Source of the DNA: Microthyrium microscopicum
Lineage: Eukaryota; Ascomycota; Dothideomycetes; Microthyriales; Microthyriaceae
Direction: 5' to 3'
Assembly: GCA_010405405.1 (NCBI GenBank)
Contig: MU004233.1
Location: 2,637,882 to 2,701,881, forward strand
Length of the DNA stretch: 64,000 nucleotides
In this document: piece after piece, positions 1 to 64,000 of the stretch
How the letters are laid out: every line of letters begins with the position of its first letter
How positions within the stretch are numbered: the stretch's first letter is position 1
Position numbers and translations under genes: made by a program
Notes under the pieces: model-generated
What the model saw: the letters and a program-made list of their open reading frames with translations, nothing else
Told to the model about the DNA's origin: nothing
Database searches by the model: none

Positions 1-976
1 GAGACAATGTGACGATATGGTTCAGTAGTCACTGAGCAAGAGAGAAGACCAAAGGGTTCAAGTAGCCCATTAATCAGTTCTATTGAAGTCTATGTACAAT
101 ATTACAAAGTCCAGCCATTATCTTTTTATAATATACACGGCCACAAGGGCAGAGGGCTACGGTGTATTGTGGAAAAGTTAGTTGTTGTCAAGACCTACGA
201 TTGTGGTGCTCGCGTGCGGCAACAAGTACCTCTGAGGACCCATTGGATGGATAGAGGTATATAACGTGCAGTTAGTTGTAGTTGGAGGTGTGTTATGTTG
301 TGGATTGATGAGGTGGTGTTGCGGGCTACAATTTCGAGAGCGGCTTGTGGTTTGTGGTGCCAAAGGCTAAGTCAGGGCTTGGGGAGGTCAGGATGTGTGT
401 TGTGATGAACTTTTTGCTCAGAGTCTGAGCAATCCGCGAGGGGTTTGAGTAGGTACTTATTGTGAAGGTTGTTTGGTTATTGTCATGAGGCTTGATCGTA
501 TGTTTCTGAAAAGAAAGGGAGGTTTAACGGGACGGGTTGACATGGTATGAAGATCCTATTTCGTTTCTATAATTTACGAATTATAGGTTGAGCCATTGTA
601 GTATATCTTAGGAGACTTACTATACGCTGGGAGATGTGGTTCTTGCTATATGAATTAGTGCAATCTTGATATCTTTCCCAGATTTACTTTCCAGTCTAAG
701 TTGTAATTGTTTGTTTGTTCTTCCTCCACAGACACTGAAGGCCGGGGTGGCCTATAATTAGCACAAGCTCTGTCTGTGACTCATATTGAATCCTTCTTCC
801 TTGCTTGTATCAGGGTCTAGAGATGAATCGGGATCTAGTGTTTGTAGGAACCGCCTTCTTTACACAAGCGTAGGTGGTTCAGTAAGTTTGTGGTTTCTGC
901 GTTCTATTTTTCAAGGCTTCAGCCTTTCTGAGCAAGCCCTACTCTACGCTAATAATAACTTTACAAAGCTTCTATC
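1..976. other. Intergenic / 5' flank, no gene seen
   Basis: No convincing coding region on either strand. The first 400 bases are G/T-rich on the plus strand; the short open frames there are low in complexity and lack recognisable protein features. The last few hundred bases would be the promoter and 5' UTR of the acetyltransferase starting at 977. Confidence 0.6.
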
Positions 977-1790
977 ATGGATAAAGTCATCTTAACTCCA
1001 CGCTTGGAGCTCATCCTACAACAGTCAATAGATATTGAAAGCGATGAGGTGAAAGATTACCACTTACTTCGCTGCGATCCAGGCGCAACTTCATGGAGGT
1101 GAGTACATCCTGTCCTTATGCGATGGAACATGTGTAAACTTATCGACTTTTCCCGTACTCGGCTAATCAATGCCATCATTTAGTTTTGGAGGCGTAGCTA
1201 AAGACATTCAAGAATCTCAGCAAGTCCTCATCAAAAATCACTTCCCAATCAAAGACCACGACAACGACGTCCGCCAGTACCGCGCATCATACAACGTCTA
1301 TCTACGCGGTGATACGACCACCAAGGCTCCACAAGGCCGCGATTCATCACGCTTCATCGGTAGGGTCGGAGCTCTTGAAGGCCGCGTCTATGGCCCACCA
1401 TTCTCACCCGACCTCGTCATTCCAGACGATATCCTGGCAAATGAGAAGGCCCTCAAGCTTGAGGTAGGTTATTCTTTTCTAGAAAAATCTTGGGGTCACG
1501 GATACGCATCAGAGGCATTGAAGGCATTGATGGCAGCATATCAGAATGCCAACTCGCTCTGGAATCCACCGTATGAGAAGGTGTACTTTATGGGTATCCT
1601 TGGGCCAGCGAATGTTCGCTCTTCGAGAGTTCTGGAGAAGGTTGGATTCAGACTCAAAGGGATTCATAGCTGGGATGGACCAAAGCATTTTCTTGGTGGT
1701 GCGATGCAGCCGAATGAGGTTGCTGTGTACTCCTTGGATCCGTCTTTGGGCAAACGTGAAGAATCACAAGCCGGTGATGAGCGAGTGTAA
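977..1790 (+). CDS. GNAT-family N-acetyltransferase
   Basis: Exons 977-1098 and 1184-1790; 242 residues. The start ATG opens MDKVILTPRLELILQQS, the usual first strand of RimJ-like (Acetyltransf_3) GNAT proteins. The 85-nt intron has a GTGAGT donor and joins in phase 2, making S-F-G-G. The acetyl-CoA loop is visible as SWGHGYASEAL (about residues 143-153), followed further on by the C-terminal GNAT signature N-x-x-S-x-x-V-L-E-K-V-G-F. The family transfers acetyl from acetyl-CoA to an amine on a protein N-terminus or small molecule; the substrate cannot be read from sequence. No signal peptide, so likely cytosolic. The 5' half of the gene uses C-ending codons and the 3' half G/T-ending ones. 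Confidence 0.85.
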
Positions 1791-3054
1791 CATTGATGGT
1801 GTTACCGGTCATATCTTTCCTAATACTAGATTTTCGTTTTGCGTTCGGGAGGAGAATGACTTGTCATTGAGATATTACCTGGACAATGAAATCGATCAAT
1901 ATCTCCCTAATTCCGATAAGAATACGGAACAAAGGACTTATGGTAGTACTATTCGTGATTGACCGGTCGGACTATGTCCTGAAGTACAGCTATTGGGTCA
2001 CCCTCTTTAAGGCAACAATTTGCTTCGAAGCACCAATCCACCTCCATGAGCTTATGTAGTACTGCGCCATCTCATCCTCGCTCCCGAACATACAAGAGTT
2101 GGGAACCAATTTGCAGTGCTGGCAGGCTTATCAGCCTGAGTCGTTTTGCGCCCTCATGCTCATGACGGGCATGAAGTCATCGGAGGGTCCTATGCATACA
2201 CCAGGTCTCCAGTTGTGGCGAGGCATTGCTTGATCCTCTACCGTCAGATTGGCTGTTCGTGCATTCTAGGCAAGTTCGCCCTTCAAAACAACTTTCCGTC
2301 ACCAACAAACGGGTCGAGTCACGCTTTTTGGTTGAGAGTAAAATGAAAGCGTTTGCGGGTGGACTATGCTGATCCATCGCGAGATCCGCAGCTTGATAGG
2401 AAGGGAAAATTCTACAAATGACCCGACGAGAACTCTCTACTGGGGAGCATGATGTGCGGTTTAGTGTGTTTCATCTCATCTGAAAGTGGTGTGCTTCACT
2501 TCCTTTGATATCTCTAACCGCTTGAAGTCTGTACTGCTGACGAGCCTCTGGATCTGGGGTATAATTTAGCAGCTTCTTGTATCCTGAATTCGCATCTGAC
2601 AATGGAATAGAGCATTTATTCCAGGTAGAGCACTCGACCTGGTTTTTCTGAGGTGAGAAGAATGAGAGTTCGCAGCATGGAGTTGCAGTGGACGCGTTAG
2701 TGGTTGTACCTGAACTAGGCCGTAATAGGTATCCATCAGTGGCGTAACAACGTCCATCCTGATGGTTACGACTACTCCAGTGCCTGATACTACACATTCA
2801 CCATTATGGACACTTTTGGAAGATCATGGATCCTATAAACTAAGTGCGCCTCACAACTCTCACAGAGATCCAAATGCTGCCAGGCCTCAACCACATCTGC
2901 ACTCCACCAGCCTCTTCCTGAAATCTCACAGGCTTTTATACGTATTGAAGGGACTGTACTCTATCTTCTGGTCGCTCCGGATGTTCCAGTTTTGATCACG
3001 ACTCTCTTCTCATCGCGATCTAGTTCGGCTGTGGTGCTTGGCGTCGTGCTGACG
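1791..3054. other. Intergenic, no gene seen
   Basis: Downstream of the acetyltransferase and upstream of ECM29. Short open frames exist on both strands but none has a family signature, plausible splicing or codon pattern. I see nothing else; the final part is presumably the ECM29 promoter. Confidence 0.6.
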
Positions 3055-6000
3055 ATGTCTTCCACCGATGCCGTCCCCAGTGAGGCTCGCGAAGTGGCGT
3101 TGGTTGAAAAGCTGGAAATGAGAATTGCGCTGGCTCAGGATGACAAAAAGCTACAAGCAATTCTACTGACATTTCTCCCACCATTACTGCTCAAGCTGGA
3201 TTCGCCTCATTTGGCAGTCCGGAATAAAACCATATCGGTCTGTCAACACATCACCTTGCGACTTGAATCGCCTTCAGTTCAACTACCTGCTGCTGCGCTC
3301 ATAAATCAGCTCAAGCAAGATGGACATACACCTTTATTTCGCCACTTCAACACCAAATATGCTCGGCTCGGAATCGCCCGGCTACCAGATCAACCGTCCA
3401 AAGATCAAGTCCTTCAGGATGCCATATTAAGAGACATTTCGAAGCATTTGTTGCCGCCATCAGCGACTGGCGCATATCTTCTTCATTTCTTCTTCTGCGT
3501 TCTCAAAGATTACAAGTTACCAAAGCGAGGTGACCTGAAAGGCGAGACTCTTCGTGAGTTTCTCAAACTGTCTGCCGCAGACTGCGACGCCCTCTCATTC
3601 TGGTTTGGAAAGATCTTTTTAGCACCCACAAAAAACATTGCCCCAACCAACGCGCCCACTGCAGTAGAACAGTCTGTAGATGAGCCAGGGCACCAAAGCA
3701 CAATAGGGAATAGTGTGAACCGAATACCAGGTCTATCGAAAGAGGATTTGGACCTAATACGCCTGTCTGAATTTCCGGATGCATGGAAATCCGATTCTGC
3801 TTTAGGACTCAATTTTGGCAAGACGAAGACTCTAATATGCGAATTTGCCGAGACAGATGCATTTGAAGACAAGGACCGACTGTGGCCTTTTCTCTGCGCC
3901 ATATCGGATACCAATCCAGCTGGTGTGGCTGATCGAGGGAAGCTTTACACCAAACTCGCCTCAGGCATAGATATGGAAGATTCCACTCTGGTGAAGCGAC
4001 TTTATACAACTTACCTAGGAGTAGATGATGGCCCAGAAAAAACTACACCACCAGCACCCCTTACATTGAGAACACGAATTCTCACATTATTAGCTCGCTC
4101 AGATTACAGCGCCAACTTGTACCCAGAACTCCTCGATGCCGTACTCTTGGAGGGCCTCGTTGACAGTTCTGCTGGTTTGGCTGCAGAGCGCTTCAATATC
4201 TCCTTTATCAATTTTGTCATACATGTCTTTAGGCTGTCCGATCGCGCTTCCGTGGGCTCCATGGGTAGCTCACTTGCGCTCAAGATGAAAGACTTTCTCA
4301 ACGACGTTCAAGGCTGGCCCAAACCGGACCCTGGTATCGATTTACAGCTTCGTGGAAAAGTCTACCGACTGATCGGCCTGGCATGTAATGAAGGACGAGT
4401 AACAGATCTCGGCCTACTCGAATTTCTTCTGCAATCGTTGAGTGAGGATACGTCAGGCAAAGAAACGCTGCTTTACGTAGAGGAGGCACTATCGTCCATG
4501 ACACTGGCTTTGTCACGTTCTCCATTGAATGAAAACGAGCAATTCGGCCTCGAGGATATCCTGCTTAGATTTCTTAAATCTGCCCAGCAGCACAAGAGTC
4601 TTATCTTTGTCCTTGCTAGACTAGCAAATCGCTGCCTTCCATTCAGCAATGTTGTCGCTCGAAGTATTGACATCAATGCTATGGGAGGTCCACACAAGAC
4701 CTTTGAAGGCGCAGAAGAAGGCAGAAAAGGCTTGGATCCACTCTGGTTCAAAACGACCAATCTACATCGGCCAGATCTTTGGTCCAATTCGGACAATGAT
4801 TCAATGAAGTTGGACGAAGTCGAATTGCTAGAGTACAGCTTTCCTCGATTCCTACCTCTCATGAGGGAGTTCTTCCCTGGCCTTAAAGAATCAAGTTCTT
4901 CTGTTCAATTGAAGTATGAAGTCCAAGAAAGAGCACGAAAAGTACCTTCTTCGTTTGCGATGATGATCAAGTTTGCATTCAGAATATTAGTGGCGCAATC
5001 CACAGGTGCGCAGAAAGTGGCCACCCTGACGGAGAATTGGGATCGCGAAATGGATATGCTTTTGACGAAAAATGCAAGCAAGCGCAAGCTTCTATATAGC
5101 TCGCTACTGTAAGTTCCACCAGGTTCTAATGTATGCAGCTGCTAATCGTGCTAGGCACGCTGATAATGCCGACCCTCTATTTACTGGACTCGACACTTTG
5201 ATGCTGGGGTCTTTACAGGCATTCAGCATGCACAGCTCAAGTGACGTTCTGGATTGTCAGGATATCTTCGTTCAGCTGCTTTCGGTATCACCGAAGCCAT
5301 ACAGAAAAAGGCTGGTACAATATCTCGACTTTGACAGCATATTGACAGCCCTCAAATCGTCAGATCGAACGACGAGAGAATTGGCAGCTCGTGCATTCGG
5401 TATACTATTTTCTGAACGTTGGTCGAGCAAAGAGTCAGAAAGCAACATCAAAACACTGTCTGGATTAATACAGGACGCCAAGAATTGGCAATCATCTTCT
5501 GGAATTGAAATCCAGGCTGCTTGTGGGGCAATCATGGCTTTGACTCAAGCATTTGTTCGATTGACGGCCACCGAACTCTCCGATTCGGTGTCTGCGATGC
5601 TGCAGGATCTCAACCGTATAGCTTGTCAAGTGGCCTCGTCCGCCAAAAACAAGGACCTTATAGAGGCTTCGTTATCCACGATCGGTCAATTTGGCATCTG
5701 GCTCACTTATGGTCACAAGCTCTCCTTCCCGGTGCCGGGTGTGCTTGACGCAGACAAAGAATTGACGAAAGACGATCTCGTAAGCAAGCTCGCCAAACAA
5801 GCAGAAGAAGGGAATGAGAGAGCAGCTGTAGCTTTGGGTCGTTTCTCTGTCTGGCTCGAAGAGGAGTCTGATAAAAATCTTCTTATGAAGATTTACAAAT
5901 CTCTGTACGAATGCCATTCGATTCGACAGTCTGAGACCCATTTTGCCGTTGGAGAAGCTATGAGCTGTGTGGCATTTGGCTCGGATAATACTACAATCGA

Positions 6001-8852
6001 AACGGAATTCGATGCCACTGTAGATCCACCAAAAGGGCCATCAAGAACCTCAATGGCCACATACGTGTTACTAGAAACACTGAAAGGTTGCAAAGCATCC
6101 AAGCCGGCATTACGGCGTGGCTCCATCATCTGGCTGCTTTCATTAGTGCAGTATGGTAGTCACCACGAAGTGATTCAAAGCCATTTGACCCAATGTCAGC
6201 GGGCGTTCATGTTGTGTCTAAGCGACCGGGAAGAACTGGTCCAAGAAGCTGCTGCCCGTGGTTTGGGTCTGGTGTATGAGAAGGGTGACAAGAAGCTGAA
6301 GGATGCGTTAGTCGCAGACCTGGTCTCCTCGTTTTCTGACAACAAAGCGAAGATGAGTGGCACAGTAGAACTCGATACTGAACTGTTCAGCGAAGGTGTT
6401 CTACGAACTCACGATGGGTCAGTCTCGACATACAAGGACATCTTGGACCTCGCATCGGAGGTTGGAAATCCAAGTTTGGTGTATCAGTTCATGTCTTTAG
6501 CGGCAGACAGCGCAATCTGGAATAGTCGAGCGGCATTTGGCAAATTCGGCTTGTCCAATATCTTCTCCGACTCTGGAGCCGATGGATATCTTGCTCAGAA
6601 TCCGAAACTGTATCCAGCTCTGTACCGGTATCAGTTTGATTCCAACCCCGGCGTCCAAAGATCGATGCGATCACTATGGCAGAGCTTGGTCAAAAATCCA
6701 CAGGAAACACTAAACGATCAATTTGATGTCATCATGCGAGACTTGCTCAAACACGTTCTTGGCCGAGAATGGCGAGCAAGAGAAGCCTCTTGTCGAGCCA
6801 TCGCAGACCTGATCCAAGATCGTAAGTTTGAGAGATATGAGAAGTATATGGATGAGATTTGGACTTGTTGTTCTAAGGTCATGGACGACATCAAAGGCTC
6901 TGTCCGTGAAGCAGCCAAGGGCCTCTCCCGCACTCTTACTGCCATCTTGGTTCGCAACTTGGAGACTGGTGAGCCATCCAAGGCACTTCTGGGAATGCTT
7001 GGACATACCATTCCATTCTTACTTGATCCTGCCCGAATCGATTCAGCAGCAGAGGACGTGAAAGCTTGGTCAGTTTCTACACTGCTCACCATCATCAAAA
7101 AGAGCAAAGGGTCTGTTCTCGAGGAATGGATCCCTCTCCTACTAGAATCATTCATCACACTATTCAGTTCTCTCGAACCAGCAGCAGTCAACTATCTCCA
7201 CCTCAACGCAGCAAAATACAACACCACCGCATCAGAAATCGACGGCATGCGTCTCCAAGCCACAAGACAAAGTCCGCTGATGGAAGCACTCGAGACACTT
7301 CTTGACATGCCATACAAGAACCCTGATACACCCAACAAAATCATCATCGTCGTTGAGCAATCTATGCAACGCATGATCGGCATGCCTTCATTGACGGCTA
7401 CTAGTCGTATCATAGTCACCATGTTTGTCCGCCATCATGCTCGATATAAGGAGTTCGCAGACAGACTGTTGACCGGTATTCGAAAGCCATTGACGGATCG
7501 AAACGATACTGTTTCCAGCTCTTTTGCTTATACGGTTGGGTATATTGCTCGCTGGGCTTCGGACCAGGAAATCAAAAAGATTGCTGATTATGGCGTCAAG
7601 CTTTGGCGTACGTCTGAAGCAGATAGACATCGAGAGGTGGGTGCGGAGATCTTCCAGGCTATCTCTAAGCAGGCATCTGAGAAATTTGCTGGCTTGTCCG
7701 GGTATCTGTTGCCTTTTGTGTTCGTGGGTAAGCATGATGATCAGGAAAGCGTCAAGGAGATTTTCTCCAAGACCTGGAGTGATAGCACTAGTGGCTCGAG
7801 AGTCATTATGCTTCATCTGACTGCTATGGTTGAGCTGGCTTCTACTATGCTCGATGATCCAAAGTGGGCGATGAAGCATGCTGGAGCTAGAGCGATTGCT
7901 GAAGCAACCGATGTGATCGCCGGGCTAGACGCTCTCGTTGCGCCTGAAGAAGCTCCAAAGGTCTGGCCTGCGCTGGCCAAGGCACTGGGTGGAAAGACAT
8001 GGGAAGGCAAGGAGGTTGTTCTCCAAGCCTTTGGCAAATTCGTTGAAAAAGTAGCACCCTTTTGGCAGAAAGATCCGGCCGTTGCTTCTGAGATGACCAA
8101 GGCAAGTTCCTTATACTTAAAGTTTTGCGTATTCACTAATCAATAGTTTAGATCATGCTGCGAGAAGCACGACGCCAAAATCGTGACTATCAGCGACACT
8201 CTTTCCCGGTCCTGGGGCAATTCGCTGGTGCTCGTACAGATCTCGATCTAGGCGAGCAAGTACTAGAAATCGTATCACCCCTCGTCGATGATTTGGTGTC
8301 CGCTGAAGACTCTATGGATGTCGATGGCGAAGACAAAGTCAAAGATATCGTTCGTGATGACTTGCTAGCCGGCGCGATCACATCTTCAGCGAAATCCTTC
8401 AAGTCGACAGTGATCAAGGACAACGGTTTGTGCCATTCCAGAACACTTCATGGTCTAGCTAACACATCCCAGACTTCGCCCCTAGATTCATGTCCTTCCT
8501 CGACATGGCCGTCAAAGCCAACTCCGTTCAAAGCAGACATGTCTCCATATCTCTCTTCGAAGTACTGGAACCTCTATTGAGCTCCATCGATACTTCCAGA
8601 GCCGATCTACTCAAGTCAAAGGAGTCTCAGATCGCTTCAAGACTCAAGGTTCTTCTATTCAAACCTCAGTATGCCTCTTATGGCGCAGACACCAAACTCA
8701 AGCGCGCCAAAGCGATCCACGCGGTAGCGAAGATTCCGTCAAAGAGTTTAGGTAAAGCGGTATTGGAGGAATCGCTAGGTTCTGAGGCAAAGTCCGAGCC
8801 TACGGATGCTGTAAGAGAAGAGCTTTTTAAAGCTGTCAAAGCTATCGAGTGA
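3055..8852 (+). CDS. ECM29: Proteasome-associated scaffold protein Ecm29
   Basis: Exons 3055-5108, 5155-8101, 8152-8425 and 8473-8852; 1884 residues, close to yeast Ecm29 (about 1870). It is a very long HEAT-repeat protein; the N-terminal block (LEMRIALAQDDKKLQAIL, then LLLKLDSPHLAVRNK) and the central E-W-R-A-R-E-A-S-C-R-A helix are what I recognise. Ecm29 clamps the 19S regulator to the 20S core, and acts in proteasome quality control and trafficking. The start is the first ATG in frame; upstream residues in the same frame have no ATG. Introns are 46, 50 and 47 nt. The second has a GC donor (AAG/GCAAGT, 8102-8151) and an AG acceptor after CACTAATC, and splices in phase 0 to I-M-L-R-E-A. Domain-level confidence is high; exon joins rest on frame continuity. 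Confidence 0.93.
8102..8151 (+). other. GC-AG intron in ECM29
   Basis: 50-nt intron with donor GCAAGT and acceptor TTTAG. No GT in the vicinity preserves the frame, while the GC donor joins T-K to I-M-L-R-E exactly in phase 0. A branch-like CACTAAT lies just upstream of the acceptor. Confidence 0.85.
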
Positions 8853-11800
8853 AAGTAAGATTAGTGTGGTTGATATAATACCTTTGTAGGCTTTAGGTTG
8901 AATTGAAACAGCGTTCATGTACGAGAAGGAAGTCAATGCTATGCTGCAGTGTTATCTCAGCACCATCTGTAAATCAATTAGCGTGATAGCCCTGCCATGC
9001 TGTTCAATGTTTCCTACTCATCTCGAGGTTGATTCATCATCCACCGCAGCCGCCAATAATCACGGGCCATGGCCATTGATTGGTGGCTGCCCGACTTTAG
9101 CCTGAACGCTGATAATGTCACTAATACCGCTTTTCCTGTAGTTCTGAATTCACCTGGAAGGGTAAAGTCCAAATCAGAAAATGTTTCAAGATGACTTAGG
9201 TAGCCCGTTGACCAAAATTTGACCTACTCCAGCAACCATTATTATTCTTACCAAAACCTTCAAGCGGACCAAGAAAACCCATTTCAAACACACGACGCAA
9301 ATGCGAAATTCCTGGTTTCAGGGAGCTATGGCTAAGTATGATAGCATATTGGTCGCCGTGGAGCGTGGAGGAGCGAGAGAGAAGCCTGCAAGGATGAGGT
9401 CTAATTCAGCGAATAGCTAGCTTAAGATGGCATAGTATAGTATCAATAATGCTAGTTACGCTACTTAATTAAGTGTTGATATTTCCCGGACTAGAGATGA
9501 ATCGCAGTGACCAAGGCGAATTTTGCCTCGCATTCGCCCTAGACTCGCCGTACAATGAAACTTTATTTCAACTTCATAGAGCATCCGTACGAGCTTTGAA
9601 TACACAAGTTCTCACGTCTTGACATTCAGTACTTGTCTTTGATGAAACTGATGTGACATATATAGCGAAACTTCTCAGTCCAACCAGTCTTACCGGCCTC
9701 CAGAAGCCAAGACTGTAATCCAGTCAATCTTTGTGACTTGGATCAGACGACCTCGGTGTGCAAACGCTCGTCGCCTACTTTTCTCCAGTCAAAACTACAT
9801 GGGGCTGTTAACAACTCTGTCATACATCGTACGAGCCATTTTGAAACCCCCATCATCCGTGCCATGGACTATTGATAGTTGACTCCCACCTTTTCACAAG
9901 GGATGATGGCGGCATGCCTGACCAAGTAAATTATGATCGTGCCATACGATCGAGGGGTGTTCAGGAATGCATATTGGCTCCATATTCATTCCTGTCGTAC
10001 TCGCTGTCGAGCTCACACCGCCTCAATCCAAGCTGTTTCGAAGAAAAAAATCCCGCCGCGGGAACCCGCCAGGGGTTCTTTCTGCCAGCGAATGCGTCCA
10101 GAAAACATCCCTTGAAAAGGCGTTGAGACTGGAGCACATGCCCCGATACCGTAGGTCTTGCCGTGCCATGGAAAAAAAGGACCCCTTGAATGCAAAGTGT
10201 TGTTGTGGATTTCGTCTGATGAACCAACAAAGAAAATTCATGTTCGTGGATTCGGACACAGGACCGAGAGACGGTAGAAGCCGCAGACTAAGCTACGGGA
10301 ACGGAAAGCGGAAGAGGTTCCCCGGCGCTTGAAATCAGTCGAGGGGTGTTCAAACAGGTCACAGGCTGGCCTCTGCGGACCGCATGGGCGGTTAACGAGG
10401 TTGGGTCGCGGGTCTCAAAGAATGATAATCGCTTGTAACTGGTGCCAGCAAAACACGCGCTGGAGGGCGGGTCTATCCGTCGTCCGTCCAACATACCTCT
10501 TTGGACCCCGAAGTGAACGACAGGATTGACCATTGACTGCAGCACAACACACACAACTTCTCTGTGGCGGTTGGAAAGTCTGAGACAAGTTGACAAGGAA
10601 GCGAGATGCAAACTGGCCATTATAACGGCTTTCGCGAGCTGCTCGGTGGCCTCTTCTTTTAGCCCACGCGACTTTTTCGATCCAGAGGTTCAAGTCTTGT
10701 CGATACGAGCTGTAGGTACTAGCGACTTTGAAGGTACAATTCGTACATCAAATATCCCTCCACATGTCCCCAGCTCATCTCATTTGATCTCCTAGTAGTA
10801 GTGGCCCCCTCCATCCACGTAACTTGGCCGATATGTACATCGCCGCCCAAATCAACAGAGGCTAATGCAGCAAAATTCCCACACCACCATCAACCACTTT
10901 ATTTTGTGTCAGAATACTCCAAACCCTTGCCTTTCCACAAACTGTGAGGCAAGATAGAAGAGCCGAATTGAAAAAGTGCACAGAAAGGAAGATAACATTC
11001 AGGCCTCCTCATCAGGCCCCTTCACCGCCCGCCGTCAATCGGAAACTTTCTTCAAAGATCCTTGATTCTTGCATTTGTGTGTTGGCCCATTTGGCCGCGT
11101 CCAACGCCATAGCCGCCAGAAAATTCCCAAAAAAAAAGAAGATGAATGACCAACTCTCCCAAAGAAAATGAAAAAGCGGCTGGTTTTTGGCGCTATGCTC
11201 TGCGAAATGCTAACATCCTATCCACTAACCAGACAAATCGTCTCTGTTACACAGCACAAGTACACTTCGAGAAGACACACTGGACCGTGCAGCTCAAGTG
11301 ACGCCTACATTTCCAATGAGATGTCGACCATTTTTGTCCAAACTACCAGAAATAGAAATGTACATTGTCTCGGAAAACGACCCAATCCATAGACTTGGAA
11401 AGCGGGTGCCTTATCCGAGTCATTTGTGTACATCAAGTGCAAGTTACACAGATTCAGAGAAAGACTACACAACGTCGTTCAGAACATAGAGTACATCCAC
11501 AACAAATACCCGCGATATCAATGACCAAGGGCGAAAGCAGTTGACCAGTTCAACATGCAAGCCTCTCTCGCCTACAGTACTCTGCTATTACTTTCTTAGT
11601 TAGCAGAAGGATTCACCAAGTTTTGCTGCTAATGTCTGTGCAACCGATGTGATAGAGTAGCTGCATGCCCCACACCTAACCGCCAGTTTACACTATCAAA
11701 ATTTCGAATCCCCACCCGCGAATTCAAGTCAACGACACGACGAATTGTTGAGAGAATTGACTTGATATTCCCATTAATCCATTCCAGGTCTAAGCCCCAC

Positions 11801-12343
11801 TGGTCAATTGCCAATTAGTTCGGACAAGGCCGGTCCCATACCGCTGGGTCCATCTAAGTAAGGTAGAGTAGTAGCTAAGGCCTATTTCGCTTTTATTCCT
11901 CGCTCGTCAGCCCACTGATAAAAATGCAATAATCCCAAACAGTCTGCGTGCTTCTGCAGCCTGTGTCCCCGGGATCACTCAGCACCGAGGCCCTCCAGAA
12001 AGTGAAAGGAAAAAAACAACAATCCCGGTTTTTGCTCCAATGGCACTGGCCAATATCCCATCAATTGTCCATCTGATCGCTTGACCAGCCAGAAAGAACC
12101 TCGTCATCCAGTATTTTGTGCAGAAAGACATTGCAGTCGTGTTTTTTTTCCCGCTTTAACTGGTGTTGATCGAAAGCATTTCCCAGTTAAACGCGGCATA
12201 AACCGACCAGCCATGATTTGCAGAAAATCATCCGCCGTTGTGCTTTTTTAAACCAATTGACTCTTTTCTCTGATCCGAGCTAAAGCGTTCGTAGAGTGCA
12301 TGTGGGCAATTATAGCCGACTTCAAATCGTGGCTTTTTCCTGT
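8853..12343. other. 3.5-kb gene-free region between convergent genes
   Basis: Both flanking genes (ECM29 plus, sugar acetyltransferase minus) end towards this stretch, so it is not a promoter for either. No open frame has family features. It contains two adjacent perfect short inverted repeats (10051-10063 and 10062-10078) and a 14-bp direct repeat (9950-9963 and 10339-10352). The stretch around 10.0-10.6 kb is richer in G+C and has open frames on several strands, which looks like composition rather than coding. A non-coding transcript or decayed gene is possible but not shown. Confidence 0.5.
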
Positions 12344-14015
12344 TCAAACAAACCAAGCTCTTCCCACTAGCATACACGCAACGATCATCAACCCAAGCGC
12401 CAACGTACTCTGCATGCAGGTTTCGGTCCGGAATGGCCAGAATCGTGGCAGCCGTGATAGCAGATTGGATCGGCCTTGACTGAGCCATTCCCAGAGAGGC
12501 CAACTTGGTCGTTCGGTACCAGAGACTTTGCGAATAATCTTGGCAGGGCTTCCATATGCGAGATGATATGCTGGTATATCCTTCATACCAGTCAGCTGGA
12601 TAGATTTTCTCCAAAAAAAAAAACAAGGCCCGCAACGAAGGGGAAATTTTGGAGCAAAAAGAGAAAACGAGACAAGGGGGGTGGGATCCCTTGGTTAAGG
12701 ATTATGGTCGAAAGACCAGATTCTCCCAAATAAATCCCACGAGACAAGGCTGAGATCGTAGCAAAGTGTATTGGGAGTGTGATACGAGTTTGTATGGTAG
12801 TACCAGGGAGTGAACTTTGACGGATGTACGAGATCACGCCGCACCCTCCCCTTGGCAACATGACAGACGGGTACTTGCCGCGAATAGGGAAATGGGAGAA
12901 AATTGAAGAGGGAATTATGCAGGATGGAAATCCAGAAAACTCACCTTAGTAATAAGGCTATTTGCGCCAATGACGCAGCCTTTACCAACATTAACACCTC
13001 CGAGAATGGTAACATGCCCTCCTATCCAGCAGTCGTCCTCGATCGTGACATCCATTCCGAAGCTGGGAGCACCTGCAGGTCCATTACGAAGCGTATGGTC
13101 TGGAACATGGGTCAGCGGTGAGGTTGACAAGACACAGATCAAAGAAATATCGAAGACATATCAGAAGGGTAGGAATTAATATTCCAGATTGACGCTTGGG
13201 AAGCAAGGATGTGTGATGTGCTGCAAGCAATGGATCAATCTGCAAGAAATGATTCAAACAGACCAATGAACCTAAACAAAATCCCCGCAAAAGGGAAAAA
13301 AGGTGCAAGGCAAAAAGCAAAACACCAAGGTCTGTCAAATGTTGCTCGCGAGATCCTAATTCGACTTACCAAGTGGATGACCAACGGCATATATTGAAAA
13401 GTCTGGGCCGATCAAGCAACGTTCGCCGATCCGAACGCTTCGTACTGGAGTGTCGAGGATTTTGCAACCTCTGTTGATGAAGGTAGATGTCGCAATGTCA
13501 ACACATGAACCATAGTCAACGTGGAGAGGCGGTTTGATGTAAGGGGCGAGCCCTTGACCTGGGAACCGCTTGGGTTGAGGAAAAGTATCCGACGGCGCAG
13601 TTGAGGCTGGAGTCGAGGTCGTTGACTCGCTGCACTCTGAACTGGGGTCTGATGTCGCGGCATCGGGAGAGCTTCCGGCGGCAGGGAGGTTCAAGGCTGG
13701 CAGTGGGGAAGCCAGTGGAGGAGTGGACAGTGTTGGTCCAGCTTTGAACTGCAGCTGGGATTGGCCCGCGTTGATGATACTGTATTGGTGAGCTGGTTAG
13801 CATTTGGACACGTCTAGAGACAAGGCAGCTGCACTGCTGCAGATGGATCTATGGAAGCCTTGAACTTACGCGTGGTAGAGAGCTGCACGCTGCTCGGCGG
13901 ATGCCTCTTCACCCTGTGAGTTGTAGTCTTGACATGCAATGGCGGCACGTAGCCTTGCAGCGCGGTAGTCCTGGTTGCCGGCCGGGAATTCGGTTCTCTG
14001 TTTGTAAGGTGCCAT
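12344..14015 (-). CDS. Sugar (maltose/galactoside-type) O-acetyltransferase with hydrophobic C-terminal tail
   Basis: Minus-strand exons 13870-14015, 13370-13779, 12945-13099 and 12344-12580; about 315 residues. Residues 1-50 form the Mac domain common to maltose acetyltransferases (E-F-P-A-G-N-Q-D-Y then R-x-x-A). A 60-residue Ser/Thr/Pro-rich insert follows, then the left-handed beta-helix: NRGCKILD, the catalytic-His motif G-H-P-L-D (split by intron 2), and IGGHVTILGGVNVGKG ... VIGANSLITKD. The family moves acetyl from acetyl-CoA to sugar hydroxyls in the cytosol. The C-terminus runs beyond the usual end and finishes in a hydrophobic stretch (S-T-L-A-L-G-L-M-I-V-A-C-M-L-V-G) that could anchor the protein in a membrane. 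Intron 3 is long (about 364 nt) and its acceptor is ambiguous: AAG/GAT fits the family, but a CAG 18 nt upstream also keeps the frame. Intron 2 is 270 nt. Confidence 0.85.
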
Positions 14016-14630
14016 GGAAGATGATTTGTAGATCACCGAGGCACGGAGAGGAAGGTAATGTATAGCTATACGAGTGTGGAATGGCGAAGTTGTGTGGCCT
14101 TTTGGGCGCAATGCGATTTTTATAGGATTTGAGTAGTACAGCGGTGAAAGGAAAGGCAACACTTGGAATGGGATAATGTAACAGTTTCAATGCCAAGTAA
14201 AAGAACCGACTAGTGTCGTAGAGAGTAAGTAGTTTGCAGTAAATAGCAAGATGGTGAATGCGGATAGCTTTGAAGATACGGTTGGGGAAAGGCCTCTACT
14301 AAATGTGAGCGTTTGATAGCCGGAATTGAACCCCTTGATCTGCTGGCCACTGTTCTTTGCTCTTTGCTGTTCCTTGGTGCGGCACTATGGGCAGCGGGCC
14401 GTACAGTACATTACAGAGGTACTGCGAGACAGCCTCGTGCATATCAGCCATGAGATGTCCGCTAAAGGGTCTAAGACGATCGACTATTAGTCTCTCCCTT
14501 GCCGAACTTGGATCTCTAGTCTACTCACCCAACATTTGTAAATTTCATTTATACCGGCCTCAATCCGCGTATCTCTTGCCTGCACGCAGTTGCCGAAGAT
14601 CCTCTTGGTTTCTCTTTTTTTTATCCTTGT
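14016..14630. other. Intergenic between sugar acetyltransferase 5' end and YTM1 3' end
   Basis: Presumed promoter of the minus-strand acetyltransferase plus the 3' flank of YTM1. A sequence resembling a tRNA B box (14320-14334, minus) lies here but no cloverleaf forms around it. Nothing else seen. Confidence 0.6.
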
Positions 14631-16144
14631 TCATCGTGGAACCATCTGATCTATCTGTACTCTCTTGTCTTCACCGGCACTGCCAATTCCTACCTCTTTA
14701 TCCCAGAATACCGAGAAAACTTTGATGCCGTCTCCCGCTACTTTACGCTCGTCGTTTGCAATGCTCTCTCGTCGAATGACGTAGACACTTTCGCAAACTT
14801 GCCCAGTTCCTCCCACCGCAAGACCAGATGCTGATTTCCCATCCATTCGAACACTTCGTAAATCCCAGATTCTGCAAGTGCCATCGTGACTTGCACTGAC
14901 AAGCCCCCAAGGCTTTTCTGGCTCAGCCGCAGCGCTGACGATTGCACCGGCATGTCCTCGGAGGGTCAACCCGGTAACATCTCTTACATCAACACGAGGG
15001 TCAATCATGGCAATATGTCTAGCGCTAGTACCTGTAGCAAGTAACCCGAGATCCGGCATTTCGGTAACGCATAGTAATGGATTGAGAAGGCGGCGGGTTG
15101 ACACTTCGGCTCCAGTAACTAGATCCCATGTAACAAGGGTTTGATCCCACGAGGTAGAATAGCCAACCGTTGAATCTTTGGCAGAAAAGATGGCACCACT
15201 GACAGGACCAGTATGTCTTTTCAATAGGCTGAGAGGTCCTCGTTGTGGACCAGGCTGAAAGGCTGCTGATTGTTCAAGTTTCCTCCGTTTGGCTGCCCCA
15301 GGTAATGCACTTGGAAGCAGGGAATCGGGCGGCTGGGGACCTTCCGACTTCCGCGTAGACCATAGACCAACTGTGTGGTCTGAGGATCCAGATAGTATGC
15401 GAGAAGAGGGAGCATGCACAGAAATGCTGTCGACGCTCGATCGGTGGCCATAGAGGTCGAGAATTGGTGTAAAAGTACCTGAAACTTGCATCGAACCACC
15501 AGTGACACCATTTTCTTCGTATTTCCAGACACGCACGACTCTGTCACTGCCAGCAGAGACGATTTTGGATGTGGTCAGGAAACAGGCCGCATTGATCGGT
15601 TGGCCGGATGTGGGCTTGGAAACGGCAAGTAAATCCGAAGATTTTGACCACATTCGAATAAGACCATCATAGCTAGCGGATAGAATTCTAGGATCTTTGA
15701 TGGGAGAAGATGTGCCATCCTGATCCTGTAACAAGACTGACGATGTTTGTGAGACTACATCGACAGCCGAGATCCAGTCCTCGTGCTCAAAAGAGACGAC
15801 ATGCGAGGGTGGAATCAAGGCCCTAACGTACTCGACTGAAAGAGTAACTTCGGAAGAGATGCCATTGGCTGTTAGAAATTCGTCGATGGTAGTGCGCAGG
15901 AATTGACCGTTGATCAAAAACTCAAATGGGATAGGCTTTTCATTTTCCAATAAATTGTTGACAAGAGTTGAAAGAGCAATTCTCCGGAGGCCTTACATGA
16001 AGTTAGGAAACTTAGCGTCATCAAAGAGATAGGAGGAGACATACCGGTGGACACAAGAATTGGGCCTGTATTCTCTGGTAACTTGATGGTTACGTCTGGG
16101 TCGCGCGACTCCAGCTGGATTCGGATTTGAGCGGTTTTGTCCAT
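14631..16144 (-). CDS. YTM1: Ribosome biogenesis protein Ytm1 (WDR12)
   Basis: Minus-strand exons 16045-16144 and 14631-15991; 486 residues, normal for the family. Residues 1-90 are the NLE domain (QIRIQLESRDPDVTIKLP, then LRRIALSTLVNNLL), followed by WD40 repeats with W-D motifs such as S-W-D-Q-T-L-V-T-W-D and C-R-I-W-D-L-R-S-V. Ytm1 joins Nop7/Erb1 in the PeBoW complex and is pulled off pre-60S particles by the AAA ATPase Rea1 through the NLE domain (established for yeast). The 52-nt intron after codon 33 has donor GTATGT and acceptor TAAG. It acts in the nucleolus and nucleoplasm. The start ATG begins MDKTAQIRIQLE, as in other fungal Ytm1 proteins. Confidence 0.95.
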
Positions 16145-16603
16145 GCTTTTGATGTTATCTTCCCCGGTTCCACAATTACTAGCAACCAGTCTGACAGTGG
16201 TAAGGGGTGTCCGTGAAGATCAGATGGGATAAGACGGCGACAAAGTTGCGCTTGGATACTGAGTGTGTTCAAATTCTCAAGATGGTCGTGATATTTTTTT
16301 GCAGGGGTCAAAAATGGGCAACGCTGGATGACGTTAGGCGCGCTAGGAGGCACGTGCGCTAGTTGCTACAAGGCTGGATCTGGCCATAAGGCTGGCAGCA
16401 CACGATTGTCCAGACAGACACGACCGTCAATGGCGAACAAGAAATTCAGGTACAAGACGAGGGAGCTTTAATGATTCGCAGCACACAATGGTTGCAGCCA
16501 CAATTATTAAGTCATTGCCGCAGCTCATAAAATGTTATACCAGCACATCTAATTTACAATTTCACCGCTCGTCAAGCCTTCATGTCTTGTTGCTTCGGAC
16601 CTT
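16145..16603. other. Intergenic between YTM1 5' end and ZW10 3' end
   Basis: YTM1 promoter and ZW10 3' flank. It contains GTTAGGCGCGCTAGG around 16332-16347, a GC-rich near-palindrome, but no recognised ribosome-biogenesis promoter motif. Nothing else seen. Confidence 0.55.
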
Positions 16604-19242
16604 CTATGCCCGTTTAATAACACGAATCGCCTCCTTCCGATGACTAGAATCCGCAAACAGCGCCTGCACCAAATCCACAACCTCATCCGCCGAAAACTCC
16701 AAACTCAGCTCGCCTTCCGTCCACAAATACTTGATATCCGCCAACGACGCCTCCAAGATCTCGCCCAGATACCTAAAACGGAACCAATCTGGAGTATACA
16801 CATGCACCAAATTGCTCGTCTCTTCCTCACCATCATTTGTGGGCGAGTCGAATAGGTCTGATAGACCAGCGACATTGTCACAGAAGGATTTTAGCATCTT
16901 ACTCTGCTCTTCTGAGATGCCTGATGGATCGTCTGCGCGCTCTAACACATCTGAGGACATCTGTTTGAGTAGCGTGCCTACTAGGCTACCGAGGCTTTGT
17001 AGACGGTCGGAATTGCTGAGGATGTTGGTCCAGGAGCGGTCGACATCGCGGACGCGGTTGATGGCATCTTGAATTATAGCGCTGTACTGCGCGGCGTTGA
17101 GGGGTGCGGTGCAATTGATGAAGCCGGACGTGGAAGAAAGGATGTCGGAGAGTATGGTGCGTTGCGAGTCCATTTCGCGACCGTAAGCACGGCGGGAGTA
17201 GGGAAGAAGAGCGGCAATGTCAGAGTCGAAGGTGCGGAGACGTTTGCTGAGTGGGTGAGTAGTTGAGAGCCTGGAGAGCAGGGTGGAGAGTTGCGAGTGT
17301 AAATGGACAGAGTCGTTGTATATCAGCATGTTGCCGGCTGGTTCGCTGGTGTAATAGGTACTGGCAGTGGCGCGATACATGGCGAGTAGTAGGGTTGGTA
17401 TGGTCGATAGGCCTAGTGTTGCGGGAGCAATGGTTGGTACGGGGAAGTCAGGGGATGACAGTGTGCTGGCGTCGGAGATGATTTGGTTGATAAGGTCGAT
17501 AATTCCATCTGGTATAGAAGTGACTGTGTAGTTTTCTCGGAGTGTGATCTCTTTCGTTGTAGGTTGTTGCTTATGTGCCTTTCCATTTGCTTTTGCTTTC
17601 GATGGTGATTTAGAAATTGCAGCGGGTTTTGCAGGCGACTTTTCTGCCTCGTCAGCTTCATCGCCATCGTCTCCCCATCCCCAGGCACCCGCTTCTTCAT
17701 CTTCTTGAGTTTTCTCTTCGGCTTTTGGTCCTTTCGAAGTTTCTTCTGCAGCTGGTTCGTCATCCCAAGCACTAGTGTCTTCTTCTTCCACAGCTTCATT
17801 GCCTTGAGGTTCTTCCTCTTCTCCCCAGCCAGCATCCCATTCATCGTTTGTACCATTTTCAGGTGTTTCTTCTTCCAATGGCTGTTCGCTTGGATCAGCA
17901 TACATCACATCATCACTAGACACTAGCTGCGTCTCTATTCTCTCAGCCATCTTTTGTCTCTTTATATTTTGATAGCACATCTCTCTCATATCCGCCAGAG
18001 CAACCTCCTTGCGTTTGGCCAGCCAGGTCTGCGGAATCTTCTTAAGCCACACAGCGAGGTCGGCATCGCTGGGCATGTCCACTTCCGATTTCGAAATGAA
18101 AAGCGATAGCTCTTCAACCTTCGTGGTAATTTCCTTGAAAGTTTCCAGATTCGTAAGTTTCAGGGGCATTGCCGGATCGAGCCAATTCGAGACGAGTTGA
18201 AGAATCAGTGAAGGTAGTATAGTGTCCAGAAGTTGCGCCGAAATTGATCGTGGTAGCGCCGTTGATATGAAGTTGACAATAGCGTAAATGTCATCAATCA
18301 TATCCAACACCGAGCCCTCCTGTTCACTTTTCACCAACCGTATCTCACCCTCCCCTTTCTCGACTCTCCAGAAATTCTTGCCCTTCGACCGATTCATCCG
18401 TGGCCCAAGAACACTCGAATCCAATTCCCGATGCAACCTACTCACACACCCATCTCTAACCCCCAGCGTCCCCAACGCCTCAATAACAGTCTCCAAATCC
18501 ATCGCCTCACTATCCTCCCTCTTAACAACAACCCGTCCACCATCAACATTAACCAACCGCCCCCAAACACCCAACACCTCCTTCACAACCCCCTCCCTCA
18601 CACTCCCCACCCGTCTCCCCAGCACCGCCACCGCCCTACTCTCCCCAATCCCCGCGCCATCCCTCCTCAACCCACCCACCACCATCTCCGCATTTAAAAC
18701 CTTCTCCAACGCACCACCCAGCTCCTGTCCATCAAGCGCATTCCGCGCCCCATCAACCAGCCCAGCCGCAACCTGCAAAGTATCCAAAACCCCTTCTAAA
18801 CCGACACTAAACTCCAACTCCCTCTGCAGCAGCGCGACTTTGCCCGCCGCATCATGGACGCGTGCGCCTAGACTTTTCGCGTGTTCGGCCGCTTCGACAA
18901 TTGCGCGCGCAGATGAGCGGGAGTGGGCGATGGATGTTTGGAGGGCGGTGGCTTGGGTTAGCCAGGTATCAATTGATGGGGCGGAAGAGGATGAGAGGGT
19001 GCGGATTTCAGCCTTTTACACGCAAATTGTCAGCTTTCATGATACAAGTGCATGGATAGAGAGAGGGGGGGTTGTGTATTTACTTTGACATCTTCTTCGG
19101 CTTTGCTGACGAGCTCGAGAATGGAGGGTATGTTGGTCGACGTCAGCGTGGTTGAGACTGTCTGCTCATCGTCAGGGTATGCGCCGGTTTGGACGAATGT
19201 GAGGACAGAGGAGGCGACCGCTGAAGATGGGTCCGTCGACAT
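16604..19242 (-). CDS. Centromere/kinetochore protein Zw10-like (Dsl1/NRZ tether subunit)
   Basis: Minus-strand exons 19084-19242 and 16604-19012; 855 residues. Recognised by the fungal ZW10 signature (P-Q-T-W-L-A-K-R-K-E-V-A-L-A-D-M-R-E-M-C) before an acidic low-complexity region around residues 415-520 rich in E, D and W, then the conserved C-terminal domain ending in V-I-K-R-A. In animals Zw10 serves kinetochores (RZZ) and ER tethering (NRZ); in fungi the family role is Golgi-to-ER COPI vesicle tethering with Dsl1/Tip20-type partners. The 71-nt intron after codon 53 uses donor GTAAAT and acceptor AAAAG. Base composition switches in blocks: the coding strand is G-rich and C-poor at both ends (18300-18850 and 16620-16850) but C/A-rich in the middle (16860-17480). 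Confidence 0.85.
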
Positions 19243-20734
19243 GGTGAGCTCTTAAGAGCAAGGAGCAATTAATTGCAAAGTGAATTCATGAAGAGGAGCT
19301 GGATTGAAAAAGTTGGAAGTTGTATTGAAAGATGGCCTGATGATGCTGATTGGGCCATCACCTTGACAGCTTTCGCGTGTTCGTTAGCGCGCGTTTAAGC
19401 GAATGGAAATCTTGACGACATCTGATCAAGCATTAAATGGTCCACGAAGTACTTCACTTTGAAATCACTATGGCAATTGAAACTGTATTCACGTGAAAGC
19501 TTTTTTGAAATTCTTCTGACTATGTCCTACAAAGTCCTACTAAAGAAAAGAAGTCTAAAAGACACCAGCCCAATCACTCTCCTGATTTACCGCCAAATGC
19601 AAATCATGCAAAGTGATAATGGGTTGAAGAGTCTGTTGTAACATATAATGCAAAAGGTAAAAGAAACTTTTTGGGTATCCGATCCGCCAATGGGGTATTT
19701 CTGATCTCAAGGCCAGCAATCAAGTGTGTCTGGCCCAAAGAAGCTGCATAATCAAGCATTATCGGGGTATCTCTGCCTCGCATTGCGCCAACAAAACCAT
19801 GATTTCAAAGGCACGGAGTTTGCGCTGAAACTGAGGCAAAAAAACATCGACTATCTAGAATGGGATGACAAGTCTCCATCTAGGCGTGGAAAATCGCAAG
19901 CTCGCAGAGCAACTGGATATTGGTGAATCGCTTTTCTGATGGATGCTGCAAAATTTGTCAGTACAAGGTTACATTCAGAGCTAACACGCCTGAAGAGACC
20001 ATTCGCTCTTTTCAGGATGAAACCATGAAAACTCATCGCATTCGATGGGAACCATAGCATTAGAATAAAGCCACCGATTGCGATGAAGAGACGAATTTGG
20101 GATTATCGAATGTCGTCGAGAAAAGGGTGATATCAAGCGGGAAGATCTTACCTAAAAAGATGTTGTTGAGTCGATGGAAAGGGAAAAACAGAAAAAAGTG
20201 CAATGCAACCGTTTGAACGGCAGGTTCTCTATCTCATGCTGTGGGCTGCATATGCCAGGTGTGTATAGAGAGAATCCGGGTCCTCCATTATGCCTCGAGC
20301 AGTATTAAAGCGAAGCGTGAACAATCGTCATTACTTTTTTGGGTATCTCCTTTTGTCGTGAAGTCGTTACGTTTGGCGAAGAAAGCAAAGTCTAAGATCG
20401 CCGAAAAGACCTCTATAAAAGGAGCAAAAGCGGAATGCTGAACGCACGCAATCGGTTGCTGTTGTGATCGCGCGGTAGGATGAGTAAGCCTCCCAATCGT
20501 AGGCAACTAAATGCGGAGAAGGAGGTGCGGAAAGAGAACCTCAACGCTGTCTATAATGCCGAGGGTTTGTGGAGCCAAAATGTCCAGACTGAAAAGCTGC
20601 CGTCCGGTGGAAGGAATAAAACAAAACAAAACTCCAGGAGGGAGTAATCGATAAAACGCCTGTTGATGCTTTCACGTGCTCATGTGCCGATCATTCTTGT
20701 CGTCGACATCTGTTGATGTGAGGAGGTGGCACAC
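19243..20734. other. Intergenic between ZW10 5' end and DED1 3' end
   Basis: About 1.5 kb with no supported gene. The ZW10 promoter side holds TTAGCGCGCG near 19385-19394, resembling a TTAGCGCGC element upstream of MSH3 (about 42906-42914). Open frames around 19.5-20.5 kb are short and without features. Confidence 0.55.
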
Positions 20735-22968
<2,234 letters not shown>

Positions 22969-24308
22969 GATTGCAATCGATGAGCAAGTTCAATATTAAG
23001 GTCGAGTGAGGATTGGAAGAGATGTAGAGAGCCTTGAAAGAATTATTCGATAATGAATCAAGGAGAAGAGTTGCGGTGACGAAAAAAGTCGAGCGCGGCA
23101 ACGAACTGAAGAAACAGAGTCGTCGAGGAAGGATTTGGGGTCGTAAGAGTATTATCTTCTCAGTCTAGCTGCGATAATGACAGACAGAGAAGAAGACAAA
23201 AACAAAAGACCGCTTGAAGTATTTGTGGATGAGAGGGGAGTGTGTGAGTAGAGGGTAGTGGGATGTATTGTTGTAGAAGTGTGTAGTGGAGAAGAGGAAG
23301 CAGCTTTTTTTCTTTGGCTAGAGCCTAGAGGATGTAAGATTTTCACTCCTGCTGCCAAGACATTTAGTGCGGGTCGCGCCTTCCATCACAGCGTGGGTTT
23401 TTTTTGCCTGAGCATGCTGCATCCCGACCGTCCTTGCCATTCTTGTATTCTTTGGACCAATTTTGACCAGTCGTTGAACCCCTGAGGGTTTGTAAGAGGC
23501 AAGCACAGCCCACATGTTACCAGATCTTTGAGATTTGGTATTGTTCTGGAAGCTCCGATGGATGCACCCTGAGAACGCTACTTCCATTCTAGAACTTGAC
23601 ATGATCAAACATATATCTTGTATGGTACGAGAGTTTACTTCTCATCCAAAGGTTATATCAAGGCAAAGATTTATCTATTCTTACAATTCTTTTCCATTAT
23701 TTGGTATCAATATCCAGCCCATGGCCCCGTACTAATGCCTTAGGTCCGCTTTTCTGCGTCATAACCTAACATTTACACCCAACCTTCAACACCATTAAAT
23801 CAGAAGCTGGTACACGTAGTACCACGTGTAGGATACCCTACCACTGATGACCTTGGGTTGTTAGAGTACTTGGAAAGTATTCTGACGGAGTCGACAGCTC
23901 TGCTTACCCAAAATCACCAGGCTGTATCAAAGCGAAGCCTTGACAGTTTCTTGTCGTGCGCTGTCTCGTGCATCCTGTATCCACAAACTCCATGCACTAC
24001 CAGCTCCGAGCCAATCAAGAAAACGAGAAGCAAGCATTTTTTATTCTTCCCGTGCATATCTCTGCATACTCGGGCATACCGTCTTGCAATTCGTTTATTT
24101 GTAGTGAAGCTTTATCACGTATTAGTGTATTGCACAGCCTGCGTCGTATACCATATGAGAAATCGCAAAAGCTTCGAGTCCCGAGACATAGAGTCGTCGA
24201 ACACCATATACACAATACAATACACATAGGTAGACAACCCGTACGTCATAAGAATGCAGCACCCTTTATTCAGCCATATCATATATCATACAAACACCCA
24301 AGCACACC
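22969..24308. other. Intergenic: DED1 promoter/5' UTR and cyclophilin 3' flank
   Basis: No gene supported. A perfect 7-bp inverted repeat (TACACGT, 6-nt spacer, ACGTGTA) at 23811-23830 includes the E-box CACGTG, and a second small inverted repeat (GTAGG/CCTAC) follows directly. The part next to DED1 is presumably its promoter and 5' UTR. Confidence 0.55.
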
Positions 24309-24571
24309 TTACGCATAATTCTTTCCCCTGACCCCATCACCTCGATTTCCTCGTGTCTTAACAAACACCACACAAATCGCAACAACAACCATAATGTAAA
24401 ACATCCTTGACGTCCAGCTAAGTCCAGCAGTCTCCGGTTTGGCATAAATAGGTGCGTGGCTGTCTGACTTGCCGTCTGAGCCAGCCTTGCCGTCTTTGCC
24501 GTTCGCGCCATTCGAGGAGGTGACATCTAAATTGTCTCCTTGAACCATCGGTTCTGCAGTACCTTCGAGGC
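24309..24571 (-). CDS. Candidate alternative last exon of cyclophilin B (transmembrane tail)
   Basis: Minus-strand open frame that begins right after a TAAG acceptor and ends in K-N-Y-A. Joined to the GAAG/GTATTC site at 24809/24808, it continues the cyclophilin frame exactly in phase 1 (G + GC), giving ...P-A-E-G-L-E-G-T-A-E-P. It encodes a Gly/Asp/Ser-rich linker, a single hydrophobic segment (M-F-Y-I-M-V-V-V-A-I-C-V-V-F-V) and a short basic tail. The spliced product would be 289 residues. A branch-like CTGAT lies about 20 nt before the acceptor. The frame has no upstream start of its own with gene-like features, so an exon of the neighbouring gene is the best reading; a separate small gene starting at its internal Met is the alternative. 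Confidence 0.65.
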
Positions 24572-24788
24572 CTTAAAGACGCCGTAAATCAGCCAGTCCT
24601 CCTGTATATTTTTATTGAGACGAATGGGTTAAGGGGTTAGATGGGGGAAACAAGTATTACATGAACGATGCGGCGGTTTACAGGAAAAAGATTGGGAATA
24701 AAGGGCCTAGTAAATGGTTCAGGTGATCGTCAAATCTGTGTAAGAAGAAGTGTATGTGATGTGCTGTGCTAACAATGTGTGAACGTCT

Positions 24789-25615
24789 CTAGAGCTCTGC
24801 ATGAATACCTTCAGCAGGAACCTCCAACTCGCCGCTCTTTGCGATCTTGATGGTCTTCTTTGGCTTGTCACCGGGGTCCTTCTCAACGTTTTGAACCTTG
24901 TCGACAATGTCGTAGCCTTCAAGGATTTCGCCAAAGACTACGTGGCGGCCGTCGAGCCAGCTGGTGATGGCGGTTGTGATGAAGAATTGGCTGCCGTTGG
25001 TGTCTTGGCCGGAGTTTGCCATGGACATGAGACCTTTGCGGCTGTGCTTGAGCTTGAAGTTCTCGTCGGGGAACTTTGCGCCGTAGATGGATTTTCCGCC
25101 GGTGCCTAAGAGGTATTAGTTGATGGCAACTGGATGAATAAGGGGTAAAAAAGTTTACCGTCGCCTTTGGTGAAGTCGCCTCCTTGAATCATAAAGTCTT
25201 TGATGACACGGTGGAAAGTGGAGCCTTCATATCCATAGCCCTTTTCTCCTGTGGCCAAAGCACTATGTAATTATAAGTATAGGTAGAAGATGGGATGAAT
25301 GGGACGCATACCGGAAGTTTTCAGTGGTCTAATAAGCTGTTAGTTACTAGTTTTGGATGATTGAGTTGTCATATATACCTTTGGTACAGTCTTGCCATAC
25401 AAGCCAATTACGATTCTTCCCATTTTATCATCGCCATGGGTAATATCGAAAAAGACCTATGAAATCATTAGCAATGTCCTAGCATTTCATCCTGAAGGAT
25501 TTACCTTATGAGTGACCTTGGGACCTTTAGTAGCCTCAGCGGTTTGAGCTAGGTATACGAAGCAGATGGTCAAAATAAGCAAAGCCGAGACGACAATGCG
25601 CTGTAATGTCGCCAT
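24789..25615 (-). CDS. ER/secretory peptidyl-prolyl cis-trans isomerase (cyclophilin B)
   Basis: Minus-strand exons 25505-25615, 25379-25456, 25312-25328, 25159-25262 and 24789-25105; 208 residues ending in H-A-E-L, close to the fungal HDEL/HEEL ER-retention signal. Residues 1-27 are a signal peptide ([18 protein letters not shown]). The catalytic core is complete: [24 protein letters not shown] and [10 protein letters not shown]. The enzyme isomerises X-Pro bonds during folding of secretory proteins. Exon 3 is only 17 nt. The last exon contains a possible GTATTC donor (24808) that would swap the final residues for a membrane-spanning tail encoded at 24309-24571. Confidence 0.95.
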
Positions 25616-25933
25616 TTTGACAGACAAGTTGTGGAACGAAGTTGGGAGAAAGTGTGGAATTCAAGTTGACAGCGGGGGTGTTCGGTCTCTACTTAACGAA
25701 CAAGAGTTGAGGGTTCAGTTTGACGAGCTGCGAGGTTGAAACGGATTAGGTGTCTTCTGAGAGGGAGAGTAACGTCTGGGATCTTTGTTAAAGAGGCTAG
25801 TAGGCTTCGGGCCGACATGCATGGATGAGGTTCTAGCGCCCGGGCCGAGTCACGATTTCGACCCTTTGAAGCTTCAATTTCAACATCCATCCGTTGCGCA
25901 TGTAAAAGTCCACTCGCAGGATCCGAGGACACG
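25616..25933. promoter_or_regulatory. Divergent promoter, cyclophilin B / mitoribosomal S13
   Basis: 318 bp separate the two start codons, so both promoters and 5' UTRs must lie here. I see no TATA box in the expected place on either side. Confidence 0.6.
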
Positions 25934-26447
25934 ATGGTAAGTTTTCAGACACTCCTACTCTGTATGCATATGCTAACTATAGAACAGCCTCTACTTTGGA
26001 ACAACAACTTTCCCGACATCCAGCTCGTCAAGGTATCTTGTCCATACAAATGCCAACAATCTCAACCTAATTCCCTCTCACAGAAAGCCCTCGAATCCTT
26101 CTATGGCATCGGCCCCGTCGTCTGCCGCACGATAATGGCACGTCATTTCATAAACCCTGGTGCAACGATGGGCTCCCTGGGCGCACCCAAAGTGCTGGAG
26201 CTTACCACTACCCTAATGGGCATGAAGATCGAGAATGATAAGAGAGGGGAGGTACGCGACAACATTAAGCGGCTGCGAGATATATCGAGCTATAGAGGAA
26301 GAAGACATGCCATGGGTTTGCCTGTTCGGGGCCAGAATACAAAATCACAGGTAAGGATATTGAAAACATCTGTGGCAATGCATTTTACTGACTGGTTGTT
26401 AGATCCAAACTGCTCGGAGACTAAACAAGATAAATCGCGCTGGTTAA
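25934..26447 (+). CDS. SWS2: Mitochondrial small-subunit ribosomal protein S13 (uS13m, SWS2)
   Basis: Exons 25934-25936, 25988-26032, 26084-26350 and 26403-26447; 119 residues. Protein reads MPLLWNNNFPDIQLVK, then K-A-L-E-S-F-Y-G-I-G-P, N-I-K-R-L-R-D, S-Y-R-G-R-R-H, G-L-P-V-R-G-Q-N-T, ending A-R-R-L-N-K-I-N-R-A-G, all hallmarks of uS13. It sits in the head of the mitoribosomal small subunit and contacts tRNA and the large subunit. The first coding exon is just the ATG. Introns 1 and 2 are each 51 nt and contain no in-frame stop, so unspliced RNA stays open through both. Intron 3 is 52 nt and removal is required to reach the conserved C-terminus. The first acceptor choice (CAG/CCT) is the one that gives the family N-terminus. 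Confidence 0.9.
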
Positions 26448-27079
26448 TCGATACCCCATACTGTGTATATAATAGGCGCTCTGGGACTGTTCACTATACA
26501 GTGGTGTATGATATGTAGCTCCATGTATCACGAATTATGGACTTTTTTAGAGACCAGAGCAAGTTCCAAATAATGCAAGAGAAGAGGCGATACAGTGTGA
26601 TTCTTAGCTATCAGCTAAGTCTTGGGGCACTATTCTCATCCTGGATTCGTTTACATTGAAGACTTCAGGCTACGTGCTTTTGATAGGACCTCCTTCAACA
26701 ATCCTTAGAAGTATCAAGCCTGAAGGAATCACGAAGGTGTTGCCAGACCTTATACGCATATCGCGAAGCAGCACCAGCTGCAGGTGTGCCACAGTCCCAC
26801 AAAACCAGCCTTACGCTCGGGAAAAAAAGGCTTCAGCAACAATGTCTGCCTTTACAAGAACACACATTCAGGCTCTATACTCCATCCCAGCCCAAAGACA
26901 ACACTTGTGGACACTGCAAGTGCAATCATTTCAGTTTCAATCGTTATTAAACTGAGTGCCCATTCTGATGGGCGGTTTGTCGCCCGAATACTTCGACATA
27001 CCAAATCCACAACATCCGCAGCGAAATGGACCCTCCGCGATCACTGCCTTACAGCTGAGAGACGTTGCAAAGTCCTTGA
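26448..27079. other. Intergenic, no gene seen
   Basis: Between the S13 gene and the HET remnant. Open frames here lack family features and start codons in sensible places. It may contain further decayed parts of the HET gene that I cannot recognise. Confidence 0.5.
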
Positions 27080-27460
27080 CATATCAAACTCCCACGCGTT
27101 CCAGAAACACCACTATCCTCTGTCCCACAAGCCTTTCACTCGCCCTGGGAGCCGAGCGATCCAGAAGGCTATGGGCTTGTAAATGTGTCTCTGGAAACCC
27201 GTGATAATCTTTATCAAGCTGTCTCTTACTCCTGGGGCGACAACACCCAAGATCATATAATAAAGCTGATTGGTCAACGCTCCTTGGCAATCACTGAAAC
27301 ATTGGCTATCGCATATCCATATTTGAACCAGTTTTGTTCCACTAGCTACCCGTGGATCGACCAAATCTGCATCGGTCAGTCGAATATCAAAGAGCTTGGG
27401 TAGCAAGTTTCTCCTATAGGGGAAATATCCAGCAGTGTCTCAGAGGTCCTGAAATGACTG
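27080..27460 (+). pseudogene. Remnant of a HET-domain (heterokaryon incompatibility) gene
   Basis: Translation of this stretch contains the opening HET motif Y-Q-A-V-S-Y-S-W-G-D, a following L-A-I-T-E-T-L block and the second core motif Y-P-W-I-D-Q-I-C-I-G-Q. These are the first third of a HET domain (normally W-I-D-A-I-C-I-N-Q). The rest of the domain and the long C-terminal region usual for the family are missing or unrecognisable, so it looks like a short broken fossil with a few interruptions. Intact family members trigger non-self recognition cell death in filamentous ascomycetes. Confidence 0.7.
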
Positions 27461-27624
27461 GCGGAGTGAAAGAAGGACATTCTGAACTGATATCCATTTT
27501 AGCACACAGCAAGTACTTATTAGAGAGTCATATCGAAGTAGCTACGTAGGTAGGCAAGCCAGAGAACGACAATACTGTTCACATCTCGAACTAGGCACGA
27601 TTGAATTCAATGTATTTTATTCTA

Positions 27625-29122
27625 TCATACGACATCGCCAACCTCGGTGTGAGAGGTTATCTTGTTCTTGAATTTAGTGAGCACTCCACGCCAGGCACTC
27701 ATGGAGCACTCATTATAGCCGTATATTAAAGCATCGCAAAGGCCTTGGACCACAATGCAACCCTAGAGAGGAGATTAGCACAGTGCGTTGATGGAGTCAC
27801 ATATTCGGGACCCACTTTGTCGACAGTTGCTAGAGCAGTTGGTGCTGGCTTGCCAGTAGTACTTTGATAGATTCTGATCGCGGTGGGAATCGACCAGATC
27901 AGCTACAGACTATTAGTTCGCATTCGAGAGTGACAGTATTAGGCAATCCTCGATTTCTGTTGAAGCAGCAGAAAATACTTTCCATCAGGGTGACAAGCAC
28001 TTTACTTCAAATTAGGGAGAGAATATTCAACTTACCATGTAGATCAAGGGGTAAGTCATCATCTGATATGCAATCTAGAAACACCACATTAGCCTCATCG
28101 CGTATTCTCACTTTATATGTCGTACCTTTTTTAGTGTAGGTGGCATCGAAGCACCTGAACTCGTACGTGTACTTTGCCGTGTCGGCCACTTTTCAGAGGT
28201 TGAAAGCATAGCTCTATCTGTAGACACGCTTCCACTGCGCCAACTTCCTGAATTCTCTGGTTTGTCGAGGTAGTGCTCATTCAAGAAATGTATTGAACTT
28301 CGTCGGTGAGTAGTGTATAGGAGGGCGAAAAGCCGAGCGTATACGACAAGGATGGAGAGAATTATCACCCATCTTGGGACGAAGTTGACCAAGAGACGTG
28401 TTCGATCGCTTGGAAACCAGCACCCTAAATCTGTTAGATCTCTTCATAAGGTTCGGAAAAATAGTGACTTACAAGCGCCGATGTTATCATAAGCTCGTAG
28501 GCCGAGACCGATTGCTGCCCATATGCAAGAGACCACTGGCGGTATGGCGAATACTAAAATGCGATGTTGCTGGACCCATTTTGAAGCTGTTCGATGGTCC
28601 ATTACTAGGAAGTAGGTGCATACTGCTATGCTAAGGACCCAATAGTCCGCTATCATATAAGTTAGACTTAGCGAGATCAACATGTAGGTGAAGGCTTACT
28701 TTGTATCACAAACCACTGGACGAGAAACCCGTTTGCTAGGCAGAAGTTCCTCATAGGATCCGATCCAATGGAATGACCTGACAATTCTGCTGCCGTAGAA
28801 GATATGAAGTTCAAGGCCATCAACAAGTCGCTTATGGCTAGTCCTCTGTTTTCAGTCAGTCTCGAGAAAGTGCAATGGGTTTGGAACAGCCACGCACAGG
28901 ATCAACTGATGGCGAAAGGTGCGCGCCTGCTTGAAGATCTACAATGATGTTAGCTTGCGCTCTCAGTTCATTGTCGAGTTACCCTACCGCATAACCAAAT
29001 ACTATCCACAAGGCACCAATAGCTGAGGATATAGCAATGCACAAGATGACGATGTTTTGCGCATGTAGTTCAGGAGGCGTTCCTACAGCGGCAAGCGCCT
29101 TGTTATCTCTATTGTACAGCAT
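27625..29122 (-). CDS. cAMP-receptor-like (Dicty_CAR/Git3-type) G-protein-coupled receptor
   Basis: Eight minus-strand exons: 28988-29122, 28898-28938, 28700-28845, 28473-28649, 28126-28424, 28036-28074, 27816-27902 and 27625-27762, all joining in frame to 353 residues. Seven hydrophobic segments can be placed: TM1 (I-V-I-L-C-I-A-I), TM2 (A-I-S-D-L-L-M-A-L-N-F), TM3 (T-D-Y-W-V-L-S-I-A-V), TM4 (I-P-P-V-V-S-C-I-W-A-A), TM5 (F-V-P-R-W-V-I-I-L-S), TM6 (Y-P-L-I-Y-M-L-I-W) and TM7 (G-C-I-V-V-Q-G-L-C-D-A). The A-W-C-W then R-L-L-V-N-F-V-P-R-W region matches fungal cAMP-receptor-like GPCRs. Expected at the plasma membrane signalling through a heterotrimeric G protein; ligand unknown. Introns are 48-53 nt except one of 133 nt. 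Start chosen as the first ATG before TM1; N-terminus is short (about 20 residues). Confidence 0.85.
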
Positions 29123-30066
29123 CTTTGATCGAGGAATGCGAAGTATAGCAGGCTTGTGGTGAATGCTGCTCGAAGATGCAGCCTATATGGAAGCCATTCT
29201 CAAATGTTGGTTGTTGACAGAGCAAAGCGAGCCGCTGTACGATTGAGGCTGAATGTGTGAATATGTACAATCAAATGCACGAGACTGCCGCTTCTTCCGT
29301 TGTCGAATGAGCAAGTATATGGATTATATTAGAAGGTCGGCTTGGGTTCTTCATGGAATGTCGACTTGGAAAAGCTGAGATAGGATTGACGTCGCACAGA
29401 GCGAGATTCCAAGCGAGAAAAAGGCAGGATGCAGAGAGAAGAGGACCGATAACAGATATTTGCGGTTTCACGGTTTCACGGCTTGAAGCTTAAGCATCCC
29501 TAACAAAGCAAAGATAACAATAATCCCACTGCTGGATCTCGAAGCTCCACGCTCGACCTTATCTTGCGCCGGGTATAATGTTAGCTGCATGATGTGCGTT
29601 GCCAACCCCGGAAAAAGATCAACAAAAACCTTTCAGTTATTTTGCTTCAAAACTACACGTACGTCAGAATCTTCTGTATGGCTTAACTTTTGTCTGTGAA
29701 TTAGGCGGCACTCGCATTACCTTTGCATAACTGCCAAACTACACACTGGATTGTGATCCCTCATACTCGAGTATTAGACTAAAAACAGGAACGTACCAGG
29801 GCAATTGATCCACCTGAAAACTTTACAGGTGATTGCTCCCATGTTTGTTTTCCATCCATCTCCAGGAAGTTAACTTCCCAGAACGTTGGGAGACACAGCT
29901 CCTAGATCCTTAAGGATGAGAACTTTTACAGCAGTCCATCACTAATAATAGGAACTACGTTACGTTAGAGCAAGCAGTTTTGCATGAAATTTCTGCAGCA
30001 AACCAACCAGGATATATTCCGTTTTATCTATATATACCTTTTAAACTCCTCCCTATCACAAGAAGA
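29123..30066. other. Intergenic, GPCR promoter region
   Basis: About 0.94 kb upstream of the GPCR and downstream of the PRA1 gene. A short imperfect tandem (GGTTTCACGGTTTCACGG) lies at 29463-29480. No coding feature seen. Confidence 0.55.
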
Positions 30067-31489
30067 TCAATATGGATATGGTGGGTTCCCAGGACTTCCA
30101 GGAGATGGCACTCCAGGCCAACTAGATGTTCGATGACCAACGTAAGTACCTCCTAATCGCCGGGGATTATACACCATCTGAGGCGAATATGCTTCACCCG
30201 GAGGCGAGTCTTCTTGTCGTTTTCGGCGGATCGATGCTCGCGAGGAGCTTGCCGTGGACACATTGGAGGAACTCTGTGTTGTTCCAGGAGCCATCATCCC
30301 GGAAAAAAACCCCTGTTGTGAGCGCCGACGTGTCCATGCCGGCTTGCTGTTGCGAGATGTTGGCTCAATGGGAGAAGACGTCTGCTGTTTTCGGCGTGGA
30401 CGGGTTATTCCCAGGGCATCGAGTTCGTAGTGGCTAAGACGAACATCACGGCCGTTGGCCTTTGCACGTTGGATTTTTGATTGAGCCTTTGCGGCGATTT
30501 CATCGGTATCTTCGGAGCTTCCTTCACTTGAGCTGGTGTCTTCTCCATCGTCGTCCTCGTCATCATAGTGCCGATATCGCGATACATCCAATTCGTCCTG
30601 ATAATAGAGTCGATCTGAGCTGTAGCGTTGGGTGCGACGTCGAAGCTCACGACTGCTTTGAAGATCCTCATCACTGTCCACTTCTGCTATGTCCTGAACT
30701 CGTGATGTATACTGGGTTTCTCCTGGTGATCTTCCTCTTCCAGCAGTGATGTATTCCCCTAAAAAGCAAAATGTTAGCCTCGATTCTGCTGTCTAATCAT
30801 AGCCTTCAGAAAATGGGGACAATGACAAGACCTTCGTGGGACTAATGAAAAGTCGACTTGCCTGGTTTGGCCATGAGCGCTGCATGCCCCATAATAGTAA
30901 AAGAACTAAATCCTAGCAGCCACATCACTGTAGCCAGGGGAGACGACATGAAGAAAACCGGTACAGCAATGATGACTAGAGTGCTATACAGTTGACTTGA
31001 TGTAGCCCACCACTCGCCAATAACCAAGTCTGCTCCGCCCAGCATACTAATTCCGTAAATACCCCCTATAATGAGGAGTATGAAGAATAGTAGCCAGAAG
31101 TTGTTGAGCAAGGCATATACGCCAAGCATGGCAACGATGATGGCATAGTTGGAGTAGAAGTATGGAATGTTATGAATCATTCGATCCTGGGCTTCGACAA
31201 AACTCATTGGTGGTGTCATCCGCTGAAAATCAAGGAACTCGTATGGCGATCGGATATTGCCGTATAGGGAACTTGTGCTGACAGAACCGAAACGCTCAGA
31301 AACACTGGAAGTAACCTCTCCATATTGCAATTTGAATAGCGTGTTGCCCAGTTCAGCGGGGAGACTGAATAATAGGCCACTTATATCCTGCGTCCTAGGT
31401 TCAGGCTGATTCGACATTTGGAGTTTTTTATTCTTTCTTTTCGTCAGACATTTTTTGATAGAGGCAAGTATTAGTGCCATGGTGTGCAT
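30067..31489 (-). CDS. PRA1-family (prenylated Rab acceptor, Yip3-like) protein with long C-terminal extension
   Basis: Minus-strand exons 30862-31489 and 30067-30758; up to 439 residues from the first ATG, though the Met of MSNQPEP (about 25 residues in) is an equally plausible start. Residues ~80-205 are a PRA1 domain: F-L-D-F-Q-R-M, F-V-E-A-Q-D-R-M, then paired hydrophobic hairpins ending G-H-A-A-L-M-A-K-P-G. PRA1 proteins bind prenylated Rabs and shape ER/Golgi membranes. The extra ~230-residue tail is first acidic (D-E-D-D-D-G-E-D), then Ser/Arg/Pro-rich and ends P-P-Y-P-Y; yeast Yip3 is about 176 residues. The 103-nt intron has a GC donor (CCAG/GCAAGT) and joins A-K-P-G to E-Y-I-T in phase 1. 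Retention would end the protein a few residues later at S-T-F-H. Confidence 0.82.
30759..30861 (-). other. GC-AG intron in the PRA1 gene
   Basis: Donor GCAAGT after CCAG; acceptor TTTTTAG. Splicing links the PRA1 domain to the C-terminal extension in frame; without it the protein stops shortly after the domain. Confidence 0.7.
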
Positions 31490-32339
31490 TGATAACTTGC
31501 TACGGGTCCAAGAACCACAACGGCGTATTCTGCAGATCGCCCATTTTATAGGGTGTGGAATTTCACGATGTTGAAATTGATGGTAGAAGATTACAACGTA
31601 CCGTGGTTGGAGACATCATCCGGCCCAGCTTCGTCTCTCAGCCTGAGTTTAGCTTCACCTACCCCAGGATACGATGAAAGGGGATTTTAAGAGCATTCAA
31701 AGAAGGTAATGTGGGCTCAAATGACTATAAACGAAAGAAAGTGCCGAAGAGCTCAAAGATGCAAGGCAAACCCAGTTGGGCCTCAAGAAATTGAGATGTA
31801 CGGTGAGTTGGCAAGCATGGACAAGGCGGTAAGGTCAGCGGGGTCGTGGAACTTAGGCTTGCCAGGCCATGAAGAGCTGTATGGCTGTACAGTGAACTTT
31901 TTCGTTGCCACACATGGACCAATGACAATTAGATGTAATAGAGCAGATATACTGTGATCAAGATACCTGAGCTCTAAGACTGCTGGATACTTGGTGGTTA
32001 GGGGAGCCGAAGCCGATACGGGACCACGAGTTGTGCAGGGGTTCGGCCCGCGTTTATCGGAAGCAGGGCACGGACTGGGGTCAAGCACGTGGAGATATCG
32101 TGGGACCAGGCTCGGATTCAACCTCGCGATTATTTTGAACTGCTCGATCAAAACAATTTCACGGCCTTCCAAGCACGCATAATCCATCCAATGGCAGCCT
32201 AACGCTGTCCCACAACACGAACCGGCCACTTACCAGAGCTTGAGGACGTACAATAACCAGAGATCCATATCCTGCGTCCTTCGCATACCAAGACTTCGCC
32301 CGCAAGCACCACGATCAACATCAGAAAGTCCATTTGTTT
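31490..32339. other. Intergenic, no gene seen
   Basis: PRA1 promoter side and 3' flank of the F-box-like gene. A minus-strand open frame of 148 codons (31783-32229) begins at GTG, not ATG, and has no domain I can name; I do not call it. Confidence 0.5.
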
Positions 32340-33512
32340 CTAAATTGTTCCAGGCTCCGTGAGCTCTAGGTCCTCCATGCGCGACATATGGCCCCATTCA
32401 CCAATTACCTCGCATTTTGCCTGAGTAGAGGGTGTAGAGGTCAACGAAATGTCCACCCGTACTTGTGGCAGGTGCTGGAAGCTTGCATATGTTTGGAACG
32501 TGTAGTCCCAGCAGTTCAGCTCCTCGGGATCGCAGTCAGTCCAATAGTTGATGGGTCGCTCGTGCATTCCAGTAGCAGGATTGTACTTCATTAAGCTTCC
32601 AACCCATTTGCGCGCAAGCCATTTGCGTACCAGGCGCATGCGATGTTGATGCAGAGTAAATGTTAGTGGTAAATGGAACTTCGCATCAGGATGGACGGTG
32701 TGGCTGTTCTTTGCATCAGAAGTTGTGCTCAGCGCTTGATTGTTGTTGCCACGGACAGCTTCCATTAGTTTGTGTGGTCGAGGACCTAGCCAAGCCTGGT
32801 AATTGCCCGGAGAGCTACTTCTCGGGGTATTCCATGAGCTGTACAGATAAGAGTCCTTCAAGTTCAAGGGATTGCGTCCGTTGGGGGGAAGTTGGAAGGA
32901 GTATCGCAAGTGCTTCAGTGGTGGCTGTCGCTTCCGAAAAGCGGTGACTGTGGCGCGCCAACAATTACTGATGGAATAATAATCGGAGTCTTTGTCCGTT
33001 TCAATCAATAGCCCGGGTTCTTCAGTCATGGCCACGATACAGGTTACTGACGTAACTCCGGGAAATTTCTCGGGTAGCTTTTTCCATTCCTGCTCTTGGG
33101 GAACATGATCAAGTTCAGCAACGAAGGCTTTCGCGAGCGTCCAACTATCGAAGACAAGATGGGTGATGTGGCATAACGAGCTGCTCTCCAGAGCCTTGGG
33201 TATTCGGCTCAAAGTCTTTCTATCAAAATAGTCGTGGATCGACGGTTCGAGCCAGCGAGTAGACAATAGAAAACTATTCTCACTGTATAAAATTTGTTTT
33301 GCTTCTTCATGATACCATCGGCAGGTGGCTAGGATCTCGGGATGCATTGTACGGGAGGAGCCTCCTTTTGGCCTATGCGAAGCGTGAGGGTACCAGCTTA
33401 CATCGGTGCTGGGGCCCACGCAATGTGGTAGCTCGGAAGAAGAAATCAAAAGCTCTCGGAATATCATGAGTCGTATCTCAGTAGGTAGGCCTTCCAAGGT
33501 GGCATTGGACAT
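32340..33512 (-). CDS. F-box-like / 2EXR-type domain protein
   Basis: Single-exon gene, 390 residues, ATG start. The N-terminus L-E-G-L-P-T-E-I-R-L-M-I-F-R-E-L-L is the F-box-like helix seen in many expanded fungal families, followed at about residue 60 by H-P-E-I-L-A-T-C-R-W-Y-H-E-E-A, which such proteins use as the second helix. The rest has no nameable repeat. By family the F-box end would dock to Skp1 in an SCF ubiquitin ligase, but for this fungal class that is rarely tested. It is intronless and lies in the accessory-looking part of the window. Confidence 0.75.
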   Translation of the reverse strand: MSNATLEGLPTEIRLMIFRELLISSSELPHCVGPSTDVSWYPHASHRPKGGSSRTMHPEILATCRWYHEEAKQILYSENSFLLSTRWLEPSIHDYFDRKTLSRIPKALESSSLCHITHLVFDSWTLAKAFVAELDHVPQEQEWKKLPEKFPGVTSVTCIVAMTEEPGLLIETDKDSDYYSISNCWRATVTAFRKRQPPLKHLRYSFQLPPNGRNPLNLKDSYLYSSWNTPRSSSPGNYQAWLGPRPHKLMEAVRGNNNQALSTTSDAKNSHTVHPDAKFHLPLTFTLHQHRMRLVRKWLARKWVGSLMKYNPATGMHERPINYWTDCDPEELNCWDYTFQTYASFQHLPQVRVDISLTSTPSTQAKCEVIGEWGHMSRMEDLELTEPGTI

Positions 33513-34684
33513 CTTCTTGGTAGTACAATGTTGTAATGCAGCTTGGTAAAGTCCAGTAGTGGCTTTGATTTGGAGCCGCGTTGCTTGGGATTAAGGAGTA
33601 AATGGAATGCGGAAAAGAGGCACCAAGTCGTGGATGATGGATTATATGACCTGCGGTCTGTCTTTGGTAGTCGCTGCGAACCGCGCCTGCGGCAAATTCC
33701 AGGTCAATGTCACTTGATAATCAGTGAACGTCTAGTGAAAGCGCAGCGAATAAAGAAAGTTTGAGGTGAAAAGTAGAGGTACTTTTGTAGGAACTCCAGC
33801 TAACAAGTGGAGGTGGAGGAGCAGTCGAGGCATCGCTCGGAAGTTAGAAATGAGGTGGAGTTTCGAGGTTGTTCAGCAGCGCGTTAGGTTGGGATAGTGC
33901 TAGGCGGTGTTCTCGAGGCTATCAGATGGTCCAACACTTCCATCAATTGACTGTGTTGTTGTAAGCATCTTGATATAGTCCAGCTTGACCTGGCTTACAC
34001 CTGCCTAGATGTACCCATTACTATTGCTATAGCCTACAACACGATGATTGCATCAAAACTTTTGTCAAGACTCGGCATCAAAAAAGGTGTTGTTACACGA
34101 CAGTGCCGCTGGTGGTTGACTAAAAGCATACCCGTAGGCATGCCTACCGGGCAGTTGCTAGACCCACGGCTCGTCGTAAGGAAGATTGCACTACACGGTA
34201 ATCGGATGCGTCTGGGAGTCTTATCCAAGAAAGAGGGCCATAGAATATATCGCAGAAACAGTGAAATGCAATCCTTTAAAAGGTTGCAACGTGATAACGT
34301 ACACTTGGTACTCTACATCCCACGTCTTGAAGCTGGGGTTCAGGCCGCAGCCATGACAATTGACAAGACAAGGCTTCATCATTGAAAGTATTTGAATCTT
34401 TTGAAAAGACAAGAATAGGTCAAGTGCTTTGACTCTTTGAACAAACGATACATGACGCAAGGACGCGTCAAAGTAGCGCGGTCGCGCGATTGCTGATAAG
34501 ACTCCAGTAAAATGGTGAAAAAGCGCCACAACTTCACATCAAGCGCTATCGTCGGCCATTGCCGCCAAAAGTCGGACCTACAAGACTTTTTCCTATCCCT
34601 TGTGTTACAAATTTTTCTCCCGCTCCAAGAAGGTATAAAACGCGTGTGGACGGATTTCTCTGGTTGCTCAAAATTTGAAGATTA
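33513..34684. other. Intergenic, no gene seen
   Basis: 1.2 kb between two divergent genes. Contains a TATA element near its right end (34634-34640). Open frames at 34.0-34.5 kb are overlapping on both strands and lack features. Confidence 0.55.
34634..34640 (+). promoter_or_regulatory. TATA box of the DUF1275 gene
   Basis: TATAAAA about 45 bp before the ATG at 34685, a typical spacing for a short 5' UTR. Confidence 0.5.
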
Positions 34685-35518
34685 ATGGATTCGTCGGACG
34701 AAAATAATGTTGAAAAGGCCTCGCCAAAGCGCGCTGTTCCTTTCCTCAAGCAAATGTCAATCCTCATTTGACTTCGGTGCCGATTCTGTCGTGTTGCTTT
34801 ACTTCTGGATTGGTGGACTCTAGCGTATTCAATGCCTGGAGTGTCTTCGCGTCTATGCAAACAGGTCAGCATAAATTCAAGATATCTAAATGCTCTCTTA
34901 TTCACCTTATCAGGTAACACTATTATCCTTGCGCTGGGAGCATCCAATCAACCGGAAGGCCATCCAAACCAATGGCTAGAGGCCCTGATAGCTATACTTT
35001 CCTTCTTTATCGGTGCATTTTCCACCTCTCGCATAAGCAACCTGCTCGGCCCTTTACGACGGTCCACTTTGGGTCTCTCCTTCTTCGTCCAAGGCGCGTT
35101 GATTGCCATCGCGGCGGCTCTTGTTCAAGCGGAGATCGTCCCAGGTCTTCATCCGGATTCCACAGAGGATTTTCTGCAGCTGGTCCCACTTGCTATGCTT
35201 AGCTTTCAAGCAGGCGCACAGTGCATTGCTGCGCGGCATTTGGGTTTCAACGAGATCCCAACAACAGTGCTGACTTCTGTCTACTGTGATCTTGGAAATG
35301 ACCCAGAGCTCTTTGTGCCGCTTCAACAGAATTGGAAACGAAATCGACGGTTTATTGCGGTAGTTCTACTTCTCTTGGGAGCAATTATCGGTGGCTGGCT
35401 AAGTCGGACCAACGAAGGCATGGCTGCTGGGTTGTGGATGGCTTCTGCTATCAAGCTTATCATCAGCGTTGCATGGTTCGTCTGGCGAAAGGATGGCAAC
35501 CAGAAACCTGCGACTTGA
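34685..35518 (+). CDS. DUF1275 (YoaK-like) membrane protein, N-terminal frame does not join
   Basis: The body is clear: exon ending 34864 (V-P-I-L-S-C-C-F-T-S-G-L-V-D-S ... F-A-S-M-Q-T) and, after a 49-nt intron with donor GTCAGC, exon 34914-35518 (G-N-T-I-I-L-A-L-G-A ... K-P-A-T). S-G-x-V-D and M-Q-T-G-N are DUF1275 hallmarks, with about six membrane segments; function unknown. The only good ATG (34685, 45 bp after a TATA box) opens MDSSDENNVEKASPKRAVPF, which looks like a normal cytosolic N-terminus, but that frame closes at 34769 while the conserved body reads in another frame that has no upstream ATG. No intron of reasonable size bridges them. Either the gene carries a frameshift, or there is a sequence error, or translation starts elsewhere. 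Confidence 0.7.
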
Positions 35519-35931
35519 AGCGGTAACACCCTCACAATTGCATTCTCGCTCGGGAGAATAGACGTGGCAGACTTTGACGTGTGCTGTCCCTCATGGAAAA
35601 GGTCAGCCTTCGTACTTGATTTGATATTTCCATTTTCTAACGGTTTGCAGATATAGATTTGATTTTTCGATATACCCTTTAGACCTTAGACTGCGAAGGT
35701 TCTAATACAACTGTGCTTCTAGACCACATACCAAGTGTCAGATTCAATCGCCGAGGTCATATCCGCAAGCCTTTGAACTCCAGTGGAGAAAGGTCTTACC
35801 ATGCGTAGCACCCGATCCAATTTTTAAATGCTACCGTCGGAACAAAATGATCCGGCTTCTAGCATGGTACAGTATTGTCTAGACCAAAGTTGGTGTAGTA
35901 TCAGAAATCGTTGATTATTGTAAAGAACCCA
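35519..35931. other. Short convergent intergenic region
   Basis: 3' flanks of the DUF1275 gene (plus) and the large secreted protein gene (minus). Nothing seen beyond presumed terminators. Confidence 0.6.
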
Positions 35932-38900
35932 CTAAATGCTCCATACGCGCAAGACAAAGAATATCATAAAAGCCACCACATTAAACAATCCAGGCATAGT
36001 GGTTTTGTACGCATCCGACTTCTTTTTTGGACTTTTTAATGCTTCTCCTCTCGGCATCTCGTTCACCGGAATGTCGTTATCAAATTCCTCTGGACCTCCC
36101 GCTGTTTCAATTGGTACAGTTGTAATTGGTCGACCTGCATCAAAGACAACTCCATGGTTATTCAGACTGACAGTTCGAGAGCCCATTGTGATAGCGTTCA
36201 ATCCAGGTGTAAGTTGGGCAGTACTGGACGATATGATAACTTTGTAATAGCTTCCTTTGGCGCCAGGACTGTCATTGGCGCCGAGTCTATCATTGGGATC
36301 ATGATCATTGATTCGTACCAACGTCATATCTCCCACACTGAAGGATTGGGGTGGTGAGAGTTTCCTTACTGCCGTTGATAGTGCTGCAATTGATGATGCT
36401 CCTTTGTACAGTATTCCCTCTTGGTTCATACTAAAGGTTTGGCTTGCAACAACCGCAGTATCACCAGGCCGAAGACGAAACATGAATGACTGTCCAACCA
36501 CTTCGAAGGACCCGTCGGCCTTGTTTTCTGCTGGCTTGGGGGTTATTGTCAAGCCATCAAGTGCCATGGGGCCCTCAAAAGGAGCTCCTTTCTCTCCCAA
36601 TTCATTGTTCTTGTCCTGTTTATGCTGCTGGTCTTGAGCTCGTGGTCCCGGATCCTGGAGTCCAGAGTCTGGGAAGCCTGCTGGCATGGGCCCCAAGGAT
36701 GGCATTGCTGCATTTGCTGTCTTCTGCCCTTGGACGAAGTTATTGTTCAATGTATCTGGTGCATGTTTCGGGGTCGGTGCCGCCCCTGGAGTTGGTGGCG
36801 AGCCATTGAACTCCGAGAGCATCTTGCCATCATCATCAAGTCTTGATGCAATTATGTCTAGAGGGGGGTCTTTTATTGCCGGATAACGGTGCCAGTCATC
36901 GGACATGGGGTCATCTATTTTGAAGTTGCAGTCTGTAAGCTCAGGAAATGCTTCTGTGATCCTGGTTGGGAGGGCAATCCATGGGAAATAACTTCCATCA
37001 GTTACGGTAGTGTCGGGGTCAAGGTCGTAATTCTTAGCTGCGTTCCTATAATCTAGACTTACCGCTCCCATGTACGCTGATGCTGGTACAGGGCCATTCA
37101 GGTCGGCAAAATGTAGTGATCGAAGAGATATGATACTGTCCTGTACAACATAAGTTCGGACATCTTCCGGCTTGACTTGCAGAACAATATCGCGACTTAA
37201 TATAGGGCGAGGCCACTGAAATTCATGATGCAATGTCACAGCTTGTATGGCAACGAGAACGGATGGAGACGTAACAGTCCAGGCCTAGGTCTGTTAGCAC
37301 GCTGAACAAGACTCGTTAAGCGAATCCATGTGGACACAGGCGACTTTCGCTAGTCGCCACTTCAAGGTCTTCCGTGTTCAAGAAATTCCGTCCACTGGCC
37401 AGCATTACCTCTTTGGGGGGGGCTTATCTTGAGAGTATGAAAGCCAATGGACTAGCATTTTGAAAAGCAAGCGATTGTCTTGCAAACTGATAAGAAAACT
37501 ACTTACTCCAGTAATGACGGACTTCGGTAAAGCTGTTACAGTTTCTACGAATGTCAGCTTTTTGTTTAGATTCGGCTTGCTCAATCATACCCCCCAGATG
37601 TCCAAGGATGGTATACTCAGGAAATGTTATCTTATTAACAGTTCGAATCATAGATCGGACGACACTGGTCGTGCTATTACGGTCACGAGCAGTACCAGCA
37701 CCGTCGTTTTCACATAGATTTCGTGCTGTTGCGTTTAGTTGAGATTGTCCAAAATAATGGAGAACAGCGACGTCTGCTTCCATTGCACAACCGAACGCAC
37801 GACGCATAATTTTCGCTGCTTGAGCCGGCGTGCCATGCAGTAACTCGTCTCTGCTGATGTTTGAGGTCTTCTCTCTCTCCACGGGCATTGTCAACATCCA
37901 GTTGTACCATAACCGCATATCGTCGACTGGTTCTGGACATCTCCCAAACTGAAAGCTGCCTAGGGGATTAAGAATCTCCATTGCCATCCGATCCCCATCG
38001 TAGTCACCTGTCCAAGTCACCTCATTTGGTACTTTCATTATATTTTCCACATCAGCCATAGTGATATTGAACCCGAACGGCGGCCATAAAGACTTGGAAA
38101 TTTCACTGGTTTTTTCCCAGCTATACCGAAAATATTCGGTGTACTCCGCAGAATCTAGCTTCCATGCTCGCATGAATGCTTTGAAAGATCCCCACTGCGC
38201 AGCACATTGAGATGTCTCTATCAGACAATGCGGAGGATCTCCAGGCTGATTAGGCGATCGTTCTTTCGGTTCTAAGTACCAGAGCTTATTCGGTAGTCTG
38301 GTGTTGTTATCGTTCCTGGTATAATATCGCTCCTGTGATACAAGTCGTGTGACAGGAATGATTTTTTCTGATAACAGAGTGACTCGTGGCAACCCATCGC
38401 ATTGCTTGGGCATGGGCTTAACGTAAGCTGATGATGTTTGCTTGATCGATACGTACGGCGACATCAATGTCGAGCTCGCCAATTTGTAGTCAGCAAAGGA
38501 ACGGTAGTCGGGTGTGACTCCATAATTGATCAGATCTGCTCGCATCCTACTGCTCAAAGTATAGTGTACATGACTTTGATAATAAAGTTTCCAAGATTGA
38601 ACGCATGAGTTCCCATTGTCATTAGCTGTCGTTCTCTCAGCGAATGCAGTGATAGAAGGTCCAATTGACTTGGTTGTTATAGTACTTGTTATTGTGATAT
38701 AATTTGTAGCTTCAGGTGGTAATTGCATATGATAAGTCCAAGTTTCGGTTGGAGAGTTATCAGGATATCGCGTCCGAGGTGGTGCCCGTTTTTTGCTCTC
38801 TGCTTCTTCCGCGGAGTGTTTCTTCACGAAGTCTTCCCATGAAAACTCCGGCGGGTCGGGATGATCTATCTTCTCAAATGGTCCAGTCACTGTCGAGACT

Positions 38901-39037
38901 TGCCGGTTTGATGCTGAATTTGCATTCGAAGTCTGGTTGTCTATGAAAAGTAAGCTTCCAATCTTAAAGGCCGAGGATATCTTACTGTATGTTGATTCCG
39001 CTAAAATTTGTACGACGCATAACAAAAGAACCCACAT
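35932..39037 (-). CDS. Large secreted, probably GPI-anchored fungal surface protein
   Basis: Two long minus-strand open parts. The first runs from ATG 39037 (signal peptide M-W-V-L-L-L-C-V-V-Q-I-L-A) to about 37507, with a likely 45-nt intron at 38941-38985 (no in-frame stop, so retention is silent). The second runs from about 37284 (A-W-T-V-T-S-P-S-V-L-V-A-I-Q-A-V) to 35932 and ends in a hydrophobic tail (G-L-F-N-V-V-A-F-M-I-F-F-V-L) like a GPI signal. The C-terminal half has the T-A-V-V-A-S-Q / I-T-M-G-S-R-T-V-S-L pattern of large fungal wall proteins, after a Pro-rich linker. The join is uncertain: the good donor GTAAGT at 37506 is in phase 1, but the acceptor CTAG/GCC needs phase 0. A weak donor at GAA/GTCCGT (same exon) fits, as would an extra small exon near a run of eight C (coding strand). 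About 950 residues; role unknown. Confidence 0.6.
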
Positions 39038-41063
39038 CTTACTCAAAATTTAGGCAGACATCAGGTAATTGGCACGCAGAAGTAGCTCGAAAAGGACCGC
39101 TAATGGTAAACGTGTTCTCATAAGGTTTGAATGTTTTGCAGTCACCGAGAAGCTGTATACCCGACTTATTAAAGTTTTCCTTAGGGAGGAGCAAGGTAAA
39201 TACAATTTAAGTTATATTGAGAAGGATTTACAACCCTCGAAGACACTTTGGGTTCCGATCCTATTGGATCCCCTAACCCGCTTTTGGATGAAACTATCAA
39301 GAGCTTCGTTATTCATTGGCTGAATTACTGCGAAACAAGTCTTTTTACAAGTGGTTCTCATGTACGAATACTTTCCTCTCATCATGTGTTGATTTGCCAA
39401 CGTACCTTGTAATTCTGGTACAGTTTACTGAAGAGTTCAGCGTCTGTAGAGAAAATGACTGACATCTCGCTATGCTCTGTTAGATTGTGAGATGATGAGA
39501 TCTGCCATCTTGTATATTTCGCCATCGAGTGCAACCTCCAGGTATAGATTCGATCGGCGACGAGTCATTGCATAGAAACCTTGAAGTGAGCACGCCGCTC
39601 AGATTACCATTTACTTATCCGAGTAGTAGAGAGGTGATGCTGAAAAGATATATCCACGATTGCATGAAGTTCGTAAGCTCTGATGCGTCCATACTGTACT
39701 AAATAGGCTATACAGGGACACTCGAGAATTCTGTAGAGATTTGAAAGGTTGTTGCTCGAGCGCTAACAGTCAAATTAAGCTCGCCAAGTATGCCGCCAAG
39801 AAGCGACTTGTTGACTAGGTGCCGTGCTAGTGGGAAGCTGATTGAAAACTGATCAGCCAAGATATAAGGTTACGGAATGCTGGGTGGGAATTGTTGTGGT
39901 CATGTTTGAGTCTCAAAGCTGAGAGATAATAAGTTGAAAGTGCAGCTGTTACGTGAATTGATGCGGTAAAGCATGCGAAATGTGAAGAAGACAGGTATCG
40001 CAATGTGGGTTGGGAGTTCCTGCTTGAATGGCTAGACGGAATTCAATGAGCGTATGCAATAATTTCTAGAAGCTGTGGGCGGGTGAGACCCCTGCTTCAA
40101 CTCACAACTAGCCAGGCGATGTCAAAACAAGGCTGGATGGGATTCTAGCCGCTTGCTTTGCAAAGCTCATGAGTATGTCTATGAGCAATAACTGCATTGC
40201 GGAAACGAAAAAGCCTGGGGTGAACGAGGATTGCATCGGGCCAATGAGGGCAAGTAAAGTTGCTGATAAGAACAATGGAAACGAACCAATGAGCATGCAT
40301 TGTGCTCGAGTCATCGATTCCGAATTCGTTGATGACCACGAGCATACGAAAGTCGGTTATGCGAGATAAGGCATTTGAACAGCCAGTACCTCAGATACGA
40401 AAGGTCACCTCAGTCTCCTTTTTCTGTCTGAGAACTGGACGAACTCCAAAGGAGTCAAAGCTTGTTGATGTAGAGTCTCAAAGAAAGATGCCAGGACGTC
40501 CGAAAGCATGTACTCATTTACTCGAAGCCCTCATTAATCGTGTCAGAATGCCTTGAAGTTTGATAATCCGGGGTACAGGGCCTAGTAGTTCGCCAAGCAG
40601 GCCGTTGCTGTGGACGTGTAGTTCTGCATGGAAGAGCCCCCTTACCAGTCTTTCGCAGCGCCCGAATGCGTCGTTGCATTAGCTTGTGAATGTTTAGTTC
40701 TCAATTTGCTTTTGCTGAGTATCAAGTGTGCTACAACTGAACCAATTGTTCTCTACGTTGACCCCTAGTGATGGGTATTGTGGGCAGATCTTGGACGGAT
40801 TCGGTATGACTCTCAAGTTTTGCGTGTGGAAAGTCAAGTACGGAGCACCCGGGCTGCAGTTCGAAAGCACATAGCTTTACCGCCAGGTGGGATAACATGG
40901 GGGGAGCTGTACCCAGTACAAGCATCCAAAATCGATAAGCTTGTTGACAGGTTCCTGGTAGCTGGAGACATTTAACAGGAGACCGACTTTTTTGGCACTG
41001 AGTTAAAGGCAACAGGTAGCGTCCTGTGTATCACTTCTTCTCAGCTATTCGCTGCTACTCAAG
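39038..41063. promoter_or_regulatory. 2-kb divergent promoter region, surface protein / ammonium transporter
   Basis: Both flanking genes start outward, so this is a shared upstream region. It holds five HGATAR motifs on the plus strand at 39924-39929, 40264-40269, 40364-40369, 40561-40566 and 40933-40938, the last four within 800 bp of the transporter start. HGATAR is the site for AreA/Nit2-type GATA factors that turn on nitrogen-scavenging genes. No coding region seen. Confidence 0.5.
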
Positions 41064-42776
41064 ATGTCGTCAACATCTTCTTCCGCTGCATCATCATCGC
41101 CGACCGTGAATCCATTAGCTCCAGACTGGTTGGACAAGGGCGATAATGCGTGGCAGCTCACTGCTGCAACATTGGTAGGCCTTCAGTCTGTCCCGGGTCT
41201 GGTGGTTTTGTATGCCGGTTGGGTCAAGCACAAATGGGCAATCAACTCGGCTTTCATGGCATTTTATGCGCAAGTTCCTTCCACTTATAACGGTATATCA
41301 TGAGATAAATATGCGCTGACAATGCCCAGATTTTGCGCAGTCTTGATAGCTTGGGTAGTATGGGCTTACAAGGCCGCATTTGGCAATCAGATGCTCCCAT
41401 TCGTTGGAGTCCCTGGTCCTGCTGTAGAGATGACCTATGAGGTAGCCTTCCTATTTGGCCGGAAAGAAAACATTTTACTGACGAATATAGCTCAAGCAAG
41501 CGGTTCTTCCGGCGGCCAATATTTCAGCAAACTTCCCTCAAAGTACAATGGTGTATTTCCAATTTGTCTTCGCTGCCATCACGGTCATTTTGATCGCAGG
41601 TAGTTTTCTGTGCCGTATGAATATATACGCCTGGATTTTCTTCGTGCCCTTGTGGCTGACTTTCTCGTACACTGTTGGTGCCTTCAGTCTTTGGGGAGGA
41701 GGCTTCTTATTTCAGCGTGGCGTTATCGATTATTCCGGCGGGTAAGAGCCATTGAATACACCCACAGAGAATAATCCTCATGCTTACTTTAAGCCAGTTA
41801 TGTTATCCACTTGTCTGCTGGAACAGCGGGATTTGTCGGAGCATGGTGGATAGGGCCTCGAATTGCGGAGGATCTGGATGACGCAACCCCAAATAACATC
41901 ATCATGATGATGACGGGTGCGGGACTTTTGTGGCTTGGGTGGAATGGCTTCAATGGAGGTGATCCATACGCAGCAAGTCCAGACGCAGGTGCAGCTGTGT
42001 TGAATACGAACATTTGCACGGCGTTCAGTTCCATTGTTTGGATGGCAATGGATGTTGCGTACTTTCGCCGGCCTTCTGTCATAGGTGCGATCCAAGGGAT
42101 GATCACCGGCCTTGTGGCGATTACTCCTGCCGCTGGTGTTGTCGCCGGGTGGGGGGCTATTATTCTCGGACTCGGCTCTGCTGTAATTCCCTGGGTAGGC
42201 TCTGAGATCGATACATTCTTCGATATACCATACTGACAGATCCAGATCACTCTCAACCTAGGGAAACGTCATATCGGCATTCTCCAACGCGTTGATGATA
42301 CTCTCGATGTCTTCCACACTCATTTTGTGGCCTCCTTAGTAGGAGGCTTTGGTGTTGGACTCTTTGCGACCGAGAGTGGATGCGCCGCATTCGCCTGCAT
42401 TGATGCTGGAGGAGCTGAAGCCGGAGTTGGTAAACAAGTTTGGCTACAGATTGTCGGAGCTCTCTTCATAATTGGATGGAACATAGTGTGGACGTCGCTG
42501 ATTATGATGTTCATCAAGTATGTTTTACGCATTCCATTGCGCATGACGGATGAAGCTTGTCGAATCGGCGACTACCATATCCACCAAGAAGAGTCTTATA
42601 CGTTTGCGTATTACAACCGCAGCTTGCTAGAGGGTGCTAACAAGAAAGATTTGGAGCAGGCTATGAAAAACGTCATCGAAGGCCATGATATGGAAGCTGG
42701 TGTAGCAAAGTCCTCGTCGGGGGATGAAATCTCGCCTGTGGCTAAAGAGAAGACTGGCGAGGGTAAGCAAGACTAG
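41064..42776 (+). CDS. Ammonium transporter (Mep/Amt family)
   Basis: Exons 41064-41269, 41330-41441, 41491-41741, 41798-42194 and 42246-42776; 498 residues. Family landmarks: P-G-L-V-V-L-Y-A-G in TM1, L-W-G-G-G-F-L, first pore His in [10 protein letters not shown], second in V-F-H-T-H-F-V-A, and the C-terminal D-Y-H-I-H-Q-E-E box that couples subunits. Having His in both pore positions resembles yeast Mep2 and AmtB rather than Mep1/Mep3. It imports ammonium across the plasma membrane and may act as a nitrogen sensor. Intron 1 has a GC donor (GCAAGT), and intron 4 must use the CCAG at 42242-42245 rather than the CCTAG 20 nt further on to keep I-T-L-N-L-G-K-R in frame. GATA-type sites upstream fit nitrogen control. 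Confidence 0.93.
41270..41329 (+). other. GC-AG intron in the ammonium transporter
   Basis: 60-nt intron with donor GCAAGT, branch-like GCTGACAA and acceptor CCCAG. It joins F-Y-A to F-C-A-V-L, matching the family. Its first 11 bases (GCAAGTTCCTT) are identical to those of the GC-AG intron in ECM29. Confidence 0.85.
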
Positions 42777-42926
42777 TATCGCATATTTTCGAGTCTTTAA
42801 TAGCTTCGAGCAGTTTGTAGGCAATTTGGACAGTAATTATAGGTTTTGAGTTGGTCTTAATTTCGTTTGATGAAAAGAGACTATCTGGTCATGTGATATC
42901 GCGTCTTAGCGCGCTTCCAACGCGCC

Positions 42927-42932
42927 ACGCGT
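42927..42932 (+). promoter_or_regulatory. MluI cell-cycle box upstream of MSH3
   Basis: ACGCGT 89 bp before the MSH3 ATG, with a second CGCG-containing half-site just upstream (42919-42926). MBF-type factors use such boxes to drive G1/S repair and replication genes. A 6-mer like this also occurs by chance several times in the window, so this is suggestive only. Confidence 0.35.
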
Positions 42933-43020
42933 AAATTTGCTCTAACTTCGAATGTTCTTCACAGTGTAGTAGTGGGCAGCCATTAGATTTTCGCCATTTT
43001 GCGATACAGCTGCCATCAAA

Positions 43021-46000
43021 ATGGCCCCTAAAAGCCTTAAAGGGTCCTCACAGAACTCTTCCAATCAACGCTCCATATCGAGTTTCTTCACTCCTAAGCC
43101 CTCGCAGCCAAAACCACCGGCGCCACAAGATGCATCTGTGAACATGACGAACACCTTGACGATCGCTTCGATCCACAAGAAATCTACGAAACGGCAATCG
43201 GAGGATATCACCAGCGATGTCGAGAACGAACTGAGAAACAAGAAGAGAAAGACGGACGTTGTGGCAGCATCACGATTTGTCTACTCTAGCACGCCTACCG
43301 CGGCAAGAACTGGCGCCGAAGCACTAGACCTGACGGAGGAGGACGAAGAGACGAAGGAGAAGAAAATGAAGCTGCACGAGCAATTTGTTGAGAAGTTGAC
43401 ACGTCCTAGAGAGGATTGGAGACGGCAGACAACTGAACATGAGGAGGAAGAGGCGCAAGACATGGAAGAAGAGGAAGAGCCACTTCCAAAATCTAGAAAG
43501 GGGAAGAAAAACTCCCTTACACCAATGGTTCAGCAATACCTCGACGTCAAAAGACAAAATCTCGACAAAATAATCGTCTTCGAAGTGGGTTATAAATTCC
43601 AGTTTTATGGCGAGGATGCTCGAGTTGCTGCGAAAGAGCTGAATATTGTCTGCATACCGGGCGTTATGACATACGACAATGATCCACAAGGCCGTTTGGC
43701 AAGCGCATCAATTCCCGTTGGCAGACTGCCAGTTCACGTCAAGCGATTAGTAGCTGCAGGCCATAAAGTTGGTGTCGTCAAACAACTAGAAACCGCCGCC
43801 TTGAAAGCCGTAGGAGACAATCGAGGTGGTCCCTTCGTCCGCAAACTTACAAATGTCTACACGCAAGGTACATATATTGAAGATCCAGAGGCTGAAGAGG
43901 TAAGATTCCCATGTCTAAAACACATCCATCTATTTCTTCATGTAATTGATGATAACCAACGCACTCGTTGGCTTTTATCGCATCACGTGGCTTCTCTTAT
44001 ATCCAGTCCTATCCAAGACATCATGTTGAAGCCTGAAGCCTCGTATCATCTCAACGCTACAAGATATTGCGATAACAATCCATGGCTTCCGTACAACTCG
44101 GAGGCCCTTGAACCATCGCTGGCTTCTATAGGGAGATGCGATATTACGAAAGATCATTTCATCCCATTAGAATTTGCTTGCCTTCGATATGGTCGATCAT
44201 CTTACTGACGAGTCACAGGATGGCCCGGGAACTATTATCTGTTTGACCGAGACAATCTTGTCAAACAGGGTTCATGTAGGCATGGTTTCCGTGCAACCTA
44301 CTACTGGATATATCATGTACGATGACTTTGATGATGAGTTCATGCGCAGTGAATTGGAGACGAGACTTCTTCATCTCACGCCTTGTGAATACCTTATTGT
44401 TGGATCACTATCAGATGAGACCAGGAAGATAGTAAAACATCTGTCCGGAAGCTCGCGATCTGGAGTCAAGGCCCGAGTTGAAAATGTAACAAAGTCGAAA
44501 ACGATGGTGGCGGAATCATTCAGCCACGTCTCTTCCTTCTATGCAAGCAAGTTTCAGCAGTCCGAAAACGAAGAACCCAACACCGCTCGTCAATATACCC
44601 TGGATCAGATCCACCAGCTTTCAGAACAGGTTACGATGTGTCTCTCCGCAATGATCAAACATCTGACGGAATACGGATTGCAACATGTGTTTGATCTCAC
44701 CGTCAACTTCCAAAACTTCAGTACTCGAAACCACATGATGCTGAATGGCAATACCCTGAATTCCCTTGAGATTTATCATAATCAAACGGATCACGGCGCC
44801 AAGGGCAGTTTGTTTTGGCAACTTGACCGAACAAAAACACGCTTTGGCAAAAGACTTTTGCGAAAATGGATTGGAAGACCTTTACTTGATCAAGCCAGTC
44901 TAGAGGCTCGCATCAATGCAGTCCAAGAATTGAAAGATTCTGGCGGGTCGCGAGAAAATGATCGCCTTCGGCGTGTACTCAAGGCCGCATCGAAATCCGA
45001 CCTCGAGAAGATCCTCATACGTATCTACTACAAACGTGCCACTAGGAAGGAAGTGCTTTTACTCCTTCGAACCTTGCAAGCTATAGGAAATGAATTTGCT
45101 GGATCGAGCTATGAAGGGTTCAGATCTGACACCGTCAATAATGCTGGCTCCTCCATTGCACAGATCACGACATGTGTCACAGAGTTTCTTGACAGGGTTC
45201 GCTGGCGTTCAGAGAACGAGGAAGATCTATACTCTTTTTTTAGGGAAGATTTTGAATCGGAAGCAGTTACTGACCAGAAATGTCTTATTGCGGAAGTTGA
45301 GCATGATCTAGAACAGCATCGAGCCGAGGCAGCCTCAAAGCTAGGTCGACCTGTCAATTTTGTTACGATCAGCGGAATAGAGTACTTGGTTGAAGTCGAA
45401 AACTCTAAAGCCCAGCTTGGGAAGGTTCCGGCTAGTTGGTTGAAGGTGAGCGGGACTAAAAAATCTTCCGTAAGTTTTTCCGCAGATCCGTCCTCGACCC
45501 AATGTGCTTACGTTGCGCGCAATCTGCTGAACACCATTATGGCGAAATGCTATACAACGGACTAAAAAAACCAATGGCACCCTCCCATCAGAGGCGAAGG
45601 TTCCCACCATGGCTACTAAATAAGATATGATGTATTTGTCATCTTTACGAGATCTCAACGCCTACTGGGTGATCAGTCACTCGATCCCGAGCCTGGTAGA
45701 TGACGGAAACCGTTGTCGATGGAGTAAATCAGTTGTGTTTGTTTTGCCAGTCCGTTGCATAGCTTTTCGGCAGATTGGCAATTAGGATGTTCATCGGGGT
45801 GTTGAATAACACAACAGTCTATATGTCGAATCTAAACTGACAGATCCCAGCGATTTCATACCCCTGAGGTAGTCAAAAGCATCCGACGAAGAGATCAATA
45901 TAAAGAAAGTCTGGCCGAGGCTTGCGACATTGCCTTCACCCGATACCTGGAACAAATCGGAGAATACTATCGACAATTTCGCGATTGTATTTTTGGCATC

Positions 46001-47092
46001 GCAACGCTGGACTGCCTTTTCAGCCTGGCCGAGATTGCCAATCAGCCAGGTTACTGTAAGCCGGATTTTTCCACAGGAGACCCTCATATCGAAATCAAGC
46101 AAGGGAGACATCCAATGGTAGAGCAGCTGCTTCTCGACAATTATGTTCCCAACGATATCGATATAGGTCCTTCTGGAACAACAAATGCACTCCTCATTAC
46201 TGGTCCCAACATGGGGGGAAAATCGTCCTATGTTCGGTCGATGTCTTTAATTTGCATCATGGCCCAGATAGGTAAGTTGTTCCTCGTGCAAAAGTATCTT
46301 CATTTGATCTCATACCATTCTGTAACACCCATCATGCTCTAAGGCTTCCATAGACTGCGATGCATAGCATCAGAACCAGCATTTGCTCTGATGGATCTGT
46401 GGCGTAATATTGCACTAACACCCTCCTGCAGGCTCATTTGTTCCAGCCGATTCCGCCCGGCTAAGCTTATTAGATGGTGTTTACACTCGCATGGGGGCAT
46501 TGGACAATATAATGAAGGGAGAAAGCACGTTCATGGTAGAACTTGGCGAGACTTCGCAAATCTTGAAGCAAGCTACGCGCCGCAGCCTAGTCATCCTTGA
46601 CGAACTTGGTCGAGGCACGTCTACTATGGACGGTGTCGCCATAGCGGAAGCTGTCTTGCAGTTCCTGATCGACCGCGGCATCATGACCCTGTTTATCACG
46701 CACTATCAAGATCTGGCCAAGGTTGCTCTCGGAAACAAGAGCCTAAAAAATGTGCATGTCAAATTCCGGGAGACCGACCAGGACAACGCTATAACGTTTC
46801 TCTATCAAATCTCAGGGGGAGTTGCCCATCGGAGCTATGGGTAAGTCGAAGCTAATAAGATTTTGATATAATAAATTTTCCGAACTAACACCATTAACCC
46901 AGACTGCACGTTGCTCGCCTTGCCAATATTCCGAGGTCTATTATCGAACTTGCCGCCGTCAAAAGCCGGGAATTGGAGATGAAAATAAGCCATCGGAGGG
47001 CTACTAACTTGGGAAAATTGGTAACTCAATTTCTTAGAGGAGAGTCGACTGCTGTAGAACGCTTATTATGTGCCTCAACTGAGGCAGGCTAG
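43021..47092 (+). CDS. MSH3: DNA mismatch repair protein Msh3
   Basis: Exons 43021-43899, about 44171-45469, 45851-46271, 46432-46840 and 46903-47092; about 1065 residues. A perfect PCNA-binding PIP box (QRSISSFF) sits at residues 16-23, then a Lys/Glu-rich linker, the mismatch-binding MutS-I domain ([14 protein letters not shown]), the connector and lever, and the ATPase with Walker A ([10 protein letters not shown]) and Walker B ([11 protein letters not shown]). With Msh2 it forms MutS-beta, which recognises insertion/deletion loops in the nucleus. Introns 1 and 2 are unusually long (about 271 and 381 nt). The first acceptor is either CATTAG/AATTTG (used here) or CACAG/GATGG at 44218; both keep the frame and differ by 16 residues. 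Confidence 0.93.
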
Positions 47093-48471
47093 TAAGGACT
47101 TATACATGAAGTATTTACAAATAACATTATTCCCATTAGAACGGCTGATTTTCATGTCACAGAAATCTTATGCGAGTTATTAATGCCGTGACGTGAATAC
47201 GTCAGTCAGTTGGTTCACGAAAGCTGCAGGTTAGAGAGATTAGAGGACTTGAACGCTTCCTCAGTATTCTCACGGACCATGTCGCGAAACTGGTATGTAT
47301 GCGGCCACATACCCGACCTTCGTAACCTAGCAGTCGGCCTTGTGTTGCACACCCGACTACCGAGATCCCAAAATAAATGAACGTGTAGTTGCGGCTGAAC
47401 TTTATTTGTACATCTTGGTATCTTGCTAGTGTATTGTCTGATAAGGCTCATAGCCTTGTTCGGGCTAGTACCTACCATTTACGACAGAATGAACAGCCAT
47501 ACAAGCGTAGGTCAAGGATTATTGGCGTCGCGTTCCTGTTTATCAGCCTTATATATCTGCAGGATATTGAGCCGTCACCCTGCCATATCCCGACTAGGGG
47601 CAAAGTTTTATGCCACATCCTTGTCGAGCCGAAGTTTGTCAATATCAAAGTTCAAAATACCAGCAAGATTTGATCATCTGCGGTGAGCTAGCTCTGGACT
47701 TCCATGGGATGGGAATATCGCCGTTGGATAACCTAAGGTCTAATTTTAACAACCATATTCGCTACTCTGAGAGTGAGATGCAAGAGTTTTAGAAGCTGGG
47801 AAAAAGTGTGAGCTCGGAAAACCCACTCGTTTGGATATACTAAATGATGGGTTTGTAAATACATGACGCAAGAGTTCTTGGGTTCGGCGCTCATATAGAT
47901 TCTCTCCGATTCTGCCTAGGCACTATGTGGATAAGAAGACAGACAGTCATTGGATGACGGACATGATCGAACAGTGTCCAAGGGACCAAGCATGAACTAG
48001 ATTAAGACGGTAGTGTGGTGCCAACGACTACTTCGCCCTAAAGCTTCCAAGAATAGGCCCTTCGAAAATGGTTCGGTAACGACTGAGAAGATCATAACAT
48101 CGGTCGTGTACCGTTATATGGCAAATCTCCGACAATCTTCTCCCATGGTGCTAGCTTGCGGTCCAGTCGACCAATTGGGATGTCAACATTCCATCCCGGC
48201 ATCGACTTTTGGTTCGTCGGGCTCTGGATACTTCCAGATAGTGAACTTTGTGTAGGGGTATTAGTGCCGCTGCGCAATATCTCGATCGGCTTGTGAATGA
48301 AATCCTAGGTGTTGTCCATATTAAGAGGTATAAAAGAGCTCTGTGCCATCCTCTTTTGAAGGTCCTCATTCAGTAAACATATCACATCGATAACATTCAT
48401 TCTATAAATTCCTTGCAACACAACATCTGTTACCATTCAGACTCATTATTCTATCACAATCATCTGATACA
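47093..48471. other. Intergenic, promoter of the small secreted protein at its right end
   Basis: 1.4 kb with no supported gene. Open frames at 47.4-47.8 kb overlap each other and lack features. The right end contains a TATA box (48329-48336). Confidence 0.55.
48329..48336 (+). promoter_or_regulatory. TATA box of the HsbA-like gene
   Basis: TATAAAAG about 140 bp before the ATG at 48472; a strong TATA box suits an inducible secreted protein gene. Confidence 0.5.
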
Positions 48472-49047
48472 ATGCGCTTCGCTCTGATCTCAACACTTGC
48501 CATGGTGGGCACATCGCTCGCCCTCCCAGCCGACCTCGAGAAGCGAGACGCTGGTGTAACGGTCAACAATGGCATCGTAGCCACCACAAGCGCTCTTACC
48601 ACCCTAGAGGCTCACCTCCACAACCCAATACCATTTCAGTCAGATCGGATCGGCGACTTCCTCTGGAAAGCCGTTCAACTCAATGACAAGGTCAACAACG
48701 AGCTCTACGCCGCCGCAATTGCCACCAACAAATTGGACAAAGGAGAAAAGATAGGCTACCTCACCGACAATCTCGCAATGTCAGCACTACTCACGCCTTT
48801 GTCGAACAAATTAAGCAGCGCAGTGGATCACTGGATTCAGGATCGACCAGCCGTCACCAGATTCAACCCTGCTGCCCAACAAAGCATCTTGCAGAGCCTC
48901 AAGACAACTAGACAAAATGCGAACATGTTTGCACAAGCCGTTCTCGCACGTCAAAAAACCGGAGTCGTCTTGATCGCAGGCCCAATCACCAGCATGCTCA
49001 CCAGCCAAGTCGATCGTGCTATAACCGAATACTCAAAACGGTATTGA
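48472..49047 (+). CDS. Small secreted protein, HsbA/cell-wall mannoprotein-like
   Basis: Single exon, 191 residues. A clear signal peptide (M-R-F-A-L-I-S-T-L-A-M-V-G-T-S-L-A-L-P-A) is followed by a Kex2-like dibasic site (L-E-K-R). The mature part is about 165 residues, almost entirely predicted helical, with no cysteine, and the spacing (V-N-N-G-I-V-A-T-T-S-A-L-T-T-L-E-A-H then later helices) resembles hydrophobic surface-binding protein A / cell-wall galactomannoprotein proteins of ascomycetes. Such proteins coat hydrophobic surfaces or the wall. The family match is from pattern only; it could also be an unclassified effector-like secreted protein. It stands alone in a gene-poor stretch. 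Confidence 0.65.
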   Translation: MRFALISTLAMVGTSLALPADLEKRDAGVTVNNGIVATTSALTTLEAHLHNPIPFQSDRIGDFLWKAVQLNDKVNNELYAAAIATNKLDKGEKIGYLTDNLAMSALLTPLSNKLSSAVDHWIQDRPAVTRFNPAAQQSILQSLKTTRQNANMFAQAVLARQKTGVVLIAGPITSMLTSQVDRAITEYSKRY

Positions 49048-51755
49048 TCAATCTACTTGAGTTGTTTGTCTTTCTTGTTTAGCGAAATTCTTGTCATATT
49101 TTTATGTATTAGTACAAACTACCGTACCATAACTTGTATATACCACGGCGCATCTAAGATGGTCTTAGCAGGCGGAAAACAATAGAACCACCATATCATG
49201 ATCATAATTCCTCCCTTCTGCTATGAACGAGTGATTTTAATAGTCCTAGCTTACGTATGATATAAATTGATATCGGATCTGTCCCAAAACGCTTGCTCTA
49301 CCTAGGTACTTAGCCATTGCCTGCAAATGAGTTTGTGTGAAACAGCCAAGTAATCAACACCCGTGAACATGAATCTACACCTGAAAGAGAGCCGATGGAC
49401 CACTTCGTCATCTCCTCTATGAGTTAGTGTTGGCTCGCTTCCAACTTAGACAGGCTCTTCGGGTGTACTTTGGTACATCAAACGTTAATCTCCTCTGCGA
49501 TGGCTCAATCGACAGACGATGAGGTACTGGAAATAAAGAAGGGGACTTGAGTGTCTTGTCATTACCCTAGAATTGACAACTACCAGGTAGCTAATGTCTC
49601 TTGCCCAGTAATTTGGAAGAGGCCTCAGTGTCTCTAGGGCTGATATCGCGCCCAAAACTCCCCAGAAACTAATACCTGAATTTCAGGTTGGCAGTCAGAC
49701 CTAATGGCTTTGTGTTCTCTCTTTCGAATCGTCCAATTGCTTTGCAATAGAACATTTCCTACCCTGCACGGCAACTCATACGGCGGGCAATGCTGACAAA
49801 ATATGACTCTCAAATCCCTGCAATGTTGTCTCTTATAAAGTATCTTCAAAACTTATCACATCTGTAGCCCATTTCAACGATAACCAGTTCCTACGGTGAC
49901 GCAGATGTGACAGGAACTCAACTGCATTCTGAGCCTGAAATCACCGCGTGGGTTTCAGGTCACTCATATCACTGCCTATTCCCTCATTCCATAAACGGTG
50001 AATCAGTATGCCCGGAAACACTCCAAGAAGTCGGGAATTTCAGATATGTCTTGGTGGACCACCTTATGGTCATTGGCGACAGACAGCCTAGGCAGATCAA
50101 GGCGTCGGAGGGCCTGAGGTTTGATAACCTCTATGAATCGAAAAAGCGAGGTAATTGTGGTCAATAATATTAGTACCTTATGGAACATAAGATATTAACC
50201 AAGCAAAATAATTGTCATCGCGGCATCGGCCTCGGGCATAGGTTTAGCCCTCAACTTCGATGCAGTACTAACATGTCATGATCGATAAGATAATTTGCGC
50301 CAGGAGTCTTTGCAGTGAGTGGACTTTTTGTCGCAAGCGAATTGTTCTTAGCGAGCAAGATTTCTAGGGCAGTCAAGTCATCCCATCACCGAGGCGGCTC
50401 TGTGTTTATTCTCGGATGCAGGCTCCCTTTGCTATCTGTCGGGTTTTGCTTAGTCGCGGTAATAATTGAAGCTTCTAGCTTATTTTGCTGTCTTCTAGAA
50501 ACTCCATGACCTTGTTCGTACCTCTATATGACTCTCGCAATATGGGGTCGCTACAGATTAGCTCTTTTTCGGACTTTGCGAATTAGTGGTATGAGTGAGT
50601 TATAGCCGATAGTTAGAACTCAGAGGAGCATTGATATATCGGATCGTCGGATCATCGACAATCGGAGATTTACCTTTGTGTGTAGGCTTGGTAATCTTGA
50701 AAGCCTAGGCGTCTAAATTTAACTTTCGGTCTTCATATCACAAGTTAGATCATGGCCATTTGTTACGACACAATATCTCCCATCCATTCATGACGTACCA
50801 AGCCTTGGTGCGCATCTATCAATGCGATCATGATGATATGATACTGTTTTCCATGTTCCTGGAGGAAGGATAACGCTCTGATCTTGCTGTTAGATCGATT
50901 TGGCCATGTGACGCAACATGGCAGAGGTTTCCACGCAAGAAGATAGGATTGACTGCGTTCGTTCGTGGTATCAACAGCTTGGGAGCCCGATTTACATACT
51001 TAGTTTCATAAGCGCTGCAAACCATCTCAGAGTAGGCTGTCGTCCAGTCCTTGCTGTTTCTTCACAAAAAGGAGTCTAGACGCTCTCGCACCTCGCCAAT
51101 GCGCACGCTCATTTCCAATGTGTTTACCTCCATAATATACTTCTCATGGACGGTAGTTGGACTCAGGTCGCATAACAGGTCGCGAACACATCTATAGTAT
51201 TACAGGGAAGCCCTGATGCTAGTAATGAGAGCACGGGTGAAACATATTTCTGGGGTAGCAAGCTGACCGCGGGGAGCATTGTTTTGTTTGGCAGAGTTCA
51301 ACATATGAAAAATGATGGTAAAGAGAAATGTTGGCGATGTCGTTGGTGGTTGGCAGATTGGCTTCGCTTGGGAGACCATCAAATCATCCACTAACATTCA
51401 ATACAGCTGGTCCAGACCATTTCAGGACTAGCGGCATGAGTGATGGACCAGTTCATTGGATCATCATCGCGAGTTGAGCCGCTTGGCTTCGAGAACATCG
51501 CGGGAACTTCATTGCTTCAAAGGAACCGGACCTCAAGGGGTCATTTTCCCCTGCTTGTTGCCATCTATCCTGTGCCTGAAGCATCGAGCGCAGCTTTCGA
51601 ATACTCTGCTCATAAGTTGGGCCCGGTCGCCACTACCATACCACGCGCTGTTCTCCTCTACCACCAACGTCCTTAAAAATGTCGACTGCTCCACAATAAG
51701 CAACTAAGACTCCAATACTCACACATCCGGCGAGCGGGCAAGCGAGTAAACGAAG
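49048..51755. other. 2.7-kb gene-free stretch
   Basis: No coding region, RNA gene or repeat family recognised on either strand. Open frames are under 90 codons, often begin at non-ATG codons, and overlap one another. The right part would include the MFS gene promoter. Confidence 0.55.
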
Positions 51756-53597
51756 ATGCCTTTGGGAATATTGGAATCGCGTGAGCCAGAGGTGCCAGGT
51801 AAAAATAGAGCTCATCGTCAACGCGGGGCAACCTGCTAATTCCTCAAGGGACGGTATACATTCTCGATCACGCAAACGCCTCCGATAACATTCAACTGGA
51901 CCCAAATCTCAAACACGATACTTCTGGCAAAGTTACCAGAATACTGGTGCCACAGCCCTCAGATGATCCAAATGATCCCCTTGTATGACACGAACTTTAC
52001 ACATATATTGAATATCATGGGCTAACGATTTCAGAACTGGTCGATATGGAAGAGAGATAGAATCCTCTTCATTATATCTCTTCAGGCTGTCATAGCTGCA
52101 TCGCTCTCCCCGCTACTCGCTGCCGACACAGTATCATTATCACTTTACTATGGACGAGGATATACCTTCACCAAGGTCGCCCTACTGACCGGCTACCATC
52201 TTCTAGGAGTTGGAATCGGAGGTGTACTATTTGTTCCCTCATCACGTATCTGGGGAAAGCGCCATGCCTTCCTACTCGGCAACCTAATAGTAATCATCAG
52301 TTCAGCATGGGGCGGCGGATCTGGCAAAAATTACAAATCTGCTCTCGCGGCCCGTATCTTCCAAGGTATAGGACTCGCACCTTTTGAAGCACTAGTCAAC
52401 GCAACTGTCGGCGACCTCTACTTCGTACACGAACGAGGCAAACGCATGGCCCTCACCAACTTCTGCGTCTTTGGCGGCTCCTTCATGACACCCATAATCG
52501 TCGGCAAAATGGCCAGCACTCTCGGATGGCCCTGGACCTTCTACTTCGTCGCCATCTTCAGTGCTGCCATGTTTCCACTGCTCTTTTTCTTCGTGCCTGA
52601 AATGGCTTATCGCCGGGATGACCGCCTCAACACTGACATGGGCCTCATCGTACTGGGCACCAACCAACTTGCAACCTCCACCACCACCCCTGCGGGGGTT
52701 CTCGATAGCCACGATCAACATACCTCTCCCAGCGAGTCGTTCGCCGAAAAGCCCACATCAGCACCCGCAGCTCACCTGCAGGCACAGTCCTTCAAGTCCA
52801 GCCTCTCCCCCTTCAATGGCCGCAAAACAGACGAAGCATTCTGGAAACTCTTCCTCCGCCCCTTTCCCCTCTTCCTGCACCCTACCATCTTCTGGGCCGT
52901 GTTAATCCAAGGAACGCTCATCGGATGGACCGTCTTTCTCGGCATCGTCCTCGCCGCCATCATGCTCGGGCCTCCATTATTCTTCAACGAAGTAAAGACA
53001 GGATACATGTACACAGGCGCCTTCATTGGAGCCATCATCGGCTTCCTAATCGCCGGCCTCCTCTCAGATAGCATACCGAACTACCTCACGCGCCGCAATG
53101 GAGGCCGCTACGAACCTGAATTCCGTCTATGGCTCGTCCTACCTCAACTCATACTGGGTTGTGCTGGTCTCTACGGTTTCGGCATTACGTCCGATAATAC
53201 GTACAAGTACGGCTGGTTCTGGCCTGACTTTTTCTTTGCGCTCGAGGTCGCGGGTATGGTAGTTGGCGCAGTGGCGAGCAGTCTTTATGTGGTTGATGCG
53301 CATCGTGGGATTGCGATTGAGGCTTTCACGTGTATGATGGTGTTCAAGAATGTGTTTTCATTTGGGCTCACGTTTAGTGGGTATGATTGGCTTGCGGCGA
53401 CGGGAATCAAGCCTATTTTTATTGCGATTGCTAGTGTGCAGGTTGGAGTGTGTTTGCTGACGATACCACTCTGTAAGTTTCTTTATTCAAGAATAATGAT
53501 GGAGTTGTGCTAACCATTGTGTCTAGATATTTTCGGGAAGCGGAATAGAGCGTTCTTGGCGAAGCATGACATACTCAAGGCCATTGGGCTGTCGTAG
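51756..53597 (+). CDS. MFS transporter, fungal DHA1/HOL1-like group
   Basis: Exons 51756-51798, 51849-51982, 52035-53472 and 53527-53597; 561 residues. The N-terminus MPLGILESREPEVPGT-V-Y-I-L-D and the motif V-P-Q-P-S-D-D-P-N-D-P-L-N-W-S-I-W-K-R-D are diagnostic of the fungal drug:H+ antiporter-1 subgroup related to Hol1. Twelve membrane segments are visible, with a long polar loop (about residues 280-345) in the middle carrying T-S-P-S-E-S-F-A-E-K-P. The group exports drugs or imports small organic solutes and ions; the substrate cannot be told. All three introns (50-54 nt) have good signals and rebuild the conserved N-terminus exactly. Codons end mostly in C up to about 53200 and then in G or T to the end. 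Confidence 0.9.
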
Positions 53598-53820
53598 TGG
53601 AGATTACTGGAGCTGGGGCGATAATATGCTATTTCGTAATCTTAGTATAATCTCATAATGACTGGCAGAATAACTTCATGTCCAGATTCAAGTGTCAAAA
53701 CCCAATATTATCTGTTGTGATCTGCATTATTGATCAATATCTCTCTATATACACCCGCCCTCCTCGTCCCATGCAATCGTAAACAAGCATCAAAAACAAT
53801 AAACCCGACATCCGCTACCT

Positions 53821-55028
53821 CTAACCAGCCGCCTCCATCTTATCCAGGACGGCTCGAGTGAATTCGTGCGTTGTCGATGAGCCGCCCATATCGCGTGTTC
53901 GTGCCTTCCCTTGACCAATTACGTCGTATACAGCCTTGCTGATACGGTTCGCATGCTCATCTAGACCAATATGTCGCAACAACATTGAAGCGGAGAGCAA
54001 CATAGCGGTAGGATTTGCCTGGTCCTTGCCCTTGATATCGAGACCGACGTGACGGCAACCTGGCTCGAAAACAGCGACATCGCGGCCCATGTTGCAACCA
54101 GGTACAATACCTGGGCCGCCGACTAGTCCAGCGCCAATGTTGGATAGAATGCCGCCGTACAAGTTTGGCATGACCATGACGTCGAATTGCTGAGGTCGGG
54201 ATACACATTGCATGCTGGCGTTGTCGACGATCATGTCATTTGTCTCGAGTGTAGGATAGTCTTCGGCGACCTTCTTGAATGTGTTGCGGAAGAGACCGTC
54301 TGCGAGCTTCATGATGTTGGCTTTGTGGATACATGTGACCTTCTTGCGGTTGTTGGCGAGCGCAAAGGCGAATGCGAATTTGGCGATGCGTTCTGACTTG
54401 GCACGTGTGATGATCTTGAGGGATTCGACTACTCCGCTGACACTCTGGTGCTCTAGACCAGAGTACTCGCCCTCTGTGTTCTCACGGATAATGCAGAGAT
54501 CTACATTCTTGTGCCGTGTTTCGTAGCCGGGGATGTTTTTGACCAGCACAACACTGGCGTAGATATCGAGTTCCTGTCGAAGCGCGACGTTGAAACTCTG
54601 GTGGCCGGACCGCTCAACGGGTGTATGTAGGATACCCTTGAGACCGAGCTTATTGCGCTTCAAAGAAGCGATAGATTCGCGGAAGAGCTCCTCAGCATGC
54701 TTGTCACCATCATCCATGCCAGACACGTCGACTTGTTCCCACTCAATGGGCACGTTGTCGGCCTTGAAGATTGCTTTGACGGATTCACTGACTTCGGCGC
54801 CAATACCGTCACCGGGGATCAGGGTTACGGTATATTTGCCGCCGAACTTTGTGGGCTTGAAGATATCGGATTGCACAGTGGCCATGCCTATGGAAGAGAG
54901 TAGAATTAGTACTCGGTATGGTCATCGAGGATGAGATTGCGGGATTAATTACTGCGGATTGCTTGACGTGGGACTTGAGCTGACCGAGCAGCGCTCCGCA
55001 AAAGGAGAGGAGACCGTGAACTCAGCAT
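53821..55028 (-). CDS. IDH1: NAD-dependent isocitrate dehydrogenase subunit 1, mitochondrial
   Basis: Minus-strand exons 54953-55028 and 53821-54887; 380 residues. Exon 1 encodes an Arg/Ser-rich mitochondrial presequence (MLSSRSPLLLRSAARSAQ). The mature part starts A-T-V-Q-S-D-I-F-K-P-T-K and contains L-I-P-G-D-G-I-G, R-E-N-T-E-G-E-Y-S-G-L-E, N-A-S-M-Q and P-N-L-Y-G-G-I-L-S-N. It matches Idh1, the regulatory subunit that binds citrate and AMP and pairs with catalytic Idh2 to make 2-oxoglutarate in the TCA cycle. The 65-nt intron joins in phase 1. A Met just inside exon 2 could start a form lacking the presequence. Divergent from the export factor gene across about 400 bp. Confidence 0.95.
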
Positions 55029-55429
55029 GGCTATTGTCAATTGTGCTGGCCAGATATGCGGAGGAGGGGATTGAGGCTGGAGGAGTAGAGAGAAGACTGG
55101 TGGTGAAGCTTGAAGTGTCCAGTCGAGAAGATGAAGGCTTGAAGATAAGATGGAGAGAGCAGGGCTGGAGCTCCAGCCAATGAGCAGGCGCTACTGAGCA
55201 CTAACCTCCACCCATGTTACCGCATGCAGCTCCAACAACATTTCTAGATCCTCCACCACAAACAACACCAACATTCCGTATTATCGCGCGCAATCGATCA
55301 AAATCTTCCGGCAAGATAACATCACGCGCTTTGATCCAAATCATCCCGAGCCATCAAAAACGGAGTCGGAGCATATCATCGCATACTTGCCCACAATAAG
55401 CAGCTTCCCAACCTTAAAGCATCAGCAAC
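55029..55429. promoter_or_regulatory. Bidirectional promoter, IDH1 / NTF2-like export factor
   Basis: 401 bp between two outward start codons. No TATA box in either direction. Both genes are housekeeping, so a shared nucleosome-free region is likely. Confidence 0.55.
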
Positions 55430-56026
55430 ATGCCTCCTGGGCGACCTGATCCAGATCTCACCGCGGCCGACGGTATATCAGCCTTCTATTGTCGAATGCT
55501 TGAGCGCCACTAACCTCTGGATATAGCCGCAACAACATTTGCCACAAACTACTACAACGCCCTTCGAGACAGTCGATCCGCCATCAAAAACTACTACTGC
55601 GAGCCCGCCGCCGACTCCGCCATCAAAGTCCCGCGAATAATATGGAACGGCAACGAAATCCCGGATGTTGATGCCATGCAAAAACTCTTTGTCGACGAAA
55701 TGCCTCCTACCTTCTACGAGGTTCAAGCTGTCGACGCGCAAGTCCTCAATTCTCGCTATTTTCCTGATCTAGGCAGCGATCGCAACATCTCCATCGCTGT
55801 CACTGTTGCAGGCTTTCTACGACTGGAGCATCCAAAGACTGGACCACTGCACGAGTTCAGCGAGAACTTCATTCTGATCCCAAACCGAGCGAAACTAATG
55901 AACAAGGGTGTGGGGCAGAGCAAAAGGGATTGGTTGATTCAGAACCAAATCTTTCGATATGTGGTTACTCATGATCCTATTGAGACGGCTGGCTGGACGA
56001 CTACCATGGAGGTTGACGCCAGCTGA
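55430..56026 (+). CDS. NTF2-like nuclear export factor (p15/NXT1/Mtr2 type)
   Basis: Exons 55430-55472 and 55527-56026; 180 residues. NTF2-fold landmarks: F-A-T-N-Y-Y-N-A-L-R-D-S-R near the start, I-I-W-N-G-N-E-I, and the closing strand ending Q-N-Q-I-F-R-Y-V-V. The W-N-G motif and absence of a Ran-binding-type sequence point to the p15/NXT branch, which pairs with Mex67/TAP to carry mRNA through nuclear pores. The 54-nt intron (donor GTATAT, branch ACTAAC, acceptor ATAG) follows 14 codons. It is longer than human NXT1 (140 residues), as in other fungi. Confidence 0.83.
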
Positions 56027-56812
56027 GAAAGAAAGCTAGGAATTTAAGCAAATCTGAAGGATGAGCATAAAGAATTACACTCAAAAGGGATGGGAATCGG
56101 ATCTCAGATATCGCATCTCACAATCCATGAAGGAACTGAAGATTCGCCTTGTCGACTAAATTCAAAATTGCAAGAGAATAGGTAAAACATGTCCTGCGCT
56201 TAGAGAATCAAGCTAACTCTGTGTAAAGGATAATAGCATGCAAATGAAACTGTCGACATCAATCTACGCACTCTTGAATCTGATTCAGGACATTAACACA
56301 TATAGCGTCCACTAGCATAAGGCACTTGACTTAACACTAAGTTTTAAAAAAAAAACCAGTTTCCTTCATCTGTCCCAAAACCTCGGAAATTTCCCATCGC
56401 ATCTTATGGGCTGGTTCGCACCTCCTGGGTGCTTTTAAATATTACAGCCTTCTGGTAGCTTCAGCCGAATTGCAGTCTGTCTCATCTTGACCCAGTCAGT
56501 CTGTTTGATTGCTGCTCTTGCAGGACTCATGGCGAAAGAGCAAGCGACTCTATTCCTCTACTTTATGGTTGCCTAAAACATCAGCCTAGAATATCTCGTT
56601 GACACTTCTTACTCAATTGGGATGTCTACCTGTGCATCTAGGCTCAGCTGAGCTTCTAGGTATTTCTCAATTTATGTCTTCCTTTACTTCTCTCTTCCAT
56701 TGTCTGCTTCTTGTTAGTAACTTTGCTACTTACTACACACTGATTTTGAAAATATATATATTCCAGACTCTTGACCCCATTTCCAAACCTTTTTGCTTGA
56801 AAGCCGATCAAG
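56027..56812. other. Intergenic, promoter of the DUF7918-type gene
   Basis: Pyrimidine-rich in its last 250 bases (TCTTCCT... tracts), as often seen before transcription starts in ascomycetes. A short A run lies at 56346-56355. No coding feature seen. Confidence 0.55.
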
Positions 56813-58508
56813 ATGATTGTCCAGGAGAAGGATTCAAAGGGCAATGTTGTCCGCGAAGTCACTGTCGATTTCCTCTCCGACAAGATGATCACCGACGAAT
56901 ATCTCCCCATTGACTCGGCAGCGCAATTGGGAAGGGACGGTGCTTTTCGAGCCGTCGTTCCTGCGAAACTCAATAAGCTACTATCTGTCTCCATTAAGAT
57001 GAAGGGAGCTTGGGGATCCGATGAAGTAGTCATGGACATGTATGTTGATGGACTTCTTAGAAACACCTTCAGCAGCCACCTCAAATACAAAGCCGGAAGA
57101 CACCGCTATCACAAGTTCGAGACCGCTTTTTTCAAGAGGGCTCTTCAGGAAGATACCTGCTACGAAGGCGAAATGTGGTGCATCGACCGTTCAGATCGTG
57201 ACCAATCAAGCCTCGGTTTTGGAAGAAACGGATCCCAAGGCACTGTACAGCTGGCATTCTACTTTTCCTGCGACGACAAAGAGACCCTGCGATCGGCGCC
57301 AAACTTGACATTTTTAGGCACAATCGGCCCAGAGCTCTTCCATGAAGAGGGCAAACCTACTACCATAGTACAATTTCGATCTATCGATACCCAGAAGGGA
57401 CCGGCCGCTCTCAACAAAGTGAAGAATCTCACTAGGAGAGTCAGACCACACCACAGATGGGCTATCTGTCGCTTCCTGTATCGCCAAGAAGGTTCTTTCT
57501 TCCCTTCATCATATCCTATCTAGGAAGCTACTAAATGATTCTCAGAGCAGATTAAAGAGGGAAAGTACGAACTCTTCCCAAATTCTCAGCGAGCTTGCGT
57601 AGTTGAGCCGATTCACCCTCACATCACTTCCCTCTCAACTCAAAATTCGAGCAAGAACAGTAAAGATACTGGCTCAGACACCAAAATGAAGCCCAAAATA
57701 GTAGAAACGGCCTCGAAGAACGACAAGAATATCACCAAGAACACCTCAAAACCACACACCAAAGCACCTTCCAACCCATCAGCACCCTCAAAATCATCAA
57801 AAATCAGCGCTCCCGAAGCCACAGCACAAAACACGACATCTTCCCATCAACTCAGCTGTCCAGTAAAGACTACGATGGCTCCCATCGCACTCGATAAAAA
57901 TTTGAGCGTTTCGACCCGACCCAAGATCACCAAACTCCCATCGAATACAGTGGCTCCCATCGCACTCGCTGGCCAAAAGCGTCCTCGGCAGGATTCTGTA
58001 ATTGCTACTCCAGCGGTCAAAAAAACCAAAATCATACCCCCTGCGACCCCACCAGACATCACAAAGATCGCAATCAACGACAAGAGTCGTGAGATTATTG
58101 CTGCCCAGAAAGCCGCTGATGACAGTATGGTGAGTCCTACCTTACCCTTCCTGCCCTGCACTTCTTCCTAGCGCCTCCTTTCTTGCCCATCTACAACGAT
58201 ATCTACCTCGCCAGCACGCGCGACGTGTATAAATACGCTCTGAGCTCCAGCGCGCTCGCTCAGGCTGTGGAGCAGGAGAGCGACGCGCGTTACTTTCTAT
58301 ATCAGACGGCGAACTAACGAGCGTGTTTCACAGGCTGAGCTACAGCAGCGACATAAGCAGAACCGTGATTTGAAGGGTGAAGAGCTACGTCTGAAGGCCA
58401 TCAACGTATGTTTCTACACTACATTCTGCGTGTAAAGCAGTAACTAATGAGATGTAGGACTTTCGTGGAGCGCTAGAGAAGCTGCTTAAACGTGAGCCGT
58501 CGAAGTGA
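56813..58508 (+). CDS. Fungal protein with an N-terminal DUF7918-type domain and C-terminal coiled coil
   Basis: Exons 56813-57491, 57546-58129, 58334-58405 and 58458-58508; 461 residues. Residues 1-225 look like the domain labelled DUF7918 in fungal proteins: V-V-M-D-M-Y-V-D-G, Q-G-T-V-Q-L-A-F-Y-F-S and F-L-Y-R-Q-E near its end. The middle is Lys/Ser/Pro-rich and disordered with the phrase A-P-I-A-L repeated and a nuclear-localisation-like K-R-P-R. The last 50 residues form a charged helix (L-Q-Q-R-H-K-Q-N-R-D-L-K-G-E-E-L-R-L-K). Function unknown; nuclear location is inferred. Intron 1 has a weak donor (GTTCTT) but a near-perfect branch (TACTAAAT) and gives frame continuity. Intron 3 spans 204 nt, or 58130-58333. 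Confidence 0.7.
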
Positions 58509-59730
58509 GCGGACTCTGGAGTGGATGGAAAGAAGGCGGATGGAGAATAGGTGCTGCGATGGGCAACTTGAGTTATTCTGGGCAGATGAGAGAATCTGGA
58601 ATATGTCAGGAAATTGAACTTGCGTTGCTTGGATATTGCTTTCAGATGTTTGGATGAGGATGAATTGAAGAGAAAGGGGATGAGGAATTGTTTGGTTTTG
58701 ATGTGGAAGGTGAAAAGTATGGTTCTGCCATGAAATAGGATGGGCAATATGAAGTGCGATGGGAGTTATATCATGCAATGGCAAACCGCCACACCGCATA
58801 GGTGTGATGGCAACTGAATTTTTTTGGATTTGAATATCGTGTACACCGATTGCTTATAATGACATCTTACTTTCATCAATGAACCCGCTAATCTTTGCAT
58901 AGTGAGTTCTATTGGTGCAGCTAAGTTGTAGGTATTTCCCAAGATAGCTCAGTTTATAGAAAAAGCCATTCGTAAGCATATTTGATGATACTCGAGGTGG
59001 CCTTGGTCTTTGTTTCAGTGCTTATGACCAGGCTCTTGTTTTCTTTTAGTCATGAACATGGACTTACCCGCCTATACGTTTATATCATCAATTTTGCTCA
59101 TCTATACCATCTGCGTTTCAAGATTGTCCTATGTTTCATGATCATATGTAGTTGAGGTGGCAAGGCTGAAAGCAAGGCTGGGACAGCGACCACGCCCAAT
59201 TGAGCTAGCATGAAACGTGGGACAGAAGAGGCTGCACTATGCCGCTTTTTCCTTAGCTCGCTCACGTGGCTCTGAAATATCGAGATTTGAACCACCCGTG
59301 CGGTCCGTGCCAGCTCATTTCCAATTCCATTGCAAGTTGGCATCTGGGTTACTGGGTACATGATAGGCGTGCTTTATTATACGATAATCATGAGATGGGA
59401 CGATTCGCCAACAAGAGTTGTTGATGTTTTGCATGCTTGAAAAGGCCAGAGCAAAAGACAAGGCAACTAATATCCGGCCGGCATTAAAGTTATATCGAAA
59501 ACCCTGAAGACCCATGAGCCTGGTCCTACATCTGCATGCACACTCACTATCCGCATCGTCCTTGGCTCGCCACCCGGAGCTCAACCTATTTTATTTCGCC
59601 TTGGTACTCGCAACTTGCCTATTGACACTGATGATCCGGGAGGTGCCGTGCAACTTCAACTTCCCCTTGAACCGCTGGTTCGCTACACCAGTCCACGGCG
59701 GGCACTGTTCCTTCCCCGCGTCTACCTCTC
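58509..59730. other. Intergenic, histidine kinase promoter region
   Basis: 1.2 kb with no supported gene. A B-box-like sequence at 59281-59293 (minus) does not form a tRNA. Minus-strand open frames at 58.4-58.8 kb are shadows with no features. Confidence 0.55.
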
Positions 59731-62700
59731 ATGGCTCTCCCAAACGGCGACACCAGGGACACGACAGACCCGAACCAAACGCCAATCGAGAGTCCCCAAG
59801 TGGAAACCCCCATTGAAAAGGAGAGAGCCAGAAAGCGGGAAATCGCAAGGTCAAATATGCCCGATTGCGCGTGTCCTGCATACAACTGACCCCATTATCT
59901 GTAGTTATCTATCCGCTGCCTCTGTTCCACGCGATATAGATGGTGTTTTACGAGCCACTTCTAGCGATGCCAACATTACAGCTCTCGTACAACTTGGTGC
60001 TTTCAAACTCGAGACAGATAGAGCTTTCCTCTCCCTGCTGGATGGTCGCAATCAATACATTGTGACCGAGGCTACTCGAAATCACTCAATTCGCAAAGCC
60101 GATGAGTCCGTTTTCTTGGGACTTTCAAAGCTGAACATATCATATGGTGTTTGTCCTAGGTACCTGGCGACTCATGCGCTTTCTGAATACGACTAATGAG
60201 CTTCTAGGACGATAGATTACTTTACTGATAGTAGTGGAGAGATGGTTATGGAAACCCCCAATGTTATTGCTGATAAACGACGATACATTATCAACGATTT
60301 TCGGGCGGACCCTCATTATAAGACGAGGCCATACGTCACTGGTTTTCCTTACATGGTTTCATATGCTGAAGTGCCATTAGTTTCTCCTCTGGGCTATGTC
60401 TTGGGATCTTACTGTGTAGTTGACGACAAACTAAGAGAATTCGATACTGAAGAATGCATCGGGATATTGGATGAGGTTGCTGATGCTATCATGACACATC
60501 TGGACCTTATCAGGCTCAAACAGAACAGAACTCGAGCGGAAACGTTAATCAAGGGTCTGAGTGAATTTATGGCAAGAGAAGCTCCAGTTCCTATCGGTCG
60601 GGATTTGTCTATTGCCAGCACGATTAGCGAACAGCGCATGACAGCCACAAGGATTGACAGCTCATTGGAGCAGATCAAGGAGCAGGAATCGTCAGAGACC
60701 CTTGAACTGGTTGAGCCGGTCTACCGTCCGCAGATAGCTTCATATCCAAGCACCTCTGGCCAGTCCCATGGCACTGTCTCGGGATCAGATGATCATACAA
60801 TGTTATCATCAAACACGGACATCATCGATACGCCCCCATCGACGCCACCGGATCGCGCAAACCCATTTGAAAGCATCGGCCTTTCTTCAACCACGAGCGA
60901 TGGCCAGTACGACGAAAACGCGCCCTTAGCCGTTGAACCTGATCCGGCTGAAGCTAGCCATGAATCAACGATCTCCTCAGATATCCGTGCTACGTTTGCG
61001 CGCGCAGCCAAAACTATCCGAGATGCGATGGATATGTCTGGGATTCTTTTCTTGGACGCTGCACCAACTGGCTTTGGTCTACACTTAACACAAAGTTCAC
61101 CTGAAGAGCAAGAAGACCAATGGCAAAGTATGCCTGTAGATGATATATCAACCCCAGACATGGCCAACAATGCGTGCGACATAATCGCTGGTAGTTACGA
61201 AACACCTCTGATGCCCGAAAAGCATCTCCCCGAGGTTCTTTTACAAAGGTTCTTACGAAGATATCCCCGTGGACATGTCTTCTCCGCTGATGAATTTGGT
61301 CCCATCGATTGTGATTATGGCCCGGGTGCTATGCCTAAAACTCTAAAACAGCATCGTCGACGCAGCTCCCGATCTCAACACGACGTCGAAGAATTGTTCG
61401 CATTTTTGCCCAATGCTCGATACATCATTTTTCTTCCTTTGTGGCATTTTCAGCGAGAAACCTGGTTCGGTGCCACCCTGGGCTGGACGACAAGCGAATT
61501 GGCACCTATCGACGTTGACAGTTTGAGCCTTCTGATGGCTTTCGGCAATTCGATCATGGCGGAGGTATCTCGTTTTGAAGCTCTAGCCATTAGTAGGGCG
61601 AAATCAGACTTCATCTCGTCAATCAGCCATGAGCTACGAAGCCCGTTACATGGTATACTAGCAAGCGGAGAGCTTCTGCGAGAAGCCGTGGACGATCCTG
61701 CTCTTATCTCAAATCTGGACATGATCGACAGTTGCGGCCGCACCCTTCTGGATACCTTCAACAATCTGCTGGATTACGCAAAAATAAACAACGTTTCCCA
61801 ATCCGAAGCCAAGGATCAAGGTGTTGACTCCGGCTCACAAAGTCCCTCCACCTCCAAGTCAGCCAACAAACTACACGATCTGAGTTATTTAGTCCAAGAA
61901 GTAGTAGATGGCGTGCATCTTGGATTTATCAAGACCATCTTCCAAAATACCTCTGATAACGAAAGCATGTTCAGCACTAGTCAACCAGAATATGATGAAC
62001 GTGGCGAACATACACCTGACGAAACAGTTCTCGTTACTGTAAACATTGAAGACAGACCAACTTGGATATCAAGGCTCGATAGTGGATCCTGGAAGAGAGT
62101 TGTGATGAACATTTTTGGCAATGCGCTCAAATACACGCGGTCAGGCCACATCGAAGTTGGGCTAAAACTCGTTGAGCTGCCAAATATGGCAGGGCAACTA
62201 AAGCATCAAATTCGCTTTTCTGTTAAAGACACTGGCATTGGCATGGGCTCGGAATATATGAAATATTCTCTCTATCAGCCGTTCTGTCAAGAGAATCCTT
62301 TGTCTGTAGGAAGTGGACTAGGCCTCTCCATAGTCCAACAACTTGTTAAAAAGCTCGGCGGGACTCTACAGATCAAAAGCCAAATAGGAGTTGGCACTGC
62401 GGTCCAAGTCACAGTTCCGCTCGACAATGATATGGTCGATAGCCTCATCACCAACCCACGAGCCGCCCCAGTTGGCTCTTTATCTGACTCCAAGAAGTTT
62501 TTGAGCGGCAAGTCGATTTGCTATATATCTCCAGAGGCCTATAAGGATTTGATCAATCGCGATTTTGTAATGACAATTGATGTGAAAGACAGAGCAAAGG
62601 CAGTGTACAAAGCTCTCGCAAAGCTCGCATCCACGGGAAATGAAATGAACATTCTTCTTGTCAACGATCACATCATCCCCGATGCCGATCTCTACTTTAT

Positions 62701-63744
62701 CGATGGCCATATTCTCGGCAAGTCGACGAAAGGCAAACGTTATGTCTCCATACATGAGCACCTTCCACGACCAACTGCTCCACTACTCGTGCTATGCGGT
62801 GCGAGGGCTGGCTCGCCTCGATTGCAAAAGTCGGAACTGTTACATGGCACTACTTATTTCATACACCATCCTCTGCTTCCCAAGCGCTTCACATCTGTTC
62901 TCTTGGAGGCAACCTCGTCTGGAAAGTCCAAAGTCTTTAGTCACAGCCAAACCTCATCTCCATCTACACAGGCACCGGAAACACCGAATTCATCTCCAGA
63001 GTCCGAAACACTACCAAATATCGCCAAAGAGCCTCTCCCTGTCAGCTCCATCCGCCCATCCATTTCCGCAATTGAAAGCATCTCTCCTACCACTCGCCCA
63101 ATACCAGGTAAGACATGAACATGTCGAATACAGTTCTTGACGATCACTTCATGGATTCGTAACGCGAAAATACGAAGCGTTCCATTTAGTGATTGTTGGC
63201 TTTGATCGCGGTGAATCTATACTAACAAACTCCAGATACCTTAATTCCATCTCCTGACTGTCAACCTCTATCCGCACCCGCGCCTACCCCCAAACACCTT
63301 TTACTTGTTGACGACAACGCCATCAACCTCAAAATCCTAATGACCGTCTCCCAAAAGACGGGCAGCACATATAGCACCGCCATCAATGGCCTCGAGGCTG
63401 TGCAAGTCTACAAGGCGTCCTCGAAACGTTTTGATCTTATCTTTATGGATATCAGTATGCCTGTCATGTCCGGACTGGAAGCGACACGCGAGATACGCGC
63501 ATTCGAGCGTGATATGAAAATGCAGCCAAGCAAGATTGTAGCGCTGACGGGGCTTGGGAGTGCGAGCTCGAAGAAAGAGGCGTTTGCGAGTGGGACGAAT
63601 ATGTTCTTGACGAAGCCGATACGGTTGCAAGCGGTTAGGGATCTATTGAACGAGGGCAGTGACATTGAGACGGCTGCATCGCAAGCGTCTGGCCAAAGTT
63701 TGACGAGCACTGTGGAGGTTCGTAGTAAAAGTTACAGTGGATGA
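59731..63744 (+). CDS. Hybrid sensor histidine kinase (GAF - HisKA - HATPase - receiver)
   Basis: Exons 59731-59849, 59905-60159, 60208-63107 and 63236-63744; 1260 residues. Residues ~45-215 form a GAF-like sensor (T-A-L-V-Q-L-G-A-F-K-L-E-T-D, then Y-V-L-G-S-Y-C-V-V-D-D). A long disordered stretch follows. The kinase core has the H-box S-I-S-H-E-L-R-S-P-L-H-G with His599, the N-box around residues 759-768 (N-I-F-G-N-A-L-K-Y-T), and G-boxes D-T-G-I-G-M-G and G-S-G-L-G-L-S-I-V. The receiver has the L-V-D-D pair, Asp1163 in F-M-D-I-S-M-P and the Lys of L-T-K-P. All phosphorelay residues are present. No membrane segment, so a cytosolic sensor feeding the Ypd1 relay is likely; signal unknown. The last intron (128 nt) is longer than the others. 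Confidence 0.92.
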
Positions 63745-64000
63745 TCATTGGCGAGCGAAGTGTTTGATGCGTGTTATTTTGAGCATTTCAGCGTTTTACC
63801 CAAGGGCGGTTTGGTGATTTGATTGATGTATATATGAGATTTACGAGACAGTTTTCATTGGCCAAGCAACATCGCTGAAACTGACGAATGTATCAATAGT
63901 AATATTTGATCTATCACCCTTTTACCTGACTTCTTACATAATGCAGCTGCATTGGATCCGACCATTTGGTACCTTAGGGAGGAATGTATATGAACTTGGC
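63745..64000. other. 3' flank of the histidine kinase gene
   Basis: Non-coding DNA to the window edge; nothing recognised. Confidence 0.6.

Follow-up and report, generated by a model that had tools for sequence, protein, structure and literature searches.

In the immunoglobulin mu gene a donor site in the last coding stretch of the secreted form competes with an intronic polyadenylation signal, and when this donor is spliced the secretory tailpiece gives way to a membrane anchor. Drosophila NinaA is a membrane-spanning cyclophilin of the secretory pathway. Among fungi, intron retention or splicing in S. cerevisiae PTC7 sets the presence of a transmembrane helix (PMC3597508), and 23 secreted proteins of Magnaporthe oryzae are given as acquiring a transmembrane motif through splicing (PMC8942408). 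A putative transmembrane domain is noted for S. cerevisiae Cpr4, A. nidulans Cyp6 is placed in the ER with an isomerase domain only, and fungal cyclophilin B (CypB) orthologues are given as ER-targeted, single-domain proteins (PMC1618848). In this study we consider a CypB gene of Microthyrium microscopicum whose last intron could offer a comparable choice of ending. The window is the whole stretch of 64,000 nucleotides that was analysed, and all positions refer to it.

Structure of the CypB gene

CypB lies on the minus strand and its features are collected in Table 1. An earlier note on this DNA had described a five-exon gene with a HAEL end at 24789 and had named it cyclophilin B. The exon coordinates and translation bear out this structure, and the name is right since the product matches PF00160 (Pfam, E 5.7e-49, residues 40-194) and its best match among solved chains is 8k0f_C, a peptidyl-prolyl isomerase B (E 1e-79). 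Chains named CypA reached E 1.2e-66 or weaker among the best 60 of 161 matches, a ranking that points to cyclophilin B over A, D or E as the nearest solved kin and in which some high-ranking chains carry no letter in their name. The short product has 208 aa (22.75 kDa), is hydrophobic at its N-terminus to about residue 28 as judged by eye, and ends in GIHAEL. HAEL is thus its exact C-terminus and a candidate variant of the HDEL/KDEL-type retrieval tag; A. niger CypB also has an HDEL-like end, HEEL.

The window has a fungal look, and its genes carry short introns. Its open stretches have Pfam matches to ECM29, a DEAD-box helicase, ZW10/Dsl1, MutS and isocitrate/isopropylmalate dehydrogenase, and further to an MFS transporter, WD40, and histidine kinase and receiver domains. 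The helicase we take to be Ded1-like. The CypB gene (25615-24309) and the Ded1-like helicase (22968-20738) stand in tandem, both on the minus strand, with about 1.3 kb between the stop of the long CypB form and the helicase ATG, which was placed at 22968 by eye. HisKA and HATPase_c domains are found at 60200-63741 (+), where the open stretch that follows them (63226-63741) carries a receiver domain, and 60200-63741 is probably one hybrid histidine kinase gene. No RNA genes were found in the window by Rfam at gathering scores or by ARAGORN.

Table 1. Positions of the CypB exons and of the elements of the candidate alternative ending
Feature	Position	Strand	Match or basis
Exon 1: ATG, N-terminal hydrophobic segment and start of mature protein	25505..25615	-	
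Exon 2	25379..25456	-	
Exon 3	25312..25328	-	
Exon 4	25159..25262	-	
Exon 5, short form, including stop TAG 24791-24789	24789..25105	-	cyclophilin domain PF00160
HAEL and stop, HDEL-like ER retrieval tag of short form	24789..24803	-	sequence
Candidate donor GTATTC within Gly-Ile-His codons	24803..24808	-	
Candidate alternative last intron, 237 nt; also 3' UTR of short form	24572..24808	-	
AATAAA within intron, candidate polyadenylation signal of short form	24611..24616	-	
CTGAT, branch-point-like motif	24588..24592	-	
Candidate acceptor AG (TTTAAG)	24572..24573	-	
Alternative in-frame acceptor AG (TGCAG), 18 nt downstream of TTTAAG	24554..24555	-	
Candidate exon 6, tail of 86 residues with stop TAA	24309..24571	-	
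Best 19-residue hydrophobic segment, mean Kyte-Doolittle 2.09	24360..24416	-	
AATAAA 39 nt past last base of long stop, candidate polyadenylation signal of long form	24265..24270	-	

The candidate last intron

According to the earlier note, a GTATTC donor at 24808 could be joined exactly in frame to an acceptor 237 nt on (24572-24573), with a correctly placed branch-like CTGAT and an AATAAA-like string within the intron; the open frame behind it was said to have 86 codons, one hydrophobic segment and a basic tail. Donor and acceptor are both present, the latter as TTTAAG, and the join holds: exon 5 of the long form would end at 24809, and from acceptor 24572 the product would be 289 aa (31.2 kDa), with IHAEL swapped for 86 residues. 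CTGAT lies at 24592-24588, a suitable place, its A 17 nt ahead of the G of the acceptor AG. The string in the intron is indeed there, and it is an exact AATAAA, so that the word "like" can be dropped. The frame is there too; its best hydrophobic segment has a mean hydropathy of 2.09, and the net charge of the tail is -4 ahead of the segment and +4 behind it.

The first base of GTATTC falls in the Gly codon of GIHAEL, that is, within the last six codons, and the HDEL-like tag of the short form coincides with the donor position. As sequence motifs, the whole set for both forms is present, with an in-phase donor, an acceptor, an anchor frame and two AATAAA. The frame is open from either acceptor, 24572 or 24554, through TAA 24311-24309, and TGCAG, which ends at 24554, is closer to the usual YAG than TTTAAG. 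Seven more AG lie in the same phase as these two, from 24563 to 24464, and the six AG nearer the CypB stop would lead to ends of just 5-28 residues. One of these six, a TACAG acceptor ending at 24602, with CTAAC from 24640 (38 nt upstream), would produce a third, 9-residue end, GGLADLRRL, followed by a stop; having neither HAEL nor anchor, this is potentially a secreted form.

The gene has four sure introns, of 48-53 nt, which all end in TAG and have the donors GTAAAT, GTATAT, GTATGC and GTAAAC, whereas the candidate intron has 237 nt and ends in AAG, or in CAG at 24554. GTATTC also departs from the donor consensus at +5, where G is usual, and at +6, where T is. By eye the candidate intron is the weakest of the gene's five, with donor and acceptor both weak in a comparison set that consists of the four sure introns only. 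Weak splice signals fit an optional intron, but they fit a stretch that is no intron equally well. A splice-site matrix was rejected, as the ab initio intron finder did not discriminate (66 GT sites against 84, 70, 83 and 99 for control dinucleotides).

The candidate tail and its relatives

Past the junction codon the tail runs for 51 residues that are polar for the most part, with much Gly, Ser, Asp and Lys, continues with the hydrophobic segment WTSRMFYIMVVVAICVVFV and ends with KTRGNRGDGVRGKNYA. Under the positive-inside rule, positive charge is expected on the cytosolic side of a membrane span, and the positive charge behind the segment agrees with this. Given a cleaved signal peptide, the charge pattern predicts a type I protein with a lumenal enzyme and a cytosolic basic tail. 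Of the three sense frames that of exon 6 is the most hydrophobic, at 2.09, the other two reaching 1.15 and 1.01. As a caution, the +1 frame on the same DNA also has 86 open codons (24526-24266) and is mildly hydrophobic (1.15). A Pfam scan of the tail with E allowed up to 1 found no match, which for a protein this short speaks neither way.

Against viral contigs, a collection not meant for fungi, the tail gave 61 stretches and a 52-aa C-terminal piece 16, with no relatives in either case; the 208-aa protein gave five stretches, two of which are cyclophilins, though distant ones (37 and 40% identity). The genome contigs, also a collection not meant for fungi and with no fungal match, returned 213 stretches for the 52-aa piece, at 10 loci (37-56% identity) that are all bacterial by title; the translations of two of these loci, L003 and L004, were inspected and are cyclophilins without a comparable tail. 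Plasmids yielded 81 records for the 208-aa protein, and the best 20 of the 81 are bacterial except for one archaeon.

Published figures for two Sordariomycetes are pertinent to the length of CypB. Q7S7Z6 of N. crassa and Q4I5R9 of F. graminearum (G. zeae) are both listed at 22.6 kDa, the first with a flag for manual re-annotation and the second without one (PMC1618848), and in 2006 the author of that paper evidently favoured the short N. crassa form. In Table 1 of another paper the coverage is 4.56% for Q7S7Z6 and 5.65% for Q4I5R9 (PMC6189471). When coverage is inverted as an integer number of residues over record length, with lengths of 150-339 tried, the first figure is compatible only with 241, 263, 285, 307 or 329 residues and the second only with 177, 230, 248, 283, 301 or 336. 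Neither fits the approximately 207 residues of the 22.6-kDa forms (PMC1618848, PMC6189471). For these two fungal records, then, the inverted percent coverage in PMC6189471 clashes with the 22.6-kDa masses. All six control rows, which were picked because their lengths were known, fitted exactly. The N. crassa record presumably has 285 aa. Lengths of 285 and 283, if these are the true ones, would correspond to extensions of about 76-78 residues, near the long-minus-short difference of 81 found here, the argument yielding record lengths alone, several of which fit, and giving neither a membrane tail nor a position for the extra residues. The coverage figures thus suggest longer CypB records in the two species.

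Coding signal in the candidate tail exon

The bias of base composition by codon position in exon 6 (chi2 19.6) was reached by 15 of 5000 dinucleotide shuffles, by 11 of 1500 shuffles constrained to stay open in frame, and by none of the 348 overlapping windows, each as long as exon 6, from 23000-24300, where the maximum was 15.3. G occupies 44% of the first codon positions. No three-base periodicity was seen in the intron body (24575-24788, chi2 4.5) or in the DNA past the long stop (chi2 4.9); exon 5 of CypB, for comparison, has a chi2 of 63.

In the shuffled-flank nulls for the anatomy of the ending the donor was taken as given throughout. An acceptor with a branch motif, at least 80 residues and a hydropathy of at least 2.0 occurred together in 11 of 10,000 shuffled flanks, and in five of 10,000 when a net charge of at least +3 behind the segment was added. 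With 60 residues, a hydropathy of 1.6 and the charge rule the count was 28 of 10,000. The loose null (60 residues, 1.6 and a branch motif) gave 50 of 4000, rising to 215 of 4000 once the branch motif was no longer required and to 269 of 4000 for a 60-residue frame with no demand on hydropathy. Nulls from real sequence lay above the shuffles, at 512 and 2157 in one set and at 215, 89 and 130 in another, each of 18,086 window positions, these being taken at every seventh position with true coding sequence and this locus included. A further null at 80 residues and a hydropathy of 2.5 (reached by 0 of 4000 shuffles and at 1 of the 18,086 positions of the window) was set aside because the observed segment, at 2.09, falls short of it.

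Codon usage was rejected as support for exon 6. Its log-odds per codon is 0.066 against 0.207 for CypB, and its synonymous codon preference -0.046 against 0.079. The codon score is the best of the six frames, and 1209 of the 7160 open stretches, overlapping ones, that lie outside the training frames scored as high, some of them being real coding sequence. By this measure exon 6 is therefore inseparable from other open stretches. The test has little power, since codon bias is also slight in the training set, ten long open stretches with Pfam matches in nine of the nine scanned (42973-44205 lay outside the scan).

It could be argued that the 3' flank is open in one phase, with a hydrophobic stretch, by chance, and that the HAEL form alone exists. 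The weak splice sites and the non-discriminating codon score would be consistent with such a coincidence, and, with the loose criterion reached as often as it was in the shuffles, a scan of many genes will meet such cases. We nevertheless consider it unlikely, given that three-base periodicity is limited to exon 6, that the stricter criterion was rarely reached, that charge is asymmetric round the segment, and that CypB record lengths in two other ascomycetes misfit the short form. The tail exon is probably real; its anatomy, its periodicity and the distribution of charge speak for a coding exon by which CypB would be tethered.

Discussion

The open frame, its phase, the motifs, the hydropathy and the periodicity are properties of the DNA itself. 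We suggest, with a probability of roughly 0.6, that the gene has a composite terminal exon and that CypB is subject to an IgM-like or PTC7-like switch in which splicing is set against intronic polyadenylation. Cleavage a short way past the AATAAA of the intron (24616), or failure to remove this weak last intron, would leave the HAEL end, and retrieval would return this form to the ER lumen. Splicing from the donor at 24808 to 24572 or 24554 would instead take out the HAEL codons. The long form would then consist of the same lumenal isomerase, a flexible linker some 50 residues long, a single membrane span and, in the cytosol, a short basic tail, a type I protein without the lumenal retrieval tag. 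Splicing, the choice of polyadenylation site, the topology and any regulation of the two forms are what we infer from these properties. That there is a switch between two forms, the regulatory half of what the earlier note had claimed, is plausible.

The in-frame junction and the periodicity of exon 6 would serve equally well if exon 6 were real and the last intron were spliced in nearly all transcripts, the anchored protein then being the one that works and HAEL a remnant or a minor intron-retention form. Described fungal intron retention, moreover, mostly yields a non-functional product (PMC3597508). This is in our view distinctly improbable: the intact HDEL-like tag with its immediate stop and the intronic AATAAA suggest that the short form has been kept, the donor and acceptor are weak, and fungal CypB orthologues are given as ER-targeted and single-domain (PMC1618848). 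It is very improbable that the 79 codons from ATG 24548 (24309-24548) form a small gene in their own right, unconnected with CypB and encoding a membrane protein with one span. Such a gene would have its own ATG, an AATAAA after it and, by eye, a pyrimidine-rich stretch in the preceding 240 nt as promoters can have, but its frame is open upstream of ATG 24548 as far as an acceptor that shares the phase of CypB, and it lies just 240 nt from the CypB stop.

If CypB does alternate between a lumenal and an anchored form, the switch may tentatively be extended to the Sordariomycetes. It is conceivable, at somewhat under even odds, that it is of sufficient age to be shared with them, that the donor lies inside the retrieval-tag codons (GGT ATT C, Gly-Ile-His), and that conservation of Gly-Ile is driven by the RNA rather than by the protein. 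Each CypB transcript would then pick either lumenal retrieval or membrane anchoring, and the choice could perhaps respond to secretory load or to the state of the spliceosome or polyadenylation machinery. Filamentous fungi secrete protein on a large scale, and cyclophilin B serves folding in the ER generally; a tethered CypB, if true, would bring isomerase activity to the membrane or past the ER. A fungus would also then offer a clear example of a functional choice made at a last intron, most intron retention being thought non-functional.

The kind of switch is already known, and its use by a fungal ER cyclophilin was not found among the matches listed from the open-access literature, where titles and abstract openings contained no description of a membrane form of fungal cyclophilin B. 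The terms cyclophilin, peptidyl-prolyl and peptidylprolyl have no mention in the main text of PMC8942408, among whose 23 proteins CypB could be included, or in the main texts of further fungal splicing papers. Cyclophilin and peptidyl-prolyl are likewise without mention in the main text of PMC3597508, and the accessible part of PMC13162259 holds nothing on fungal CypB.

The proposed ending has the layout of immunoglobulin mu, a terminal donor set against an intronic polyadenylation signal. That is an animal immune gene with two membrane exons, whereas CypB is fungal, has one such exon and would lose an ER tag. In its product, the long form would resemble NinaA and Cpr4 as a secretory-pathway cyclophilin with a membrane span. 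NinaA and Cpr4, unlike the CypB candidate, are as far as is known the products of separate genes and have a fixed form, and our guess is that the likeness is one of convergence in form. Aspergillus ER cyclophilin B shares the one cyclophilin domain and has a signal peptide, for which the hydrophobic N-terminus is the candidate here, and differs in that no tail is described for it in the available part of the source (PMC1618848). PTC7, as proposed here for CypB, is a single fungal gene with two locations for its product, but there the choice is between mitochondrion and nuclear envelope, and it is the retained intron that encodes a helix near the N-terminus, whereas in CypB splicing would add a helix at the C-terminus (PMC3597508).
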